64,000 nt of DNA, taken from NCBI GenBank assembly GCA_937129145.1, contig CAKZMU010000015.1, positions 1-64,000 on the forward strand, written 5' to 3'. The DNA is from an uncultured Lacinutrix sp. Lineage in GTDB: Bacteria; Bacteroidota; Bacteroidia; Flavobacteriales; Flavobacteriaceae. The notes below the pieces were generated by a model. The model saw nothing but the letters and a program-made list of their open reading frames with translations. It ran no database searches and was not told the origin of the DNA. Below, one piece after another: positions 1-64,000 of the stretch. Numbering within the stretch: position 1 is the first letter of the stretch; each line of letters starts with the position of its first letter. Made by a program: the position numbers and the translations under genes.

Positions 1-1
1 A

Positions 2-385
2 GATCCCAACAAACCGATGCTCGGACCCGTGCGCGATGGCGGGCATATTATCGCCAATACCTCGCCGGGCTGTTGGGGACCGATGATTACGCCTGAAATT
101 CGTGGCGGACATGAGGTGACGAAGCCAGTTGCGGTGGCAGGGGCTGAAATCGGCGATGCAATTGTTCTTCGCATCAAAGATATTACCGTCACCTCGCTGG
201 TTAGCGCATCGGGTAATGATCAATGGATGCCGGGACGCTTCTTAGGTGATCCTTATGTGGCTGGGAAATGCCCAGATTGTGATACGCTCTATCCAAAAAC
301 CGAGGTCAAAGGAATTGGGCAAACAGCGATTCGTTGTGTCAAGTGCGGGGCAGACGTTGCGCCTTTCACCTTTACGAATGGTTAC
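2..385 (+). CDS. acetamidase/formamidase fragment, foreign to the rest of the contig
   Basis: The frame is open from base 2 and reads as the C-terminal part of an FmdA/AmdA-family amidase, which hydrolyses acetamide or formamide to acid and ammonia. Visible family features are RDGGHIIANTSPGCWGPM, the block GRFLGDPYVAGKCPDCDTLY, a Cys4 pair (KCPDC and RCVKC) and the segment PFTFTNGY. Homology stops at the tyrosine ending at 385, and the later codons are typA read backwards. The stretch is clearly richer in G+C than everything after it. Both ends are missing. It most likely comes from another organism through misassembly. Confidence 0.75.
365..385. other. probable chimeric assembly junction (21-base shared word)
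   Basis: These 21 bases make sense in both partners. On the plus strand they encode FTFTNGY of the amidase; on the minus strand they encode VTIRKGE of TypA. Amidase homology ends on the right edge and TypA homology ends on the left edge. Two unrelated genes joined exactly over a short identical word is typical of a de Bruijn graph or amplification chimera. Confidence 0.75.
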
Positions 386-1633
386 CATTTCTATAGCTTT
401 ACCAGATACTTCTTCGGGTAAATCGATGGTCATTTCTTCAACTGGCTCACATTTTACACCATCAATTTCTTTGATAATTACTTGTGGCTGACCAATTTGA
501 AGTTCATAGCCTTCACGACGCATGGTTTCAATTAATACCGATAAGTGCAAAACGCCTCTACCAAATACCAAAAATTTATCTGCACTATTTGTTTCACTAA
601 CACGTAATGCTAAATTCTTCTCAAGCTCTTTATCTAAACGCTCTTTTATATGACGAGATGTTACGTACTTTCCATCTTTACCAAAAAACGGAGAATCGTT
701 AATGGTAAACAACATACTCATGGTAGGCTCGTCAATAGCAATGGTCTTTAGCCCTTCTGGATTTTCCCAATCAGCAACAGTATCACCAATTTCAAAACCT
801 TCAAGACCAACAATAGCACAAATATCTCCAGCTATAACTTCATCTACTTTTTTACGTCCTAAACCTTCAAACGTATGTAATTCCTTAATTTTAGATTTTA
901 CAATACTGCCATCACGCTTCACCAACGATATATTTTGACCCACTTTAAGCTCGCCACGAGTTAATCTACCAATAGCTATTCTTCCTGTAAATGAAGAATA
1001 ATCTAACGAAGTGATAAGCATCTGCGTAGTACCTTCTTCAATTTTTGGTGATGGAATATGTTCTATAACCATATCCAATAGTGGTTCAATATTGTTAGTT
1101 TCATTTTTCCAATCGTCGCTCATCCAATTGTTTTTGGCTGAACCATACACTGTTGGAAAATCCAATTGCCATTCTTCGGCACCTAACTCAAACATTAAAT
1201 CAAATACAGCTTCGTGAACTTCGTCAGGCGTACAGTTTTCTTTATCTACTTTATTTACAACTACACAAGGTTTCAAACCTAAATCAATAGCTTTTTGCAA
1301 TACAAAGCGCGTTTGCGGCATAGGCCCTTCAAAGGCATCAACTAACAACAGTACGCCATCAGCCATATTTAAAACACGTTCTACTTCTCCACCAAAATCG
1401 GCGTGACCAGGCGTATCAATAATATTAATTTTAGTGTCCTTATAAACAACCGACACGTTTTTAGATGTAATAGTGATACCACGTTCACGTTCTAAATCAT
1501 TATTATCTAGAATTAAATCGCCTGTGTTTTCGTTTTCACGAAATAACTGACAGTGATACATAATTTTATCTACCAAGGTTGTTTTTCCGTGGTCTACGTG
1601 AGCGATAATCGCTATGTTTTTAATATTGGTCAT
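365..1633 (-). CDS. typA: ribosome-associated GTPase TypA/BipA, 3'-truncated
   Basis: TypA/BipA is a translational GTPase of the EF-G family that binds 70S ribosomes and helps assembly and stress adaptation. The G domain is clear: P-loop AHVDHGKTT (residues 11-19), switch [10 protein letters not shown]3 [12 protein letters not shown] and G4 NKVDKE. Domain II and the domain III start follow. About 423 residues of the usual ~600 are present. The genuine sequence ends at VTIRKGE (base 365) and the next codons belong to the foreign fragment, so the C-terminal domain is missing. The ATG at 1633 directly precedes the family N-terminus [18 protein letters not shown]. Confidence 0.95.
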
Positions 1634-1653
1634 AGTGCCTTATTTTGAGCGTG

Positions 1654-1661
1654 CAAATGTA
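1654..1661 (-). promoter_or_regulatory. -7 promoter element for typA
   Basis: Read on the minus strand the bases are TACATTTG, a match to the Bacteroidota -7 consensus TAnnTTTG, 20 bases before the typA start. No clear TTG was found at the -33 position. Confidence 0.5.
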
Positions 1662-1790
1662 CGTTTAATTTTATGACTTATAGCTATAAATACTATTTCA
1701 TTACGATGTTAAATATTTGTTATTCCTGCTGTCAAAGAAAATATTGGCATCGTCATTGCGTTAAATCAATAAAACACTAAAACTTTGCAA

Positions 1791-2150
1791 ATGAAAGATT
1801 TAAGTAAATACATAAAATTTATACCATATATATACTTCATTAGCTTTATAGCCTTGTGGTTTACAGATGTTAATAGAAATGAAGGTATCTATGCTTTTCC
1901 AATTTTAGTTTTTGGAATCCCGTTTGTTTGGCAAATTATTAAACCGAACAATAAACTTAATTTTGCTTTAGGAACGACCTTTGTTTGTTTATCTTCTTAT
2001 TTTATTTTGGCATATTTATCAGATGTTTTAGGAATCATTTCGTTTGGAAACACCGCTAAACAGTTTATAATTATTGGTGGACTAATGTCTTTTACCAACT
2101 TTGCAATGTCACTTTGGATTATTAGAAATAGTTTAAAACGAGCATTCTAA
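1791..2150 (+). CDS. small four-helix membrane protein, unknown function
   Basis: The product has about 119 residues and is nearly all hydrophobic. Four membrane segments can be drawn: around FIPYIYFISFIALWF, YAFPILVFGIPFVWQII, FALGTTFVCLSSYFILAYL and FIIIGGLMSFTNFAMSLWI. I chose the ATG at 1791; an in-frame TTG at 1785 would add only two residues. No catalytic motif or known family is recognised. It precedes kdsA on the same strand, but kdsA has its own promoter element, so the two need not be one operon. Confidence 0.7.
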   Translation: MKDLSKYIKFIPYIYFISFIALWFTDVNRNEGIYAFPILVFGIPFVWQIIKPNNKLNFALGTTFVCLSSYFILAYLSDVLGIISFGNTAKQFIIIGGLMSFTNFAMSLWIIRNSLKRAF

Positions 2151-2156
2151 AATGTG

Positions 2157-2164
2157 TATCTTTG
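2157..2164 (+). promoter_or_regulatory. -7 promoter element for kdsA
   Basis: The bases TATCTTTG match TAnnTTTG exactly and lie 21 bases before the chosen kdsA ATG, just after the stop of the preceding gene. They overlap a TTG (2162-2164) that could be mistaken for an earlier start, which supports the ATG at 2186. Confidence 0.55.
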
Positions 2165-2185
2165 TGGCTTGAAAAACATACACTA

Positions 2186-3004
2186 ATGGCTCTTCAAGAC
2201 ATACCAAAAATTAAGCATACAAATTCTAATAATTTCTTTTTACTCGCAGGTCCTTGTGCTATTGAAGGCGAGGATATGGCAATGCGAATTGCCGAAAAAG
2301 TAGTTGAAATTACTAATAAACTTGAAATTCCCTATATTTTTAAAGGAAGTTTTAAAAAAGCTAATCGAAGCAGGATTGATAGCTTTACAGGCATTGGTGA
2401 CAAAAAAGCACTTGAAATACTAGCCAAAGTTTCATTAACATTTGATGTACCTACGGTTACCGATATTCACGAAGTTAGTGATGCTACAATGGCAGCAAAC
2501 TATGTTGATGTCTTGCAAATTCCAGCGTTTTTAGTACGTCAAACAGATTTAGTAGTAGCTGCTGCAAAAACCGGTAAAGTAGTCAACCTTAAAAAAGGGC
2601 AATTTATGAGCCCTGAAGCCATGAAACATGCGGTGCAAAAAGTAAAAGATGCTGGAAACGACAAAGCGTGGATAACAGATAGAGGTACTATGTTTGGCTA
2701 CCAAGATATGATTGTCGATTTTCGTGGTATCCCTACCATGCGTCAATATGCGCCAACAGTTTTAGATGTCACTCATTCGTTACAACAACCAAACCAAAGT
2801 ATTGGTGTTACAGGAGGACGTCCAGATATGATTGAAACTATTGCCAGAGCAGGCGTAGTTAATAATGTAGATGGTTTATTTATTGAAACGCACTTTGACC
2901 CTGCAAACGCTAAAAGTGATGGCGCTAATATGTTGCATTTGGATAATTTAGAACAATTGTTGAGTAATTTGGTAGCTATTAGGGGAACTGTTAATAAGTT
3001 GTAG
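2186..3004 (+). CDS. kdsA: 3-deoxy-8-phosphooctulonate synthase
   Basis: KdsA condenses phosphoenolpyruvate with arabinose 5-phosphate to form KDO 8-phosphate, a precursor of the lipopolysaccharide inner core, in the cytoplasm. The protein of about 272 residues has the family blocks LLAGPCAIEGED, KGSFKKANRSRIDSF, IPAFLVRQTDL, VNLKKGQFMSP and DVTHSLQQPN. The cysteine in GPC (residue 24) is the metal ligand found in the metal-dependent class, whereas the metal-independent class has asparagine there. The ATG at 2186 fits the family N-terminus better than the TTG eight codons upstream. Confidence 0.95.
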   Translation: MALQDIPKIKHTNSNNFFLLAGPCAIEGEDMAMRIAEKVVEITNKLEIPYIFKGSFKKANRSRIDSFTGIGDKKALEILAKVSLTFDVPTVTDIHEVSDATMAANYVDVLQIPAFLVRQTDLVVAAAKTGKVVNLKKGQFMSPEAMKHAVQKVKDAGNDKAWITDRGTMFGYQDMIVDFRGIPTMRQYAPTVLDVTHSLQQPNQSIGVTGGRPDMIETIARAGVVNNVDGLFIETHFDPANAKSDGANMLHLDNLEQLLSNLVAIRGTVNKL

Positions 3005-3028
3005 TTGTTATAATATTAGAAATTAAGA

Positions 3029-3397
3029 ATGGGAATATTTTCATTTTTCAAAAAGGACAAAGGAGAAAAGAAGATTTTAGATCCTGAATCTAAATGGAGA
3101 GTGGAATTTATTGGGACTAATCTCAAAACCACTGATTACAATGGAATTGAGAGCTCTATTGAAATAAGTGGTATTTATCAAGTACTAATTGAAACTAATA
3201 ATTCTGGGCCTTGGGGAACAGATTTATGGTGGAGAATATTTTCCAAAAATGGAATTTTGTCTATTCCTAACGGAGCAACTGGAGAGTCAGAAATGTTAGA
3301 AAACTTCCAGCGTTTTCCAAATTTTAATAATAGTCAGTTAATAAAAGCCATGAGTTCTATTGAAAATGCTGAATTTATTGTTTGGGAAAATATATAA
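3029..3397 (+). CDS. hypothetical protein, 122 residues
   Basis: This is a soluble protein with no signal peptide. It opens with a short hydrophobic-basic stretch (MGIFSFFKKDKGEKK), followed by a compact, probably beta-rich region containing GPWGTDLWWRIFSKNG and PNGATGESEMLENFQRFP. I do not recognise a family with confidence. The layout resembles small immunity or antitoxin-like proteins found as singletons in Flavobacteria, but no toxin partner is next to it. It follows kdsA by 24 bases and could be a read-through passenger. Confidence 0.65.
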   Translation: MGIFSFFKKDKGEKKILDPESKWRVEFIGTNLKTTDYNGIESSIEISGIYQVLIETNNSGPWGTDLWWRIFSKNGILSIPNGATGESEMLENFQRFPNFNNSQLIKAMSSIENAEFIVWENI

Positions 3398-3479
3398 CAT
3401 TGCACAACAACAGGTATAACTCACTGCTTGTTTTATGTGTAATTAATGTCGTAACTAAAAGTAAAAATGGAAACAAAAT

Positions 3480-4145
3480 ATGAACTGTTCTGTTTGCTTA
3501 AATGAAATAAAAGAAAATTATTGCTCAAATTGTGGGCAGTATTTCAAGCAAAGTAGAGTTTCATTTGCTACAATATTTGGAGATTTGTTTGATAGTGTTT
3601 TTTCATTAGAAAAATCATTCTTTAGAAATATAAAAACTGGAATAAAAAATCCTGAAAAATTAGCTTCTAACTATTGGAATGGATTTAGAAAATTTTACTT
3701 TAGTCCTGGAAAATTCTTCACAATAGCATCTTTATTTTTGCTATTACACTATTTAATTGCGAATGACTTTTTAGGGCTTGTAGTATCAAGCACTATTTCT
3801 TCTCAATTTGTAATTTTATTAACGAACATTTTCTTATTAACTTTTATAAGTTGGTTGTTATATTTAAAATTCAAGAAAAATATTTTTGAACATTTAATAT
3901 TAAATATTTACAATGTTAGCTTATGGACAATTCTTTTTGTTCCAATTTCTATAGTTCTAAGTTTAACTGTAAATAATAATGTAATTGAAGAATCGTTTTT
4001 TATACCATATCATTTGTTAATCATGATTTGGAATTCCAAAGCGTTTGAATTAACCAAAATAAAACGATTTGTTTTTGTTACCATAAATTTAGTTTTATTT
4101 TATGGGACAATATTGTTTTTAATATATAAGTTTGGTGGATTTTGA
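3480..4145 (+). CDS. DUF3667-type zinc-ribbon membrane protein
   Basis: The N-terminus carries a short zinc-ribbon knuckle pair (CSVCLNEI then YCSNCGQYF), then an amphipathic region with the block SLEKSFFRNIKTGIKNPEKLASNYWNGFRKFYFSPGKFF as one run, typical of DUF3667 proteins in Bacteroidota. Four hydrophobic segments follow from about residue 75 to the C-terminus. The cysteine knuckle would lie in the cytoplasm. No biochemical role is established for the family. It stands alone, 82 bases after the previous gene. Confidence 0.75.
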   Translation: MNCSVCLNEIKENYCSNCGQYFKQSRVSFATIFGDLFDSVFSLEKSFFRNIKTGIKNPEKLASNYWNGFRKFYFSPGKFFTIASLFLLLHYLIANDFLGLVVSSTISSQFVILLTNIFLLTFISWLLYLKFKKNIFEHLILNIYNVSLWTILFVPISIVLSLTVNNNVIEESFFIPYHLLIMIWNSKAFELTKIKRFVFVTINLVLFYGTILFLIYKFGGF

Positions 4146-4193
4146 TTGAAGAAAATTTATCAGTAATTACTTCTTATCCATTACTTCAAGCAA

Positions 4194-4556
4194 TTATTTC
4201 TTCCAAAAGCTCTTACCTTTGTGTTTATACACTTCTTTTAGAACACCTATTAAAATAGTATCATTAATATCTTCAAGAGTTTTGTAGCGTAACGATTTTA
4301 CAATTTTTCGTTTTTCAGATACTAAATACTCATCATATTTTGTTAAATGTGCAGAGTGCCAAAAACCCACATCAACATAATCTTTAGTTTTATTAAGGTA
4401 GCAAATTGGTTTCTTATCAATGTAGTAACAAGGTAGCTTCCATTTAAACAACAAATCGGCCTCAGGAATGGTATGCTCAATAATTGCCTGTAAATGCATT
4501 AATATAGAGCGGAATGGTTCTTGTTGGCTTAATATGTAATCTTCTGCAGGTTTCAA
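4194..4556 (-). CDS. DUF1801 domain protein
   Basis: This 120-residue soluble protein fits the DUF1801 (YdhG/IscX-like fold) group: an N-terminal helix ending in LHAI-type sequence (MHLQAIIEHTIPEADLLFKWKLPCY), then CYLNKTKDYVDVGFW and a basic C-terminal helix. Family members are small, single-domain and of uncertain function. The gene points away from the transglutaminase-like gene at 4579 and the two starts are only 22 bases apart, so they share a very short intergenic control region. Confidence 0.7.
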   Translation of the reverse strand: MKPAEDYILSQQEPFRSILMHLQAIIEHTIPEADLLFKWKLPCYYIDKKPICYLNKTKDYVDVGFWHSAHLTKYDEYLVSEKRKIVKSLRYKTLEDINDTILIGVLKEVYKHKGKSFWKK

Positions 4557-4578
4557 TTTGTTTTTATATATTTAGTGT

Positions 4579-5538
4579 ATGCGTAATTTTTTATATGTTT
4601 TCTTTTTTATTTGCTCAACAGCATTGTCTCAAAACTACGAATTAGTTGACAAAGTAGTTGGAGAATATCCTCCTTTTTATAGCTTAAATTCTTTAAGCAA
4701 TAGAATTAAAAACGATTTTAAAACCGAGACTGATAAAGTCAGAGCCGCATATACATGGATTGCAAAAAATATAGATTATGACCTCGGAACTTACAAAAAA
4801 CCAAGAGCTTTAAGTGCAATAATGTATGTAACGGAGAAAGGTTATGAAATAGAATTAAAAAAACGTTTAAAACGTAAAGTAGAAATTGCTTTAATATCCA
4901 GAAAGACACTTTGTGAAGGTTATAGTGCCATGTTTGTTGAATTATGTAACCTTTTAAATATTGAATCTGTAATTATTAAAGGGGTTTCTAAAGTAGATCC
5001 ATCAGAAATAAATGAATATAGAACCACAAAAAATCATGCTTGGAATGCTGTAAAAATTAATAATAAATGGCAACTTTTAGACATTACTTGGTCTAGTGGC
5101 TTTGTTGAACCAGTATCTGGTAAATGGATTAACAGTTTTAATGATTTCTTTTATTTCACTAACCCAGAAAGTTTTATCACATCACATTTTCCACAGTTTA
5201 ATGAATGGCAATTACTTGATACTCCTATAAGTTTAGAATCCTTTTTTGAAAAACCCATTTTTTACGCGCATTACTTTAAAAGTAATATTGAACTAGATGA
5301 AAATCAAAAAGGTGAAATTAAAGTATTAGAGAACCTAATAGTCTTAAATTTTAACCGAACAAATAAAAACGATAATCTTTATTATACACTCTCTGGAGAC
5401 AAATATGTTAAACGATTAAGAGTTAAGAAAAATAAGGATGACACTTACAGTGCTTTAATCAGGTATAAAGCTAAGACTAGTAATATACTTACACTCTATA
5501 TAAACTTAAAACCCGCAATAGATTTTAAAATAAATTAG
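4579..5538 (+). CDS. secreted transglutaminase-like cysteine protein
   Basis: A signal peptide (residues 1-17, ending ALSQ) is followed by a transglutaminase-core domain. The triad can be read directly: Cys112 in TLCEGYSAMF, His153 in KNHAWNAVK and Asp168 in LLDITW. Bacterial proteins of this fold act as peptidases or in protein cross-linking. The C-terminal ~130 residues form an extra beta-rich region of unknown role. Length (319) is usual for the Bacteroidota relatives annotated as transglutaminase-domain proteins. It probably acts in the periplasm or at the surface; the substrate is unknown. Confidence 0.85.
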   Translation: MRNFLYVFFFICSTALSQNYELVDKVVGEYPPFYSLNSLSNRIKNDFKTETDKVRAAYTWIAKNIDYDLGTYKKPRALSAIMYVTEKGYEIELKKRLKRKVEIALISRKTLCEGYSAMFVELCNLLNIESVIIKGVSKVDPSEINEYRTTKNHAWNAVKINNKWQLLDITWSSGFVEPVSGKWINSFNDFFYFTNPESFITSHFPQFNEWQLLDTPISLESFFEKPIFYAHYFKSNIELDENQKGEIKVLENLIVLNFNRTNKNDNLYYTLSGDKYVKRLRVKKNKDDTYSALIRYKAKTSNILTLYINLKPAIDFKIN

Positions 5539-5618
5539 ATCTCATCTTAAAGTTTCTTTTTAAATATTCAAAAAAGATTAACTTTAATGCATTATTATTA
5601 TCATAAACACTTTTCAAA

Positions 5619-7313
5619 ATGACATTACATTTCAAACGGTCTTTATTTTCATTATTAGTTATTGCTCTATTTTTCACTACCTCGCAATTTGAAGCGCAAA
5701 CCTATGCAAAAAATGGGATGGTGGTATCTGCAAATAAAGCATCCTCTCAAGTAGGTATAGATATTCTAAAAAAAGGTGGTAATGCCATTGATGCAGCAGT
5801 TGCCACAGCATTTTCATTAGCAGTAACGCATCCAGCAGCAGGAAATATTGGTGGTGGTGGTTTTATTGTTTATATGAAATCTAACGGAGATGTAACCACT
5901 TTCGATTTTCGTGAAAAAGCACCTTTAGCCTCTACTCCTACCATGTTTTTAGGAGACGATGGTAAAGTGAAAGATAATAGTAATCACGACAGTTTAAAAG
6001 CAGTAGGTGTTCCAGGAACAGTCGCAGGTTTATATTCCGCACATCAAAAATATGGGAAGCTACCTTGGAAAGACGTTGTACAACCAGCAGTTGACCAAGC
6101 TGAAAACGGATTTGAGTTTATATGGTCACTTTATTTTACTGCGCAACGGTTTAAAAAGGCTACAGAGTATCCTTTAATGGTATCGTATTTTGATGATGAC
6201 AATGGAGAAATCACAGAACCTGGAGAACTCTGGAAACAAAAAGCCTTAGCTAACACATTAAAGCACATTAGGGATAAAGGACGAGACGGATTTTATAAAG
6301 GCGAAGTTGCGCAAGAAATTGAAGATTTCATGAAAGCAAATGGTGGTATTATCACCAAAGAAGACCTTGCGAAATATAATGCTGTAGAACGAGAAGCTGT
6401 AAAAGGCACTTATAAAGGGTATGATATTTATGGCATGCCACCTCCTAGTTCTGGTGGTGCGACGTTGATTCAAATGATGAACACCATGGAATTGGTAGAT
6501 TGGGATACTATAGAGTTTAATTCAACTAAATATGTTCACGTCGTTGCTGAAGCTATGCGACGTGGCTTTGCCGATAGAGCTGAACATTTAGGTGACCCAG
6601 ATTTTAATCCTGACATGCCAGTTGATAGATTAATCTCGAAAGCACATGCAAAAAATAGGTTTGAGAACTTAGATATGGAGCGTGCTTCGGTTAGTGACTC
6701 CGTTAAATTTGGCCATCCTTACGATGGTAAAAACACCACACATTTTTCAGTAATCGACAAGGAAGGAAATGCCATATCAATGACCTATACCTTGGAACAC
6801 AGTTATGGCGTTAAAATGGGTTCCAAAAAACTTGGGTTTATTTTCAATAACGAAATGGGTGACTTTAATGCAGTTCCAGGCGTGACAACATCAGGCTACC
6901 AAATAGGTACAAAACCTAATTTAATTGCTCCTGAAAAACGTATGCTGTCTAGTATGACACCAACCATTGTTGGAAAAGATGGAAAACCATATTTGGTTAT
7001 AGGAAGCCCAGGAGGACGAACTATTATTAATACGGTTTTTCAAACAACCCTTAATGTGTTAGAGTTTAATATGCGTATAGACAAAGCCATTGAAGCTATG
7101 AAAATTCATCATCAATGGTTTCCAGATGTCTTGACTTATGAAAAACATTTGATGTCTCCAGATACAAGAAAAGCACTCGAAGCAATGGGACATAAACTTT
7201 CTGCGCGCACAAGTCTAGGCGTTTTAATGGGTATTACTTTTGATGCCGAATCAGGCATTATTACAGGAGCTTCAGATTCTGCACGACCTGATGGTGGTGC
7301 TGTAGGTTACTAA
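5619..7313 (+). CDS. ggt: gamma-glutamyltransferase precursor
   Basis: This enzyme cleaves or transfers the gamma-glutamyl group of glutathione and related peptides in the periplasm. After a signal peptide (about residues 1-27) come GNAIDAAVATAFSLAVTHP, GNIGGGGFIVY and PPPSSGGATLIQ. The autoprocessing site is KN|TTHFSVID, so Thr373 would become the nucleophile at the start of the small subunit. SMTPTIV and GSPGGRTIIN complete the active site. At 564 residues it is full length. It stands alone, 80 bases after the transglutaminase-like gene on the same strand. Confidence 0.95.
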   Translation: MTLHFKRSLFSLLVIALFFTTSQFEAQTYAKNGMVVSANKASSQVGIDILKKGGNAIDAAVATAFSLAVTHPAAGNIGGGGFIVYMKSNGDVTTFDFREKAPLASTPTMFLGDDGKVKDNSNHDSLKAVGVPGTVAGLYSAHQKYGKLPWKDVVQPAVDQAENGFEFIWSLYFTAQRFKKATEYPLMVSYFDDDNGEITEPGELWKQKALANTLKHIRDKGRDGFYKGEVAQEIEDFMKANGGIITKEDLAKYNAVEREAVKGTYKGYDIYGMPPPSSGGATLIQMMNTMELVDWDTIEFNSTKYVHVVAEAMRRGFADRAEHLGDPDFNPDMPVDRLISKAHAKNRFENLDMERASVSDSVKFGHPYDGKNTTHFSVIDKEGNAISMTYTLEHSYGVKMGSKKLGFIFNNEMGDFNAVPGVTTSGYQIGTKPNLIAPEKRMLSSMTPTIVGKDGKPYLVIGSPGGRTIINTVFQTTLNVLEFNMRIDKAIEAMKIHHQWFPDVLTYEKHLMSPDTRKALEAMGHKLSARTSLGVLMGITFDAESGIITGASDSARPDGGAVGY

Positions 7314-7358
7314 ATTAATTTAACAAAATATTAATTGCAGTTATCAATTAGTTTTATT

Positions 7359-7377
7359 TACTTTGTAACTCAAAGTA
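7359..7377 (+). promoter_or_regulatory. 19-bp dyad operator candidate, copy 1
   Basis: The sequence TACTTTGTAACTCAAAGTA has perfect 7-bp arms around five bases. It ends nine bases before the ATG of the membrane protein gene at 7386. A second copy of the same dyad stands at 8921-8939 before the next operon, and a small winged-helix regulator lies between the two, so it is a likely operator for that regulator. Confidence 0.55.
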
Positions 7378-7385
7378 CTTTTAAT

Positions 7386-8012
7386 ATGGAATCAAAAGAT
7401 TATTTACAGGACCTCAGCGAAATTAAACACCTCATGAATAAATCGTCACGGTTTATGTCTCTTAGTGGTTTATCTGGAATACTGGCTGGTATTTATGCCT
7501 TAACTGGAGCCTATTTAGGTTATGTCATAATCTATGATAATAATATTTTTTCTAAAGATGGTTACCGCACACTTGTTCTTGGTGAAACAGATATGCCTAC
7601 AATTTTTGCTATTGCTTTTGCTGTAGTAGCACTATCTATTACCACCGCGATATTTTTAAGTTGGAGGAAGGCCAAACTACACAACGAAAAACTTTGGGAT
7701 TCAGCATCCAAAAGATTACTCATTAATTTTATGATTCCGTTGGCTACAGGTGGCTTTTTTATTTTGTCATTAATTGAACAAGAAGTGTATGTATATGTTG
7801 CGCCTCTAACCTTGGTTTTTTATGGTTTAGCACTTGTAAACGCTAGTAAATATACGTTAAGTTACATACGCTATTTTGGCATAACCATGATACTCATCGG
7901 GCTTTTATCCGTATGGTTTTTAGGTTATGGATTGCTTTTTTGGGCATTAGGATTTGGTGTTTGCCATATTATCTATGGTGCATTAATGCATTTTAAGTAT
8001 GATAGAAAATAA
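7386..8012 (+). CDS. six-segment membrane protein next to a winged-helix regulator
   Basis: The product of about 208 residues starts with a cytoplasmic segment (MESKDYLQDLSEIKHLMNKSS as a run of charged residues) and then has about six membrane helices, for example SGLSGILAGIYALTGAYLGY and LVFYGLALVNAS. I chose the ATG at 7386 because it follows the dyad operator and begins the conserved hydrophilic N-terminus; an upstream start would put a hydrophobic stretch before it. In Flavobacteria such proteins are often encoded beside a short winged-helix regulator, as here (8160). The function is unknown. Confidence 0.75.
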   Translation: MESKDYLQDLSEIKHLMNKSSRFMSLSGLSGILAGIYALTGAYLGYVIIYDNNIFSKDGYRTLVLGETDMPTIFAIAFAVVALSITTAIFLSWRKAKLHNEKLWDSASKRLLINFMIPLATGGFFILSLIEQEVYVYVAPLTLVFYGLALVNASKYTLSYIRYFGITMILIGLLSVWFLGYGLLFWALGFGVCHIIYGALMHFKYDRK

Positions 8013-8019
8013 ATTCCAA

Positions 8020-8100
8020 AGAATAGAGAATAGAGAATAGAGAATAGAGAATAGAGAATAGAGAATAGAGAATAGAGAATAGAGAATAGAGAATAGAGAA
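8020..8100. repeat. heptanucleotide tandem repeat, about 11.5 copies
   Basis: The unit AGAATAG is repeated without error from just after the stop of the preceding gene. It is noncoding and lies between that gene and the regulator at 8160. Perfect short-unit arrays of this length change copy number easily, so the true length may vary between cells or assemblies. Confidence 0.95.
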
Positions 8101-8111
8101 ATTAAAAAAAA

Positions 8112-8135
8112 TTTGCGTCTCTGCGCCTTTGCGAG
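8112..8135. repeat. three imperfect octamers of TTTGCGYC type
   Basis: TTTGCGTC, TCTGCGCC and TTTGCGAG follow one another directly. Strings of this type occur as scattered intergenic repeats in many Bacteroidota and other genomes. Here it sits between the heptamer array and the regulator gene. Confidence 0.6.
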
Positions 8136-8159
8136 AAAATAAAATATTAAGTAGACCTT

Positions 8160-8462
8160 TTGAGCATTCTAAAAAACATAAATAAAGCATTCGACCATCG
8201 TGTTAGACTAGGCATAATGTCTGTTTTAATGGTAAACGAATATGCCGATTTTAATACCTTAAAAGAATTGTTGGATGTGACTGATGGTAATTTAGCAAGT
8301 CATTTAAAAGCTCTGGAAAAAGAAGATTTCATCAATATTGAAAAACAATTTATTGGCAGAAAACCAAACACACGTTATAGTGCCACAAAAATTGGAAAAA
8401 AAGCATTTAAAGATCATATCGATGCGCTTGAACGCATTATAAATAAACAGAAAAATGAATAA
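8160..8462 (+). CDS. small winged-helix transcriptional regulator
   Basis: The 100-residue protein is a single winged-helix DNA-binding domain of the ArsR/MarR-like type (HTH_34 group). The recognition region is FNTLKELLDVTDGNLASHLKALEKEDF, in two runs, and the wing is IGRKPNTRYSATKIGKKAF. No ligand cysteines or sensor domain are present. The only start that fits the family length is TTG at 8160, since an in-frame stop lies at 8148-8150 and no ATG precedes the helices. It overlaps the next gene by eight bases. It probably binds the dyads at 7359 and 8921. Confidence 0.85.
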   Translation: MSILKNINKAFDHRVRLGIMSVLMVNEYADFNTLKELLDVTDGNLASHLKALEKEDFINIEKQFIGRKPNTRYSATKIGKKAFKDHIDALERIINKQKNE

Positions 8463-8901
8463 TGAATTAATAAAACAAAAAAGTTGGTGGAAAAGCCATA
8501 GAAAATGGATAATCCCATCTGTTGCCATTGTGATAATATTAATTTCGGTACTCTTTTCTTCAGGTCTTGGTGGAGTTTTAGGCGATTACTCAAAAGCTTA
8601 CACCGAATCAAGTTTATTTGAAAAAGCTATAGAAAAAGCCCAACAAAATAAACGCGTAAATGAAACACTAGGGAGGATTGAACCTATTGGCAATATGGCC
8701 ATTTTTAATGGTTATGTAACGTATTCTGATGATAATAATTCAGTAAATACTACAATAAAACTTTTTTGTGAAAAGGGTAAAGCTATGCTTGATATTTCTG
8801 CTGATAGAATTGATAATATTTGGAGTTATAAAGAAATTAAAATTCGTATAAAAAGTCCGCCAGAAAGGAAAGAAACTATAGAAATATTAAAAATCAATTA
8901 A
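8455..8901 (+). CDS. Coa1/Tim21-like membrane-anchored protein
   Basis: One N-terminal membrane anchor (about residues 19-39, WIIPSVAIVIILISVLFSSG) is followed by a periplasmic domain of about 100 residues. The pattern KRVNETLGRIEPIG, then a glycine-containing strand and KGKAMLDISADRIDNIWSYK matches the cytochrome oxidase assembly Coa1-like family (PF08695) in bacteria, whose bacterial role is unproven. It overlaps the regulator gene at its 5' end (ATGAATAA), so the two are translationally coupled. Assignment is by pattern only. Confidence 0.65.
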   Translation: MNNELIKQKSWWKSHRKWIIPSVAIVIILISVLFSSGLGGVLGDYSKAYTESSLFEKAIEKAQQNKRVNETLGRIEPIGNMAIFNGYVTYSDDNNSVNTTIKLFCEKGKAMLDISADRIDNIWSYKEIKIRIKSPPERKETIEILKIN

Positions 8902-8920
8902 ATAAAAAAATTTATCAATC

Positions 8921-8939
8921 TACTTTGAAATTCAAAGTG
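8921..8939 (+). promoter_or_regulatory. 19-bp dyad operator candidate, copy 2
   Basis: TACTTTGAAATTCAAAGTG repeats the dyad of 7359-7377, with six-base perfect arms ACTTTG and CAAAGT and a different five-base spacer. It lies 18 bases before the ATG of the six-gene operon starting at 8958. The arms are conserved while the spacer differs, as expected for a protein-binding site. Confidence 0.55.
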
Positions 8940-8957
8940 AAATTTAATAGAATCAAC

Positions 8958-10376
8958 ATGAAACATATAAAATTAATTATCGCATCCATTTTATTCAGCA
9001 CTTTATTTTATAACCAACAAATTGGGTTGAACCTGTCTATTTTTAGTGTATTAAGCCTCGTTATTTTGGCAATAAGCAATACACATAAATTCAGAAATAA
9101 AATCACAATATGCTATTCAATAATATATGCATTTACTGCTGCGTTGGTTTTTATTCAACATACCAACCTTTCTATTCTAGCAAACATAATAGCCTTTATA
9201 ACTTTGGTTGGTAGTGTGACAGAATCAAAATCATCCATTTATGTACAATGGTATAATGGTATTTACACTAGTATTGTAGGTTATTTTCATAGAAGATTTA
9301 TCAATCAAAATATAAAAGAAGAAGAGACCAAAAAAAAGACTATTGATGCTTTACATTTAACAAAACTCATTGGTATTCCATTAGTGTTCATTATTGGTTT
9401 TATAGTTCTTTATAAAAATGGCAACCCTATTTTTAATGATATTATTTCACAAATAAATTTTGATTTTATCAATCTGCAATGGTTGTTATTTACAGCATTA
9501 GGCTATTATTTGTTTAGTAATATATTTAGTCCTGTTCAAATTGATTCTGCAACAAATATAGATTTACAAACTAGCAACACATTACGTCAATCTAAAGTAT
9601 CTTCAGTTGAAGCGCTTAAGAAAGAAAAGCAATTAGGCACCACATTATTGCTACTTCTTAATATACTTATTGTTTTCTATATAATAACAGATGTTATCTC
9701 ATTAACTACAACCAATTCAACTCATGCCTCTGTACTTTCCAGTCAAGTTCACAACGGAATAAATACATTGATAGCTTCAATAATCATTGCCATTATAATA
9801 ATACTCTACTTTTTTAGAGGAGATCTTAATTTTTTCAAGGATAATAAAATGCTAAAAAACCTGTCTTACACTTGGATTTTTTTAAATGCAGTACTTGTAT
9901 TTTTAATAGCCACAAAAAATTACAATTATATAGCGTCATTTGGATTAACCTACAAACGCATAGGTGTTAACATTTATCTTTTTTTAACCCTTATTGGTTT
10001 AATCACAACATTACTAAAAGTTTCTAAAATCAAGAATTCCTGGTATATATTAAGAATAAATACACGAATAGCGTTTGTACTTCTAATACTTTTTAGCATA
10101 ATGGATTGGGACTATTCCATTACAAAATACAACATAAATCATGCACCTTCATTAGACTTAAATTACCTGATTAATTTATCAAACAACAATGCTGTTTTAC
10201 TTAATGAGTATAGAAAATCAACTAACCTTAACACAGAACAAAGCAATAGAATTTTTGATAAGCATCGTGATTATATAAACACAGTTAATAATAGAAACTG
10301 GCAAGAATACACGTATTCAAATTTAAAACTAAAAGCAACTACTGATAAAACAATAACAAATGCATATTCTAAGTAA
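8958..10376 (+). CDS. DUF4173/DUF4153-like multi-pass membrane protein
   Basis: The product of about 472 residues has roughly 11-12 hydrophobic helices. A marker of the DUF4173 family is the late block ASFGLTYKRIGVNIYLFL, preceded by VHNGINTLIASIIIAIIIIL. The last ~70 residues are hydrophilic. I chose the ATG at 8958; a TTG 11 codons upstream lies inside the dyad operator. It heads an operon reaching 13189 in which every junction overlaps or is under ten bases. The function is unknown; some DUF4173 genes are next to regulators of envelope stress. Confidence 0.7.
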   Translation: MKHIKLIIASILFSTLFYNQQIGLNLSIFSVLSLVILAISNTHKFRNKITICYSIIYAFTAALVFIQHTNLSILANIIAFITLVGSVTESKSSIYVQWYNGIYTSIVGYFHRRFINQNIKEEETKKKTIDALHLTKLIGIPLVFIIGFIVLYKNGNPIFNDIISQINFDFINLQWLLFTALGYYLFSNIFSPVQIDSATNIDLQTSNTLRQSKVSSVEALKKEKQLGTTLLLLLNILIVFYIITDVISLTTTNSTHASVLSSQVHNGINTLIASIIIAIIIILYFFRGDLNFFKDNKMLKNLSYTWIFLNAVLVFLIATKNYNYIASFGLTYKRIGVNIYLFLTLIGLITTLLKVSKIKNSWYILRINTRIAFVLLILFSIMDWDYSITKYNINHAPSLDLNYLINLSNNNAVLLNEYRKSTNLNTEQSNRIFDKHRDYINTVNNRNWQEYTYSNLKLKATTDKTITNAYSK

Positions 10377-10746
10377 CATTGGCAAATCATCGCTTTTAGC
10401 AGCTTCCATCTTTTGGATTGTTTTATTATCTAGTGATTTAGGTATGAATTGGGATTTTATACCATATATGTTTCTTTCATTAATTCCAATATACATAATT
10501 TGTGCGCTAACCATTTTAATCACTATTTGTCCAATATTTTGGTTTTTAGAAAACGATAATTGTAGTAGGCAAAGAATTTTTAAAACTTACTTTCCAATCT
10601 ATACAATAATAGCCCTTGGGTTTTGTTTATACCGTGTCTATAAATCTTCGTTTGATATTTTAGACTTAAGTTTTTATGTTTCGGCATATATAACTACAGT
10701 ACAATCTTGGGTATGGTTCGCAAAGACAAAAAACAAACAACATTAA
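10360..10746 (+). CDS. small membrane protein, unknown function
   Basis: This 128-residue protein has four hydrophobic segments (for example SLLAASIFWIVLLSS and FLSLIPIYIICALTILITI) and a short basic C-terminus. It overlaps the end of the preceding gene by 17 bases and is followed after seven bases by the SanA-like gene, so it is co-transcribed and probably translationally coupled. No family recognised. Confidence 0.65.
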   Translation: MHILSNIGKSSLLAASIFWIVLLSSDLGMNWDFIPYMFLSLIPIYIICALTILITICPIFWFLENDNCSRQRIFKTYFPIYTIIALGFCLYRVYKSSFDILDLSFYVSAYITTVQSWVWFAKTKNKQH

Positions 10747-10753
10747 AGCTAAA

Positions 10754-11386
10754 ATGAAAAAAATACTAAAATTCCTTTTACTCTGTGTCTTATTATTATT
10801 TGGAAGCATTTACATTCCCAATAAAACTATAATTACAAATGCTCAAGGATTAACTTATAATTCTATTTCTAAAATACCAAAAAATAAAGTAGGTCTTCTT
10901 TTAGGCACAAGCAAATACGTTGCTAACGGAAACATTAACCTCTACTATAAATACAGAATAAATGCTGCAGTCGAACTATATGAATCTGGAAAAATTGACT
11001 TTGTTTTAGTTAGTGGTGATAATAGCACTAAAAGTTATGATGAACCATCAACTTTTAAAAGCGATTTAATAGCTAAAGGTATTCCTGAAGAAAAAATCTA
11101 TTTAGATTATGCAGGTTTTAGAACATTAGACTCCGTTATAAGAGCAAAAGAGATATTTAGTCAAGATTCTATTACAGTCATTTCTCAAAAGTTTCATAAC
11201 GAACGTGCAATATATTTAGCAAAAAAACATGATATACAAGCTATTGGATTTAATGCCAAAGATGTAAGTAGAAGGTCTGGTTTTAAAACAAATCTCAGAG
11301 AATATTTTGCTAGAACAAAAGCTGTATTAGATATAGTAACAGGAAAGAATCCAAAATTCTTAGGAGAAAAAATAGAAATAAAATGA
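10754..11386 (+). CDS. SanA/ElyC-like DUF218 envelope protein
   Basis: An N-terminal signal anchor (about residues 4-20) precedes a DUF218 domain. Typical blocks are VGLLLGTSKYV, YKYRINAAVELYESGKIDFVLVSGDN, YDEPSTFKSDLIAKGIPEEKI in pieces, and ITVISQKFHNERAIYLAKKH. SanA of enteric bacteria contributes to the envelope barrier against vancomycin at high temperature, and ElyC acts in peptidoglycan precursor control; the biochemical activity is not settled. The length (210) is close to E. coli SanA. It overlaps the downstream oxygenase-like gene by four bases (ATGA). Confidence 0.85.
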   Translation: MKKILKFLLLCVLLLFGSIYIPNKTIITNAQGLTYNSISKIPKNKVGLLLGTSKYVANGNINLYYKYRINAAVELYESGKIDFVLVSGDNSTKSYDEPSTFKSDLIAKGIPEEKIYLDYAGFRTLDSVIRAKEIFSQDSITVISQKFHNERAIYLAKKHDIQAIGFNAKDVSRRSGFKTNLREYFARTKAVLDIVTGKNPKFLGEKIEIK

Positions 11387-12165
11387 ACACATCATATTTC
11401 GTAAATAAAAACTCCATAGTAAGAGACATTTGGGGAAAGAGTGATACCATTCTCTTCATTTTTGCAGGTGCTTCTGCTGAATTTGCTCTTAACAAAGCGG
11501 TTGATTGGTTATACTTTACTGGTAAGCTACCAGCAGACCCAATTGGCAGATTGTTCTCAACCGTTTCTTATGCTCGTAAAATTGTGTTTTCTGATACAGA
11601 AACTGCAAAACATGCGATTGATACCATGACAAAAATCCATGCGAATGTTGAAAACAAACGTGGTTACAATATTCCCGATTGGGCCTATAGAGATGTATTG
11701 TTCATGCTAATTGATTATTCCATTAGGTCGTATGAATTGCTGGAACGTAAACTCAAACTAACAGAAAAAGAAGAAGTCTTTAATGTATTTCTTAAGGTTG
11801 GTATTGATATGAACATGCAAGGGTTGCCAAAAACCTTTAGTGAGTGGGAAACCATGAGACAAGAACATTTACAAAACAACCTTGAATACAGCAATTATAC
11901 TACCGATTTGTATAAACAATACCAAAAACATTTAGGATTAACGCGTTATAAAATTTTGTTGGAAACTCAAAAATTATTAGCTCCAAAAGAAATTTATACA
12001 CTCCTAAATTTTAAACATGCACCTATTTTAAAGCCTTTAATTTCACTCTATAAGTTGAGCAGGACTTTTAAAATAGATTGGATTTTTAAAGCCCTACTCC
12101 TACCACCTCAATATAAAAAACAGATTAAAAAACTAGACATCACTAATACTGCAATGGCATACTAA
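11383..12165 (+). CDS. MpaB/rubber-oxygenase-like DUF2236 protein
   Basis: The protein of 260 residues fits DUF2236 (ER-bound oxygenase MpaB / latex-clearing Lcp fold), an all-helical, often haem-binding domain. Diagnostic parts are AGASAEFALNKAVDWLYFTG, PIGRLFSTVSYARKIVFSD, the helix with MTKIHANV (the histidine region often near the haem) and YRDVLFMLIDYSIRSYELL. No signal peptide is visible. Substrate unknown. It lies in the middle of a membrane-protein operon, with a four-base overlap upstream and no gap downstream. Confidence 0.75.
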   Translation: MNTSYFVNKNSIVRDIWGKSDTILFIFAGASAEFALNKAVDWLYFTGKLPADPIGRLFSTVSYARKIVFSDTETAKHAIDTMTKIHANVENKRGYNIPDWAYRDVLFMLIDYSIRSYELLERKLKLTEKEEVFNVFLKVGIDMNMQGLPKTFSEWETMRQEHLQNNLEYSNYTTDLYKQYQKHLGLTRYKILLETQKLLAPKEIYTLLNFKHAPILKPLISLYKLSRTFKIDWIFKALLLPPQYKKQIKKLDITNTAMAY

Positions 12166-12534
12166 ATGAAATTTTCAAAAATATATTTTATACTATTTGT
12201 AATTCTATTTATCATAGAAGTGTGCATTGCCTATTTTTTAAAAACAGGCTTTATTCGTCATACTGTCGGTGATTTTTTAGTGGTCATTATGTTGTACTGT
12301 TTGCTTAAAAGTTTTTTAATCATAAAGCCAATGCAATCAGCCCTAATTGTACTAATCATAGCTTTTATAGTTGAATTTATGCAACTCACATCGTTTCTTG
12401 AATGGTTCAATCTACAAGACAATAACATGGCTAAAATAATATTTGGAAGCACATTTCATGTGTCTGATTTGGTTGCTTACACTTTAGGTATCATCACAAC
12501 CCTAATAATTGAAAACAAATTGAACAATGACTAA
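12166..12534 (+). CDS. DUF2809 membrane protein
   Basis: Four membrane helices in 122 residues, with the family pattern GFIRHTVGDFLVVIMLYCLL, AFIVEFMQLTSF and STFHVSDLVAYTLGI. DUF2809 proteins are small integral membrane proteins of unknown function, sometimes linked with VanZ-like proteins. The ATG follows directly after the stop of the oxygenase-like gene, and the end overlaps the next gene by eight bases. Confidence 0.8.
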   Translation: MKFSKIYFILFVILFIIEVCIAYFLKTGFIRHTVGDFLVVIMLYCLLKSFLIIKPMQSALIVLIIAFIVEFMQLTSFLEWFNLQDNNMAKIIFGSTFHVSDLVAYTLGIITTLIIENKLNND

Positions 12535-13189
12535 TTTAAAAACACTCATAAGCTCACGATTTCAGTTACTCACCTACATTGCGTTGTCAATGATGTTAAG
12601 TGGGTTTTTGCTGCTATTACGCATAAAACTTAATCAATCATTTTATTATTTGTTTTTAGTCTGGAATTTGTTCTTGGCTTTTATTCCGTTTTGTATCACG
12701 TTATATTTAAGGAGTAAAACTCAAGTCACCAAAACAAAGCTATTTATCTATTTTACAATTTGGCTATTATTTCTACCAAATGCGCCATACATAATAACCG
12801 ATTTGCTCCATTTTAAAAGAAGTACAAGTCATTTTTTATGGTTAGATATTTTAATGGTTATATCATTCGCCATAAATGGGTTGGTGCTTTTTTACTTGAC
12901 ACTTTTAGATATGGAAAGCTTATTGAAGAAATTTATGCACACTAAGACAATCAAAATTTTATTGATTGCTATTTTCTTCTTAACAGGTTTCGGAATTTAC
13001 TTAGGTCGCTTTTTAAGATTTAATTCGTGGGATATTTTGCAACACCCAGAAATGCTTATCGAAAGTATTTTTGAAATATTGATTACACCCACTCAGCACC
13101 TTGAAGCTTGGGCTTTTACTTTCTGTTTTGGTGCTTTTTTAAGTTTGACGTATCATGTCATTAAATCTATAAAACAAACTAATCTCTAA
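12527..13189 (+). CDS. DUF1361 membrane protein
   Basis: The family marker WLLFLPNAPYIITDLLHF is present near residue 85, followed by WLDILMVISFAINGLVLFYL and FGIYLGRFLRFNSWDIL. About six to seven membrane helices are seen over 220 residues. The function is unknown. It is the last gene of the operon that starts at 8958. Its 3' end overlaps the convergent DinB-like gene by 11 bases, so read-through from either side would produce antisense RNA. Confidence 0.85.
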   Translation: MTNLKTLISSRFQLLTYIALSMMLSGFLLLLRIKLNQSFYYLFLVWNLFLAFIPFCITLYLRSKTQVTKTKLFIYFTIWLLFLPNAPYIITDLLHFKRSTSHFLWLDILMVISFAINGLVLFYLTLLDMESLLKKFMHTKTIKILLIAIFFLTGFGIYLGRFLRFNSWDILQHPEMLIESIFEILITPTQHLEAWAFTFCFGAFLSLTYHVIKSIKQTNL

Positions 13190-13763
13190 CTTTCCCTTGG
13201 AGCACACTAACATTTGAATTAAATGGATTTCCAGACGTACGTCTATGTGTAATTACTTGTCCTACGTGCCATACAGCATCAGCAATTGGACCGTTTATTT
13301 GATTCCAAAATGGATATTCGGTAGTGTTTTCTCCTCTAACAAATACCATAGTAAATTCACTTAAGTCGTCAACTTCCCTAAAAATATCAGCAGCTTGCTT
13401 TAATAAATTTAAAGTCTTTGCTCTTTTTTCGGCAAAGGTCATTTCAGGTTCTTCTGCAAAAGTATTTGGTTTCTTTAATGCTGAATTGATTATGGTTTTT
13501 GTCAATCCGTAAATATGGTCAATGGTTTCACCAGTTGTTCTTCCTCCTTCACTAGGCTTAAATGCTAAATCTTCATCACGCAAACCTTCAGTTGCCCAAT
13601 AATATCGAAATCCTAATCCATCAATTAGTCGAGCGACCACAGTCCCTTCATTATATTCCGAAGGATAATCTGGAATTTGGTAATAAGGCAAATCATTACT
13701 CTGTGCGTTAGTACTATTAACTATCAATAAAAGGGCTACAAATAAAATTGATTTCATTTTCAT
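13179..13763 (-). CDS. secreted DinB-fold protein
   Basis: A signal peptide (about residues 1-20, ending NAQS) precedes a four-helix DinB/YfiT-like domain. The three likely metal histidines are in TIDHIYG, WHVGQ and ITHRR, the usual HxxxH-plus-H arrangement of metal-dependent DinB hydrolases or thiol transferases. Most DinB proteins are cytoplasmic; an exported version of 194 residues is common in Bacteroidota. No partner gene is adjacent in the same direction. Confidence 0.8.
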   Translation of the reverse strand: MKMKSILFVALLLIVNSTNAQSNDLPYYQIPDYPSEYNEGTVVARLIDGLGFRYYWATEGLRDEDLAFKPSEGGRTTGETIDHIYGLTKTIINSALKKPNTFAEEPEMTFAEKRAKTLNLLKQAADIFREVDDLSEFTMVFVRGENTTEYPFWNQINGPIADAVWHVGQVITHRRTSGNPFNSNVSVLQGKVRD

Positions 13764-13810
13764 AATTAAATAATTTAGCTAAAGTTATTAATAAAAAGCA
13801 TATAAAAGTA

Positions 13811-13842
13811 GAATCCCTCCAAGAATACTCTCGAAGGGATTC
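13811..13842 (-). terminator. candidate terminator after susD
   Basis: GAATCCCT and AGGGATTC form an eight-base stem around 16 bases. On the minus strand the stem is followed by TACTTTTATA, a weak T-rich tract. It lies between the end of the SusC/SusD operon and the DinB-like gene. Confidence 0.4.
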
Positions 13843-13927
13843 ACCGAATTAAGAACCAATTAAAATTGGCACCAACCTTTTTCTTAATTCATAGCTATAA
13901 AAGTTATCGTTAGTTTAAACTTTTATA

Positions 13928-15256
13928 TTAGTAATCAGGGTTTTGAGTTAACAATGGGTTTCTATCTCTTGCCGATTGTGGAATTGGAAAAATCAGCTTA
14001 TTATCGTTATAAGGCATTCCTCCAATATCTCGCTGTGTGCGTTTATAATCATGCAATACAAACCCTTCGAAACCTAATTCCAGTTCTCTTTCATTTAATA
14101 TTAAATCTAATGTTAATGCTCCTAAAGCTGGAGCCGATGACCTTGCTCTTAGGGTGTTTATCTCCACTAATGGGTCTAATCCTAATGATGTTCCTTCTCT
14201 AAAATTAGATTCAGCTCGAATAAGATGCATCTCTGCCAAACGTACTTGCTCAGTATTTGCAAATTGCCGTACATATTTCGAGCTTAGAGTTAATCCAGCA
14301 TCTGTATAGTAGAAATTTCCTCGTTCATCTAAAGGAGAATCAAATTTGCTCAAATATGCTGGTGTTATAGAAATATCACCACCTCTACCTCCTAAAGCTT
14401 GCGTTGCAAAATGCTGAACGTGTCTATTAACACCTTCTTGGGTTGTAATTATCCACGAGAAAATAGTTTCAGCTGTGTTATTATCCGAATCAAAAACGGC
14501 ACTAAATGTTGGCATTAAACTGTGTCCGCTATTTTCAATAACATCATGCGCAGCATCTCTTGCAGCACTATAGTTACCTTGTTGTAAATAGACCCTCGCC
14601 AATAACGCTTGAGCCGCATATTTATCGGCTCTATTCCCATTATCACCAGGTAAAACCGCATAAGCATCTGTGAGGTCGCTTATAGCTTGAGTATAGACTT
14701 CTTCAGCTGTATTTCTAGGTACTTGCCTAGTAACATTTGGTGGGTCTAATACTATTGGAACTGCTTCTTGGGTATTTCCTCCTGCGGAATTGTACTGTTG
14801 CCCAAAAAGTCGAGCCATGTCAAAATAACCTAGCCCTCTTAGGAACTTTGCTTCACCTTCAACGCGATTTTTTCTATCTGAGTCTGAAAATTTGTCTAAA
14901 TTATCTAAAACCGTGTTGACATTTCCAAATAGCAAATAATAGTTTCCATAAATGGTATTTGCAGACCCATTGTTATTTATCATTTGCTTAAAGTAAACGT
15001 CTCTTAGGTTAGCAAAAGTTCCATTCCACTCCACTTGGTCTGTATTACCAAATAGCACACTAATGTTTGCTATATCTCCATCATAATTAGCTCTACCTGT
15101 TGTGTATGCTCCAACTAAAATAGCTTCAATATTATCGGCTGTTTCAGTTGCAACGCCTTCACTAACACTTTGCTGAGGTTCGATATCCAATTCGCTTTCG
15201 CATGAAACCATGTAAAACGAACATAAAAGAATGATTATATATTTTATATTTTTCAT
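13928..15256 (-). CDS. SusD/RagB-family surface lipoprotein
   Basis: SusD-like proteins are surface lipoproteins that cap the partner SusC channel and bind the nutrient. A lipobox (MVSCESELD, Cys19) follows the signal peptide. TPR-like SusD helices include AEGEAKFLRGLGYFDMARLFG-like sequence split by charged residues, and the C-terminus has LILNERELELGFEGFVLHDYKR and GMPYNDNKLIFPIPQSA in pieces. At 442 residues it is on the short side of the family (usually 450-600). It begins nine bases after susC, as usual. The ligand is unknown. Confidence 0.93.
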   Translation of the reverse strand: MKNIKYIIILLCSFYMVSCESELDIEPQQSVSEGVATETADNIEAILVGAYTTGRANYDGDIANISVLFGNTDQVEWNGTFANLRDVYFKQMINNNGSANTIYGNYYLLFGNVNTVLDNLDKFSDSDRKNRVEGEAKFLRGLGYFDMARLFGQQYNSAGGNTQEAVPIVLDPPNVTRQVPRNTAEEVYTQAISDLTDAYAVLPGDNGNRADKYAAQALLARVYLQQGNYSAARDAAHDVIENSGHSLMPTFSAVFDSDNNTAETIFSWIITTQEGVNRHVQHFATQALGGRGGDISITPAYLSKFDSPLDERGNFYYTDAGLTLSSKYVRQFANTEQVRLAEMHLIRAESNFREGTSLGLDPLVEINTLRARSSAPALGALTLDLILNERELELGFEGFVLHDYKRTQRDIGGMPYNDNKLIFPIPQSARDRNPLLTQNPDY

Positions 15257-15265
15257 AACGTATTT

Positions 15266-18200
15266 TTAAAAGGTTAAATTAACTCCGAGTGTAAATGTTT
15301 TAGCTGGTGGTGCCGAATAAAATGTGTTTCCCACATTAGTATTTGTATTGGCATCATCGTTGGATGATTCTGGGTCGTAACCTCGATAATCTGTAATCGT
15401 AATTAGATTTAACCCTGCCAAATACACTCTAACTTTACTAAAACCAATATTCTTTAAAACACTTTCAGGTAATGAATACCCTAATGTTATATTTCTAAGT
15501 CTAATAAAATCGGCATCTTGTAAATACCTAGAACTTGCTGAGTGACCATTATTTCTAAACAATCTTGCTTGTGGTACATTGGTAATATCTCCAGGGTTTT
15601 GCCATCTATTTTTAAAAACATATACATCTTGATTATCTAAACCGTTACCAAAACCTGTTTCTTGATATTGCCCTGCATTATTATATAAACTTGCTCCCCA
15701 TTGACCTTGGAAGGTAAACGAAAAATCGAATGTTTTATAAGTTAAATTACTCGACAACCCTCCAATAAGGTCAGGATTTGGATTACCCATGATAACACGT
15801 TGTGCCTGAGAAAAATCGTTAGTAGTTGTTTTATCTAAAGAGCCATCAGGGTTTTCGGTATTTAAATAATATAAAGCATCACCATTTGCTGGGTCAACAC
15901 CTGCATATTCTGCCATATAAAAAGCATTTATAGGCTCACCTTCCCTTAATATGTTTCGGCCAGTAATAAGGTCTGCTCCATTAGGTAAATTTGTTACCTT
16001 ATTTTTATTGGTTGCAATATTAAAACTGGTTTTCCATGTTAAGTCATCCGTTTGAATATTTGTAGTATTTAAAACAAATTCGAACCCTTTATTTTCAAGG
16101 TTTCCAACATTTTTAAGGATAGCGTGTCCTGGAGCTCCAGCTTCAAATGGAATACGCTCGTTAAAAATTAAATCGTTTGTTTTCTTCACATAATAATCTA
16201 TTTCACCACTTATTCTATTATTAAGAAATCCGAAGTCAATCCCTATATCAGTTTGGGCAGTTTCCTCCCATTTTAAATCTGGGTTTTCAATTTGCGTAAA
16301 TGCAATACCTGAAACACCATCATAAGCAGTTCCTCCATAAAGCCCTAGACTTCCGAAGTTAGAAACAGGTGTATTACCATTTATTCCCCAACTTGCTCTT
16401 AGCTTTAAATTTGAAACAACATTAGAGCTTTTTAAGAAATCTTCTTCTGAAATAATCCACCCAGCTGAAGCTGCAGGGAAATAGCCATTACGTTGGTCTG
16501 CACCAAATCGTGATGATGCATCATTACGAAGTGATGCCTTTAAAAGATATTTATTGTTGTAACTAAAAGTTGCTCTCGCAAAATAAGATACTTGTGCCCA
16601 ATTTGTAAAAGTCCCTGTTCCTGCCGAAATCGTTGCTGCACTAGATACTGATTTAAAATCATCGGTTGGAAAACCATCACCAGTAACCGAAGTTGCTCTA
16701 TTTTTCAACCTAGTATAGGTCATACCAGCAACAAGATTCAAATCAGACGATTCTCCAAACGTATGGTCGAACGTGATATAATTGTTGGTCGATATGATTT
16801 CAGTTCCATTATTGGATGCAAATGTTTGACCATTTGTTGATTGAAATGGTGCCAATCTTCCAGTATTTCTATCTACTGTTTGGCTTAAATAATCGTAGCC
16901 AAATTCAGTTCTAAAACTTAAAGATGGTAAAAATTTATAGTCTCCAAAAACCTTACTTAAAATTCTTCTAACTGATGTTTTTCTAAAAGAATGCTTGTCT
17001 TGCAACAAGAAGTTTGCATATAGAGTCCCATCATTTGGTTCCCCATTATCTAAATATACTGGAGAAGTTGGCACTTGTGCAATTGCTTGCAGTGGTGTTG
17101 TAAACGAATTATCGCCAGATATTCTATTAATAATTGTACTGGAATAATTAGCGTTGAGACCCACATCAAATTTATCGCTTACCTTATGGTCTAAGTTTGC
17201 TCTTAAACTATAACGCTTTAAGTTATTGCCTCTTACAATTCCTTCGGTATCATTATAAGCTCCTGAAATAAAACTTGTTGTTTTTTCATTTCCTCCAGAA
17301 ACTGATACGTTTATATCTTTTGTAATACTACTTTGAAAAGCTTCTTCTTGCCAATCGGTATCTACATCTCTCCAGTCTTCATCACCTTGATATCTAGGTA
17401 AACGTCCATCTACCCATGCATCTGAAGCAGCTTGGTCTGCAAAAAATCCACTATTAAAAGCTGACTCTCTAATAAGTTCTTCATACTGTGCAGCATTTAA
17501 CCAATCTCTTTTATTTGTAGGCTCTCCAACTGTTGTTGAAAAATCTACAGATACTTTAGAATCGCCTTGCTTCCCTCTTTTTGTAGTGATTAAAATAACA
17601 CCATTAGTTCCTTTTGCTCCATAAATTGCTGTTGCAGATGCATCTTTTAAAATATCAATTGAGGCAACATCATTTGGATTTAGAGATAGTAACGGATTCA
17701 AATTTGCTCCAATAGAAGAGGTGTTTCTATTATTCATTTCAATACCATCAATAATATAAAGCGGTTCTTGTGATGCCGAAACCGAGGAAAGACCTCTAAT
17801 AATAGTTTTTACGCCACCTTCAACTTTACCGTTTACTTGCGTGATTTGTACACCAGCAGCTTTACCCACAATGGCTCCTTGAAAACTTGGTGTAGAAACG
17901 CCTTCGATTTGGCTTGCATCGATTTTTGCAACATTATCGGTTAGTAATCTTTTGGATTGTGTACCATAACCAATTACTACAACCTCTTCCAATGCTGCTG
18001 CATCTTCTTCCATCGTCACATTTATTGTGTTGGAAGATGCTACTGTTATCTCAACAGATTTAAGTCCTACGTATGTAAATGCAAGGATTTGACCTTCATT
18101 TACATTAATTGAATATTTACCATCGAAATCTGTTTGAGTTCCATTTGTTGTGCCCTTAACAACAATATTAACACCAATAAGAGGAACACCAGATTGGTCC

Positions 18201-18292
18201 GAAACTGTTCCCGAAACGGTTTTTTGTTGTGCAAAAGCAATGGAAATGTTTAAAAACAATAGTAAAAAAACAACTTTGCATTTTTTCTTCAT
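15266..18292 (-). CDS. SusC/RagA-family TonB-linked outer-membrane transporter
   Basis: The 1008-residue protein starts with a signal peptide ending AFAQQ, then a carboxypeptidase-regulatory-like domain (GTVSDQSGVPLIGVNIVVKG and TDFDGKYSINV), a TonB-box/plug start EEVVVIGYGTQ and the SusC mark TNGVILITTKRGK. A long 22-strand-type barrel follows, ending in LGVNLTF with C-terminal phenylalanine. It imports a bound nutrient with energy from TonB-ExbBD. No STN domain is present, so anti-sigma signalling through it is unlikely. A membrane AraC regulator lies upstream. Confidence 0.95.
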   Translation of the reverse strand: MKKKCKVVFLLLFLNISIAFAQQKTVSGTVSDQSGVPLIGVNIVVKGTTNGTQTDFDGKYSINVNEGQILAFTYVGLKSVEITVASSNTINVTMEEDAAALEEVVVIGYGTQSKRLLTDNVAKIDASQIEGVSTPSFQGAIVGKAAGVQITQVNGKVEGGVKTIIRGLSSVSASQEPLYIIDGIEMNNRNTSSIGANLNPLLSLNPNDVASIDILKDASATAIYGAKGTNGVILITTKRGKQGDSKVSVDFSTTVGEPTNKRDWLNAAQYEELIRESAFNSGFFADQAASDAWVDGRLPRYQGDEDWRDVDTDWQEEAFQSSITKDINVSVSGGNEKTTSFISGAYNDTEGIVRGNNLKRYSLRANLDHKVSDKFDVGLNANYSSTIINRISGDNSFTTPLQAIAQVPTSPVYLDNGEPNDGTLYANFLLQDKHSFRKTSVRRILSKVFGDYKFLPSLSFRTEFGYDYLSQTVDRNTGRLAPFQSTNGQTFASNNGTEIISTNNYITFDHTFGESSDLNLVAGMTYTRLKNRATSVTGDGFPTDDFKSVSSAATISAGTGTFTNWAQVSYFARATFSYNNKYLLKASLRNDASSRFGADQRNGYFPAASAGWIISEEDFLKSSNVVSNLKLRASWGINGNTPVSNFGSLGLYGGTAYDGVSGIAFTQIENPDLKWEETAQTDIGIDFGFLNNRISGEIDYYVKKTNDLIFNERIPFEAGAPGHAILKNVGNLENKGFEFVLNTTNIQTDDLTWKTSFNIATNKNKVTNLPNGADLITGRNILREGEPINAFYMAEYAGVDPANGDALYYLNTENPDGSLDKTTTNDFSQAQRVIMGNPNPDLIGGLSSNLTYKTFDFSFTFQGQWGASLYNNAGQYQETGFGNGLDNQDVYVFKNRWQNPGDITNVPQARLFRNNGHSASSRYLQDADFIRLRNITLGYSLPESVLKNIGFSKVRVYLAGLNLITITDYRGYDPESSNDDANTNTNVGNTFYSAPPAKTFTLGVNLTF

Positions 18293-18529
18293 AATTCTTT
18301 TTTTAGTTATTAATTCAGTTTTACAACCAAAAAAAGCCTGTGGTAAAGCGAAGACTAATTCAAATAAATATCTTTCTAAATTGGTTTAACGAAAACAAAG
18401 TTCAATGAAAGATGTAAAAATTACGACAAGCCTTTTTGATTGATTCTACTTCAAAAAAAGCTGTTATCGTTGTGTTTGTAGGGAAATCCTATAAGAATTA
18501 ACGAACGCCGAAGAATATTTACTACTTAT

Positions 18530-20029
18530 TTACGCACGTAAAGATTTTATGTATTGTGTTGGTGTTAGGGAAAGTTGTTTTTTAAAATATTTATTGAAAG
18601 ACACCTTATTATTAAACCCAACTTCGTAAGCTACTTGAATAATACTTAGGCTATTGTATTCATCTTTTTTTAATATTTCGGTAGCTTCTTCAATTCTATA
18701 TTTATTCATAAGCTCCGAAAAACTCATATTAAAATGTTCGTTGATAACTTGAGAGGTATTATGCCTTGTAGTATCTAATTTTACAGACAAAGACTCAAGG
18801 TTTAAATCGTTATTCAAAAACACTTTATCTTCATTAAGAAGTTCTAAAAGATTGTCTTTCAATTCTAGAGATAAGGAAGGTGTAAGCCCTGATTTTTTAT
18901 ATTTGAAGAAATTTAGAGGGTCTAATAATTTCTTTTTTCCTTTAAATATTTCTGGCTGACCATAAGCGATATAAGCCACATAAAACACAACACTCACCAT
19001 GACTACTATTTGCAAATGAAACAACGGCTGAAAATTGACAATTCCTGTAATTCCTGCAGCATAAATTATATATGCAACGGTATAAACTATATGAAGTGAC
19101 AGCAAATTTCTTTGCCAACAAAAAGTATCTTTATTTTTTTTATTTATAGCCTTTTTATTTTTACGATACATATTTAAAATAAGAAAAGCATAAATAGATA
19201 ATGATAATATTTTAACAATAATCACAGTATATGCAGCCGACTGCAAGACGTTTTTTCCATCAAAAAGAATATTAAACTTCTCTATTGAAGACATCATATA
19301 GTAAGGCAAAATTGATACAAAAAGAATTATTGATGGCACCAAATGTAAAGCGTCAACCAACCTAAATTTGTAGTTATAATTAATTCTTTTAAAATAGAAA
19401 TAAAGCAATGGTCCATACAAAAATGAAAAAGTAGTAGTCATTAACAATGCCTGAGGTACATAGTATTGATAATTAATTACATACAAACTCAAATGCAAAA
19501 TGAACAATGAATTAAACAATACAAATAGGCTTATTAAAAACGTACCCAATCTATCTATTCCCTTTTTTATATTTAAAATTATAAAAATGAAAATGCCCAA
19601 AAAACCAGCATAAAAGTAAATTACTGCCATGATATTAAATTTTGGCAAATACTTTTCTTTAAACCCTAAGTACTTCTCGGTGTTTTTAATGTTTGAAAAT
19701 AAGTGGTCGTTTATAATAGATAAATCTGCTGTAGCACTTACATATTTGTTAATATTTAGCATAGCGTTGTCAACATCATTATTATTGGAGTACTCTACAG
19801 CCAAATTTCTAAAATATGCAATAGAATCTGTAGATGCTACTCCAGAAACCAAAGAGTTTGGAGTATTAAAAAAAGAAGGTAATTCTAAGAGATTATTTTC
19901 ATACGTTTTAGTATTTACACCTTCAATAAAATTTTGTTCAGATGCGAAAGTGCATGAAAACAAAGCAAGAAAAATAATTAGAATTAAGTCTTTTTTTGGA
20001 TAAACTATATGTGTTTTAAGTTTTACCAA
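18530..20029 (-). CDS. membrane-embedded AraC-family regulator with 7TM sensor part
   Basis: The C-terminal ~110 residues are an AraC double HTH (LSVKLDTTRHNTSQVINEHF and IIQVAYEVGFNNKVSFNKYF, ending LTPTQYIKSL). Before it, seven hydrophobic helices can be counted between residues ~130 and 370. The N-terminus looks like a signal sequence (FLALFSCTFASEQN) followed by about 100 exported residues. This suggests a one-component receptor that senses something outside or in the membrane and binds DNA inside. The neighbouring SusC/SusD operon on the same strand, 237 bases downstream, is the obvious target. Confidence 0.85.
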   Translation of the reverse strand: MVKLKTHIVYPKKDLILIIFLALFSCTFASEQNFIEGVNTKTYENNLLELPSFFNTPNSLVSGVASTDSIAYFRNLAVEYSNNNDVDNAMLNINKYVSATADLSIINDHLFSNIKNTEKYLGFKEKYLPKFNIMAVIYFYAGFLGIFIFIILNIKKGIDRLGTFLISLFVLFNSLFILHLSLYVINYQYYVPQALLMTTTFSFLYGPLLYFYFKRINYNYKFRLVDALHLVPSIILFVSILPYYMMSSIEKFNILFDGKNVLQSAAYTVIIVKILSLSIYAFLILNMYRKNKKAINKKNKDTFCWQRNLLSLHIVYTVAYIIYAAGITGIVNFQPLFHLQIVVMVSVVFYVAYIAYGQPEIFKGKKKLLDPLNFFKYKKSGLTPSLSLELKDNLLELLNEDKVFLNNDLNLESLSVKLDTTRHNTSQVINEHFNMSFSELMNKYRIEEATEILKKDEYNSLSIIQVAYEVGFNNKVSFNKYFKKQLSLTPTQYIKSLRA

Positions 20030-20202
20030 AGCGTAATTTTTACAATTAAATATACAATATGAAGCTCAAAAAACACCTATGGAAAGTAAAATCCGATAAT
20101 TATTTACCCAAGTTTTAGCATAATTTTAAGACATCTACTGTACAAATGTCGACAATCACAAAAAAATTATGATTTTGATATTTAGTCGTATCAATTAGCT
20201 TT

Positions 20203-21576
20203 TCATTTCACTCCATACTTATCGTATAGATACACCAAAGCTGTCATGGTAGCTGCGCCAAGTTCTAATTCTCGTTTATTTACAGCATCAAAAGTGTCGT
20301 TTGCTGCATGATGATAATCAAAATAACGCTGTGTATCAGGACGTAGTCCAGCTAAAACCACATTACCATCTTTTAAAGGGCCAATATCTGCGCCACTTCC
20401 TCCTTTTACAAAAGAATGTACTAAGTAAGGTTCAAATAAAGATTTCCAGCCCAAAACTTGATTAAATTCGTCGTCACTACAATCAAACGAAAACCCTCTT
20501 GGTGTAAAACCTCCCGAATCACTCTCTAGAGCAAGTATGTGATTTTCTCCTTTTTGTTTTGCAACTTCGGCATATTTACGTCCACCACGCAAACCATTTT
20601 CTTCATTCATAAAAAGTACTACTCTAATGGTGCGTTTTGGTCGTACTCCAGATGCTTTTAAAAGTCTAACCACATCCATAGACTGTGTACAACCTGCGCC
20701 ATCATCATGCGAACCATCACCTAAATCCCATGAATCCAAATGCCCTCCAACTACTATTATTTCTTTTGGAAACTCGCTTCCAGTAATCTCTCCAATCACA
20801 TTGTAAGATTGCACATCTGGCAACTGTTGGCAGTTTTGTTTAAAATAAAATTTTACATCTTTATTTAACTTGAGCATGCTACTAAGCAACTCAGCATGAT
20901 TGGTACTAATGGCTGCAGCAGGAATGCGTTTATTTAATGGTGTATCGCCATAATTGGTACCTCCTGTATGCGGAAAATTGTCAAGGCGTAAATTCATAGA
21001 CCTTACAATAACTCCAACTGCACCAAATTTAGTGGCCTCTTTTGCTCCCGAACCACGTTGGTCCACACAACCTCCATAAGCGCTAAAAGTGTTAATATGG
21101 GTTTCGTCCATAGGGCGATTAAAGAACACTATTTTTCCTTCTAATTTTTCACGCCCAAGTGTTTCAAGTTCATCAAGACTATGTACTTCTACCACATTTG
21201 CTTTAATACCAAGCGCTGGCGTAGCAACCGAGCCACCTAAGGCACAAATATTTACATTAATTGTTTCTCCTGGTTTGGTTTCGATATAGGCATATTCGGC
21301 AGCACCTCTTACCCATTTTGGAACCATTACTGGTTGCAACCAAACGTTGTCCAAGCCTAACTTATCCAATTCTTCTTTCGTCCACTGTACAGCTCTTTCT
21401 GCATTTAGTGAGCCTGATAATCGTCCTCCTATTTGATTAGATAAGTGGTCAAGCCATTCGTAGCTTTTCCCGTTGGAAAGTGAATTATCGTAAATTTTCT
21501 TGAAGACTTCTTCGTCGGTTTGTGAGTAGCTATTGATTCCTATTAGGAATACGAAAAATAAAAATACTTGTTTCAT
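20203..21576 (-). CDS. exported M28-family zinc peptidase
   Basis: A signal peptide (MKQVFLFFVFLIGINSYSQ) is followed by a PA-type insert region and an M28 catalytic core. Zinc and catalytic residues are recognisable: GGHLDSWDLGDGSHDDGAG (His and bridging Asp), FMNEENGLRGG (catalytic Glu pair), ALESDSGG and the late YHHAANDTFD. The family comprises aminopeptidases and glutamate carboxypeptidases, probably acting here on extracellular or periplasmic peptides. At 457 residues it is full length. It lies upstream of the AraC-SusC-SusD genes on the same strand, which points to peptide use. Confidence 0.9.
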   Translation of the reverse strand: MKQVFLFFVFLIGINSYSQTDEEVFKKIYDNSLSNGKSYEWLDHLSNQIGGRLSGSLNAERAVQWTKEELDKLGLDNVWLQPVMVPKWVRGAAEYAYIETKPGETINVNICALGGSVATPALGIKANVVEVHSLDELETLGREKLEGKIVFFNRPMDETHINTFSAYGGCVDQRGSGAKEATKFGAVGVIVRSMNLRLDNFPHTGGTNYGDTPLNKRIPAAAISTNHAELLSSMLKLNKDVKFYFKQNCQQLPDVQSYNVIGEITGSEFPKEIIVVGGHLDSWDLGDGSHDDGAGCTQSMDVVRLLKASGVRPKRTIRVVLFMNEENGLRGGRKYAEVAKQKGENHILALESDSGGFTPRGFSFDCSDDEFNQVLGWKSLFEPYLVHSFVKGGSGADIGPLKDGNVVLAGLRPDTQRYFDYHHAANDTFDAVNKRELELGAATMTALVYLYDKYGVK

Positions 21577-21640
21577 TGGTTGATAGTTTTATGTTTTAAA
21601 TATACTATTATTAGCCCTATTGAATAGCAAAGAAATCATA

Positions 21641-21668
21641 AAAAAAATCCAGCCGAAGCTGGATTTTT
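21641..21668 (-). terminator. rho-independent terminator after ppk2
   Basis: AAAAATCCAGC and GCTGGATTTTT form an 11-base stem around a CGAA loop. On the minus strand it is followed by a run of T (A-tract 21641-21647), as expected for the end of the ppk2 transcript. It would also work in the plus direction. Confidence 0.85.
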
Positions 21669-21767
21669 AGAATAACTGTAAAAATTACGTCTTAATTTAA
21701 AAATCACACTATTAAGACATTATCTCTATGCAAATTAGACTACAAAATGTATATGAGGTTTAATTTA

Positions 21768-22646
21768 CTATTCATTTTTTAGCTGCTCTTTATACAAATT
21801 TATGTTTGCTTTTACCTCATCGTCCAATTCTGGCTCTTTAATATCGTTATAAGTTTGCAGTGTTTCTAGTAGAATTTTAGCAACAATATAACGCGCTGTT
21901 GGTTTATCATCGGCAGGAATTGTGTACCAAGGCGCATGAGGCTTTGAGGTTCTATTTATGGCATCTTCATAACATTCTTGATACCTATTCCAAAGTTTGC
22001 GCTCTTTTAAATCGCCTGGAGAGAATTTCCAATTTTTTTCTGGTTTATCTAACCTTCTAAGTAGTCTGTTTTTTTGCTCTTCTTTTGAAAGATTTAAAAA
22101 GAATTTAAAAATGATGGTACCATTCTCAGCTATATGCTTTTCAAAATTATTAATCTGCTCAAAACGCTTGTCCCAAAAATCATCATTAATATCTTCAATA
22201 GAGTTTATCGAAGGAATATTTTCACCAAGTATATAACCTGGATGCACACGTGTTACCAACACATTTTCATAATGTGTCCTATTAAAAATTCCAAATTTAC
22301 CTCGTTCTGGTAAAGCGATATAGTGCCTCCAAATATAGTCGTGCGCCAATTCTTTAGGCGTTGGTACTTTAAAACTATGTACCACAACACCTCGCGAATT
22401 AAAATCTTTAAACACCTCACGTATCATACTATCCTTCCCAGCGGTATCCATACCTTGAATACAAATGAGTACTGCATATTTACCGTGAGCGTATAAGGTG
22501 TCTTGCAATTTCCCTAGTTTTTTACGGACCTTTCTTAACTCCTTTTTTGTGGTGTCACTATCGGTTTCCAGATTGTAAACCGTTGGTGTATCTGTTAGAG
22601 TTATTGTTTCGGAAACTTTAAATTCGCTAATATCAATAGATTTCAT
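21768..22646 (-). CDS. ppk2: polyphosphate kinase 2 family protein
   Basis: PPK2 enzymes use polyphosphate to phosphorylate nucleoside mono- or diphosphates in the cytoplasm. The P-loop is IQGMDTAGKDSMI, the Walker B-type block is GIFNRTHYENVLVTRVHP, and the lid region NRLLRRLDKPEKNWKFSPGD carries arginines. A single PPK2 domain of about 292 residues indicates a class I or III enzyme. I chose the start at 22646 (MKSIDISEF) since the upstream 22 codons are unlike the family and would overlap the divergent gene at 22711. Confidence 0.9.
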   Translation of the reverse strand: MKSIDISEFKVSETITLTDTPTVYNLETDSDTTKKELRKVRKKLGKLQDTLYAHGKYAVLICIQGMDTAGKDSMIREVFKDFNSRGVVVHSFKVPTPKELAHDYIWRHYIALPERGKFGIFNRTHYENVLVTRVHPGYILGENIPSINSIEDINDDFWDKRFEQINNFEKHIAENGTIIFKFFLNLSKEEQKNRLLRRLDKPEKNWKFSPGDLKERKLWNRYQECYEDAINRTSKPHAPWYTIPADDKPTARYIVAKILLETLQTYNDIKEPELDDEVKANINLYKEQLKNE

Positions 22647-22710
22647 AGTATGTTTAATTTTTTCTAAATATAACGAAGATTTTGTAGTTTTAGAGCTACT
22701 AAATCCCTGC

Positions 22711-23922
22711 ATGAAGAATATTACATTTATTACTTTTCTGTTTTCTATTTTTTGTGCAACGGTACATTCTCAGGAAATACATTCAGCAGATGCAACTCTA
22801 AAAAACGGCATTTCAAAATCGAGTGTCTTATCAACACATCCTTTTGGCATCTTTTTTTCTAGAATTCAAGGTAATTTTAAAATTCGTCCAACAACAAAAA
22901 CGCAACTAAAAATAAATCTGGAAAGTGGTAATGTTTGGGGAACTCAAATAAAATCATACATACCAAACAACAGCGACGTTAGAAATGAAGTGAGGAAACA
23001 CGAATGGCACCAAGCACAATATTTTTTTGATGAAGAAACCCTAGACTCAAAGTCTTACAAATTACAAATAGATGGTGTGATTAAAGGTTTGCGTCTTAAA
23101 ACATCTATAAATTTAAAGAGTAATCAAGAATTAAATATTGGTCTTAGACTCTTTATGTTAACTAAAGGAAAAGGCCTTTTTTCTATTTTAACCAGCGATA
23201 GTTTTATAGAAAGTTTTCACAAAAAAATAGCTGGAGGCTCAGACCCTTTTGATAGAGAAGTTTTTGGTTTCAACAAAGCCCTAATTAAATATACCGATAG
23301 AAATGGAAACATTTTAGAATTAAACAATAACGATTTGTTTGCTGGTGGTTTAGAAGCTTCCTATTACTATTATCTCAATGCTTTAAGTTCTAAAGCATAT
23401 TCAATGAATTTTGGTGCACATTTAGGCTACAACTTTTCTTCACATAATAATTCTTTGGATATAGCATTGTCGTCCAACGCTATTAAAGTCATACCCATAA
23501 ATAATAAGCAATATTTTCAAATTGGTTTAGGTATTGGTGTTTTACGAAAAGAACTTGTTAGTTTTAGTAGTAATAATGTCGATTTTGGCACCAATGATTA
23601 CTTGGGAAATTTAGAAAGTATTATTGAGTACAATATCATTTCTAAAGGCAAAACTACGCATTCCGTTGGGTTAGACTATTATTTACAAACTAGTTTAAAT
23701 AAAAAAGATGAATTAGAATATCTAATTCCTATAAGGCATCCAAATGCACATAAATCTTGGGGACATGGTGTTACAAACTTATACAGGAATAACAACTATT
23801 GGTCACTCTTTTACACATTTACCAAAAAGACGTCTTTAACGGTCTATTTACAGCAAGATTTTGAAGTAAACAACAACCCAGATATACAAACAGGCATCAG
23901 TTTTACCTTCAATTTAAAATAA
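22711..23922 (+). CDS. outer-membrane beta-barrel protein, DUF3187-like
   Basis: A signal peptide (ending ATVHSQ, about residue 20) precedes a protein of alternating strands, with many aromatic-ended beta segments and a C-terminal strand ending ISFTFNLK, typical of outer-membrane barrels. The early blocks FSRIQGNFKIRPTTKTQLKI, in pieces, and LESGNVWG resemble DUF3187 proteins, which are uncharacterised barrels. Divergent from ppk2. The assignment to DUF3187 is by general resemblance only; the barrel nature is more certain. Confidence 0.65.
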   Translation: MKNITFITFLFSIFCATVHSQEIHSADATLKNGISKSSVLSTHPFGIFFSRIQGNFKIRPTTKTQLKINLESGNVWGTQIKSYIPNNSDVRNEVRKHEWHQAQYFFDEETLDSKSYKLQIDGVIKGLRLKTSINLKSNQELNIGLRLFMLTKGKGLFSILTSDSFIESFHKKIAGGSDPFDREVFGFNKALIKYTDRNGNILELNNNDLFAGGLEASYYYYLNALSSKAYSMNFGAHLGYNFSSHNNSLDIALSSNAIKVIPINNKQYFQIGLGIGVLRKELVSFSSNNVDFGTNDYLGNLESIIEYNIISKGKTTHSVGLDYYLQTSLNKKDELEYLIPIRHPNAHKSWGHGVTNLYRNNNYWSLFYTFTKKTSLTVYLQQDFEVNNNPDIQTGISFTFNLK

Positions 23923-24024
23923 TTATAATATGGTATTTCATCGATAATATGTGTGATAAATGCGTTTAATAGCGATTTTTTATTACATTAGTTATAACCT
24001 ACTTAACATATTAACCCAAACGCC

Positions 24025-24753
24025 ATGAAAAAAAGCTACTTATTTTTTCTGTTATCCTTTGCATTTTTACACATCAATGCACAAAACAAATGTGAGGATG
24101 CTCATTCTGATGTTATTTATGCTTATTCGCATGTAAAATCGGCTTACGATTCTAACAATATTTCACATCTAAAGGATTATTCCAAACGCTCAACCGATGC
24201 CTTTAATCGAGCAAAAAAAATACTGAATGATTGTGGCTGCAAAGCCTCTTACAATCATGCTTATGATGCTTCAGAATTACTTAGCAAAGTAGAAAATGTA
24301 GAAACTTTTGAAGATGGACGCTTTTATGTAAAACGTGCTCGCGATATTGCAAAAAAAGTGATTAATGAGCTTGAATTATGTACAAAACTAACTCAAGAAG
24401 ATGAAGACCTAGCAAAGTTAGAACGCGATAGGTTAAAGCTTCAACAGCAGCAAATTGAATTAAGTTTAAAAGAACAGAAAATAAAGCAAAAAATGGCAGA
24501 AAAAGAAGCTGCCGAACTGATACTAAAAAAACAGCAACTCATCTCTAAAAACGATTTAGCTTTAACCACCAACCTAGAAAGTTTCAATAAAATTTTAAAT
24601 GCATGTGATTGCGATTTAGAAATGCCTGGAATTAATTATAAAAAAGAAGCATTGTTATCTAAAGACCTTATAGAAATTAAAAAGGAATACTTAACAATAT
24701 TTAAAAGTATGACCAGTAATTATCTAGACAAATTAAATGCATGTAACGATTAA
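24025..24753 (+). CDS. secreted coiled-coil protein with paired cysteines, unknown
   Basis: A signal peptide (ending HINAQ, about residue 19) is followed by helical sequence. Cysteines are paired in short motifs (NKCED, DCGCKAS, ELCTK, ACDCDLE, NACND), suggesting disulphides outside the cytoplasm. Residues ~125-175 form a long charged coiled coil rich in Q, K and E (KLERDRLKLQQQQIELSLK). I do not recognise a family name, though similar proteins are frequent in marine Flavobacteriaceae. It stands alone and ends at a strong terminator. Confidence 0.7.
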   Translation: MKKSYLFFLLSFAFLHINAQNKCEDAHSDVIYAYSHVKSAYDSNNISHLKDYSKRSTDAFNRAKKILNDCGCKASYNHAYDASELLSKVENVETFEDGRFYVKRARDIAKKVINELELCTKLTQEDEDLAKLERDRLKLQQQQIELSLKEQKIKQKMAEKEAAELILKKQQLISKNDLALTTNLESFNKILNACDCDLEMPGINYKKEALLSKDLIEIKKEYLTIFKSMTSNYLDKLNACND

Positions 24754-24766
24754 TTGTGTTGTCTGT

Positions 24767-24811
24767 AAGAGGTCTGAAGAATTATAATTATGAATTAGTT
24801 TCAGACCTCTT
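24767..24811 (+). terminator. rho-independent terminator between convergent genes
   Basis: AAGAGGTCTGAA and TTCAGACCTCTT form a perfect 12-base stem with a 21-base loop. On the plus strand it is followed by TCTTTTTA. It separates the coiled-coil protein gene from the convergent response regulator gene. Confidence 0.75.
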
Positions 24812-24816
24812 TCTTT

Positions 24817-25980
24817 TTATTTACTAGCAAACATCTTTACATCTGCTTCACTAACTTCGGTGCCTCCTAAAATTATTAATCTTTCGACAACATTTCTAAG
24901 CTCTCTAATATTTCCAGTCCAATCATACTCCTGAAGTAATTTTATAGCCTTTTTTGAAAACGATTTTTTTGAAATTCCTTGTTCGTTTGCAATTTTTGAA
25001 GAGAAATACTCAACAAGCAACGGAATATCTTCTCTTCTATCGTTTAACGCAGGAACTTTAATTAAAATAACCGCGAGTCTATGGTATAAATCCTCTCTAA
25101 ATTTTCCATCATCAATCTCTTTTTTAAGGTCTTTATTTGTGGCTGCAACCACACGTACATTTACCTTAATATCTTTATCGCTACCTACACGTTGTATGCG
25201 GCTTTCCTGTAATGCTCTTAAAACCTTAGCTTGAGCCGATAAGCTCATGTCGCCTATTTCGTCAAGGAAAATAGTACCTCCATTGGCAGCTTCAAACTTT
25301 CCTGCTCGGTCTTTATTGGCACTTGTAAAAGCACCTTTAACGTGTCCAAACAATTCACTTTCTATAAGTTCGCTAGGTATTGCAGCACAATTCACCTCAA
25401 TCATTGGGCCTTTGGAGCGTTCGCTTTTTTGGTGTAACCAATGAGCCACTAATTCTTTTCCTGTTCCGTTAGGTCCAGTAATTAGTACACGCGCATCTGT
25501 GGTTGATACCTTGTCAATCATTTCTTTTATTTGCGAAATGGCCTCGCTTTCACCAATCATTTCGTAGTTTTTGCTTACTTTTTTCTTTAAAAGCTTATTT
25601 TCTACTACGAGTTCTTTTCTGTCGAGAGCGTTTCTAACTGTATTTAACAAACGGTTTAAATCTGGTGGTTTTGAGATATAATCAAAGGCCCCTAGACGCA
25701 TTGTGTTTACTGCTGTATCTAAATCGCCATGACCAGAAATCATTACCACAGGAATTTCTGGTTTTATTTTCTTAATGGCTTCCAACACCTCAACACCATC
25801 CATTTTTGGCATTTTAATATCGCAAAGCACTAAGTCGAAATCTTCCTTTTTAATTTTTTCAATACCTATTAATCCATCTTCAGCTTCTTCAACATTATAG
25901 GTGTCACTTTCTTCTGAAAGTATTTTAGTAAGTACTCTTCTAATCGCTGCTTCGTCTTCTATTACAAGTATTTGTGGCAT
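24817..25980 (-). CDS. sigma-54-type response regulator without DNA-binding domain
   Basis: The 387-residue protein has a receiver domain (phospho-acceptor Asp54 in LVLCDIKMPKMDG, conserved Lys in YISKPP) and a sigma-54 AAA+ domain with Walker A GPNGTGKE, Walker B GGTIFLDEIGD and the sigma-54 contact loop GAFTSA rather than the usual GAFTGA. The protein ends at ELRNVVERLIILGG plus 15 residues, so the C-terminal Fis-type HTH is missing. It may act in solution on sigma-54 RNA polymerase. It is the last gene of a four-gene minus-strand operon, nine bases after an MscS gene. No histidine kinase is adjacent. Confidence 0.9.
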   Translation of the reverse strand: MPQILVIEDEAAIRRVLTKILSEESDTYNVEEAEDGLIGIEKIKKEDFDLVLCDIKMPKMDGVEVLEAIKKIKPEIPVVMISGHGDLDTAVNTMRLGAFDYISKPPDLNRLLNTVRNALDRKELVVENKLLKKKVSKNYEMIGESEAISQIKEMIDKVSTTDARVLITGPNGTGKELVAHWLHQKSERSKGPMIEVNCAAIPSELIESELFGHVKGAFTSANKDRAGKFEAANGGTIFLDEIGDMSLSAQAKVLRALQESRIQRVGSDKDIKVNVRVVAATNKDLKKEIDDGKFREDLYHRLAVILIKVPALNDRREDIPLLVEYFSSKIANEQGISKKSFSKKAIKLLQEYDWTGNIRELRNVVERLIILGGTEVSEADVKMFASK

Positions 25981-25989
25981 ATTTCTTTT

Positions 25990-26814
25990 TTAATTGTTAT
26001 ATAAATGAATGTCTCTTTGAGGAAACGGAATTGTTATATTGTTGTCTTTAAATAGTTTATTTATTTCAAAACGAATATCGCTTTGTGGCATTATCGCTTC
26101 AAAACTATTATTTAACGTAAAAATGAGTTTAAAATTTAGTGAGCTATCACCAAAATCCATAAACAACACTAAAGGAGCTGGATGCTTCATTACTTTTGGG
26201 TGATTTTTTGCTGCTTGTAATAGTAGTTCTTTCACTAATTCTACATCGCTTCCATAAGCAACACCAACACTAACACTTTCTCTTGTTTTAGTGCCATTTT
26301 CAGTCCAATTATAGAGTATTGAGGTTAAATATTTATGATTTGGTATGACCAATACTTTATTGTCTATAGTCACCGCTCTTGTGGTTCGTAGTTTTATCTC
26401 CACTACTCTTCCGACTTTGCCATCAATTTCAATAATATCTCCAACGTGAACCGATTGGTCTAGCAAAATAAAAATACCAGATATAATATCTTGAAAAAAG
26501 GTTTGTAAAGCTAAACCAATACCAACAAGTAGTGCTGCTGATGCCGCTAATATAGCTGACATTTGTACACCCATATTTTGCATAGTAATGAACACTACTA
26601 CTAGATATATAAAATACCTAGCAAATGAGAATACAGACGTGAATTTTAGCTTATCTTCTTCAGGAAGTTTTCTAGTAGCAAGCTTTTTAATTCCTCTTAA
26701 TATAATGGCGGTAAGAATAAAAACTACAATAACAACTAAAATAGTTTTTACTGAAATATGCACGCTTTCCCCAAACTTAAAATCATGATTTAAAAAATCG
26801 TTAAGCTTTTCCAT
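25990..26814 (-). CDS. MscS-family mechanosensitive channel
   Basis: Three membrane helices are visible. The pore helix region is ASAALLVGIGLALQTFFQDI, with the glycine-alanine packing typical of TM3 in MscS, followed by the beta domain (VGDIIEIDGKVGRVVEIKLR) and the late alpha-beta domain with DSSLNFKLIFTL. At 274 residues it is a minimal small-conductance channel that opens on osmotic downshock in the inner membrane. It lies three bases after an ABC permease gene and before the response regulator gene, in one operon. Confidence 0.93.
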   Translation of the reverse strand: MEKLNDFLNHDFKFGESVHISVKTILVVIVVFILTAIILRGIKKLATRKLPEEDKLKFTSVFSFARYFIYLVVVFITMQNMGVQMSAILAASAALLVGIGLALQTFFQDIISGIFILLDQSVHVGDIIEIDGKVGRVVEIKLRTTRAVTIDNKVLVIPNHKYLTSILYNWTENGTKTRESVSVGVAYGSDVELVKELLLQAAKNHPKVMKHPAPLVLFMDFGDSSLNFKLIFTLNNSFEAIMPQSDIRFEINKLFKDNNITIPFPQRDIHLYNN

Positions 26815-26817
26815 TTA

Positions 26818-28131
26818 CTAATATTTTAACCATTTATACAGCTCTTTATAGCTTGGTTTTTTACCATACATTAAAATGCCTACACGATAAATTTTGGCAG
26901 CAAACCAAACTGTAAACATAAAGGTACCAATTAATAATAATACCGAAACCACTTGTTGCCAAATAGGCACTCCAAACGGAATGCGCATTAGCATGACCAC
27001 TGGAGAGGTAAGTGGTATAAATGAAAATACAGTAGAAACCGTACCATGAGGGTCTTCAATAACCGTGAAAATACCTACATATACTGCTAAAATTAACGGC
27101 ATTAAAATTGGCAACATAAATTGTTGGGTATCTGTTTCATTATCCACAGCAGCTCCAATAGCAGCATATAGAGAACTATACAATAAATAACCACCAATAA
27201 AAAACAATAAAAACATGATTATTAGATTAGTGAGTGGTAAATTATAAATAGCACTCATTAAACTTTGAATTTTCATGTCGCCACCTTGAGCTTCCATAGC
27301 TTGTTGCATCATTTCTTGTTGTGGTGCCTGCATTTCTGCCATGTTTATTCCAAATATAGCAGAAACTACCATCATTAAAACACCACCAAGAATAATCCAA
27401 ATAACAAACTGTGTAATTCCTGCTAACGATGTCCCAATAATTTTCCCAAGCATTAGTTGCACTGGTTTTACTGACGAAATAATAACTTCAATAATCCTAC
27501 TGGTTTTTTCTTCAATGACACTTCGCATAATCATGTTGCCATAAATAATGATGAACATGAACAACATATAGCCAGCAAAACCTCCGAAAATGAGTTTTAC
27601 TACATTATCAATTTTTGATGTTTTTTCTCCTAAAAAACTTTCTTGAACAATGTTTATTCTAGCTTTTGATGATTTTAATTTCTCAGTATCTACACCCTGT
27701 TCTTGCAGCTTTAAATCGGTAAACTCTTTTTCTAGCTTACTTTCTAAACCTTCCATTAACGTTATTGAAGGTGTGTCTTTTGAATAAAACTTTATGCCTT
27801 CCAGAATAGCATCGATATTTTCTCCTTTAGAAATATGAAGTAAACCGTATTGTTCTTTTTCTTCAACTTGTTTTTTAGCATCGTCTATGGTCACTTCACT
27901 TAAAATGACATAGTTTGTATTCTCAGTACTTTTAAAAATACTTTCAACCATTCCTGATTCATCCAAAATCGAAATTGTTCTCTGCTTACTGCTATTAAGT
28001 TGCGATAAATAGGCAACCACAGCAATAAGTACTATCATGATTATTGGACTTAAAATAGTCATGATTATGAACGATTTGTTTTTAACTTTAGTTAAATACT
28101 CGCGTTTTATAATTAATGGTAAATGGTTCAT
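26818..28131 (-). CDS. ABC-2-type exporter permease, NatB-like
   Basis: The 437-residue membrane protein has an N-terminal helix (SFIIMTILSPIIMIVLIAVVAY), a long extracytoplasmic region of about 130 residues, and five to six C-terminal helices, with the mark RSVIEEKTSRIIEVIISSVKP characteristic of NatB/ABC2_membrane_3 permeases. NatB with NatA exports sodium in Bacillus; the substrate here is not shown. The start lies two bases after the stop of the ATPase gene, so both are co-expressed. Confidence 0.9.
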   Translation of the reverse strand: MNHLPLIIKREYLTKVKNKSFIIMTILSPIIMIVLIAVVAYLSQLNSSKQRTISILDESGMVESIFKSTENTNYVILSEVTIDDAKKQVEEKEQYGLLHISKGENIDAILEGIKFYSKDTPSITLMEGLESKLEKEFTDLKLQEQGVDTEKLKSSKARINIVQESFLGEKTSKIDNVVKLIFGGFAGYMLFMFIIIYGNMIMRSVIEEKTSRIIEVIISSVKPVQLMLGKIIGTSLAGITQFVIWIILGGVLMMVVSAIFGINMAEMQAPQQEMMQQAMEAQGGDMKIQSLMSAIYNLPLTNLIIMFLLFFIGGYLLYSSLYAAIGAAVDNETDTQQFMLPILMPLILAVYVGIFTVIEDPHGTVSTVFSFIPLTSPVVMLMRIPFGVPIWQQVVSVLLLIGTFMFTVWFAAKIYRVGILMYGKKPSYKELYKWLKY

Positions 28132-28133
28132 AA

Positions 28134-29060
28134 TTAACTATTCTTAACGGTTTGAATAAATATATCGTTGGCAGTTGGCACCAACTCATTAAAATGATTT
28201 ACCTCAGCTTTAGAAGTTAAAAATCCTAGCAAATCGTTTGATGTATCGTTATTATTAAGCTTTATTTTCAATTTTAAATCGTCGTTTAACGATTTATAAT
28301 CTGCTTTAGAAACTTCAAATTTTTCTTTTATCAAATTGGTTAATTCAGCTTCATTATTGGTTACCAAACCAACTTCGAACGTATTGGTTTTAAACTCTCT
28401 TTTTATATCCTGAAGTTTTCCATCCAACACCTTATTAGATTCATGAATCAACGCAATATGGTCGCATAATTCTTCTACCGACTCCATACGGTGTGTAGAA
28501 AAAATAACGGTGGCGCCTTCATCTCTTAATTGCAGAATCTCATCTTTAATCAAGTTTGCGTTTATAGGGTCGAAACCTGAAAAAGGTTCATCAAAAATCA
28601 ATAACTTAGGTTGGTGAAGTACAGTAACGACAAACTGTATTTTTTGTGCCATACCTTTAGATAGTTCTTGGATTTTTTTATTCCACCAATCGCCTATTTC
28701 CAATTTTTCAAACCAATATTTTAAACGTGTTTTGGCTTCACTCTTACTCATTCCTTTTAACTGAGCTAAGTATAGAGCTTGCTCACCTACTTTCATGGAT
28801 TTGTATAAACCACGTTCTTCTGGCAAGTAACCAATATCTTTAATATGATGCGATTGCAATGGTTGTCCATCTAACAAAACACTACCAGTATCTGGCATTG
28901 TTATTTGATTAATCACTCTAATTAATGTTGTTTTTCCTGCGCCATTAGGCCCTAATAATCCAAAAATGCTTCCTTTTGGCACTTCAATGGATACATTATT
29001 TAAAGCTGTAAAATCTCCGAATTTTTTAGAGACCGAATTGGCCACTAATAAGTTATTCAT
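28134..29060 (-). CDS. ABC exporter ATPase, NatA-like
   Basis: All ATPase motifs are present: Walker A GPNGAGKTT, signature ELSKGMAQKIQ, Walker B LLIFDEPFSGFD, and the H-loop STHRM. The C-terminal ~80 residues (after about 225) form the extra domain found in NatA/DrrA-type proteins. The signature has the variant LSKGM instead of LSGGQ, common in this subfamily. It starts a four-gene operon (ATPase, permease, MscS channel, response regulator). Confidence 0.92.
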   Translation of the reverse strand: MNNLLVANSVSKKFGDFTALNNVSIEVPKGSIFGLLGPNGAGKTTLIRVINQITMPDTGSVLLDGQPLQSHHIKDIGYLPEERGLYKSMKVGEQALYLAQLKGMSKSEAKTRLKYWFEKLEIGDWWNKKIQELSKGMAQKIQFVVTVLHQPKLLIFDEPFSGFDPINANLIKDEILQLRDEGATVIFSTHRMESVEELCDHIALIHESNKVLDGKLQDIKREFKTNTFEVGLVTNNEAELTNLIKEKFEVSKADYKSLNDDLKLKIKLNNNDTSNDLLGFLTSKAEVNHFNELVPTANDIFIQTVKNS

Positions 29061-29155
29061 CTAATTTATTTTAGTGTTTAAAAATAAGTCTCGTAAAGAT
29101 ATTAAATGTTACAAGAACTCAATGGTTTTAAGAATAGAATTGTATAAAAACAAAA

Positions 29156-29181
29156 CCCACCCTTAAAAAATTAAGGATGGG
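29156..29181 (-). terminator. candidate terminator after dnaJ
   Basis: CCCACCCTTAA and TTAAGGATGGG pair at 10 of 11 positions around AAAA. On the minus strand the stem is followed by TTTTGTTTTTATA. It lies in the 280-base gap between dnaJ and the ABC operon, which otherwise holds a short CCTAGG-centred dyad near 29218 and no gene that I can see. Confidence 0.65.
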
Positions 29182-29340
29182 AAAAATTGCTATGAAAAAG
29201 AAAAATTACCACTAACCTAGGCTAGTGATATTTCAAATATACTGTTTTTTCTTAAATAATTCTTAAAATGAAACATTATCTTGAATAATGCCGACAACAG
29301 AAAGAAATAGATTAAGTGTAATACTAAAAGATGATTTATG

Positions 29341-30456
29341 TTAAGAGAACATATCTTTCACCTTTTCAAAAAAGGACCTGTCTGAACTTTCTGGTTTAGG
29401 ATTAAAATGCTCATCTTCTCTCATACTTTCAAAAAATTCTTTTTGTTGTTTATTGAGTGTTTTAGGTGTCCAAACGTTAATATGCACTAACAAATCTCCT
29501 TTGCCATAACCGTTAACACTAGGGATTCCCTTGCCTCTTAAACGCAGTATTTTACCAGATTGCACACCAGCTTCTACTTTAATTCTTACTTTTCCTGTAA
29601 CTGTGTCAATTTCTTTCGATGTTCCCAAAACAGCATCAGGGTAGCTTATGTACAAATCGTAATGCAAATTATCGCCTTCACGCTGTAAGGTTGGATGGTC
29701 TTCTTCTGTAATAGCAACGAGCAAATCTCCTGAAATACCATTTCCTGGAGCTTCATTACCTTTTCCAGACACTTTTAATTGCATACCATCTACAACGCCA
29801 GCTGGAATTTTAATAGATACTGTTTCCTCTTCAACAACCAAACCTTGGGCATCTGCGCCTGCTGGTTTTTTATCGATGGTTTGTCCAGCACCTCCACACA
29901 CATTACATGGCGAAGAGGTTTGCATTCTTCCTAAAATAGTATTGGTAACTCTAGTTACTTGACCAGAACCTTGACAAGTTGAACAGGTTTTATAAGTAGT
30001 ACCTTTAGCTTGTTTTCTACGCTTTACTTTTACTTTTTTCTCAACACCATTGGCAATATCTTCAAGCGTTAATTTTACTCTAATACGTAAATTGCTTCCT
30101 TTTACAACACGTTGTCGTTGACCTCCAAATCCTGAAAATCCGCCGCCACCAAAAGCACCTCCGAAAATATCACCAAATTGACTGAAGATATCGTCCATAT
30201 CCATACCTCCGCCTCCAAAGCCTCCAGCACCATCAAACGCTTGGTGACCGTATTGGTCGTAACGCGCTTTTTTATTTGGGTCACTTAAAACCTCGTAAGC
30301 TTCAGCAGCTAATTTAAATTTTTCTTCGGCCTCTTTATTATCTGGGTTCTTATCAGGGTGGTATTTTAAAGCTTGCTTTCTGTAAGCTTTTTTAATTTCA
30401 GCAGCTGATGCGTCTTTACTTAATCCTAGTATTTCGTAATAGTCTTGCTTTGCCAT
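29341..30456 (-). CDS. dnaJ: chaperone DnaJ with a half-size zinc finger
   Basis: DnaJ delivers unfolded clients to DnaK and stimulates its ATPase. The J domain carries HPD (KYHPDKNPD), then a Gly/Phe region ([18 protein letters not shown]). The cysteine-rich domain has only two CxxCxGxG motifs (CSTCQGSG and CNVCGGAG) instead of four, so one zinc centre is present rather than two. The client-binding C-terminal domains are intact (371 residues in total). grpE lies four bases upstream on the same strand. Confidence 0.96.
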
Positions 30457-30460
30457 AAAT

Positions 30461-31000
30461 TTATTGTCCTATAACTACTTTTGGAAACCGAATTACTTTA
30501 TCGCCTAAAGCATATCCTTTTTCTATTACATCTATAATTTTACCTTTTAGGTCTTTACTTGATGCTGGTATTTGCGTAACAGCTTCATGATTATCGGCAT
30601 TAAACACATCTCCTTTTTCAACCTTGATAGGCTTTAGTCCTTTTTGCTCTAAAGTGGTAAGTAGTTTTTGATAAATTAATAATACGCCTTTACGCAATTC
30701 TTCGGCTTCTTTATCCTCATCAATATGCGATAAAGCACGCTCAAAATCATCTAAAACTGGCAACATTGCCAACATTACATCTTCACTAGCTGTTTTAAAT
30801 AATTCTATACGCTCTTTGGCAGTACGACGTTTATAATTTTCGAACTCGGCAAATAATCGCAAAAACTTATCTTTTTCAGATTTTAGCTCTTCTTGCAATT
30901 GCTCTTCAACTGTTTGTTCTGGAGCTTCCTCAACTTGCGTTTCTTGTTGTGCCTCTACTTGCTCTTCTATTGTGTCTTCTTTTTTACTTTTCTTGCTCAT
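30461..31000 (-). CDS. grpE: nucleotide exchange factor GrpE
   Basis: GrpE releases ADP from DnaK. The first ~45 residues are acidic and glutamine-rich ([18 protein letters not shown]), followed by the long coiled coil containing [19 protein letters not shown], the four-helix dimer part and the beta domain with HEAVTQIPA and [17 protein letters not shown]. At 179 residues it is typical. It precedes dnaJ by four bases; dnaK is not in the window. Confidence 0.96.
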
Positions 31001-31036
31001 GTTTTAATAAACTAAAAAATACTTATTTATAGTTGG

Positions 31037-31068
31037 CAAAAGTACTGCCATTATTATTAAAATGTCAA
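31037..31068 (-). promoter_or_regulatory. promoter for grpE-dnaJ
   Basis: On the minus strand TTG (31068-31066), 21 bases and TACTTTTG (31044-31037) fit the Bacteroidota vegetative promoter TTG-N17-23-TAnnTTTG. It is 36 bases before the grpE start. No CIRCE-type inverted repeat was seen. Confidence 0.6.
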
Positions 31069-31131
31069 AATGTCACAAAATATTTTTACATCTTTTTAAC
31101 TATTCTGATTTTACTAATTACTATTTTTGTC

Positions 31132-31139
31132 AAAACACT
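31132..31139 (+). promoter_or_regulatory. -7 promoter element for the YceI gene
   Basis: TATTTTTG matches TAnnTTTG, 16 bases before the ATG at 31156. No convincing TTG is found at -33. Confidence 0.45.
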
Positions 31140-31155
31140 TTAGAAAACAACAACT

Positions 31156-31794
31156 ATGAAAAAATTAACTTTTAAATTTTTTACGATTTTCATGCTAAGT
31201 TTAGCAGTTGTGAGTTGTAAAAACAAAGCGGATGAAGCCAAAACTACTGAAGCTACCGAGGCTACCGAAGCACAAGCTACATCTGTTAAGTATATGGCAA
31301 ACCCAGCAGAATCTACTATTGAATGGGCTGGTTACAAACCAACTGGACAACACAATGGTACAATTAATTTAGAGTCTGGAATTTTTACCATTAATGATGG
31401 TAAAATTGAAAGCGGTACATTTTTAATTGATATGGCTTCTATTAAAGATAATGATGGAAGTGCAAAATTAGAAGGTCATTTAAAAAGTGCTGACTTTTTT
31501 GATGTAGAAAAGCATGCTAGTGCAGCTTTTGAAGTTACTGGTTTTGAAGAGGTTGATGGTAAAACAATGCTTTCTGGTAACTTAACACTAAAGGAAAAGA
31601 AAAACAATGTAACTTTTCCTGTGACAGTATCTGAAGACGGAAACAGTTACACTATCACTAGTGAAATGTTTACCATAGACCGTTCTAAATGGGACGTACA
31701 ATATGGCTCAAAATCGTTTTTCGATAACTTAGGCGATAAGTTTATTAATGATGATATTGAATTAAAAATTACTGTTAAAGCCAGTAAATCGTAA
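31156..31794 (+). CDS. YceI-family lipoprotein
   Basis: YceI proteins are lipocalin-like beta-barrels that bind long isoprenoids or other lipids in the periplasm. A lipobox (SLAVVSCKN) follows the signal peptide, then a threonine/alanine/glutamate-rich linker with a repeated TEATEA unit. The domain shows STIEWAGYKPTGQHNGTI, GTFLIDMASI, LEGHLKSADFFDVEKHASA in part, and GNLTLKEKKNNVTFPV. Length 212 fits. It has its own promoter and a strong terminator, so it is monocistronic. Confidence 0.92.
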   Translation: MKKLTFKFFTIFMLSLAVVSCKNKADEAKTTEATEATEAQATSVKYMANPAESTIEWAGYKPTGQHNGTINLESGIFTINDGKIESGTFLIDMASIKDNDGSAKLEGHLKSADFFDVEKHASAAFEVTGFEEVDGKTMLSGNLTLKEKKNNVTFPVTVSEDGNSYTITSEMFTIDRSKWDVQYGSKSFFDNLGDKFINDDIELKITVKASKS

Positions 31795-31816
31795 TTTATA
31801 AAACCTTAATTTTTTT

Positions 31817-31846
31817 AAAGCCACTCGACATTTGAGTGGCTTTTTT
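31817..31846 (+). terminator. rho-independent terminator after the YceI gene
   Basis: AAAGCCACTC and GAGTGGCTTT form a perfect 10-base stem around seven bases, followed by a run of T to 31846. It ends the YceI transcript. Confidence 0.9.
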
Positions 31847-31932
31847 GCTTTTATTAAGTTAAAACTATCATAAGCAACGCTAACTTTTGCGCATTAAATA
31901 GTACTTTCATCTTAATAAAAATTAAACGTTTA

Positions 31933-32337
31933 GTGATGAAGCACTTTTTTCTATTCATAGCTCTTACAATAAGTTCCATAAGTTTTGCGCAAATTGATGA
32001 CAGAATTACTACTATTGAATTTGTAGAAGTCCTCGATAATAATAAAGAAGAAGCACTTTTTTACTTTCAAAATAATTGGAAAGTGTTGCGTGACAAAGCT
32101 GTAAAAAGAAATTACATACACTCCTACCAACTTCTGGAAACTCCAACTAGTGATGAAGCGCCTTTTCAAATTATGTTAATAACAACTTATCAAAACAAAG
32201 CACAACATGAGCTTAGAGAAGATAATTTTCAAGAATTAGTTAAAGAAAGTGGTGAGCTTAAATTATTAAATAATAAAAAACCTGGAGAGTTTAGGAGAAG
32301 CTTGTTTAGCAAGAATATGGTTAGGCATTGGAATTAA
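31933..32337 (+). CDS. small exported protein, unknown
   Basis: A signal peptide (ending SISFAQ, about residue 19) is followed by some 115 residues that alternate helix and strand, with FVEVLDNNKEEALFYFQNNW and QIMLITTYQNKAQHELRE. The pattern resembles a ferredoxin-like antibiotic-biosynthesis-monooxygenase (ABM/EthD) fold exported to the periplasm, but I see no catalytic signature. It is followed after 12 bases by a lipoprotein gene, so these may form a short operon with the hydrolase genes. Confidence 0.65.
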   Translation: MMKHFFLFIALTISSISFAQIDDRITTIEFVEVLDNNKEEALFYFQNNWKVLRDKAVKRNYIHSYQLLETPTSDEAPFQIMLITTYQNKAQHELREDNFQELVKESGELKLLNNKKPGEFRRSLFSKNMVRHWN

Positions 32338-32349
32338 AATATTAGAAAA

Positions 32350-32997
32350 ATGAAACACCTATTTAATAATTCAGTATTAGGAATATTCGCAACATGCATA
32401 ATAATGCTTGTTAGTTGCGAAAACAAAGAAAATATCGATTTTGAACTCGATAAAATTGAAGTTGTTAACCGTGAAATTTCAAATAAAGCAGAACTCAACT
32501 CTGGCATACTCTCATTAAATGCACAAAAAGGTGATGGATTAGCTATTTTAAAACATGTAGAGTTTGAATCTGGAACTATTTCAATAGACTTTAAAGGAGA
32601 AGATGTCGCTGGCAAAAGCTTTGTTGGGTTAGCTTTTAATATTCAAAACGATTCTACTTACGAGGCAGTCTATTTTAGACCCTTTAATTTTGAGTCTCTT
32701 AAAAAACTAAGTAGAGAGCATAGCATACAATATATTTATCATCCAGATTTTCCATGGAAAACATTACGTACAGAAAAAGAAGGCGTGTTTGAATCAGAGT
32801 TTATTAACCCTCCAAATCCTGACGACTGGTTTTCTATAGAACTCACAATTAATCCAAAAGAGGTAATAGTTACTGATGCACCTTCTGGAGAAATTTTAAT
32901 GAAAGTTGAAAGACTTACTAATCATGTTTCTAATAGCATTGCACTATGGACAGGTCATAATTCCAAAGGCAGTTTTAGAAATTTAAAAATCCATTAA
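32350..32997 (+). CDS. lipoprotein with concanavalin-like beta-sandwich
   Basis: A lipobox (MLVSCENKE) is present. The rest is beta-rich and resembles a LamG/DUF1080-type jelly roll: AILKHVEFESGTISIDFKGE, VGLAFNIQNDSTYEAVYFRP and IALWTGHNSKGSFRNLKI. Such domains often bind carbohydrates but no specificity can be read here. It precedes the alpha/beta hydrolase gene by 11 bases and is probably in the same transcript. Confidence 0.75.
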   Translation: MKHLFNNSVLGIFATCIIMLVSCENKENIDFELDKIEVVNREISNKAELNSGILSLNAQKGDGLAILKHVEFESGTISIDFKGEDVAGKSFVGLAFNIQNDSTYEAVYFRPFNFESLKKLSREHSIQYIYHPDFPWKTLRTEKEGVFESEFINPPNPDDWFSIELTINPKEVIVTDAPSGEILMKVERLTNHVSNSIALWTGHNSKGSFRNLKIH

Positions 32998-33008
32998 ATA
33001 TCAATAGC

Positions 33009-33791
33009 ATGAAACATATTTTTTCCTTTATAGTTTTGTTATTTGTAATAACCTCCTGTAAACAAAGCAATGAAGACATAAAAATCGAGGTTAAAAAAAA
33101 TGAAACTGCCGAGGTCTCATTTTATACCAAAGACAGTTTAAAAATTTATGGCGATTTATTCATAATCAATAAATCAGCGCCAACTATTCTATTATTCCAT
33201 CAAGGTGGCGCCAACTCAAGAGGTGAATACAACACTATCGTTCCTATTTTAAAAGAAGAAGGATTTAATGTATTAACTATTGACCAAAGACAAGGTGGAC
33301 AACGTTTTGGAAACTATAATAGAACCATTGCAGAAATATCGAGAAATACTTATGGATATTGCGATGCTTACCCAGATTTAGAAGCAGCTTTAGAGTTTGT
33401 AAAAACATCTAATTTTACAGGAAAGAAAATAGCTTGGGGAAGTAGTTACAGTGCCACCTTAGCAATTAAACTTGCTAGTGAAAATGCGGATGTTATTGAT
33501 GGTGTTTTGGCATTCTCGCCAGCATCTGGCGACCCAATGGAAGGTTGCCGTCCAGAAGAAACTTTAAAAATTTTAAAAACACCTTTACTCCTACTTCGTC
33601 CAGCTAGAGAAGCAGCAATAGAAAGTGTGCAAAACCAACTGGCTCTAGCAAAAGAATATAATCACGAAACTTATGTAGCCAAAAATGGTGTTCATGGTTC
33701 GTCTATGTTAGTTGAAGATAGGGTTGGGAATTCTGTTGATGAAAATTGGACTGTTGTTAAGGCTTTTTTAGGAAAATTTAAAAAAGAGTAA
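33009..33791 (+). CDS. alpha/beta hydrolase lipoprotein, dienelactone-hydrolase-like
   Basis: A lipobox (VITSCKQS) is followed by an alpha/beta hydrolase core: oxyanion region FHQGGANSRGEY, the GxSx nucleophile elbow AWGSSYSATLA with the second serine as the likely nucleophile, an acid near LLLLRPARE and the late histidine NGVHGSSM. It would act at the membrane surface on esters or lactones. Substrate unknown. It is followed after 32 bases by a second, unrelated-looking hydrolase gene. Confidence 0.8.
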   Translation: MKHIFSFIVLLFVITSCKQSNEDIKIEVKKNETAEVSFYTKDSLKIYGDLFIINKSAPTILLFHQGGANSRGEYNTIVPILKEEGFNVLTIDQRQGGQRFGNYNRTIAEISRNTYGYCDAYPDLEAALEFVKTSNFTGKKIAWGSSYSATLAIKLASENADVIDGVLAFSPASGDPMEGCRPEETLKILKTPLLLLRPAREAAIESVQNQLALAKEYNHETYVAKNGVHGSSMLVEDRVGNSVDENWTVVKAFLGKFKKE

Positions 33792-33823
33792 CTTTAAACA
33801 CTTATTAATCAACTTCAACAAAC

Positions 33824-34753
33824 ATGCAAAAATTAAATATTATCATTCTTATCGTTCTTAGTTTAAGTACATCTATTTATAGCCAAGAAAATGGAACTAA
33901 CATTCAAGAAGAGCTTATTTATGGACGTAAACATGGTATGGCATTAACAATGGCTGTTTTAAAACCTAAAAAACCGAATGGTAAGGGTATAATAAGTGTC
34001 GTAAGTGGAAATTGGATATCTAGTCATGCACACATGAAAAAATATTTCTTGGATGCAGCAAAACCGTTTACTGATAATGGGTATACTGTGTTTCTAACCA
34101 TGCATGGCTCAAATCCTAGGTTTGATATTTCGGAAGCTGCAACTGATATAAAAAGAGCGGTACAATTTGTACGTTATAATGCTGACAAGTTTAATATTGA
34201 CTCTGATAATATTGGTATTACTGGCAGTTCTTCTGGCGGACACTTATCATTACTGATTGGCACATCAGACGATACTAAAAACATAGAATCTGAAGACCCA
34301 GTAGCAAGAGTATCGTCAAAAGTACAGGCAGTTGCTGTTTTCTATCCTCCAACCGATTTTTTAAATTGGGGACAATCGGGAGGTTATATGAATTATCTAC
34401 AGTATGGAGATCTTCTTGCACAAAGTGGTGTTTTAGGTGCACTAAAATTTAATATGTTTAATGAAGCAAAATTTGTATATGAAGTCGTAGATAATCCGGA
34501 AAAACTAAAAGAAGTTTCTAAATCTGTATCTCCTGCACAATTAATTACTAGTGATGATGCACCAACTTATATCATACATGGAGATAAAGACACTACTGTC
34601 CCCTTACAACAATCAACAATACTTCAAGAAAAGTTTGACAATATTAAGCTTCCTTTCGAACTAATAATTGTCCCAGGTGCAGATCATGGCTGGGAAAATA
34701 TGAATAAAGATCGTTTGAAATTTGTTAAATGGTTTGATAAACATTTAAATTAG
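33824..34753 (+). CDS. secreted alpha/beta hydrolase
   Basis: A signal peptide (ending SIYSQE, about residue 20) precedes an esterase/peptidase-type alpha/beta hydrolase. The nucleophile elbow is GITGSSSGGHLSL, the acid is in IIHGDKDTTVPL and the histidine in PGADHGWENM, giving a complete Ser-Asp-His triad. The family includes esterases and dipeptidyl-peptidase-like enzymes; the substrate is unknown. It ends the small cluster of exported hydrolases. Confidence 0.85.
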   Translation: MQKLNIIILIVLSLSTSIYSQENGTNIQEELIYGRKHGMALTMAVLKPKKPNGKGIISVVSGNWISSHAHMKKYFLDAAKPFTDNGYTVFLTMHGSNPRFDISEAATDIKRAVQFVRYNADKFNIDSDNIGITGSSSGGHLSLLIGTSDDTKNIESEDPVARVSSKVQAVAVFYPPTDFLNWGQSGGYMNYLQYGDLLAQSGVLGALKFNMFNEAKFVYEVVDNPEKLKEVSKSVSPAQLITSDDAPTYIIHGDKDTTVPLQQSTILQEKFDNIKLPFELIIVPGADHGWENMNKDRLKFVKWFDKHLN

Positions 34754-34858
34754 AATACTAAAGTTAAGAGTTTTTAAAGCTAGGCTTTGTAAGAAAAAAA
34801 CAGTAATACGCTTTTAACGAAATTTAAAAAAAATTCTAGTATACAACATTAAGACAAA

Positions 34859-35419
34859 GTGAGCATCATTAAAAACATAAGAGAAAAATTAGGGTTTACC
34901 CAATTAAAGTTGGCTAAAAAATCTGGCTTATCACTAAGAACTATTCAACGTTTAGAATCCACTAATAAAGAGCCTAAAGGCTATACTTTAGCCGTACTAT
35001 CTAATGTTTTTAATATTGAGCCATTAGAACTTCAAGGCAAATTTAAAAGCATTGAGCAAACAAAGGAGGATGAGGCCACATCTATTAGACTAATTAACTT
35101 ATCGGTTTTATCGTTTTTAGGCATCCCTTTTGGTAATATTATTTTTCCATTTATACTCTGGAGGAGAAACCGTAAATCAAAATTTCTTGATGAAATGGGA
35201 AGGCGTATTGTTAATTTTCAAATTATGTTCTCTATTGTGCTTTCTGCGCTTCTTTGCATTTCCCCTTTTATTGGTCGCACATTTTTTTCAAATGCTCCAA
35301 TAATACTAATCGTTTTGTTTATGGCATATGCTTTTAATATTCTTATTGTTTTCCGTATTGCTATGAAATTACAACACAATAACTTCGATTTTCTAAATAG
35401 TCCGCTTCGCTTAATATAA
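34859..35419 (+). CDS. XRE-family regulator fused to a DUF4870 membrane domain
   Basis: Residues 1-60 are an XRE helix-turn-helix (REKLGFTQLKLAKKSGLSLR, TIQRLES, GYTLAVLSNVF). The remaining 110 residues contain three to four helices of the DUF4870 type (PFGNIIFPFILWRRNR, RRIVNFQIMFSIVLSALL). The start is GTG at 34859. This layout ties a DNA-binding domain to the membrane. It precedes the retropepsin-like gene pair by 128 bases, on the same strand, and may control it. Confidence 0.85.
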   Translation: MSIIKNIREKLGFTQLKLAKKSGLSLRTIQRLESTNKEPKGYTLAVLSNVFNIEPLELQGKFKSIEQTKEDEATSIRLINLSVLSFLGIPFGNIIFPFILWRRNRKSKFLDEMGRRIVNFQIMFSIVLSALLCISPFIGRTFFSNAPIILIVLFMAYAFNILIVFRIAMKLQHNNFDFLNSPLRLI

Positions 35420-35498
35420 TACAAAAACAGGAAATTGGCGTAAAATTGGCGGTAAAAATAGCCTAACTATTAAGTTGTTTTAATCTTTATTTGTGCAA

Positions 35499-35518
35499 TT
35501 GGGTTTTCTAAAACCCAA
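35499..35518 (+). promoter_or_regulatory. 20-bp palindrome before the retropepsin-like gene pair
   Basis: TTGGGTTTTCTAAAACCCAA has perfect nine-base arms around two bases, 29 bases before the ATG at 35548. The very short spacer argues for a protein-binding site rather than an RNA hairpin. The XRE regulator just upstream is the nearest candidate to bind it. Confidence 0.4.
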
Positions 35519-35547
35519 ACTTTCATCACATCAAAAATTACACAATC

Positions 35548-36534
35548 ATGAAGAAAAAAATCGGCTACACCCTACTTGTCATTCTATTATTAATTCTAAT
35601 AGGCGGGTTTATAGGTGTTCAAAAATTCAACAGTTCTTTATTTAAAGAAAAAACAAACTACTTACAATATACTTCAGAAGCAAAACCAATTCATTTCGAT
35701 TGGGCTGGTGATTCCATAGGAGGTATTTATGAACCTCAAGCAGCCATGATAATTCCTTTAAAAATTGAAGGCTTATCACACCGCTTTTATATGCAATTTG
35801 ACACAGGAGCGTATGACTCTTTTATCTATGGAAATGACTTAAAGTCTTTACGTGCTATGGGGTTAGACATAAAAGAAGTTATAAAAGATGATGTACGTTA
35901 TGTAAAAAACTTAGATTTTATGCTAGATAATAATCATATAAAAGCCTCTATGATTAAAATATATCCAAATTACGGACATCACTTTAATAAAAACGATACC
36001 ATAAGTAGAATTGGGATAGGAACCATTGGTAGTGACTTTATGGCAAATCGAATAACTGCAATTGATTTTAAAAATCAAAACATACAGCTATATAATGAAC
36101 GTCCTAAATGGATGTCGGAATTAACAGAGTTTAAACCTTTTGATTTTGCAGGAAGACGCTTCATGTTACCAGTAACCCTAGATAACAAAGACTATGATTT
36201 TCTATACGATTCTGGCTGTAGTGCATTTGGATTAATTACTATAAAAAGCCGTTTTGACAAGTACACTAAAGAAAGTACTAAACAAATAAACTACGACGCT
36301 AAAGCTTGGGAAGGCAGTATTCCTATAAGAAGCAAAACAACTGAAAAACTATTTAACATTGGAAACGCCAACTTGAAACTAAAACGCGTTAGTTATGTAG
36401 ATATGTATAAAGTAATGCAACCGCTTATAACACCTTTTACACGAGTTGGTGGCTGGTTAGGAAATCAACCTTTTAATGAAAACACTTTAATACTTGACAC
36501 AAAAAACGAAGAATTTATTGTAATAGAGAAATGA
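35548..36534 (+). CDS. two-lobed retropepsin-like aspartic protease candidate
   Basis: One N-terminal membrane segment (about residues 5-25) anchors a periplasmic part. Two lobes each show a retropepsin active-site motif: FDTGAYDSF (Asp85) and YDSGCSAFG (Asp221). Each lobe has a matching strand pattern, and the first ends with GTIGSDFMANRITAIDF, a common closing motif of retropepsin-like proteins. With both aspartates this resembles a complete bilobal aspartic protease in one chain. The paralogue at 36531 overlaps its stop codon. Proteolytic activity is inferred, not shown. Confidence 0.7.
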   Translation: MKKKIGYTLLVILLLILIGGFIGVQKFNSSLFKEKTNYLQYTSEAKPIHFDWAGDSIGGIYEPQAAMIIPLKIEGLSHRFYMQFDTGAYDSFIYGNDLKSLRAMGLDIKEVIKDDVRYVKNLDFMLDNNHIKASMIKIYPNYGHHFNKNDTISRIGIGTIGSDFMANRITAIDFKNQNIQLYNERPKWMSELTEFKPFDFAGRRFMLPVTLDNKDYDFLYDSGCSAFGLITIKSRFDKYTKESTKQINYDAKAWEGSIPIRSKTTEKLFNIGNANLKLKRVSYVDMYKVMQPLITPFTRVGGWLGNQPFNENTLILDTKNEEFIVIEK

Positions 36535-37511
36535 AAAAAATGAAAATATTGACAACAACAATTTTAGTTATCCTTGGTCTTTGTGCAGCTTTTTTTTTAT
36601 TGGACAACACTTCATATTCCAACTGGGATATTGAAAATAACTCTCCAAATAAAACAGAAATTTCTTGGACAAAATTTACATGGACAAATCAAACGCTCAG
36701 TGGGAAATACTATGAAAAAACTGCGATGCTAATTCCTTGTAAAATTGAAGGCATAGAAAATAATCTAACCTTTCAGTTCGATTTAGGCTCAGGTTATACA
36801 GGCATTTATGAAAATACTTATAGCTCATTATACAGCGTCAACCCTGAACTGAAAACTAAAATTAAACGACTAAAAGGTAAAACTCAATTTTGGAACAAAA
36901 ACAAGTATTTTGAAAACTTAAAATTACAGTTTGGAAACTATACGGCAACAAATAAAGTTGCTTATGTTTTCAAAGATTACGGTAGTAAGATTAAAGATAT
37001 AAATATTGAAGACACAATACATTTAGGAACCATTGGAGCAGATATTTTTAGAAACAAAGTTTTAATTATTGACTACCCAAATAAACAATTTGCTATTTGC
37101 GAAAAAACTCCAGAAAACTATAAAGAAAACCTCATTGATATGGAATTAGATAAGAATGGTAAAGTAATTTTACCAATGAAAATCCACAGCAAGAATTACA
37201 AAATTATGTTTGACAACGGATCAAGTCTTTTTCCGCTAATTACTAGTGCGAAAAATATTTCAAACTTTTCAAATTCTCCAGATATTGATACCATCCAAAT
37301 CTCATCGTGGGGGAAAACACATGGAGTTACAGGAAAAATAATAAAAGACACTTTTCAACTAGCTGGTCAAAATTATGCAAATGTTAAAGTTTATGCCAAC
37401 CATAGCGGATTAGGAATAGCAAAAAACACTGATGGAATGGTTGGAAATGCTTTATTTTGGGACAATACTATAATTATAGATTTTAAAAACAAGAAATTTG
37501 GAATAAAATAA
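36531..37511 (+). CDS. diverged paralogue of the retropepsin-like protein, motifs lost
   Basis: This protein aligns along its whole length with its upstream neighbour (membrane anchor, then two lobes; ALIPCKIEG-type strand versus IIPLKIEG, GTIGADIFRNKVLIIDY versus GTIGSDFMANRITAIDF). In it the motifs are FDLGSGYTG (residues 84-86) and FDNGSSLFP (residues 228-230), so the Thr/Ser of DTG/DSG is replaced by Leu and Asn. The aspartates remain. It may be an inactive partner or have changed chemistry. The ATGA overlap shows translational coupling with the first copy. Confidence 0.7.
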   Translation: MKKMKILTTTILVILGLCAAFFLLDNTSYSNWDIENNSPNKTEISWTKFTWTNQTLSGKYYEKTAMLIPCKIEGIENNLTFQFDLGSGYTGIYENTYSSLYSVNPELKTKIKRLKGKTQFWNKNKYFENLKLQFGNYTATNKVAYVFKDYGSKIKDINIEDTIHLGTIGADIFRNKVLIIDYPNKQFAICEKTPENYKENLIDMELDKNGKVILPMKIHSKNYKIMFDNGSSLFPLITSAKNISNFSNSPDIDTIQISSWGKTHGVTGKIIKDTFQLAGQNYANVKVYANHSGLGIAKNTDGMVGNALFWDNTIIIDFKNKKFGIK

Positions 37512-37598
37512 AAAAGCCTATCAATTAATTTAAGTCAAGTTAGGATTTAAATGAATGCTATAATTCCTTCTAAGAATCATAAAAACGAGATTAGGTTA

Positions 37599-38504
37599 TT
37601 AGAACAAATCCTCCAAAGCTGGTTGTAAATGGTGATACTTAAATTGAAATCCTAAATTCTCAACTTTTTGCGAGCTTACACGCTGGCTTTCCAATACCAC
37701 AGCACTCATATCTCCTAATAACAGTTTCAACATAAAGCTTGGTACTTTAGGCAAAATAATTGGACGATTAATAGTTTTTGCAATAGCTTTCACCATTTCA
37801 CCTTGCTTTACTGGATTGGGAGCTACACCATTATACACACCCTGTAAATTGTACTCTATGACATACAAAAACAGGTTCGCCAAATCTTCAATATGTATCC
37901 ACGATTGCCATTGAGTTCCATTTCCTAAAGCAGCGCCCACAAAATTTTTAATTGGTGCGACCAGTTTTGGTAATGCGCCACCATCTTTGGCGAGTACAAT
38001 GCCTATCCTTACAAGTGATACACTAATGTTGAGTTGTTTAAATTGTAATGCTACTGCTTCCCATTGCGTGGAAACTTCTGCTAAAAAACCAGAGCCAAAA
38101 TCATTAAATGTCTCCTCGTAATAATTGGTTTCAGAATCTGGATAAATACCAATAGCACTTGCCGACACTAATTGCTTAATAGGGATATTATGTTCTTGAA
38201 TAGTGTTGTACAACAAATTTAAAGACAGCAAACGACTTTCTAAAATTTCTTTTTTATAGCTTTTTGTCCATCGCTTTGCAATAGAAGCACCAGCTAAGTT
38301 GATGATTACCTCAACATTTTCAAAACAAGCAGTATCAATTTCATTAGTTTCTGGATTCCAATAAAAGTCTTTGTAATTAGGTTCGTTTTTTAATTTATGC
38401 TTGCTTGTAGATAAGTAATTAACTGCTATACCATTTGCATGACATTGTTTTACGATATCTTGTCCAACCAATCCTGTTGCTCCTGTAATTAAAACCCTCT
38501 TCAT
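37599..38504 (-). CDS. TIGR01777-family NAD-dependent epimerase
   Basis: An extended short-chain dehydrogenase with the Rossmann motif ITGATGLVGQ at residues 6-15 and the family mark LAGASIAKRWTKSYKKEIL, as in YfcH/SulA-type proteins. LVSASAIGIYPD carries the catalytic serine region and tyrosine. The C-terminal DUF1731 domain ends in HHLQPALEDLF. Members are called epimerases but the substrate is unknown. At 301 residues it is full length. It stands alone. Confidence 0.9.
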   Translation of the reverse strand: MKRVLITGATGLVGQDIVKQCHANGIAVNYLSTSKHKLKNEPNYKDFYWNPETNEIDTACFENVEVIINLAGASIAKRWTKSYKKEILESRLLSLNLLYNTIQEHNIPIKQLVSASAIGIYPDSETNYYEETFNDFGSGFLAEVSTQWEAVALQFKQLNISVSLVRIGIVLAKDGGALPKLVAPIKNFVGAALGNGTQWQSWIHIEDLANLFLYVIEYNLQGVYNGVAPNPVKQGEMVKAIAKTINRPIILPKVPSFMLKLLLGDMSAVVLESQRVSSQKVENLGFQFKYHHLQPALEDLF

Positions 38505-38679
38505 TCAATTTAAACTTTTGCAATAAACAGTCGTAAAATGCTTTGTTGTGTAGCTTTGGTAACGACTTTTGTTTGCCAAATGCCCATTATGGGCTTCATA
38601 CTACAAATTTAAGCATAACTAAGCGCAACAAGATTGTAATTAAGGTAGGTTTAACAGTCTCTTAGGGAGGTTTAGCAAT

Positions 38680-39351
38680 TTACTTGGTTGCTCTTAACAT
38701 GTGACGTTTTCCTGGAGGTCCTTGCAAGCGTTCAACCGTAAAACCGAGTTCTTTCATTGCTCTTTTTACGCTACCAATGGCTGCGTACGTCACTAAAACA
38801 CCATTGGGTTTTAAAGCGTTATACATGATTTCAAAAATAGCTTTTGTCCAAAGTTCTGGTTGTACTCGTGCACCAAAAGCATCAAAATAAATGAGGTCGT
38901 ATTGTGCAACATCATCAATATTTGAAAAAAACTGTTGGCGTTTGGTTAGTTGAAAGGCTTCAGTAATTATGTTTGATATTTCCCAATTGGTTTCATGCAA
39001 TACCTTAAACAAATCACTTCTATTCCCACCTATTTCTTGCACATAATTTAATTGCGATATTTCTTCATCAGAAACTGGATACGCCTCAACACCAATATAA
39101 TCAATATGCAACTTTAAACGCTCAGCTTCAATAGCAGTAAGAAACGCATTGAGTCCTGTTCCAAAACCGATTTCTAATATTGAAATGTTCGTTTTTTCTG
39201 GGCATAAATCGCAAAAATGAAGCAAACCACTTTTTATAAAAACGTGATTTGCTTCATTTATAGCACCATGTTTAGAATGGTATTGTTCGTTCCAATCTTC
39301 AATCTGGATGGTTTTAGAACCATCTCCAGTGGTGATGATTTTGCGTTTCAA
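38680..39351 (-). CDS. mnmD: tRNA 5-methylaminomethyl-2-thiouridine methyltransferase MnmD
   Basis: The protein is the stand-alone equivalent of the MnmC N-terminal domain, which methylates nm5s2U34 of certain tRNAs with S-adenosylmethionine. The SAM motif is ILEIGFGTGLNAFLTAIEA, and the family block is LIYFDAFGARVQPELWT. The oxidase (MnmC C-terminal) half is absent, as usual outside Gammaproteobacteria. At 223 residues it fits. It ends a three-gene operon with the small cytochrome and the DUF4920 lipoprotein. Confidence 0.9.
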   Translation of the reverse strand: MKRKIITTGDGSKTIQIEDWNEQYHSKHGAINEANHVFIKSGLLHFCDLCPEKTNISILEIGFGTGLNAFLTAIEAERLKLHIDYIGVEAYPVSDEEISQLNYVQEIGGNRSDLFKVLHETNWEISNIITEAFQLTKRQQFFSNIDDVAQYDLIYFDAFGARVQPELWTKAIFEIMYNALKPNGVLVTYAAIGSVKRAMKELGFTVERLQGPPGKRHMLRATK

Positions 39352-39352
39352 C

Positions 39353-39778
39353 TTATTTTATTAATAGCTTCTTAATTCTTGGTATTGGCCCAACACACTT
39401 CACTTCGTGACAAGAAATACAAGCGTTAATAGCTTTATTATAATTAGCAGTTAAATCTTCGCTTTGCGATTCAAAAACAGCTTGTTGCGCTTCTAAGAAT
39501 AGCTTAGAAAACGATTCAAAACTTTCATCTCTATCGTTAGGATCGGTTAAAACCGCTGAATGAATATTTTTAAACTTCTCTGGGAAACTGTTATCAAATC
39601 CACCATCAATAATTTGCTGTTTGATACTTTCGTTATAAGCATACATCTCATTCATGAGTTGTGCCATTTCAGAAGTTTTAGCCATTATTAGTTCTTTCTT
39701 TTCTTTAGGCTCTTCTTTGGTTTCTTTACAACCAAAAGCTACTAAAACTAAGAGAAACAATAGATTTTTAAAACGCAT
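39353..39778 (-). CDS. c-type cytochrome lipoprotein, cytochrome c'-like
   Basis: A lipobox (VAFGCKETK) and a lysine/glutamate-rich linker precede a mostly helical domain with one haem-binding motif CISCH near the C-terminus (about residue 117). A late CxxCH after three to four helices is the arrangement of cytochrome c' and c-556-like proteins. It should be anchored at the periplasmic face of a membrane. It lies two bases from the DUF4920 gene upstream and one from mnmD downstream. Confidence 0.8.
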   Translation of the reverse strand: MRFKNLLFLLVLVAFGCKETKEEPKEKKELIMAKTSEMAQLMNEMYAYNESIKQQIIDGGFDNSFPEKFKNIHSAVLTDPNDRDESFESFSKLFLEAQQAVFESQSEDLTANYNKAINACISCHEVKCVGPIPRIKKLLIK

Positions 39779-39780
39779 AC

Positions 39781-40278
39781 TTATTCTTTCAATAAAACAC
39801 CATCTGCTTCAAAAGCAAAAGTTTTTTCTGCTTCGGTAATAGCTTCTACTTCTTCTTTGCTTTTACCAGCATCTTCAGCATAATGACGTAATTCTTCAAC
39901 AGACGTTTCAGTCACATAGGCCTTACCATTAATAATTACATCGCCTTCAGCGTTTAAAGGCATAAAGAAACCGTAGTCTTTAAAACGCACCATAATTTCT
40001 TCGTCATTACCAAGGTCTAACTTCATCCAGCAACCTTTTTTAGAACATACTTCGTTGATGGATGCTGATACTTTGGCTTGAATTGTATCACCAACTTTTA
40101 AGGTTTTATACTTTTCGGCCATAGCTTGAGCAGTTATAGCATCGTCTGCTTTTATTTCATCTCCAAAGGATGCATAAGCAATATCTTTGGTTTCTGTGGT
40201 CATGGTGTCTGATGATTTCTCATTTTTACAAGAAAAAGCTAAAGAAATCAGCAATAAAAGAGCAACATATTTTTTCAT
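39781..40278 (-). CDS. DUF4920 lipoprotein
   Basis: A lipobox (SLAFSCKNE) is followed by the DUF4920 domain, an OB-like fold: LKVGDTIQAKVSASINEVCS, KKGCWMKLDL, EEIMVRFKDYGFFMPL and INGKAYVTE. The invariant cysteines in VCSKKGCWM suggest metal or redox chemistry. The function is not established. It is the first gene of the operon with the cytochrome and mnmD, and has a promoter element at 40313-40320. Confidence 0.85.
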   Translation of the reverse strand: MKKYVALLLLISLAFSCKNEKSSDTMTTETKDIAYASFGDEIKADDAITAQAMAEKYKTLKVGDTIQAKVSASINEVCSKKGCWMKLDLGNDEEIMVRFKDYGFFMPLNAEGDVIINGKAYVTETSVEELRHYAEDAGKSKEEVEAITEAEKTFAFEADGVLLKE

Positions 40279-40312
40279 AATCGTAGGGTTTTGTATTGTT
40301 TTTTAAGAATAG

Positions 40313-40320
40313 CAAATATA
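40313..40320 (-). promoter_or_regulatory. -7 promoter element for the DUF4920-cytochrome-mnmD operon
   Basis: On the minus strand the bases are TATATTTG, a TAnnTTTG match 35 bases before the DUF4920 start. Confidence 0.5.
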
Positions 40321-40375
40321 CTATATTTAAGTGACTTATGTGTTTTTTATAAGGCTGAATTTGTGTAATTTTGCA

Positions 40376-40383
40376 GCCTAATA
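40376..40383 (+). promoter_or_regulatory. -7 promoter element for ilvE
   Basis: TAATTTTG matches TAnnTTTG and lies 10 bases before the ATG at 40394, implying a very short leader. It is divergent from the promoter at 40313. Confidence 0.5.
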
Positions 40384-40393
40384 CACAACACCA

Positions 40394-41461
40394 ATGTCAA
40401 AAATAACCAACAATACTATTGAAGTAACTAAAGTATCAACATCTAGAATTAACGATGTTGATTTTGACAACTTAAGTTTTGGTCAAGTTTTTTCGGACCA
40501 CATGTTGATTTGCACTTATAAAAACGGTACTTGGAACACACCTAAAATTGTACCATACCAACCGCTTACCCTAGAGCCTTCAACTAAAATATTTCATTAC
40601 GGTCAAGCTATTTTTGAAGGTTTGAAAGCCTACAAAGATGGGAATGGTGATGTATTTTTATTTAGACCTGAAGACAATGCTAAACGATTGAATATTTCCG
40701 CAAAACGTATGGCAATCCCTGAATTACCAGAGAGTTATTTTATAGAAGGCTTAAAAGCGTTACTGGAAGCTGACAAGGATTGGGTACCAACACAAGATGG
40801 TAGCTCATTATACATAAGACCATTTATTTTTGCATCTGGAGAAGGCTTTCACGCCTCACCATCAGATGAATACAAATTTATTATTGCCACAGCACCTTCA
40901 GGCCCTTATTTCTCAGGAAACGTGACTGTTCTAATTGAAGAACAATATTCACGTTCGGCAAACGGTGGTGTTGGTTATGCAAAAGCTGCTGGAAATTATG
41001 CTGGACAGTTTTATCCAACACAATTAGCTGTAAAAAAAGGGTACAATCAAGTAATTTGGACAGACGATAATACACACGAGTATATTGAAGAAGCTGGTGC
41101 CATGAATATTTTTATTAGAATTAATGATACTTTAATCACTAGTCCTACCAGCGATAGAATTTTAGATGGTATTACTCGTAAAAGTATTATAGATATTGCC
41201 AAAGATGAAGGTATTGAGGTTGACGTTAGAAAAATAACAGTTAGTGAGGTAATTGAAGCTGCAAACAACGGTAGTTTAAAAGAAATGTTTGGCGCAGGAA
41301 CTGCTGCTGTAATTTCTCCTATTTCTGGATTTGGTTATAAAAACAAAGATTATGCTTTACCAGAACTTGAAAATACTTACGCCAGTAAATTAAAGAAGCG
41401 CATTACGGACATACAAACCAATAAAGCCGAAGACACCTTTGGCTGGAGAGTTAAGGTTTAA
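40394..41461 (+). CDS. ilvE: branched-chain amino acid aminotransferase
   Basis: IlvE carries out the last step of leucine, isoleucine and valine synthesis with pyridoxal phosphate. It belongs to the class found also in eukaryotes (BCAT group II): HYGQAIFEGLKAYK, LYIRPFIFASGE, the cofactor lysine in GYAKAAGNYAGQ (Lys197) and EEAGAMNIF. At 355 residues it is full length. It is single, with its own promoter and a repeat-type hairpin downstream. Confidence 0.95.
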   Translation: MSKITNNTIEVTKVSTSRINDVDFDNLSFGQVFSDHMLICTYKNGTWNTPKIVPYQPLTLEPSTKIFHYGQAIFEGLKAYKDGNGDVFLFRPEDNAKRLNISAKRMAIPELPESYFIEGLKALLEADKDWVPTQDGSSLYIRPFIFASGEGFHASPSDEYKFIIATAPSGPYFSGNVTVLIEEQYSRSANGGVGYAKAAGNYAGQFYPTQLAVKKGYNQVIWTDDNTHEYIEEAGAMNIFIRINDTLITSPTSDRILDGITRKSIIDIAKDEGIEVDVRKITVSEVIEAANNGSLKEMFGAGTAAVISPISGFGYKNKDYALPELENTYASKLKKRITDIQTNKAEDTFGWRVKV

Positions 41462-41472
41462 AAAATACTTTA

Positions 41473-41556
41473 CGTCATTGCGAGGAACGAAGCAATCTGC
41501 AAATTAGTTAATGATTTCATCTAGTGACAGATTACTTCACTTTGTTCGTAATGACG
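41473..41556. repeat. interspersed inverted repeat (CGTCATTGCGAGGAACGAAG type)
   Basis: The left arm (41473-41499) and right arm (41528-41556) pair with a few mismatches and one small insertion. The left arm contains CGTCATTGCGAGGAACGAAG, a scattered intergenic palindrome found in many Bacteroidota. It separates the convergent ilvE and MazG-like genes and could fold as a terminator for either. A partial copy (CGTCATTGCG) is at 1751-1760. Confidence 0.7.
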
Positions 41557-41564
41557 GCTTATTT

Positions 41565-41954
41565 TTATCTATCTAATATCTCTTTAATGTTTGGTTTAAA
41601 GTAATTTGGGCCTTTAAGCACCTTACCATCTTCTCGATAAATTGGTTCGCCATCGTCACCCAGTTTACTCATGTTGCTTCGTTGAATTTCGTTAAAAACC
41701 TCTTCAATTTTATGTTGCATACCATGTTCTATAATGGTTCCACAAAGTATATAGAGCATATCTCCAAGAGCATCAGCTACTTCAACTAAATCATTATCGT
41801 TTGCTGCGTCTAGATATTCTTCATTTTCTTCTCGCATCAATTTATAACGTAACATATTCTTTTCTTGTCCAAGGTCAGCCTTTGGTGATTCTAAGTAGCC
41901 AATTTTAAACGCTTTATGAAAATCTTTTACCGCTTCTATTTTATTCTTCATCAA
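41565..41954 (-). CDS. MazG-like nucleotide pyrophosphohydrolase
   Basis: All-alpha NTP pyrophosphatase fold with the metal-binding pattern EENEEYLDA, followed by LVEVADALGDMLYILCGT (the ExxE...ExxD arrangement). These enzymes hydrolyse canonical or altered nucleotides to monophosphate and pyrophosphate. The protein has 129 residues and no DNA-binding part. The C-terminus GKVLKGPNYFKPNI is shared by a subgroup related to phosphoribosyl-ATP pyrophosphohydrolase. It stands alone. Confidence 0.85.
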   Translation of the reverse strand: MMKNKIEAVKDFHKAFKIGYLESPKADLGQEKNMLRYKLMREENEEYLDAANDNDLVEVADALGDMLYILCGTIIEHGMQHKIEEVFNEIQRSNMSKLGDDGEPIYREDGKVLKGPNYFKPNIKEILDR

Positions 41955-41967
41955 AATTTAAATTTAA

Positions 41968-41985
41968 TTTCCGCAAAAGCGGAAA
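41968..41985. repeat. short palindrome TTTCCGC-AAAA-GCGGAAA
   Basis: Seven-base perfect arms around AAAA, 14 bases before the MazG-like gene start. Palindromes of this form are scattered between genes in Flavobacteria. Here it is in the leader or promoter region. Confidence 0.55.
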
Positions 41986-42030
41986 ACTCATCTTTATTAT
42001 TTTCTTAATTTCGCATAAAAATATAAAAAT

Positions 42031-42219
42031 ATGTTCAGCCAAGGACAAATCATTTTCGGAATATTATTCGCCATCGCATTTATTGCTGTACTTGTTTATG
42101 CTTATAGAAAAGACTTGAAATTACACAAACGTTATTTTAAAGGTAGTTCATGGGTTTTGGTAGCTTTTATTGCTTTTTTACTGTTTATTGTGGCTATTAA
42201 ATTTGTGTTTACAGATTAA
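42031..42219 (+). CDS. small two-helix membrane protein, unknown
   Basis: A 62-residue protein with two hydrophobic helices (IIFGILFAIAFIAVLVYAY and WVLVAFIAFLLFIVAIKFVF) joined by a basic loop KDLKLHKRYFKGSS. The positive loop should face the cytoplasm. Similar small proteins are widely conserved in Flavobacteria, but I know of no assigned role. The sequence TAATTTCG before it is one base from a -7 element. Confidence 0.75.
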   Translation: MFSQGQIIFGILFAIAFIAVLVYAYRKDLKLHKRYFKGSSWVLVAFIAFLLFIVAIKFVFTD

Positions 42220-42297
42220 CTTTTCTAATTGCAAAAATTTTAATTATTCCGTTTTTAAAAAAGACCTATCTTTACATAAACCACTAAACTTCATATT

Positions 42298-43344
42298 ATG
42301 AAAGCTGCAAAAATCATCATTATAGTATTACTGATACTCATAATTGGTTCTTGCGGATATGTTGCTGTACAACCAAATTCTTATGACATACAAAGGTCTA
42401 GAGTTATAAAAGCACCTGCCGAATTATTGTTTAATCAAGTAAACGATTTTAAAAACTGGGAAAGTTGGTCGCCTTGGGTTGAAAAAGAACCAGATTTACA
42501 AATAACATATCCAGAACAAACTAGTGGTGTTGGAGGTTCATATTCGTGGATTGGTGAAGATGGTCCTGGAACAATGAAAACGCTGGCAGTAAGTCCACAC
42601 GACTCTATCTCTCAAGAAATGCAATTTGATAATTTTCCGCCTTCAAATGTGTATTGGAAATTTGATAAAGTAGATGAAGGCACTAAAGTCACATGGGGAA
42701 TGAAAGCCGACCAAGTACCATTCCTCTTAAAATTCTTTGCAGCTATAAATGGTGGCATGGATAATATGGTTGGTCCAGATTATGAACGTGGCTTAGAAAA
42801 ACTAGATAGTTTGGTAATAGATAATATGTCAAAATTTGAAGTCACGATAGATGGAATAACCGAATATGGAGGTGGATTTTATGTGTATAAAACAACCTCA
42901 GCTAATAGCCAAAATGTTAGTCAGGTTATGGGACAGCAATATGGCGAGATAATGCAATTTATGGCATCAAATAAAATCACATCCATAGGAATGCCTTTTA
43001 CAATTTACCATACTGATATGTCTCAACAAGGCAACAATGTTATTATGAGTCAAGCAATGCCAATTGCAACAAAAATTAATACGCCAATAGAAAGTAATGT
43101 TCTTTGCGATTATATTCCAAAAACTAGGGTATTAAAGGCTACTTTAAAAGGGAACTATACTAATTTATCTAAAGCTTGGACAGAAGCTATGACGTATCTT
43201 TCAAATAATAATTTAGAACAAAGCGATATTAAACCTTTTGAAATTTACACGAACGACCCAGGCAATTTTCCTAATCCAGCCGATTGGGTTACGGAGATTT
43301 ATATTCCTTTAAAAAAGGATGACAAAATAAATGTAAGTCATTAA
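42298..43344 (+). CDS. SRPBCC and GyrI-like two-domain protein
   Basis: An N-terminal membrane anchor (residues 4-22, ending GSCGYV) precedes an SRPBCC/polyketide-cyclase-like domain (ISRS-type start RSRVIKAPAELLFNQVNDFKNWESWSPW in pieces; GPGTMKTLAVSPH; VYWKFDKVDEGTKVTWGM) and a GyrI-like/effector-binding domain in the second half (GQQYGEIMQFMASN, VLKATLKGNYTNLSKAWTE). Both fold types bind small hydrophobic ligands. The ligand is unknown. The crcB gene begins directly after its stop codon. Confidence 0.85.
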   Translation: MKAAKIIIIVLLILIIGSCGYVAVQPNSYDIQRSRVIKAPAELLFNQVNDFKNWESWSPWVEKEPDLQITYPEQTSGVGGSYSWIGEDGPGTMKTLAVSPHDSISQEMQFDNFPPSNVYWKFDKVDEGTKVTWGMKADQVPFLLKFFAAINGGMDNMVGPDYERGLEKLDSLVIDNMSKFEVTIDGITEYGGGFYVYKTTSANSQNVSQVMGQQYGEIMQFMASNKITSIGMPFTIYHTDMSQQGNNVIMSQAMPIATKINTPIESNVLCDYIPKTRVLKATLKGNYTNLSKAWTEAMTYLSNNNLEQSDIKPFEIYTNDPGNFPNPADWVTEIYIPLKKDDKINVSH

Positions 43345-43716
43345 ATGAAACAACTTTTGCTCGTATTTATTGGTGGCGGATTTGGTAGCACATTACGATA
43401 TGTTATTGGAAAGTATATGAATTCTACCGAAACAGGAATTCCTTGGGGAACTTTTACTGCAAACATTATTGGAAGTTTGTTAATAGGTATTATACTTGGG
43501 TTGGCTGTTAAAAACGACACCCTATCTTCAAACCAAACCTTACTTTTGGCTACTGGTTTTTGTGGTGGTTTCACAACATTTTCAACCTTTGCTTATGAAA
43601 ATCATGTGCTTTTGAAAGCAGGAGATTTTACCAGTTTTGCACTTTATACTATTGGGAGTTTTGTCGTAGGTTTTCTAGCAGTATTTTTAGGACTGTTTCT
43701 AGTTAAAAGCTTTTAA
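43345..43716 (+). CDS. crcB: fluoride exporter CrcB/Fluc
   Basis: CrcB is a dual-topology dimeric channel that releases fluoride across the inner membrane. The 123-residue protein has four helices and the marks GGGFGSTLRYVIG, GTFTANIIGS (pore asparagine) and GFCGGFTTFSTF (phenylalanine box and central sodium site). It starts immediately after the SRPBCC gene and ends overlapping the convergent DUF1684 gene by four bases. No fluoride riboswitch was noticed upstream of the pair. Confidence 0.94.
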   Translation: MKQLLLVFIGGGFGSTLRYVIGKYMNSTETGIPWGTFTANIIGSLLIGIILGLAVKNDTLSSNQTLLLATGFCGGFTTFSTFAYENHVLLKAGDFTSFALYTIGSFVVGFLAVFLGLFLVKSF

Positions 43717-44315
43717 TTTTTCTTATAATTTTTAACACCAGCTTCAATTTTTATTGGTAAGTAATTCATACGTGGTACTATAGGGCAGGAATACTTCTCG
43801 TTGTATACACAATAAGGGTTATAGGCCGAATTAAAGTCTATTGCCATACTATCGCCTTCTGGAATTCTTAAATCAATGTAACGTCCGCCACCATAAGTGC
43901 TTTCGCCGTTTGAGGCATCAAGAAAAGGCAGAAACAGGTAATCTTCAAAACCTTCGGTTTGCATATTTTCTTCGCCTTGATATACATTTAAATTATAGGT
44001 GTCACCATTAATATCAAAAGTAAGCACGCCATAAATACGTTCTTTAGAGACACGATCTGTGGTGGTTTTCATATTAAAAAACTCGGTGTCAGGCGTTCGT
44101 TTTAATTCTGCTTTCACTAAAAAGGTGGAATCATATTCAAAAAAATCTAAGCTCTCAAAATTCTCTCTATCCTTATCTTTTAAAGGAGAGGTTGACGCAT
44201 CTTTAAACAACGCATTTTGTTCTTTTTGAAACTCAGTTTCACCAAGAATAGGCTTCTTTTGTTGAGAACAACCAACAGTTATGACTAATAATAATAACCA
44301 ACTAATTCTTTTCAT
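43713..44315 (-). CDS. DUF1684 lipoprotein
   Basis: A lipobox (VITVGCSQQ) is followed by the DUF1684 domain. Typical parts are YGVLTFDINGDTYNLNVYQG, LPFLDASNGESTYGGGRYID, then FNSAYNPYCVYN and the C-terminal CPIVPRMNYLPIKIEAGVK. The family is widespread and its function unknown. It stands alone and is convergent with crcB. Confidence 0.88.
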   Translation of the reverse strand: MKRISWLLLLVITVGCSQQKKPILGETEFQKEQNALFKDASTSPLKDKDRENFESLDFFEYDSTFLVKAELKRTPDTEFFNMKTTTDRVSKERIYGVLTFDINGDTYNLNVYQGEENMQTEGFEDYLFLPFLDASNGESTYGGGRYIDLRIPEGDSMAIDFNSAYNPYCVYNEKYSCPIVPRMNYLPIKIEAGVKNYKKN

Positions 44316-44360
44316 AAGTAATTTTTCTGGTATAAAAATACAACTTAAGATTATTTTGCA

Positions 44361-44368
44361 TAGTTTTG
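44361..44368 (+). promoter_or_regulatory. -7 promoter element before the MFS leader
   Basis: TAGTTTTG matches TAnnTTTG. It lies 19 bases before a 25-codon reading frame and 174 bases before the MFS start, implying a long leader. Confidence 0.4.
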
Positions 44369-44386
44369 AATAGTTAAAAACAAAAA

Positions 44387-44464
44387 ATGAAAGTCACCGT
44401 AAATATTTGTATTCAAAAAACCACTTATAGACCTAGTGGTTGGACGCTATATATATTACGATGA
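44387..44464 (+). CDS. candidate 25-residue leader peptide
   Basis: An ATG opens a 25-codon frame that begins MKVTVNICIQKTTYRPSG and stops with TGA. An AACCACT/AGTGGTT hairpin (44419-44441) lies inside it. It follows a -7 element and precedes a strong terminator that stands right before the MFS gene. It could be a leader peptide of an attenuator or simply chance; its start is faintly like the N-terminus of some tyrosine recombinases. There is no direct evidence of translation. Confidence 0.3.
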   Translation: MKVTVNICIQKTTYRPSGWTLYILR

Positions 44465-44490
44465 TATAAATATAAAATATTACGATGTAT

Positions 44491-44518
44491 AAAAGTCCGA
44501 CTGTGAAGTCGGACTTTT
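44491..44518 (+). terminator. rho-independent terminator 23 bases before the MFS gene
   Basis: AAAAGTCCGACT and AGTCGGACTTTT form a perfect 12-base stem with GTGA loop and a T-tract to 44519. No plus-strand gene except the 25-codon frame lies between it and crcB, so it could be a leader attenuator for the MFS-VOC-DJ-1 operon or the end of a small RNA. A direct repeat ATATTACGATG occurs twice just upstream (near 44454 and 44477). Confidence 0.85.
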
Positions 44519-44541
44519 TACTTTTATATACCTAACAAATT

Positions 44542-45747
44542 ATGAAAACACTATTCAATAATTATTTAAATACTTTTAAAGGACTCTCACGCGAAGTTTG
44601 GTGGTTAGCCTTGATTACTCTTATTAACAGAGCTGGGACTATGGTTATTCCATTTCTATCATTATACTTAACAGAAGATTTAAATTTCACTCTTAAAAAT
44701 GTAGGTTGGGTTATGACTGCATTTGGGGTAGGCTCTGTTGCTGGTGCTTGGTTGGGAGGAAAATTAACTGATAGAATCGGATATTATAGAGTCATGGTAT
44801 CTAGCTTACTGCTTACTGGATTAATGTTTATTAGTTTACAGTTTCTCACAACATTTGCTTCTTTTTGTATTGGGATTTTTGTGGTAATGGTTGTGGCAGA
44901 TATGTTTAGACCAGCAATGTACGTTGCTCTAAACGCCTATAGTAAGCCTGAAAATAAAACACGGAGTGTGACATTAATTAGATTAGCTATTAACCTTGGT
45001 TTTTCTGCAGGCCCAGCAATAGGTGGCATTATTATTTCCACAGTAAGTTATAATGGATTATTTTGGGTAGACGGAATTACTTGTTTATTAGCTACCATTG
45101 TATTACTAAATGTTTTAAATCCAAGGAAAACAAAAACTCTTGACGAAATTAAAGTTGAAAACCCAATCTCTGCATATAAAGATATACCATTCATTATTTT
45201 TTTAGTAGGAATGATGCTTTTTGCTCTAATATTTATACAATACTTCTCTACTATGCCATTATACTACAAAGAAGTACATGAGTTAACTAAAATTGATATT
45301 GGCTTGCTTCTTGGAATGAATGGCTTTTTAATTTTCGTATTTGAAATGCCTTTAATTAAATGGTTAGAGAGCAGCAAGTTTACTATTAGTGGGTTAATAC
45401 TTTTTGGAGCCATATTAACAGGGTTAAGCTTTGTAGTTTTAAACATGACTACATTGGTAGGAGTTTTGGTTATTGGAATGATATTAATGACAGTTGGAGA
45501 AATGATTGCCTTCCCTTTTTCAAATACATTTACTATGCAACGTGCAAGAAAAGGGAATCAAGGAGAATACATGGCACTATATAGTATTGCATTTTCAACA
45601 GCACATATATTTGGTCATAATTTAGGAATGCAAATGGTAGATAATGTTGGTTTTGATAATACTTGGTATATCTTTTCACTAATAGCAGCACTTTGTGTGT
45701 TTCTATTTTTTATTTTGAAACAATCACTAAAAAAAAGTAAAGCATAA
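44542..45747 (+). CDS. MFS transporter
   Basis: A 12-helix major facilitator protein (401 residues) with the loop 2-3 motif GGKLTDRIGYYRVM (family pattern GxxxDRxGxR) and helix 5 motif NLGFSAGPAIGGII. The GPxxGG motif in helix 5 is found in drug/H+ antiporters, so efflux of a small toxic compound is likely, but substrates cannot be read from sequence. It overlaps by one base with a VOC-family gene and is in an operon with a DJ-1-like lipoprotein gene. Confidence 0.88.
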   Translation: MKTLFNNYLNTFKGLSREVWWLALITLINRAGTMVIPFLSLYLTEDLNFTLKNVGWVMTAFGVGSVAGAWLGGKLTDRIGYYRVMVSSLLLTGLMFISLQFLTTFASFCIGIFVVMVVADMFRPAMYVALNAYSKPENKTRSVTLIRLAINLGFSAGPAIGGIIISTVSYNGLFWVDGITCLLATIVLLNVLNPRKTKTLDEIKVENPISAYKDIPFIIFLVGMMLFALIFIQYFSTMPLYYKEVHELTKIDIGLLLGMNGFLIFVFEMPLIKWLESSKFTISGLILFGAILTGLSFVVLNMTTLVGVLVIGMILMTVGEMIAFPFSNTFTMQRARKGNQGEYMALYSIAFSTAHIFGHNLGMQMVDNVGFDNTWYIFSLIAALCVFLFFILKQSLKKSKA

Positions 45748-46124
45748 TGGATTTAAATCAAATTACTATTCCATCTTTAGATGTTTCAAAAGCAACGTCT
45801 TTTTATAAAGTATTAGGACTAAAACTCATAGTGGATGCATTACCCAGATATGTAAGATTTGAATGCCCTGATGGTGATGCAACATTCTCAATTCACAAGG
45901 TTGATACGCTTCCAAAAGGAAATGGAATTAGCATTTACTTTGAAGATGAAAATTTAGATGTGCTTGTTTCAAATTTAAAGCAAAAAGGAATTACCTTTAT
46001 AAGCAATCCAGAAGATAAAACTTGGTTGTGGCGTGAAGCACACTTAAATGACCCTGATGGCAACCATATTATTTTATATCATGCTGGCAAAAACAGAAAA
46101 AATCCACCTTGGCGAATTAAATAA
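45747..46124 (+). CDS. VOC-superfamily (glyoxalase-like) protein
   Basis: A single-domain 125-residue glyoxalase/bleomycin-resistance fold with two beta-alpha-beta-beta-beta units: ITIPSLDVSKATSFYKVLGL at the start, and REAHLNDPDGNHIILYHAG at the end. His/Glu-type metal positions are partly present (HKVD, HLNDPDGN). Proteins of this type bind or modify small compounds and some give drug resistance by sequestration. The one-base overlap with the MFS gene suggests a common purpose. Confidence 0.85.
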   Translation: MDLNQITIPSLDVSKATSFYKVLGLKLIVDALPRYVRFECPDGDATFSIHKVDTLPKGNGISIYFEDENLDVLVSNLKQKGITFISNPEDKTWLWREAHLNDPDGNHIILYHAGKNRKNPPWRIK

Positions 46125-46127
46125 TTT

Positions 46128-46871
46128 ATGAAAAATATCCTTTTTATTATTTCAATTGTAATTATAGTTTTTAGTTGCAAAAATGATTCTAAACTGTCTG
46201 AAGAAAAAGTAGAAACCAAAGAAGAAATAGTACTTCCAAAACTTGAACCCAATAGATACAATGTGGCATTTCTCATAATGGATGGTACTTATAATACGGA
46301 ACTCACTGCACCTTTCGATATTTTTCAGCATACCATTTTTAGAGAAGGTATAAAACCAATGAATGTATTTACAGTGGCTAATACTAACGACCCTATCACA
46401 ACTTTTGAAGGCATACGCATTCTTCCAGATTTTAATTATTTATCTGATGAATTACCCAAAATTGACATACTCGTTGTGCCAAGTGCCGAAAACCATTTAG
46501 GCAAAGATTTGGAAGATGAAGCCATGATTAATTTTGTTAAACAAGTAGATAAAGAAGCACAACTTATAACTTCTCATTGCGATGGTGCTTTTGTGTTGGC
46601 AAAGGCTGGTTTATTAAACGATAAAGTATCCACCACCTTTCCAAGCGATATTGATAAAATGCGAGACATGTTTCCAACTTTAGATATTCGTAAAGAGGTT
46701 CTTTTTGTGCACGATGGTAAATATATTACATCCGCTGGAGGTGCTAAAAGTTTTGAAGCAGCATTGTATTTAAGTGAATTCCTTTATGGAAAAGAAGTCG
46801 CACAACAGCTAGCTGGTGGTTTAGTAATTGACTGGAATGTAGATAATGTTCCGCATTTAGTTATTGAATAA
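46128..46871 (+). CDS. DJ-1/PfpI-family lipoprotein
   Basis: A lipobox-like site (VIIVFSCKND) is followed by a DJ-1/PfpI domain of the GATase1-like fold: YNVAFLIMDGTYNTELTAPFDIF in pieces, the nucleophile elbow ITSHCDGAFVLAKAG with the reactive cysteine, and TSAGGAKSFEAALYL. Relatives are the AraC-type regulators' ligand domains and isonitrile hydratases; exported lipoprotein forms are uncommon. It ends the MFS-VOC-DJ-1 operon, three bases after the VOC gene. Confidence 0.85.
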   Translation: MKNILFIISIVIIVFSCKNDSKLSEEKVETKEEIVLPKLEPNRYNVAFLIMDGTYNTELTAPFDIFQHTIFREGIKPMNVFTVANTNDPITTFEGIRILPDFNYLSDELPKIDILVVPSAENHLGKDLEDEAMINFVKQVDKEAQLITSHCDGAFVLAKAGLLNDKVSTTFPSDIDKMRDMFPTLDIRKEVLFVHDGKYITSAGGAKSFEAALYLSEFLYGKEVAQQLAGGLVIDWNVDNVPHLVIE

Positions 46872-46918
46872 TAATATTTCATTATTTTTAGCTAGTAATA
46901 CACAACAAAACCAACCAA

Positions 46919-49468
46919 ATGAAACTAACAAAATTCGTTTTTGCCATAATGTTTGCTACAATTATGGTACCTCCAGTAACTGCACAAGATTATTTTTTTA
47001 AGGATAAAGCACCTTTTGATTCTAGTATTCCAACTCCTGAAGAATTTTTAGGCTATCCCATTGGAAAACAACATACACGACACGACCAAATTGTGGCATA
47101 TTTTTACAAATTAGCCGAAGTTTCTAATCGTGCAAACATAGAGGTTTATGGATACACACATGAACGACGCAAACTAGTGATGCTACATGTGTCAACACCT
47201 GAAAATTTAAACAATTTAGAATCCATAAAGACTGAACATTTAAAATTTGTTGACCCAAGTCAATCTCCAAACAATTATAATGACGTTCCCGTATTTATTC
47301 AATTGGGCTATAATGTACATGGAAATGAGCCTTCAAGTTCTGAAGCTGCATTGTTGACAGCCTATACTTTGGTTGCTTCAAACAATCCTGAAATAACAAA
47401 TTACTTAAACAATTCTGTCATATTTATAGACCCAACAATTAATCCTGATGGTAGAGACAGGCATACACAGTGGGCAAATCAATTTCAAGCAAAACAATTA
47501 GTGTCAGATGGGACTGATGCAGAACATAACGAAGCTTGGCCTAGAGGAAGAACCAACCATTATTGGTTCGATCTAAATAGAGATTGGTTGTTGGCTGTAC
47601 ATCCTGAAAGTCAAGGAAAACTAAAATGGTATCATCAATGGTATCCAAATGTAGTAACCGATTTCCATGAAATGGGAACAAACAGCAATCACTTTTTTGA
47701 ACCCATGAAACCTATTGGTTCTCAAGACCCAATTATGCCAAAGGAAAATTATGAGGATTTAAACAATATGTTTGCACCCTATTTTGCAAGTGCGTTAGAC
47801 GACATTGGTTCATTTTACTACACTAAAGAATCCTTTGACGGCACCTATCCAGGTTATGGAAGTTCGTATCCAGATTTACAAGGTGGTTTAGCACTACTCT
47901 TTGAACAAGCAAGTTCCAGAGGTCATGTTCAAGACACCGATTATGGTAAGATGACTTTCGCATTCACAATTCGCAATCAATATGTTTCTGGATTTGCCAC
48001 CATAAAAGCAGCTGTTGAAAACAAAGCGTATTTGAGAGAATATCAACAAAAATTCTTCAAATCTGCAATGACAAAAAAAGCACCTACTGGATTTGCTGCC
48101 TATGAGTTTGGTGATGCTTATGATATGAATAGAAATAAGGCCTTTGTTGATTATTTATTGAAGCACAAAATAAAAGTTTATAAAAACGGTGATAAATATA
48201 CGGTCCCTTTAAAACAACCTCAACACAGAATGGTGCAAACCATGTTTGAAGCTTATAATAAATATAGAGATAGTGTATTTTACGATGCGTCTGCTTGGAG
48301 TGTTGCCAACTTCTATAACATGAAATACCGTGGGTTGAAAAATGCTAATTTAGGTACAGAAGTAACTCCAGAAAACAACACAGTATCTGTCTCAAAAGTA
48401 CAACCAGCCGACTACGCATACATTATTGATTATGATGATTATAATGCCCCAGCAGCTTTATATTATATGCAATCTAAAGGATTAACTGTTGCTTCGGCAT
48501 TTAAACCATTTTCAATAAAAACTAATAACGGAAATAAAAGTTTCAACTACGGAACATTGTTAGTACCTGTTAGCAAGCAAAAAAAATCCAGTCAGGAAGT
48601 GTACAAGATTGTTTCAGAAGCGCAATCTAAATACAACGTGCCGATGTACACCACGAATAGTGGATATAGTTTAACTGGAATTGATTTAGGAAGCAACAAC
48701 TTTAGAGCTCTAAAAAAACCAAAAGCTGCAATGCTAATCGGTGATGGAGTTAGCAGCTATGAAGCTGGTGAAGTTTGGCATTTATTAGATACTCGTGTAC
48801 ACATGCCAATCACAAAAATTCAAATGCGAAGTTTTAGAGGTGCTAATTTAGACAAGTATAACACCTTGGTGATGGTGTCTGGAAGTTATAGTGCTTTAGA
48901 TTCTTTACAACGACAGAAACTAAAAAATTGGGCATCAAAAGGTAATACACTTATAACGATTGCTAGTGGTTCCAGATGGGCAATTGATAAAAAATTAGTT
49001 AAAGAACAATTGACTAAAAAACCAAAGCCAAAAAAAGGAGAAGCTCCTAAAGCGGTTGAAAGAAAACCTTATGTTGACGCTGGAGAAAACATTGGAAGAG
49101 AGCGTTTGGGAGGTGCCATTTTTGAAGTGGATTTAGACCTTACGCATCCACTTGGATTTGGATATCGCTCCAAAAGTTTGCCTGTTTACAAAAACAATAA
49201 CGTCTTCATTGCACCAAGTACGAGCCAATATGGTACAGTTGCCAAATACACAAAAAACCCTCATATTGATGGCTATATCTCAAACAACAACTTAAATACT
49301 TACTTAAAACCTTCGGCGTCGCTAATTGTAAGTCCGCTAGGTCGTGGTCGTGTGGTGATGTTTGCCGACAACCCCAACTTTAGAGGTGCTTGGTACGGAA
49401 CCAACAAATTATTTTTAAATGCAATATTCTTAGGTCATAGAATTTCTGTACCAAGAGAACGAAACTAA
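46919..49468 (+). CDS. exported M14-family zinc carboxypeptidase
   Basis: The 849-residue protein has a signal peptide (ending VTAQDY) and an M14 catalytic domain over about residues 50-330. Zinc ligands are seen in YNVHGNEPSSSEAA (HxxE) and TDFHEMGTNSNHFFEP; the catalytic glutamate is in LLFEQASSRG. A second domain, around residues 600-720, has a GATase1-like fold (AMLIGDGVSSYEAGEVWHLL). It trims peptides from the C-terminus outside the cytoplasm. It lies 11 bases before an exported amidohydrolase gene. Confidence 0.9.
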   Translation: MKLTKFVFAIMFATIMVPPVTAQDYFFKDKAPFDSSIPTPEEFLGYPIGKQHTRHDQIVAYFYKLAEVSNRANIEVYGYTHERRKLVMLHVSTPENLNNLESIKTEHLKFVDPSQSPNNYNDVPVFIQLGYNVHGNEPSSSEAALLTAYTLVASNNPEITNYLNNSVIFIDPTINPDGRDRHTQWANQFQAKQLVSDGTDAEHNEAWPRGRTNHYWFDLNRDWLLAVHPESQGKLKWYHQWYPNVVTDFHEMGTNSNHFFEPMKPIGSQDPIMPKENYEDLNNMFAPYFASALDDIGSFYYTKESFDGTYPGYGSSYPDLQGGLALLFEQASSRGHVQDTDYGKMTFAFTIRNQYVSGFATIKAAVENKAYLREYQQKFFKSAMTKKAPTGFAAYEFGDAYDMNRNKAFVDYLLKHKIKVYKNGDKYTVPLKQPQHRMVQTMFEAYNKYRDSVFYDASAWSVANFYNMKYRGLKNANLGTEVTPENNTVSVSKVQPADYAYIIDYDDYNAPAALYYMQSKGLTVASAFKPFSIKTNNGNKSFNYGTLLVPVSKQKKSSQEVYKIVSEAQSKYNVPMYTTNSGYSLTGIDLGSNNFRALKKPKAAMLIGDGVSSYEAGEVWHLLDTRVHMPITKIQMRSFRGANLDKYNTLVMVSGSYSALDSLQRQKLKNWASKGNTLITIASGSRWAIDKKLVKEQLTKKPKPKKGEAPKAVERKPYVDAGENIGRERLGGAIFEVDLDLTHPLGFGYRSKSLPVYKNNNVFIAPSTSQYGTVAKYTKNPHIDGYISNNNLNTYLKPSASLIVSPLGRGRVVMFADNPNFRGAWYGTNKLFLNAIFLGHRISVPRERN

Positions 49469-49479
49469 AAACATATACA

Positions 49480-51033
49480 ATGAAAAACATAGTTATTTTA
49501 TTAGCTTTTGCTTTTAGCATACAACTTTTCGCTCAAGATAAGTATCAAGGAGAAGGTCCTTTTTCTCAACTTATTATTAGAGGTGTCACACTTATAAATG
49601 GCGATGGTTCGCCACCAAGAGGTCCTATGGACATCGTGGTAGAAAACAACAAAATTGTCAACATGCAAATTGTTGGTTATGATGGTGTTCCTATAAACGA
49701 ATCCAGAAGACCAAAACTAAAATCTGGAGGAAAAGAACTCGATGCCAATGGCATGTATCTTCTTCCTGGTTTTGTGGATATGCATGGTCATATTGGTGGT
49801 GGCGCTCAAGGTGCAGACCCTGAATATGTATTTAAATTATGGATGGCACATGGTATCACAACCGTTAGACAACCTAGTGGACGAAATGCTATTGAACTTA
49901 AACGCCAAAGTGCTGCCAACGAAATTGTAGCACCAAGGATTTTTGAATATACTGGTTTTGGTTCTGGTAGTAAGGAGCCTATTAGCACACCTGAAATGGC
50001 TAGAGAATGGGTGCGTCAAAATGCTAAAAATGGTGCCGATGGTATTAAGTTTTTTGGTGCAGAACCAGATATTATGACGGCTGCTTTAGACGAAAATAAA
50101 AAGTTAGGTTTACGTTCTACGGCGCATCATGCACAGTTAAGTGTTGCACGATGGAATGTGCTTCATTCTGCAAGAGCAGGAATGACATCTATGGAACATT
50201 GGTATGGTTTGCCTGAAGCATTGTTTAACGATAGAACGGTTCAAAATTATCCTTTGGACTATAATTACCAAAACGAGCAACATCGTTTTGAAGAAGCTGG
50301 AAAATTATGGCAACAAGCTGCTGAACCATATTCTGAGCATTGGAACAACATCATGAATGAACTTTTGGAATTAGATTTTACACTAGACCCAACATTTAAT
50401 ATATATGAAGCAAGTCGCGATTTACAACGTGCTCGTCGAGCTGAATGGCACGAAACTTACACCTTACCTTCACTCTGGAAATTCTACGAACCAAGTAAAA
50501 TAAGCCATGGTAGTTATTGGCATTATTGGGGAACGGAACAAGAAGTGGCTTGGAAAAAAAACTATCAATTATGGATGACATTTATTAACGAATATAAAAA
50601 CCGAGGTGGACGCGTTACTGTTGGTACAGATTCTGGATTTATTTATCAGCTATATGGATTTGCGTATCCAAGAGAATTGGAATTGTTGCGTGAAGCAGGA
50701 TTTCACCCATTGGAAGTGATTAGAGCAGCCACATTAAATGGCGCTGAAGCTTTAGGTTGGGATGATAAAATTGGTTCAGTTCAAATTGGAAAATTAGCAG
50801 ATTTTGTCATTATCGAAGAAAATCCGTTAGCAAACTTAAAAGTCCTTTATGGAACTGGAGCTATAAAACTTACCGAGGATAATGAAGTAGTAAGAGTTGG
50901 TGGTGTAAAATACACGATTAAAGACGGAATTATTTACGATGCCAAACGATTATTAGCCGATGTAAAAGCAATGGTCGATAAAGCAAAAGCAGAAACTAAC
51001 TGGACGTTAAAACAACCAGGAGTTAAAAACTAA
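49480..51033 (+). CDS. exported metal-dependent amidohydrolase
   Basis: A signal peptide (ending LFAQDK) precedes an amidohydrolase TIM barrel. Metal ligands are seen as DMHGHIGG (HxH), later HH in TAHHAQLS, the MEHWYG block and the catalytic aspartate in VTVGTDSGF. The C-terminus AEALGWDDKIGSVQIGKLADFVII is the standard end of imidazolonepropionase/prolidase-like amidohydrolases. Probably a peptidase or cyclic amide hydrolase in the periplasm. It is paired with the M14 peptidase gene. Confidence 0.9.
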   Translation: MKNIVILLAFAFSIQLFAQDKYQGEGPFSQLIIRGVTLINGDGSPPRGPMDIVVENNKIVNMQIVGYDGVPINESRRPKLKSGGKELDANGMYLLPGFVDMHGHIGGGAQGADPEYVFKLWMAHGITTVRQPSGRNAIELKRQSAANEIVAPRIFEYTGFGSGSKEPISTPEMAREWVRQNAKNGADGIKFFGAEPDIMTAALDENKKLGLRSTAHHAQLSVARWNVLHSARAGMTSMEHWYGLPEALFNDRTVQNYPLDYNYQNEQHRFEEAGKLWQQAAEPYSEHWNNIMNELLELDFTLDPTFNIYEASRDLQRARRAEWHETYTLPSLWKFYEPSKISHGSYWHYWGTEQEVAWKKNYQLWMTFINEYKNRGGRVTVGTDSGFIYQLYGFAYPRELELLREAGFHPLEVIRAATLNGAEALGWDDKIGSVQIGKLADFVIIEENPLANLKVLYGTGAIKLTEDNEVVRVGGVKYTIKDGIIYDAKRLLADVKAMVDKAKAETNWTLKQPGVKN

Positions 51034-51034
51034 T

Positions 51035-51724
51035 TTATTTTTTGAAGCGAGGTTTTTTTGATTCAACTGGATGAATAATAATATCATGAATTGAATCAAA
51101 AATATCCTCTTCAGAAAAATTTAAACCTGCATCTTTTTTCAACGAACGTTTTAAAAATTTAATCACATTCATATCGTAAAGATATTTACACAAATTTTGG
51201 GGCTCAGAAGCTTGACTTTTTTTCCAGAATTTTTCTAAATCATTATTGATTAAACATTTTCTTGTTAAGTACTCAAAACTACTTAGTGATTTTTTAAACT
51301 CATTGAGTTCAGTTATATTAAAGTGAAATACTTGCTTATAGTCAATAGGTTTAGCAAAAATAACTCTGTATAAGCAAAATTCTCTACCATTTGTTAGCAA
51401 AACCCAATCTATTCCTTCATCAGCACCATAATGAACAGCTTGTCTGATATGCTTATCAGATAAGTCAAGTTCCATAGCTTTAACTTCAACAACCATTCTT
51501 TGCTTCTTATCAATTTGAATTATATAATCTGCATAGGTCCCTCTTATTCTATATTCGGTCTTAATTTCTTCAAGTTCAGCATAACCTAAAACTTCTGTTA
51601 GAAAATAATTAATCATTATTCTAGTTCCAGACTCATCTAGTTTTGCATACTTTTTTGAGATATATTTTCTTCTATAAGTTTTGAAAGAATCTTCAAACTT
51701 TTTTCTTTGAATTGTGGTTAACAT
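51035..51724 (-). CDS. orphan type I restriction HsdR N-terminal-like nuclease domain
   Basis: The 229-residue protein is the PD-(D/E)xK domain found at the N-terminus of type I restriction subunit R. Catalytic residues can be read: Asp66 in TYADYIIQI and the ExK of VVEVKAMELD (Glu80, Lys82), with YGADEGIDWVLLTNGREFCLY as the following strand. No helicase, methylase or specificity gene is near. Stand-alone HSDR_N proteins are common in Bacteroidota with unknown roles. It is convergent with the amidohydrolase gene (one-base gap). Confidence 0.85.
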   Translation of the reverse strand: MLTTIQRKKFEDSFKTYRRKYISKKYAKLDESGTRIMINYFLTEVLGYAELEEIKTEYRIRGTYADYIIQIDKKQRMVVEVKAMELDLSDKHIRQAVHYGADEGIDWVLLTNGREFCLYRVIFAKPIDYKQVFHFNITELNEFKKSLSSFEYLTRKCLINNDLEKFWKKSQASEPQNLCKYLYDMNVIKFLKRSLKKDAGLNFSEEDIFDSIHDIIIHPVESKKPRFKK

Positions 51725-51778
51725 AATTGAAGGATTTTTATTTTTTTAAATATATAATTAATAACGCTAATTTAGAAA

Positions 51779-52228
51779 TCAAGAATTAATTGGTCGTTTT
51801 ATTGGATTATTTTCAATCACGTCCGATAGAACTATTTGTGTTTTTGTTTCGCCATACGTTATAAGTTGATCTATAAATTGTTCTAGATGTTGTTGGTTTC
51901 TCAATACAACTTCTAGAACAATGTTTTCGTTACCAGTAATTCTAAAACAATTTACGACTTCTTCAAACGACTTTACCTTGACTAAAAAAGGTTTCAATCG
52001 TCCCATAAAGGCTCTTAAAGTGATAATAGCTTTTAATTGATGCCCAGTTTCTTTATATGATAGTTTTGCATAATAGCCATTAATCACGCCTGCATCTTCC
52101 ATTTTCCTAATACGCTCTGCAACAGCTGGAGACGATATACCAACTTTTCTAGCTATATCAGTATTAGATTGTCGTGAATTTTCTTGTAAACACTTTAATA
52201 TATTCCAATTAAGCGAATCTAACTTCAT
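51779..52228 (-). CDS. Lrp/AsnC-family transcriptional regulator
   Basis: An N-terminal helix-turn-helix (NSRQSNTDIARKVGISSPAV, AERIRKMEDAGVI) is followed by the RAM ligand domain (AIITLRAFMGRLKPFL, RITGNENIVLEVVLRN). At 149 residues it is typical. Such proteins sense amino acids and form octameric rings. It is divergent from the small gene at 52345, with 116 bases between and a palindrome near the promoter of that gene. Confidence 0.93.
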   Translation of the reverse strand: MKLDSLNWNILKCLQENSRQSNTDIARKVGISSPAVAERIRKMEDAGVINGYYAKLSYKETGHQLKAIITLRAFMGRLKPFLVKVKSFEEVVNCFRITGNENIVLEVVLRNQQHLEQFIDQLITYGETKTQIVLSDVIENNPIKRPINS

Positions 52229-52307
52229 ATTTTAAAGTTTAAAAGGTAAATATATTAATATTTAAATTAAAATCGATATATCACCTTAATTATTGAATAC
52301 AATATAT

Positions 52308-52323
52308 TTACTTTTCAAAGTAA
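52308..52323. promoter_or_regulatory. 16-bp palindrome overlapping the promoter at 52321
   Basis: TTACTTTTCAAAGTAA has perfect seven-base arms around two bases and overlaps the -7 element of the gene at 52345. It may be the binding site of the divergent Lrp protein. Its arms resemble the half sites of the dyads at 7359 and 8921, but the spacing is different. Confidence 0.35.
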
Positions 52324-52328
52324 TTTTG
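52321..52328 (+). promoter_or_regulatory. -7 promoter element for the gene at 52345
   Basis: TAATTTTG matches TAnnTTTG, 16 bases before the ATG. It overlaps the end of a palindrome. Confidence 0.45.
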
Positions 52329-52344
52329 AGTAATTGCTAAGAAA

Positions 52345-52740
52345 ATGATTTACTCTTCACCATCACACTTAAATAATTTGCCTATTTACACTAAGGCATT
52401 GGAAATCTTTTCGTTAACTCGAAAAATATCACACTATTTGAATTATGATTTATCTAATTTAAAAACTGATGGTACAGAAGACAAACATGTCTATTTTTCT
52501 GGTGATATTGTTCAGCAATCAGAGTTATTAGGACCAGAAATTATTAAAGCTGAAGCTGAAATATATTCAGAAAACAAACATAAGCATGCAGATAGAGTCG
52601 AACGTTTAACCAAATTACTTTATAAAAATTGTAAACGTTTAGAGCAGTGTAATAGTAATGGCAAAGATTTTCTACCAATTTTACGTAGAGAATTAAAAAT
52701 GTTTAGAAAATTACAACGTAATTGGATGTTAACCTTATAA
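52345..52740 (+). CDS. helical protein next to Lrp, unknown
   Basis: A 131-residue, highly charged, mostly helical protein. The sequence is compatible with a four-helix bundle (YTKALEIFSLTRKISHYLNY, VERLTKLLYKNCKRLEQC, RELKMFRKLQRNWM). No membrane segment or signal peptide. It resembles small four-helix proteins related to the 23S rRNA intervening-sequence protein group, but I cannot assign a family. It is divergent from Lrp and convergent with the sigma factor gene (one-base gap). Confidence 0.65.
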   Translation: MIYSSPSHLNNLPIYTKALEIFSLTRKISHYLNYDLSNLKTDGTEDKHVYFSGDIVQQSELLGPEIIKAEAEIYSENKHKHADRVERLTKLLYKNCKRLEQCNSNGKDFLPILRRELKMFRKLQRNWMLTL

Positions 52741-52741
52741 G

Positions 52742-53281
52742 TTAACAACAGACTTTACAATCTTCTTTGTCTTTTACTTCTCCAACCAAATGACCTTTTT
52801 GATTCATTTTAAAATCACAACATTCCATATATCCTTGTGCAATTAGTTTTCTAGCACGTTGAATTCTGGATTTAGTAGTTGGGACTGGTAGTTTTAATTG
52901 ATTAGCCACTTCGGCTTGTTTTTTACCCTTAATATCTGCCAGAAATAATGGGTCACGATACTTTTTAGGAAGTCGTTTTATAATCCCATAAAGACAATCT
53001 TTCTCATCATGTTTTTGAGGTTCTTCTTCTATTTGAATATTGAATTCTTGGAGTTCTGAACTTAATCTATTGGTTCTAAAATAATCCATCATTGTGTTTC
53101 TTGCAATTGAAAACACCCATGACTTAAGTTTTTTTTCATCCTTTAAAGAATCTAACTTAGTATGAATTTTAATAAATGTATCCTGCAAAACATCATTTAC
53201 AACGTCTTCATTTTTTATTCTAGACAAAAGAAATTGCTTAATATCTTGATGATATGTTTTCCAAACTTGATTTGTATTCAT
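52742..53281 (-). CDS. SigZ-like ECF sigma factor with cysteine-rich tail
   Basis: The 179-residue protein has sigma region 2 (DVVNDVLQDTFIKIHTKLDS, KSWVFSIARNTMMDYFRTNR) and region 4 (LPKKYRDPLFLADIKGKK, VPTTKSRIQRARKLI) and fits the SigZ group. Its C-terminal 30 residues contain five cysteines (ECCDF and DCKVCC). I chose the ATG at 53281: a start at 53320 would be encoded by the arms of a perfect hairpin. No anti-sigma gene is adjacent. It follows a cysteine-rich peptide gene in the same direction, and is probably expressed with it. Confidence 0.88.
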   Translation of the reverse strand: MNTNQVWKTYHQDIKQFLLSRIKNEDVVNDVLQDTFIKIHTKLDSLKDEKKLKSWVFSIARNTMMDYFRTNRLSSELQEFNIQIEEEPQKHDEKDCLYGIIKRLPKKYRDPLFLADIKGKKQAEVANQLKLPVPTTKSRIQRARKLIAQGYMECCDFKMNQKGHLVGEVKDKEDCKVCC

Positions 53282-53289
53282 AATATATA

Positions 53290-53320
53290 ATGAGCATTGA
53301 TGAAAAACATCAATGCTCAT
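53290..53320 (-). other. 13-bp perfect intercistronic hairpin before sigZ
   Basis: ATGAGCATTGATG and CATCAATGCTCAT pair perfectly around five bases, between the cysteine-rich peptide gene and the sigma factor gene, ending nine bases before the sigma start. No T-run follows on the minus strand, so it is not a classical terminator. It may protect the peptide message, be an RNase site, or lower translation of the sigma factor. Confidence 0.8.
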
Positions 53321-53333
53321 ATAAAATTAAGGC

Positions 53334-53435
53334 TTAACAATTGCAACCACTACAGTTACATGAGTCGCATGTACAATTTTGGCATTGCCCATTTGTACAG
53401 CTATTACAGTTACAAGTACATTCGTTATTTTTCAT
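53334..53435 (-). CDS. 33-residue cysteine-rich, metallothionein-like peptide
   Basis: The gene is too short for usual gene finders. It starts MKNNECTCNCNSCTNG and runs to SGCNC before TAA. Cysteines are at 6, 8, 10, 13, 18, 21, 23, 26, 28, 31 and 33: 11 of 33 residues, in CxC and CxxC spacing and with Asn, Ser and Thr as other main residues. This is the composition of metallothioneins, though no known bacterial family is matched here. No signal peptide. It is just upstream of the SigZ-like gene (52-base gap with a hairpin) and follows a promoter motif shared with the lipoprotein gene at 53525. Confidence 0.75.
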   Translation of the reverse strand: MKNNECTCNCNSCTNGQCQNCTCDSCNCSGCNC

Positions 53436-53459
53436 GACTTTTGGTTTTATATTACATCT

Positions 53460-53491
53460 ATAAGACGAGAACTTGCTATAAAAGATGCATA
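53460..53491 (-). promoter_or_regulatory. ECF-type promoter candidate before the cysteine-rich peptide
   Basis: On the minus strand TATGCATCT (53491-53483), 15 bases, CGTCTTAT (53467-53460). It lies 25 bases before the peptide start. The same bipartite pattern with the same spacing precedes the lipoprotein gene (53985-53954). CGTC-type -10 elements are typical of ECF sigma factors, and it differs from the housekeeping TAnnTTTG. Confidence 0.55.
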
Positions 53492-53524
53492 TAAAATGTG
53501 TTTTCTGCTTGTTTGGTTGATTTA

Positions 53525-53938
53525 TTATTCAACTTTTACAAACTTTTGACCGCATCCTTCAATACATAAGTACCAAAGTATTAAATTAGAGTCATCTAGT
53601 TGATAATAAATTTTTCTTCCTTCGTTATCACAACCTTCAGGTAAAATTTCTCCATCAAAATCTTCGCTTACTGTTTCATTAAAAGTGCCATAACTCTGGT
53701 TATCTACTTCTAAACTCATATAGCACAAAATACCATTAATAGTTACTGTACCATTACTGAAAAATTCAATTTCTCTATCACTTTCGATAGAATTGAAAGA
53801 GCCACTTCCATCACCTGGATCAGAATATTGTTCAATAAGTTTCCACTTCCCTAACAGATTTTCATTTTCAATTTTATTATCGTCAGAAGAACAATTGAAA
53901 AAAAATGATGACATTAAAATTAGAACTAGTTTCTTCAT
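53525..53938 (-). CDS. lipocalin-like lipoprotein
   Basis: A lipobox (FFFNCSSDD) is followed by an eight-strand lipocalin-like domain typical of Bacteroidota: NLLGKWKLIEQYSDPGDGSG, REIEFFSNGTVTINGILCY and the late LILWYLCIEGCGQKFVKV. Four more cysteines (CYM, GCDN, CIEG, CGQK) may form disulphides. No known ligand. It is preceded by the same promoter-like motif as the cysteine-rich peptide gene and lies in the same orientation, so it may belong to the same regulon. Confidence 0.8.
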   Translation of the reverse strand: MKKLVLILMSSFFFNCSSDDNKIENENLLGKWKLIEQYSDPGDGSGSFNSIESDREIEFFSNGTVTINGILCYMSLEVDNQSYGTFNETVSEDFDGEILPEGCDNEGRKIYYQLDDSNLILWYLCIEGCGQKFVKVE

Positions 53939-53953
53939 TTCTAAATCTTTTTA

Positions 53954-53985
53954 ATAAGACGCAACAATCATTATTTGGTTGCGTA
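53954..53985 (-). promoter_or_regulatory. ECF-type promoter candidate before the lipoprotein gene
   Basis: On the minus strand TACGCAACC (53985-53977), 15 bases, CGTCTTAT (53961-53954), 16 bases before the ATG at 53938. It shares CGTCTTAT and six of nine upstream positions with the site before the cysteine-rich peptide. The bases also form a dyad (ACGCAAC/GTTGCGT), so a weak terminator for icmF is an alternative reading. Confidence 0.5.
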
Positions 53986-54001
53986 ATATTATATGTTTTC
54001 T

Positions 54002-57000
54002 TTACATATTTCTTCTATACTGCCCTCCCACTTCAAATAATGCATTTGTAATTTGACCTAAAGAACATTTTTTACAAACTTCCATTAATGCTTCAAAAAT
54101 ATTTTCATTATGGATTGCTTTGCTTTGTAAGTCTTTTAACAAGTCATCCGTATCATTAGTATCATGTAAGTTTTCAAGTGTCTTTATCTGATATTGTTTT
54201 TCTTCTTCGGTAGCTCTAATTACTTCAGCAGGCAAAACGGTTGGAGATCCTTTTGAGCTCAAGAAGGTATTTACACCTATTATTGGAAACTCTCCATTGT
54301 GTTTCAACGTTTCATAATACAAACTTTCTTCTTGAATTTTACTACGTTGGTACATCGTTTCCATGGCACCAAGTACGCCTCCTCTTTCTGTGATTCTATC
54401 AAACTCTAAAAGAACAGCTTCCTCAACCAAATCGGTTAATTCTTCAATAATGAACGACCCTTGAATTGGGTTTTCGTTTTTAGCTAATCCTAACTCTTTA
54501 TTTATGATTAATTGTATTGCCATGGCGCGACGAACAGATTCTTCCGTTGGTGTTGTAATAGCTTCGTCATAAGCATTGGTATGTAACGAATTACAGTTAT
54601 CATAAATAGCATATAACGCTTGAAGTGTTGTACGAATATCGTTGAAATCAATTTCTTGAGCATGCAAACTACGTCCAGACGTTTGTATATGGTATTTCAG
54701 CATTTGCGCTCTAGAATTAGCACCATATTTATGCTTCATGGCTTTTGCCCAAATTTTACGTGCTACACGACCAATAACTGCATATTCTGGATCAATGCCG
54801 TTTGAGAAGAAGAATGATAAATTTGGACCGAATTTATTGATATCCATTCCACGACTTAAATAATATTCTACATAAGTAAAACCATTAGATAAAGTCAACG
54901 CTAATTGCGTAATTGGATTTGCGCCAGCTTCAGCAATATGATACCCAGAAATAGACACTGAATAAAAATTACGCACATTATTCTCGATAAAATATTCCTG
55001 AACATCTCCCATTAAACGAAGTGCAAACTCCGTTGAGAAAATACATGTGTTTTGAGCTTGGTCTTCTTTTAAAATATCAGCCTGAACCGTTCCACGAACT
55101 TGAGCAATTGTCTTGGTTTTAATATCTAAATAAACAGCATCTGATAACACTTGATCTCCAGTAACACCAAGAAGCATTAATCCTAAACCATTATTACCTT
55201 CAGGCAAATCTCCATTGTATTTTGGACGTTCTTTACCTTTATAAATCTTTGTGATTTTTGTTTCTACTTCTTTTTCTAGTCCACTTTCTTTAATATAAAT
55301 CTCGCATTGTTGGTCAATGGCAGCATTCATAAAAAAGCCTAATAACATTGGTGCAGGACCATTAATAGTCATACTTACAGATGTCATCACATTTGCCAAA
55401 TCAAAACCAGAATATAACTTCTTAGCATCATCTAAACAGCAAATAGAAACTCCTGCATTTCCAATTTTACCATAGATATCTGGACGATGATCTGGATCAT
55501 TTCCATATAACGTTACACTATCAAAAGCCGTTGATAATCGTTTAGCAGGCAAACCAGCACTTACATAATGAAAACGTCTATTGGTTCGCTCAGGACCACC
55601 TTCACCAGCAAACATTCTCGCTGGATCTTCCCCAGTTCTTTTAAAAGGATACAAACCTGAAGCAAATGGAAATTCTCCTGGAACATTTTCTTGCAAACAC
55701 CAGTTCAAAATATCTCCCCAAGCTTGATACTTCGGCAAAGATACTTTTGGAATTTGTGTGTGCGATAATGACTCTGTATGCGTTTCAATTTTTATTTCCT
55801 TATCTCGTACTTTAAAAGCATAGATAGGGTTTTTGTATTTGTTTACTTTTTCGTCCCAACCAATTATAACTTCCCAATTGTAAGGGTCGAAATTTAGTTT
55901 TACGCGGTCGAATTCTGAAATTAGCAATCTAATAAAATCTTTGTTCTCTTCATTGACTTTAATAGATTCAGAATTTATTCCAGATTTATCCAATTCTGGA
56001 TTTTCGCCAACTACGGATTCTAATGTTTTATAAATTCCATATAATTTTTGAGCAACTTCAACTTGTTCGCTAGCTTTAATATCATAAGCTCGATTACTCT
56101 CAGCAATCTCAGATAAATAGCGTGTTCTAGAAGGAGGAATGACAAATATTTTCTCACTCATTTCTTCAGAAATCTCAAAAGTAGATTTCAAATCTGAATC
56201 TGCCTTTTCAACTAACTTATCCATCACAGCTTTATAAAGCGTGTTCATTCCAGGATCGTTAAATTGTGAAGCTATGGTTCCAAAAACTGGTAAATCATCT
56301 TGAGGAATATCCCAAAGATTATTATTACGCATGTATTGTTTTTTCACATCACGCAAAGCATCTAAAGAGCCCCTTTTGTCGAATTTGTTTATGGCTACTA
56401 AATCAGCGAAATCAAGCATGTCAATTTTCTCTAATTGAGTTGCTGCACCAAATTCAGGTGTCATTACATATAAAGAAACATCACTGTGCTCAATAATTTC
56501 AGTATCTGATTGTCCAATTCCAGACGTCTCTAGTATGATTAAATCAAACTCTGCAGCTTTTAAAACTTCAACTGCTTCATTAACATGTTTCGACAATGCT
56601 AAATTGGATTGACGTGTTGCCAAACTGCGCATATAAACTCTAGGAGAGTTAATAGAATTCATACGAATTCTATCACCTAACAATGCACCTCCTGTTTTAC
56701 GTTTAGAAGGATCCACCGAAATTAAACCAACTGTTTTCTCTGGAAAATCAATTAAAAAACGACGAACCAATTCATCAACTAAACTAGATTTTCCTGCGCC
56801 TCCAGTTCCAGTAATTCCTAATACAGGACAAGAAGCCCTTTCTAACTTCCCTTGAGGGGAAGAACTCCAATCTTTGTTGAATATTTTAGTAAAACCCTCA
56901 TGGTTGTTTTCGGCAAGAGAAATTAATCTCGCTATGGTATTGACATCCTTATTTTTTAAGTTTTCCAAAACTTTATCATCACCTAATTCCAATAACCAAG

Positions 57001-57490
57001 AACCATCTTCATTACAAACTTTTCCAGAAGCGGATTTCTTCCCTCCTTTGGAGGGACTGAGGGAGGCTTTTACCAAATCATTAATCATTCCTTGAAGTCC
57101 AAGCTCTCTACCATCATCTGGAGAATAAATACGTGTGATACCATAATCCATCAACTCCTTAATTTCTGAAGGAAGAATTACTCCTCCTCCACCTCCAAAT
57201 ATCTTAATATGCTCAGCACCTTTTTCTTTAAGCAAATTATACATGTATTTAAAATACTCATTATGACCACCTTGATACGAGGTCATTGCTATGGCATTTG
57301 CATCTTCTTGAATGGCAGTATTCACAACCTCCTCAACACTTCTATCATGCCCTAAGTGAATCACTTCAACGCCTGTGGCTTGAATAATTCGCCTCATTAT
57401 ATTTATAGACGCATCATGGCCATCAAAAAGTGATGCTGCAGTTACTATTCGTACTTTATGCTTTGGTTTATATGGTGCTACTTGCTTCAT
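54002..57490 (-). CDS. icmF: fused acyl-CoA mutase IcmF
   Basis: IcmF interconverts isobutyryl-CoA and n-butyryl-CoA (or related acyl-CoAs) with adenosylcobalamin. One 1162-residue chain carries a B12-binding domain ([14 protein letters not shown], His25 as base-off ligand), a MeaB-like GTPase chaperone (P-loop GTGGAGKSS, residues 228-236; NKFDKRGS) and the mutase ([39 protein letters not shown] in part, [16 protein letters not shown]). Linker residues ~142-152 and ~209-219 are encoded by palindromic repeats. Single gene, promoter at 57518. Confidence 0.93.
56846..56862. repeat. palindrome inside icmF (CTTCCC-TTGAG-GGGAAG)
   Basis: Six-base arms at 56846-56851 and 56857-56862. It encodes SSPQGKLE just before the GTPase P-loop region. 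This palindrome is of a type usually found between genes and here it is an in-frame insertion. Confidence 0.55.
57042..57067. repeat. palindrome inside icmF (CCCTCC-TTT-GGAGGG and trailer)
   Basis: CCCTCC/GGAGGG arms followed by ACTGAGGGAGG, a pattern known as a scattered repeat in Flavobacteria. It encodes SLSPSKGGK in the linker between the B12 domain and the GTPase domain, with no change of frame. Confidence 0.6.
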
Positions 57491-57517
57491 TCGTAATGAT
57501 GTGTGTTTTTAACGTTG

Positions 57518-57525
57518 CAAATTTA
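57518..57525 (-). promoter_or_regulatory. -7 promoter element for icmF
   Basis: Minus-strand TAAATTTG matches TAnnTTTG, 28 bases before the icmF ATG. Confidence 0.5.
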
Positions 57526-57572
57526 CGGAATATTGAAAAAAATACAGCCTTTATTAAGAATAATCTAAGCTT

Positions 57573-58541
57573 CTATAAATCATAGATATCACCGCGTTTT
57601 GCGAATCTAAATCCAAGATTTTGAATACTATCTCTTAGTGGATGTGAATCTTTAATTGTTGGATTAGAATGATTAAAGTGAATAAAGTAAATTTTATTTT
57701 TAGTTTCTAAATCCTCATTCTCAAACAAAGTGGTCGTTTGTGTTGTAAATGGATGCGGAATTTTACTCATGTCACGTTTCAACTCGCCATCTCTAAAAAA
57801 TGATGCATCAACAAAAGCATAATCTACTTTTTTAACCTCTTCAATAATATTCCGTTCCCATTTTTCCCACTTATCAATATCTGGAATAAACAATGCTGTT
57901 TTATTCTGTCCTTCAATACGATAACCAACAGTTTCTGAGTATTCATCTCGATGAGGCACTAATAAAGGTGCTACTTTTAAATTAGTATTAAGTGACACAA
58001 CCGAATCATTTTGAATAGGTTTCAAATCAATATTATTAAACGTCAATAATTGGCTCCATGGACCACTGGTTTCTAAATAATTCTTCATTCTAGGCATAGC
58101 ATACACAGGAACTTTGTTTGCTCCCAAAGCTTCAAAACCTAAATACATTAACCCAGTATAGTGGCCAATATGTGCATGCGTTAAAAACACACCATCAATA
58201 ATATTCCCATTATCTAAATGGTTGGCTTTTAGAATTTGTGTTTGCTCTGTAAAATCTGGCGTGGCATCAAAAATGTATTTCTTTTTGTCTATTAAATCCA
58301 CTAAACCCAAACAAGAGACCAGTTTTTTAGATTCTTCTCCGTCATAAAAAGACTTACAGCAATCGTTATCACAATTAATATGAGGATATCCTGCATCTTG
58401 CGCTATTCCAAGTACAGTAATGTACTGATTTGGTTTTTTAAACTGAACAACTTCTTTAGTTATCGTTTTTGCTTCTTCATTAGAATTACAGCCAAAAATT
58501 GCTAGACAACAGATTAGGCATAAAATTTGAATGGTTCTCAT
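57573..58541 (-). CDS. PqqB-like metallo-beta-lactamase-fold lipoprotein
   Basis: A lipobox (LAIFGCNSN) is followed by an MBL-fold domain like PqqB: VLGIAQDAGYPHINC, KKYIFDATPDF, the metal motif FLTHAHIGHYTGLMYLG, LLVPHRDEY and the late FIHFNHSNP. In place of the usual HxHxDH it has HAHIGH, as in PqqB-type proteins whose second metal site differs. No other pqq genes are near, so a different hydrolase function is likely. The ATG at 58541 is preferred; one more lies three codons upstream. Confidence 0.82.
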   Translation of the reverse strand: MRTIQILCLICCLAIFGCNSNEEAKTITKEVVQFKKPNQYITVLGIAQDAGYPHINCDNDCCKSFYDGEESKKLVSCLGLVDLIDKKKYIFDATPDFTEQTQILKANHLDNGNIIDGVFLTHAHIGHYTGLMYLGFEALGANKVPVYAMPRMKNYLETSGPWSQLLTFNNIDLKPIQNDSVVSLNTNLKVAPLLVPHRDEYSETVGYRIEGQNKTALFIPDIDKWEKWERNIIEEVKKVDYAFVDASFFRDGELKRDMSKIPHPFTTQTTTLFENEDLETKNKIYFIHFNHSNPTIKDSHPLRDSIQNLGFRFAKRGDIYDL

Positions 58542-58559
58542 TTGTAACATTTATCTTTG
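58527..58559 (+). promoter_or_regulatory. promoter for the DUF4197 gene
   Basis: TTG (58527-58529), 22 bases, TATCTTTG (58552-58559): a full match to TTG-N17-23-TAnnTTTG, 23 bases before the ATG at 58583. Its upstream half lies in the divergent gene's start. Confidence 0.6.
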
Positions 58560-58582
58560 TTAAAGATAGAAAACCTTAAACT

Positions 58583-59284
58583 ATGATTAAAAGAATTATT
58601 GCCCTAATCCTTGTTTTAAACGTTACTGCTTGCGCAGAACTACAACAAGTAGTAAACCAAATGCCTCAAGGAGGCTTAGGAAATGCCGAAATTGCTTCCG
58701 GCTTACGTCAAGCCTTAGATTTTGGAATTGACAAACAAGTGAGCAAGCTAACTGCTAAAGATGGCTTTTTTAAAAATGAATTGGTAAAGATTTTATTGCC
58801 TGAAGAATTACAAAAGGTTGATAAAGCCCTTCGTGATATTGGCTTAGGAAATTTAGCAGATGAAGGTTTAAAAGTGTTAAATAGAGCTGCTGAAGATGCA
58901 GTTAAAGAAGCTACACCAATATTTGTAAATGCTGTAAAAGATATTACGTTTGCTGATGCTAAAAACATTCTATTAGGTCCAGATAATGCTGCAACGCAAT
59001 ACTTGACTGGTAAAACTGAAACTGCTTTATATGACAAGTTTAATCCTGTGATTAAAAACTCGTTTAGTAAAGTTGGTGCAGACCAAATTTGGGAGAACCT
59101 CATTAACAAATACAACAGCATTCCTTTTACTAATAATGTGAACCCAGATTTAACCGATTATGTTACTGGAGAAGCCTTAAAAGGTGTGTATACCATGATT
59201 GCAGTTGAAGAAAAAGAGATACGAAATAAGGTGTCGTCAAGAACAACGGATTTGTTAAAACGTGTGTTTGCGTTGCAAGATTAG
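58583..59284 (+). CDS. DUF4197 lipoprotein
   Basis: A lipobox (NVTACAELQ) follows the signal peptide. The mostly helical DUF4197 domain has IASGLRQALDFGIDKQVSKL, DGFFKNELVKILLPEELQKV, FADAKNILLGPDNAATQYL and YDKFNPVIKNSF. Usual length (about 230). The family is periplasmic and its function unknown. It has its own promoter and stands alone. Confidence 0.9.
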   Translation: MIKRIIALILVLNVTACAELQQVVNQMPQGGLGNAEIASGLRQALDFGIDKQVSKLTAKDGFFKNELVKILLPEELQKVDKALRDIGLGNLADEGLKVLNRAAEDAVKEATPIFVNAVKDITFADAKNILLGPDNAATQYLTGKTETALYDKFNPVIKNSFSKVGADQIWENLINKYNSIPFTNNVNPDLTDYVTGEALKGVYTMIAVEEKEIRNKVSSRTTDLLKRVFALQD

Positions 59285-59329
59285 ATATTAATCTTATTAA
59301 ATAGTAACAAATTATACCAAACAGAATAA

Positions 59330-59749
59330 ATGACATTTAAATATTCTATTTGCCATCCCGAAAAAGAAAACATTGAATATAGGAATACTTCAATCTCAGG
59401 AAATGAAGTCTTGGAAATCGCTAAAAACTATCCTTGGATTGAAAAATTAAATCTTTCAGATTCACTCAATCAAGAAGATATCCATTACAGTCCATCACTT
59501 GATTTCACTTGTATTAAAAATGGAAAGAGCTTTTGTTTAACTGCAAATTATGACAAGAATAATAATTTAGAGTTCTCATTATGGTATAACAGACCAAAAA
59601 AAGTTAAATTTTTATTTGGCTTATTAGGAGAAAAAGAAAAAATGGTTGTAGATGATATTTGGTCAATTAGTTTTGATAAATCTCTAAAATACTTGGAGCA
59701 TTTTGTAAATGGAAATTATTTATTAATTGAGGAAATATATAAAAAGTAG
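59330..59749 (+). CDS. hypothetical soluble protein, 139 residues
   Basis: No signal or membrane segment. Mixed alpha/beta with many aromatics: EIAKNYPWIEKLNLSDSLNQ, SLDFTCIKNGKSFCLTANYD and EFSLWYNRPKKVKFLFGLLG. I recognise no family. Its style (small, acidic, singleton) resembles immunity-type proteins. It follows the DUF4197 gene by 45 bases and is convergent with the next gene. Confidence 0.6.
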   Translation: MTFKYSICHPEKENIEYRNTSISGNEVLEIAKNYPWIEKLNLSDSLNQEDIHYSPSLDFTCIKNGKSFCLTANYDKNNNLEFSLWYNRPKKVKFLFGLLGEKEKMVVDDIWSISFDKSLKYLEHFVNGNYLLIEEIYKK

Positions 59750-59753
59750 TTTA

Positions 59754-60263
59754 TTACTCAACCTTCTTATACAACCCATCAAAAGCAACCGTAATATTTG
59801 TATCATTGGTAATGGTTTCCCAATATTGCCTTACTGAACCATCGTCGTTTTTTGTCCAAGTGACACGATGATAAAACGGTTTGCCATTTTGGTTTTTGGC
59901 GACATCTGTTTGTAAAATCATTTGGTTGCCTTTTCTATGACCTTTTAAATGCAAACTTCCTCCTTGGTTATCCACCCAAATTTGTTCCCATTGTTGTTTG
60001 GCTGTATTGTAAAAATTGTTGCTTGTTCCTGTGTAACCAGGAGTAGCGCTTGTCCAATTTTCACGTAGCACACAGTTATCTTGAATTTTCTCTATAACAT
60101 TTGTTCCAGCAGCAGAACCATCAGGATTTGTAACTGTCCAACTACCAATCCAAAAGTCGAATTCAGCATGTTTTTCGGTGCAGCAATTACAACTAGTATT
60201 AGTTTGAGAATTCACATTCAATGAAATAAAACAAACAATTAGTAAGGTGAATAAAGGTTTCAT
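59754..60263 (-). CDS. exported DUF1579-like protein
   Basis: A signal peptide (ending NVNSQTN) and a CNCC cluster precede a lipocalin-like domain with AEFDFWIGSWTVTNPDG, NVIEKIQDNCVLRENWTSA and WEQIWVDNQGGSLHLKG. The FDFWIGxW start is characteristic of DUF1579-related proteins of unknown ligand. Length 169. Divergent from the small gene at 60456, with a 192-base AT-rich gap that holds no visible gene. Confidence 0.78.
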   Translation of the reverse strand: MKPLFTLLIVCFISLNVNSQTNTSCNCCTEKHAEFDFWIGSWTVTNPDGSAAGTNVIEKIQDNCVLRENWTSATPGYTGTSNNFYNTAKQQWEQIWVDNQGGSLHLKGHRKGNQMILQTDVAKNQNGKPFYHRVTWTKNDDGSVRQYWETITNDTNITVAFDGLYKKVE

Positions 60264-60455
60264 TGCGATTTTTTTTTGATTGCTTTTTAAAGATATTAAA
60301 TCAATGGTAAAACAAATTCAATATTAACATAACATTATATAGGTTGTGATTTTGTTTCAAAATTTAAAAGTCAATTATTTATTAACAATAACCCTATTTA
60401 ACTTGCTGTTGTCTAATATTTTAAATATATTATACTCTGTTATAAGAATCATACC

Positions 60456-60653
60456 ATGACAACGGTTTTAAAGTTTATTGAAGACCAAAACGAATTACGC
60501 AATAAGTACAAACAACTTATTGAAGAAGCCTACAATCTAAGACAAACAGATTCTGCTTTAAGTGATATTTCAGAGTATAGAGCTATTGAACTTTTAGATA
60601 AGCTCAATAGGCTTAAATTTCTATCAAGAGGTCAATCTCACACCTCTAATTAA
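60456..60653 (+). CDS. small helical protein, 65 residues
   Basis: A charged helical protein (FIEDQNELRNKYKQLIEEAY, YRAIELLDKLNRLKFL) with no membrane segment. No family is recognised. It precedes a 48-codon frame on the same strand by 75 bases, and both would end at the terminator at 60852-60890. Confidence 0.55.
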   Translation: MTTVLKFIEDQNELRNKYKQLIEEAYNLRQTDSALSDISEYRAIELLDKLNRLKFLSRGQSHTSN

Positions 60654-60728
60654 TTATTTATCAATTCTTTAACTTTTAAATAACATCCAACGGATGAAAT
60701 ATTCCGTACTTAACATTAAAAAGAACCT

Positions 60729-60875
60729 ATGAATACACATTTCTGTAAAGTTGGCAAAATAACACCTAATCTTAATAAAATTTTGAGCTTAAAAGAGCTT
60801 GAAAATAAGATTACAAATTTTGTTGAAGACGTAAACAAACTTGACAAATCACAAGACTGGAGCTCAAGTTTCTAG
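60729..60875 (+). CDS. candidate 48-residue protein
   Basis: An ATG opens 48 codons ending TAG. The composition looks coding: MNTHFCKVGKITPNLNKI at the start, then a helix (LKELENKITNFVEDVNKL) and the end KSQDWSSSF. The stop codon lies in the stem of a terminator. The cysteine/histidine start is unlike other small proteins here. There is no homology evidence, so moderate confidence only. Confidence 0.5.
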   Translation: MNTHFCKVGKITPNLNKILSLKELENKITNFVEDVNKLDKSQDWSSSF

Positions 60876-60890
60876 TCTTGCGGTTTTTTT
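60852..60890 (+). terminator. rho-independent terminator overlapping a small gene's stop
   Basis: CAAGACT (60852-60858) and AGTCTTG (60874-60880) form a seven-base stem around 15 bases, followed by CGG and seven T. It overlaps the last codons of the 48-residue frame and ends the plus-strand unit before the convergent pyrF gene. Confidence 0.75.
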
Positions 60891-60894
60891 ATGC

Positions 60895-61716
60895 CTAACG
60901 GAAACGTTTTAACTCAAGTGCCATTTGTTCTTGCAGTTCTTTGGCTTTAGCGGCAGCTGCTTGGTCAAAATCTGCTTTGTTGGATGCGTAAATTATTCCT
61001 CTGGAAGAATTTATCAATAAGCCAATAGCATCGTTCATACCATATTTACAAACTTCTTGTAGATTTCCTCCTTGCGCTCCAACGCCAGGAACCAATAAAA
61101 AGCTATTTGGAATAATTTGTCTGATATCTACTAAAAACTCTGCTTTGGTTGCTCCAACCACATACATTAAGTTTTTAGAATTTTCCCATGACTTTGAAGT
61201 TTCCAAAACTTGTTTATATAATTCTTTATTATTGACGCTTAGCGTCTGAAAATCGAAAGCACCTTGATTGGATGTTAAAGCCAAAAGAATAGTATGCTTA
61301 TCCTCAAAAGCCAAAAATGGTTCTACCGAATCTTTTCCCATATAAGGAGCTACAGTAACACTATCGAATGCTAAATCCTCAAAAAAAGCTTTGGCGTACA
61401 TGGTACTTGTGTTGCCAATATCACCTCGTTTGGCATCGGCAATAGTGAAAATGTCTGGATGATTTTCGTTTAAATAATTAATCGTTTTTTCTAAAGCTTT
61501 CCAACCTTTTATACCATAGGCTTCGTAGAATGCTGTGTTTGGTTTGTAGGCTACACATAAATGGTGCGTTGCATCAATAATGGCTTTATTAAAAGCGAAG
61601 ATTGGGTCTTCTTCTTTTAAAAGATGTTTAGGAATTTTATTTAAATCGACATCTAATCCAATACATAGAAAGGATTTCTTTTTTTTGATTTGGCTAACTA
61701 GTTGGTCTTGTCTCAT
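60895..61716 (-). CDS. pyrF: orotidine 5'-phosphate decarboxylase
   Basis: PyrF forms UMP from OMP in pyrimidine synthesis. It is the longer type 2 form (273 residues) with the catalytic block [12 protein letters not shown] (Asp94, Lys96, Asp99), substrate loop [13 protein letters not shown] and phosphate site [10 protein letters not shown] and SSRGIIYA. The start overlaps the stop of the lipoprotein gene upstream by four bases (ATGA), so both are co-translated. Confidence 0.95.
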
Positions 61717-62306
61717 TTAAATAAATATAGTATTGAATAAACGTTATTTTTCTCTTTTTTCTCAAAAAAAGCCATTACAGATTCCATTTTTTCTTCATCA
61801 AATAAACTAATAAAATCATTTTCTTCATTAGCATTTGTAATTAAATATGCCTCTGTATTAAGAGTCTTGGAAATTAAATTATACTCTTTTTCGTTTAAAA
61901 CTAACTCAGAAACCCATAAAAAATCATCAATTACTTCTTTTTTATTTTCTTGATAAGAAAAACTATTTGGAACAATAAACTTAATAAAACCTAATTTCAA
62001 ATGACATCCATTACCAGAAGGAATAAAAGTGACTTTAAGTTTTTTAGAATTCGAAATCTCGACTGAAGCTACAAGTTTTTTATCGTCCCAAGAGTAACCT
62101 TTTAGGTCATTAATATTTTTTAAATAAGTATCTTCGATATTTGATATTTCTTCAGAACAATCTTCTAAACTTGGTCCTTCAATAAATCTTTTTTTTAACT
62201 CCTGTCTAAAACCTAATTCATCATCTTGCATTTTTATTCCTTTATTAGATTTACAACTCATTAGCAGTAAAATCACAATTATATAGAAAAATTGTCTTTT
62301 CATCAA
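61713..62306 (-). CDS. lipoprotein, unknown
   Basis: A lipobox (LLLMSCKSN) is clear. The 197-residue protein has mixed strands and helices ([39 protein letters not shown]) without a known family. It lies between prfA and pyrF on the same strand and overlaps pyrF by four bases. A palindrome lies just before its start. Confidence 0.7.
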
Positions 62307-62310
62307 AAAG

Positions 62311-62330
62311 ATTCCTGCCTTCGCAGGAAT
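62311..62330. repeat. palindrome ATTCCTGC-CTTC-GCAGGAAT
   Basis: Perfect eight-base arms around CTTC, eight bases after the prfA stop in the direction of transcription. This ATTCCTGC-type palindrome is scattered between genes in many genomes; ATTCCTGC also occurs alone at 1732-1739. It may act as a weak terminator or processing site between prfA and the lipoprotein gene. Confidence 0.6.
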
Positions 62331-62338
62331 GACAGTAT

Positions 62339-63415
62339 TTATATCACATCATCATTAGCTTTCAACATTTCAGTATTTTCAGCTAACATTAATTCGTCTA
62401 TTATTTTTTGTATATCACCATTAATGATATTTGATAAATCATACAATGTCAAGCCTATTCTATGGTCAGTTACACGACCTTGAGGATAATTATACGTTCT
62501 AATCTTCGCACTCCTATCGCCTGAAGAGACCATGCTTTTACGTTTCTCAGAATCTGCTGCTTGTTTCTTTGCCAATTCCAGTTCATATAATCGAGAACGC
62601 AATACTTTTAATGCTTTTTCAAGGTTTTTATGGGACGATTTTTGGTCTTGGCAACTTACAATCATGCCTGTTGGCTCGTGATGCAACTTAATAGCCGAAT
62701 AGGTAGTATTAACCGACTGTCCACCAGGACCAGTTGACGTGGTACGCTCAATACGTACTTCGGTCATGTCCAACTCCACATCAAACTCTTCGGCTTCTGG
62801 AAGTACCATAACCGTTGCAGCACTTGTATGAACTCTACCTTGTGTTTCGGTTTGTGGTACACGTTGCACACGATGCACACCTGCCTCAAACTTCATGGTG
62901 CCATACACATCTTCGCCAGAGACTTCAAAAATAATTTCTTTAAATCCACCAGATGTTCCCTCACTCATACTAACCACTTCAACTTTCCATCCTTTATCAC
63001 TACAGTATTTTGAGTACATTCTATACAAATCGCCTGCAAAAATACTTGCTTCATCACCACCTGTTCCAGCGCGTACTTCAACGACCACGTTTTTGGCATC
63101 ATCTGGGTCTTTAGGGATTAACATAAACTTAATTTCTTCCTCCAAAGCAGGTAATTCAGCTTTTGCTTCTTCTAATTGCATTTTAGCCATTTCAACCATT
63201 TCGGCATCATTACTATCTGAAATAATTTCTTCAGCTTCAGCAATATTATCGGTTAGAGATTTGTAAATCTCACCTTTGTCAACAATCTTTTTTAAGTCTT
63301 TATATTCTTTGTTTAGTTGTATATATCGCTTTTGGTCTGAGATAATATCTGGCTGGATTATTAAATCATTAACCTCATCAAAACGTTGTTTTATTATCTG
63401 GATTTTTTCTAGCAT
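62339..63415 (-). CDS. prfA: peptide chain release factor 1
   Basis: RF1 reads UAA and UAG and releases the finished chain at the ribosome. The GGQ motif is in [15 protein letters not shown], the codon-recognition region is around [18 protein letters not shown], and [19 protein letters not shown] ends the catalytic domain. Length 358 from the chosen start at 63415 ([12 protein letters not shown]); an ATG eight codons upstream overlaps the promoter. Confidence 0.96.
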
Positions 63416-63436
63416 CTGCTTCTGTGAATTGTGTCG

Positions 63437-63444
63437 CAAAAATA
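63437..63444 (-). promoter_or_regulatory. -7 promoter element for prfA
   Basis: Minus-strand TATTTTTG matches TAnnTTTG, 22 bases before the ATG at 63415. It supports that start over the one at 63439. Confidence 0.5.
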
Positions 63445-63526
63445 CGATAATTTATGAATTTTCAATGAATGAAAAACTTCCATATTTAAACGAAATATTT
63501 ATTTACATTAGTCGTTTATTAGTTAT

Positions 63527-63814
63527 ATGCAGCAACTCATGTCCATAATGGCTTTTTATAGATCGTATGTGTTATGGTCTTTTTTAATCAATATTGCCAT
63601 TACTATTTTTAATCCTAATATTTTTGCTGCTATTGTCACTAAATTGCTATTAACTTTTTTTCTTTGGTACCTTGTAAATGAAACTTCGGCAAAGCGAAAA
63701 CTTGTTTTTTATAAGAACTTAGGAATATCCACACTTAAACTATTTTCGGTTTTATTTTTTGTCGATATTTTAATTACCATTACCTTTCTACTCCTTATTA
63801 AGGAATTTATATGA
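63527..63814 (+). CDS. small membrane protein before an ABC ATPase gene
   Basis: A 95-residue protein with three hydrophobic segments (VLWSFLINIAITIFNPNIFA, TKLLLTFFLWYLVNE, LFSVLFFVDILITITFLLLI). It overlaps the next gene by four bases (ATGA) and is probably the partner of an ABC ATPase of unknown type. An internal ATG at 63539 is an alternative start. Confidence 0.65.
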   Translation: MQQLMSIMAFYRSYVLWSFLINIAITIFNPNIFAAIVTKLLLTFFLWYLVNETSAKRKLVFYKNLGISTLKLFSVLFFVDILITITFLLLIKEFI

Positions 63815-64000
63815 TTCTTGAAATAGATAATGTAGAATTAAATTTTGGCACCAAACGTATTTTAAACGGTATTTACCTGAAAGCTGAAACTGGAATAGTT
63901 ACAGGAATACTTGGTAGTAACGGTTGTGGCAAAAGCTGTTTGTTAAACATTATTTTTGGAAATCTTAAACCAAAATACAAACTGATTCGAATAGACAACA
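63811..64000 (+). CDS. ABC transporter ATPase, 5' part
   Basis: The first 63 codons are present before the window ends. The start MILEIDNVELNFGTKRIL and Walker A GSNGCGKSC (about residues 35-43) show an ABC ATPase. Signature and Walker B are beyond the window. It overlaps the small membrane protein gene by four bases. Confidence 0.88.
   Translation, partial: MILEIDNVELNFGTKRILNGIYLKAETGIVTGILGSNGCGKSCLLNIIFGNLKPKYKLIRIDN

Follow-up and report, generated by a model that had tools for sequence, protein, structure and literature searches.

A cysteine-rich peptide gene lies upstream of a SigZ-like sigma factor gene

The window, by which we mean the whole 64,000-nucleotide stretch of Lacinutrix sp. 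DNA that was analysed, contains a 33-codon reading frame followed by a gene for a SigZ-like ECF sigma factor (Table 1). A preliminary description had placed a frame at exactly 53334-53435 without naming a strand; it is encoded on the minus strand, where translation from 53435 to 53334 gives MKNNECTCNCNSCTNGQCQNCTCDSCNCSGCNC, and the plus-strand reading of the same interval contains an internal stop. The minus-strand translation bears out the composition originally reported (33 codons, 11 cysteines in CxC and CxxC spacing, no histidine), and the ECF sigma factor gene said to lie downstream in the same direction is the SigZ-like gene at 53281-52742. We generated 30 replicas of the window with a first-order Markov model; none of their 13,224 ORFs of 20-60 aa exceeded seven cysteines. 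One other small ORF in the real window, at 24441-24542 with seven cysteines, passes a looser cysteine filter, and the only match to the peptide in the window's own genome is the peptide itself.

Table 1. Features of the peptide-sigZ locus and its surroundings (positions in the window).
Feature	Position	Strand	Remarks
ECF-type promoter motif, TGCATCTTTT-N13-GTCTTATA	53459-53489	-	Exact match; ends 23 nt before the peptide ATG
33-aa peptide gene	53334-53435	-	11 Cys, CxCxCx2Cx4Cx2CxCx2CxCx2CxC; no His
Predicted hairpin	53290-53320	-	Perfect 13-bp stem, 5-nt loop; between peptide and sigZ; no clear U-tract
SigZ-like ECF sigma factor, 179 aa	52742-53281	-	NF007215, E 2.9e-53; TIGR02959, E 2e-49
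SigZ C96, sigma2-sigma4 linker Cys	52994-52996	-	91/91 clade rows
SigZ C154-C155, CC ending the sigma4 helix	52817-52822	-	91/91 rows; modelled helix end at 155
SigZ C-terminal CxxC(C) tail: C175, C178, here also C179	52745-52759	-	C175 in 91/91 rows, C178 in 90/91
131-aa protein, no convincing family	52345-52740	+	Convergent with sigZ; relatives in 16 rows (duplicates included)
Lrp/AsnC regulator	51779-52228	-	Near the peptide also in SigZ-less L005, L023 and L176
229-aa protein, type I restriction R-subunit N-terminal domain	51035-51724	-	HSDR_N_2, E 1.9e-8

The best NCBIfam matches of the sigma factor are NF007215 and TIGR02959, both near full length and both below their curated cut-offs; because the TIGR02959 score falls just under its cut-off (167.7 versus 168.65 bits, a near miss), we refer to the protein as SigZ-like, or SigZ for short. 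Its conserved start is the methionine at 53281, and the mechanically assigned ATG at 53320 falls in the hairpin; since relatives start at the equivalent methionine, the gap between the peptide stop and sigZ is 52 nt. The hairpin in this gap has a predicted MFE of -19.0, with a z-score of -10.1 against 30 mononucleotide shuffles. An AlphaFold model of SigZ (pLDDT 83, pTM 0.45) leaves the domain arrangement unfixed, and a Foldseek search with it gave 28 matches at E <=0.001, all of them ECF-type sigma factors. A search of the open-licence literature yielded neither a function nor a regulon for SigZ.

The peptide is conserved beside SigZ in the Flavobacteriaceae

A genome search with SigZ alone returned 68 loci, of which 63 belong to the Flavobacteriaceae and three to Paenibacillus, the other two being distant loci. 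The peptide lies directly upstream of SigZ on the same strand at all 63 Flavobacteriaceae loci and is absent from all five others; the 63 all come from one SigZ clade and are hence dependent events. We also assembled a larger set of 91 loci, defined by distinct SigZ proteins accompanied by the peptide, which includes peptide-seeded loci. Here the spacing CxCxCx2Cx4Cx2CxCx2CxCx2CxC is matched exactly by 90 of 91 peptides, and all 11 cysteines are invariant in each of the 89 distinct core DNA sequences, in which every cysteine column mixes TGT and TGC codons; the peptide of L083, which ends early after its ninth cysteine, falls outside these cores. Some non-cysteine positions are also conserved (G16 and N32), and histidine is rare among the relatives and shows no conservation. 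For the peptide core the median dN/dS is 0.28, and each of the 377 pairs with a dS of 0.05-1 has a ratio below 1.

The preliminary description had proposed in advance that its claim be judged by conservation of the frame beside SigZ and by loss of the frame or of its cysteines in relatives. The first of these came out in favour of the peptide, as the SigZ-seeded loci and the invariant cysteines attest. The second did so for the cores, all 89 of which retain the 11 cysteines, but not everywhere: L005 (genome G088) has lost three of the 11 and has no adjoining SigZ, and the G188 locus (L029/L195) has a stop within the SigZ frame. It is principally the conservation at the SigZ-seeded Flavobacteriaceae loci, together with cysteine invariance, that establishes the reality of the gene; with the Markov replicas, these observations rule out a chance frame, and we are nearly certain that the peptide is a real, conserved gene for which no family model exists. 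That it belongs to a known metallothionein or other known family was rejected, as it has no sequence match in Pfam, NCBIfam or PDB. This result, and the failure to find PF02069 in the window's genome at E <=1, agree with the earlier proposal of a new peptide type.

When 397 genomes of the same family were searched by tblastn, 85 gave peptide matches at E <=1; the weakest matches among them are probably due to chance. A draw across the phylum, in which family members were included, recovered the peptide in five of 395 genomes (E <=0.01), all five from the same family. Within the genus its occurrence is patchy, as it was found in the window's genome (G000) and in G200 and not in G368; like the decayed loci, this counts against the earlier proposal. 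Mobile cargo was ruled out by the lack of tblastn matches at E <=0.01 in 72,556 plasmid records and in 50,697 phage records. A RiPP or bacteriocin precursor was also considered; clustering of the neighbouring genes gives no single partner gene besides SigZ. Neither these clusters nor inspection by eye revealed a metal gene that recurs beside the peptide operons. A search of the open-licence literature found no description of the peptide or of a link between SigZ and metallothioneins, which does not prove that none exists.

Conserved cysteines in SigZ accompany the peptide

We built a tree of 155 SigZ proteins, for which frames shorter than 150 aa (L028, L029 and L195) were excluded and identical proteins merged. 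All 91 peptide-linked rows form one clade (98/94), and because the clade is single, the linkage of peptide and SigZ is an old and stable one and did not arise 91 times over. The clade is sister to one whose members adjoin a 14-Cys peptide, and the SigZ proteins accompanied by a 58-59-aa ORF are placed separately. Within the 91-row clade the lone exception to C178 is L078. Over 162 loci, with duplicates included and the observations dependent, the presence of an upstream peptide and that of a CxxC tail agree at 155 and disagree at seven. SigZ of L150 and L154 has CxxC in its last 25 residues but no peptide. A five-row disagreement set includes L028, whose frame is truncated, and L078, whose tail is unusual, besides L149, L152 and L167. 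Three Paenibacillus SigZ proteins with 35-37% identity keep C96, C154, C155 and C178 invariant in the alignment; they share C96, C154, C155 and the tail cysteine, yet have no peptide, which shows that such cysteines are no specific mark of the peptide as cargo.

A promoter motif is nearly exclusive to the peptide operon

The DNA upstream of the peptide is strikingly conserved among relatives and contains the motif TGCATCTTTT-N13-GTCTNNTA, which is present with a fixed spacer and at most two mismatches at all 91 distinct loci (65 exact, 22 with one mismatch and four with two); two mismatches were reached in only one of 1,820 shuffled upstream sequences. In 86 of 90 scored loci, 20-29 nt separate the end of the motif from the ATG; in L031 the motif lies 111 nt before the ATG. 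In the window's own genome the exact motif occurs only at the peptide operon, and the one additional place at up to one mismatch falls within an open frame of 190 codons on the opposite strand. Across the 397 genomes there are 34 exact matches, 32 at the peptide and two elsewhere (G050 and G287); the reversed motif, used as a control, also gives two. When up to one mismatch was allowed in 20 peptide-bearing genomes, seven places away from the peptide were found versus four for the reversed pattern; as this is near the control, a wider regulon was discounted. Among these genomes, G121 carries the peptide and no motif at this threshold. In the sister clade, whose SigZ genes adjoin 14-Cys peptides, the promoter is a variant that by eye reads roughly TGTATCYTTTT-N12-GTCTACTTANTGAAC. 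These sequence patterns fit a model in which each SigZ reads its own promoter and the peptide operon is approximately the whole regulon, with the use of the motif by SigZ being our deduction.

Other SigZ lineages adjoin other cysteine-rich ORFs or arsenic enzymes

A small cysteine-rich ORF is adjacent on the same strand at 120 of 183 distinct SigZ-like loci, compared with a background of 0.001 per locus; because part of this 183-locus set was peptide-seeded, the 63 of 63 given above is the figure free of bias. In the sister clade, 17 of 18 rows (the exception is L154) have a second peptide family, of 37-45 aa with 14 cysteines in 17 of 17 rows, located 4-50 nt upstream of SigZ (L145, L151, L153, L155, L158-L160, L163, L165-L170 and L172-L174). 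Unrelated cysteine-rich ORFs also occur, upstream of SigZ with lengths of 58-59 aa (L149, L152) and 32 aa (L244), and downstream of it with lengths of 45 aa (L116), 26-27 aa (L236, L239, L245) and 43 aa (L238). A recurrent recruitment of cysteine-rich ORFs beside SigZ, in some cases outside the family, is suggested by these loci, of which the tree covers L149/L152 and L116.

SigZ genes that lack a peptide have other neighbours. Ten proteins, chosen from 69 for a family scan, included ArsI/CadI (E 2.9e-34), ArsM (E 2.4e-97 and 4.6e-102) and PhzF (TIGR00654) over the respective cut-offs, and YpdA/ArsO-like, BshB2-like, rhodanese-like and BASS-type genes below them. Counted as homologues whose start lies no more than 700 nt downstream of SigZ on the same strand, there are ten of ArsI (L118, L122, L171, L226, L228-L231, L233, L234), five of ArsM (L120, L121, L136, L146, L225), 15 of PhzF (L125-L128, L130, L131, L133, L135, L138, L140, L142-L144, L148, L157), and two each of the FAD oxidoreductase, the BshB2-like protein and a DF-family protein; at none of the SigZ loci with one of these genes downstream is there an adjacent cysteine-rich ORF. 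A ten-row SigZ group, five members of which have ArsI or ArsM downstream, has invariant C43, C154 and C175 and no C96. The ArsM-linked pair L120 and L121 keeps C96, so the set of SigZ cysteines is not strictly tied to cargo. The PhzF-linked clade has only C96 and C154, few tail cysteines and no peptide. In congeners (L161, L164; G200, G368) there is a second SigZ-like gene, followed by a YpdA/ArsO-like FAD oxidoreductase that scores below its cut-off, and a similar-looking oxidoreductase was noticed by eye near SigZ at the Paenibacillus loci L093-L095.

Some loci retain the peptide without SigZ

At 12 loci the peptide occurs and tblastn at E <=1 gave no SigZ beside it (L005, L023, L030, L176-L179, L181 and L183-L186). 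Ten of these encode 11 or 12 cysteines, L176 has ten and L005 has eight. The genomes concerned, several of which are incomplete (G059 is a single contig, 99%), match TIGR02959 with E 8.6e-24 at best or not at all, compared with 2e-32 or better for SigZ proper, and none of the 12 loci carries the SigZ-type motif at up to two mismatches. At eight of the 12, a neighbouring gene is homologous to one that borders the operon of the window: L005, L023 and L176 have both the 131-aa gene that is convergent with sigZ in the window and the Lrp-like one, and L005, L177, L178, L181, L185 and L186 have an amidohydrolase homologue. Since these loci keep the peptide, SigZ is not obligatory for it, and the peptide apparently serves a purpose of its own; this argues against a pure leader peptide.

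A proposed metal-responsive operon and its alternatives

We consider it probable that the peptide is a metallothionein-like thiol sink in an autoregulated two-gene operon with a SigZ-like ECF sigma factor whose own cysteines would act as the sensor. By analogy with CorE2, a thiophilic metal or metalloid in the cytoplasm would bind C96, C154, C155, C175 and C178 of SigZ and thereby activate it; a function of SigZ as a metal sensor is plausible on this analogy. Active SigZ would transcribe from the TGCATCTTTT-N13-GTCT promoter ahead of the peptide, to judge from a conserved motif that is nearly exclusive to the operon, and such autoregulation is likely. The peptide would be translated first, and the hairpin before sigZ probably keeps it in excess over the sigma factor. 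Its 11 thiolates would then sequester the ion, removing the signal and closing the loop. The traits expected of a metallothionein are present (it is short, 11 of 33 residues are cysteine, these are clustered as CxC and CxxC, and they are conserved), and a metallothionein-like sink is likely, with metal binding that we infer from the sequence. Since a CC pair distinguishes CorE2 from CorE and the tail contains CxxC, we would hazard a weak guess that favours a soft divalent ion, Cd(II) or Zn(II), over Cu(I) or As(III) as the metal.

The components of this scheme resemble several known systems and differ from each. CorE and CorE2, formerly grouped as ECF44 with the CorE2 type now ECF238, are described as having a cysteine-rich C-terminal domain and a CXC in the linker, both essential for activity, and CorE2 as having a CC pair and responding to Cd and Zn (PMC8999054, PMC9023288). 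SigZ is likewise an ECF factor with a linker cysteine and a cysteine-rich C-terminal extension, but its linker has the single C96 instead of CXC (CC in the sister clade), its tail reads CC-x19-C-x2-C, and the cargo that we propose for it, a peptide, is encoded in its own operon; because the layout matches but the CXC is missing, SigZ may work in a CorE2-like manner without being a CorE. In OrbS, an iron-starvation ECF sigma factor, a C-terminal cysteine cluster is described as the iron sensor, with Fe(II) as the inhibitor (PMC9023288). Control of OrbS by a metal through this cluster provides a precedent for the SigZ tail, although inhibition by Fe(II), the cysteine spacing and the siderophore regulon are different. 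Like SmtA, BmtA and PsdMT (PF02069), the peptide is small and rich in cysteines arranged as CxC and CxxC, and a metal sink is expected here too; it differs in having 33 residues and no histidine, and none of 31 aligned relatives matches the PF02069 profile at E <=10 with HMMER filters applied. The metallothionein PflQ2 MT, reported to form a Cys9His cluster (PMC7387436), has a histidine co-ligand that the peptide of the window does not. Expression of prokaryotic metallothioneins has been proposed to be negatively regulated, with smtA controlled by the SmtB repressor (PMC8790569), whereas we propose positive sigma control for the peptide.

Other functions could be imagined for a cysteine-rich frame in this position. 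With its 11 cysteine codons coming first in the operon, ahead of a hairpin that is predicted to be stable (z <=-2) in 78 of the 81 folded loci with room for one, it might be a cysteine-responsive leader on which ribosome stalling sets termination before sigZ; polycysteine attenuators exist, and a 2020 mycobacterial study by Canestrari, going by its title, reportedly concerns polycysteine short ORFs and attenuation. We nonetheless regard this as very improbable. A stalling sensor has no need for conserved cysteine spacing, a conserved G16 and N32 or a dN/dS of 0.28, the gap of <=10 nt in ten of 91 loci leaves no space for an attenuator hairpin, and the hairpin sequences vary between genera (by eye). 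Furthermore, a polycysteine leader would be retained only alongside the gene that it regulates in cis, and the 12 sigZ-less loci, of which ten encode 11 or 12 cysteines and none has the SigZ-type motif at up to two mismatches, depart from this pattern.

The same 12 loci tell against a peptide that chiefly regulates SigZ, either as an anti-sigma-like protein or as a metal-delivery ligand that docks on the cysteine tail. A regulator of this kind would fit the stable association of the peptide with a single SigZ clade, its occurrence together with the CxxC tail and the near exclusivity of the motif to the operon, but unrelated cysteine-rich ORFs of varied length, on either side, adjoin other SigZ genes, for which a role as cargo is the better fit, and we think regulation of SigZ unlikely as the main function. 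Rather more unlikely still, in our judgement, is that the peptide buffers thiol redox state, or deals with a non-metal electrophile or with disulfide stress, instead of acting as a metallothionein. The weak, below-cut-off YpdA/ArsO, BshB2 and rhodanese matches beside related SigZ genes, and PhzF beside others, point in this direction; against it, sister SigZ genes have ArsI and ArsM, which exceed their cut-offs, as their clearest cargo, and the spacing of CxC and CxxC in the peptide is rigid, as is typical of metal-thiolate clusters. A metallothionein-like sink under SigZ control thus remains the reading that we prefer. As a broader and distinctly tentative proposal, which we hold to be possible though somewhat doubtful, SigZ-type sigma factors may be cytoplasmic sensors of thiophilic metals or metalloids with clade-specific cysteine sets and promoters, each controlling one detoxification module, either arsenic enzymes or metallothionein-like peptides that were recruited several times.

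Few bacterial lineages are known to have metallothioneins. The peptide family described here is conserved, spans many flavobacterial genera and is missing from Pfam and NCBIfam. As the unit consists of two genes and one promoter, heterologous testing and use as a compact metal sensor are possible. If our interpretation is true, the operon would represent a new metallothionein family, with positive sigma feedback as its control logic and a testable function for SigZ; on the broader, tentative proposal, the peptide would be the first prokaryotic metallothionein known under dedicated positive sigma control, and would itself act as the feedback brake.
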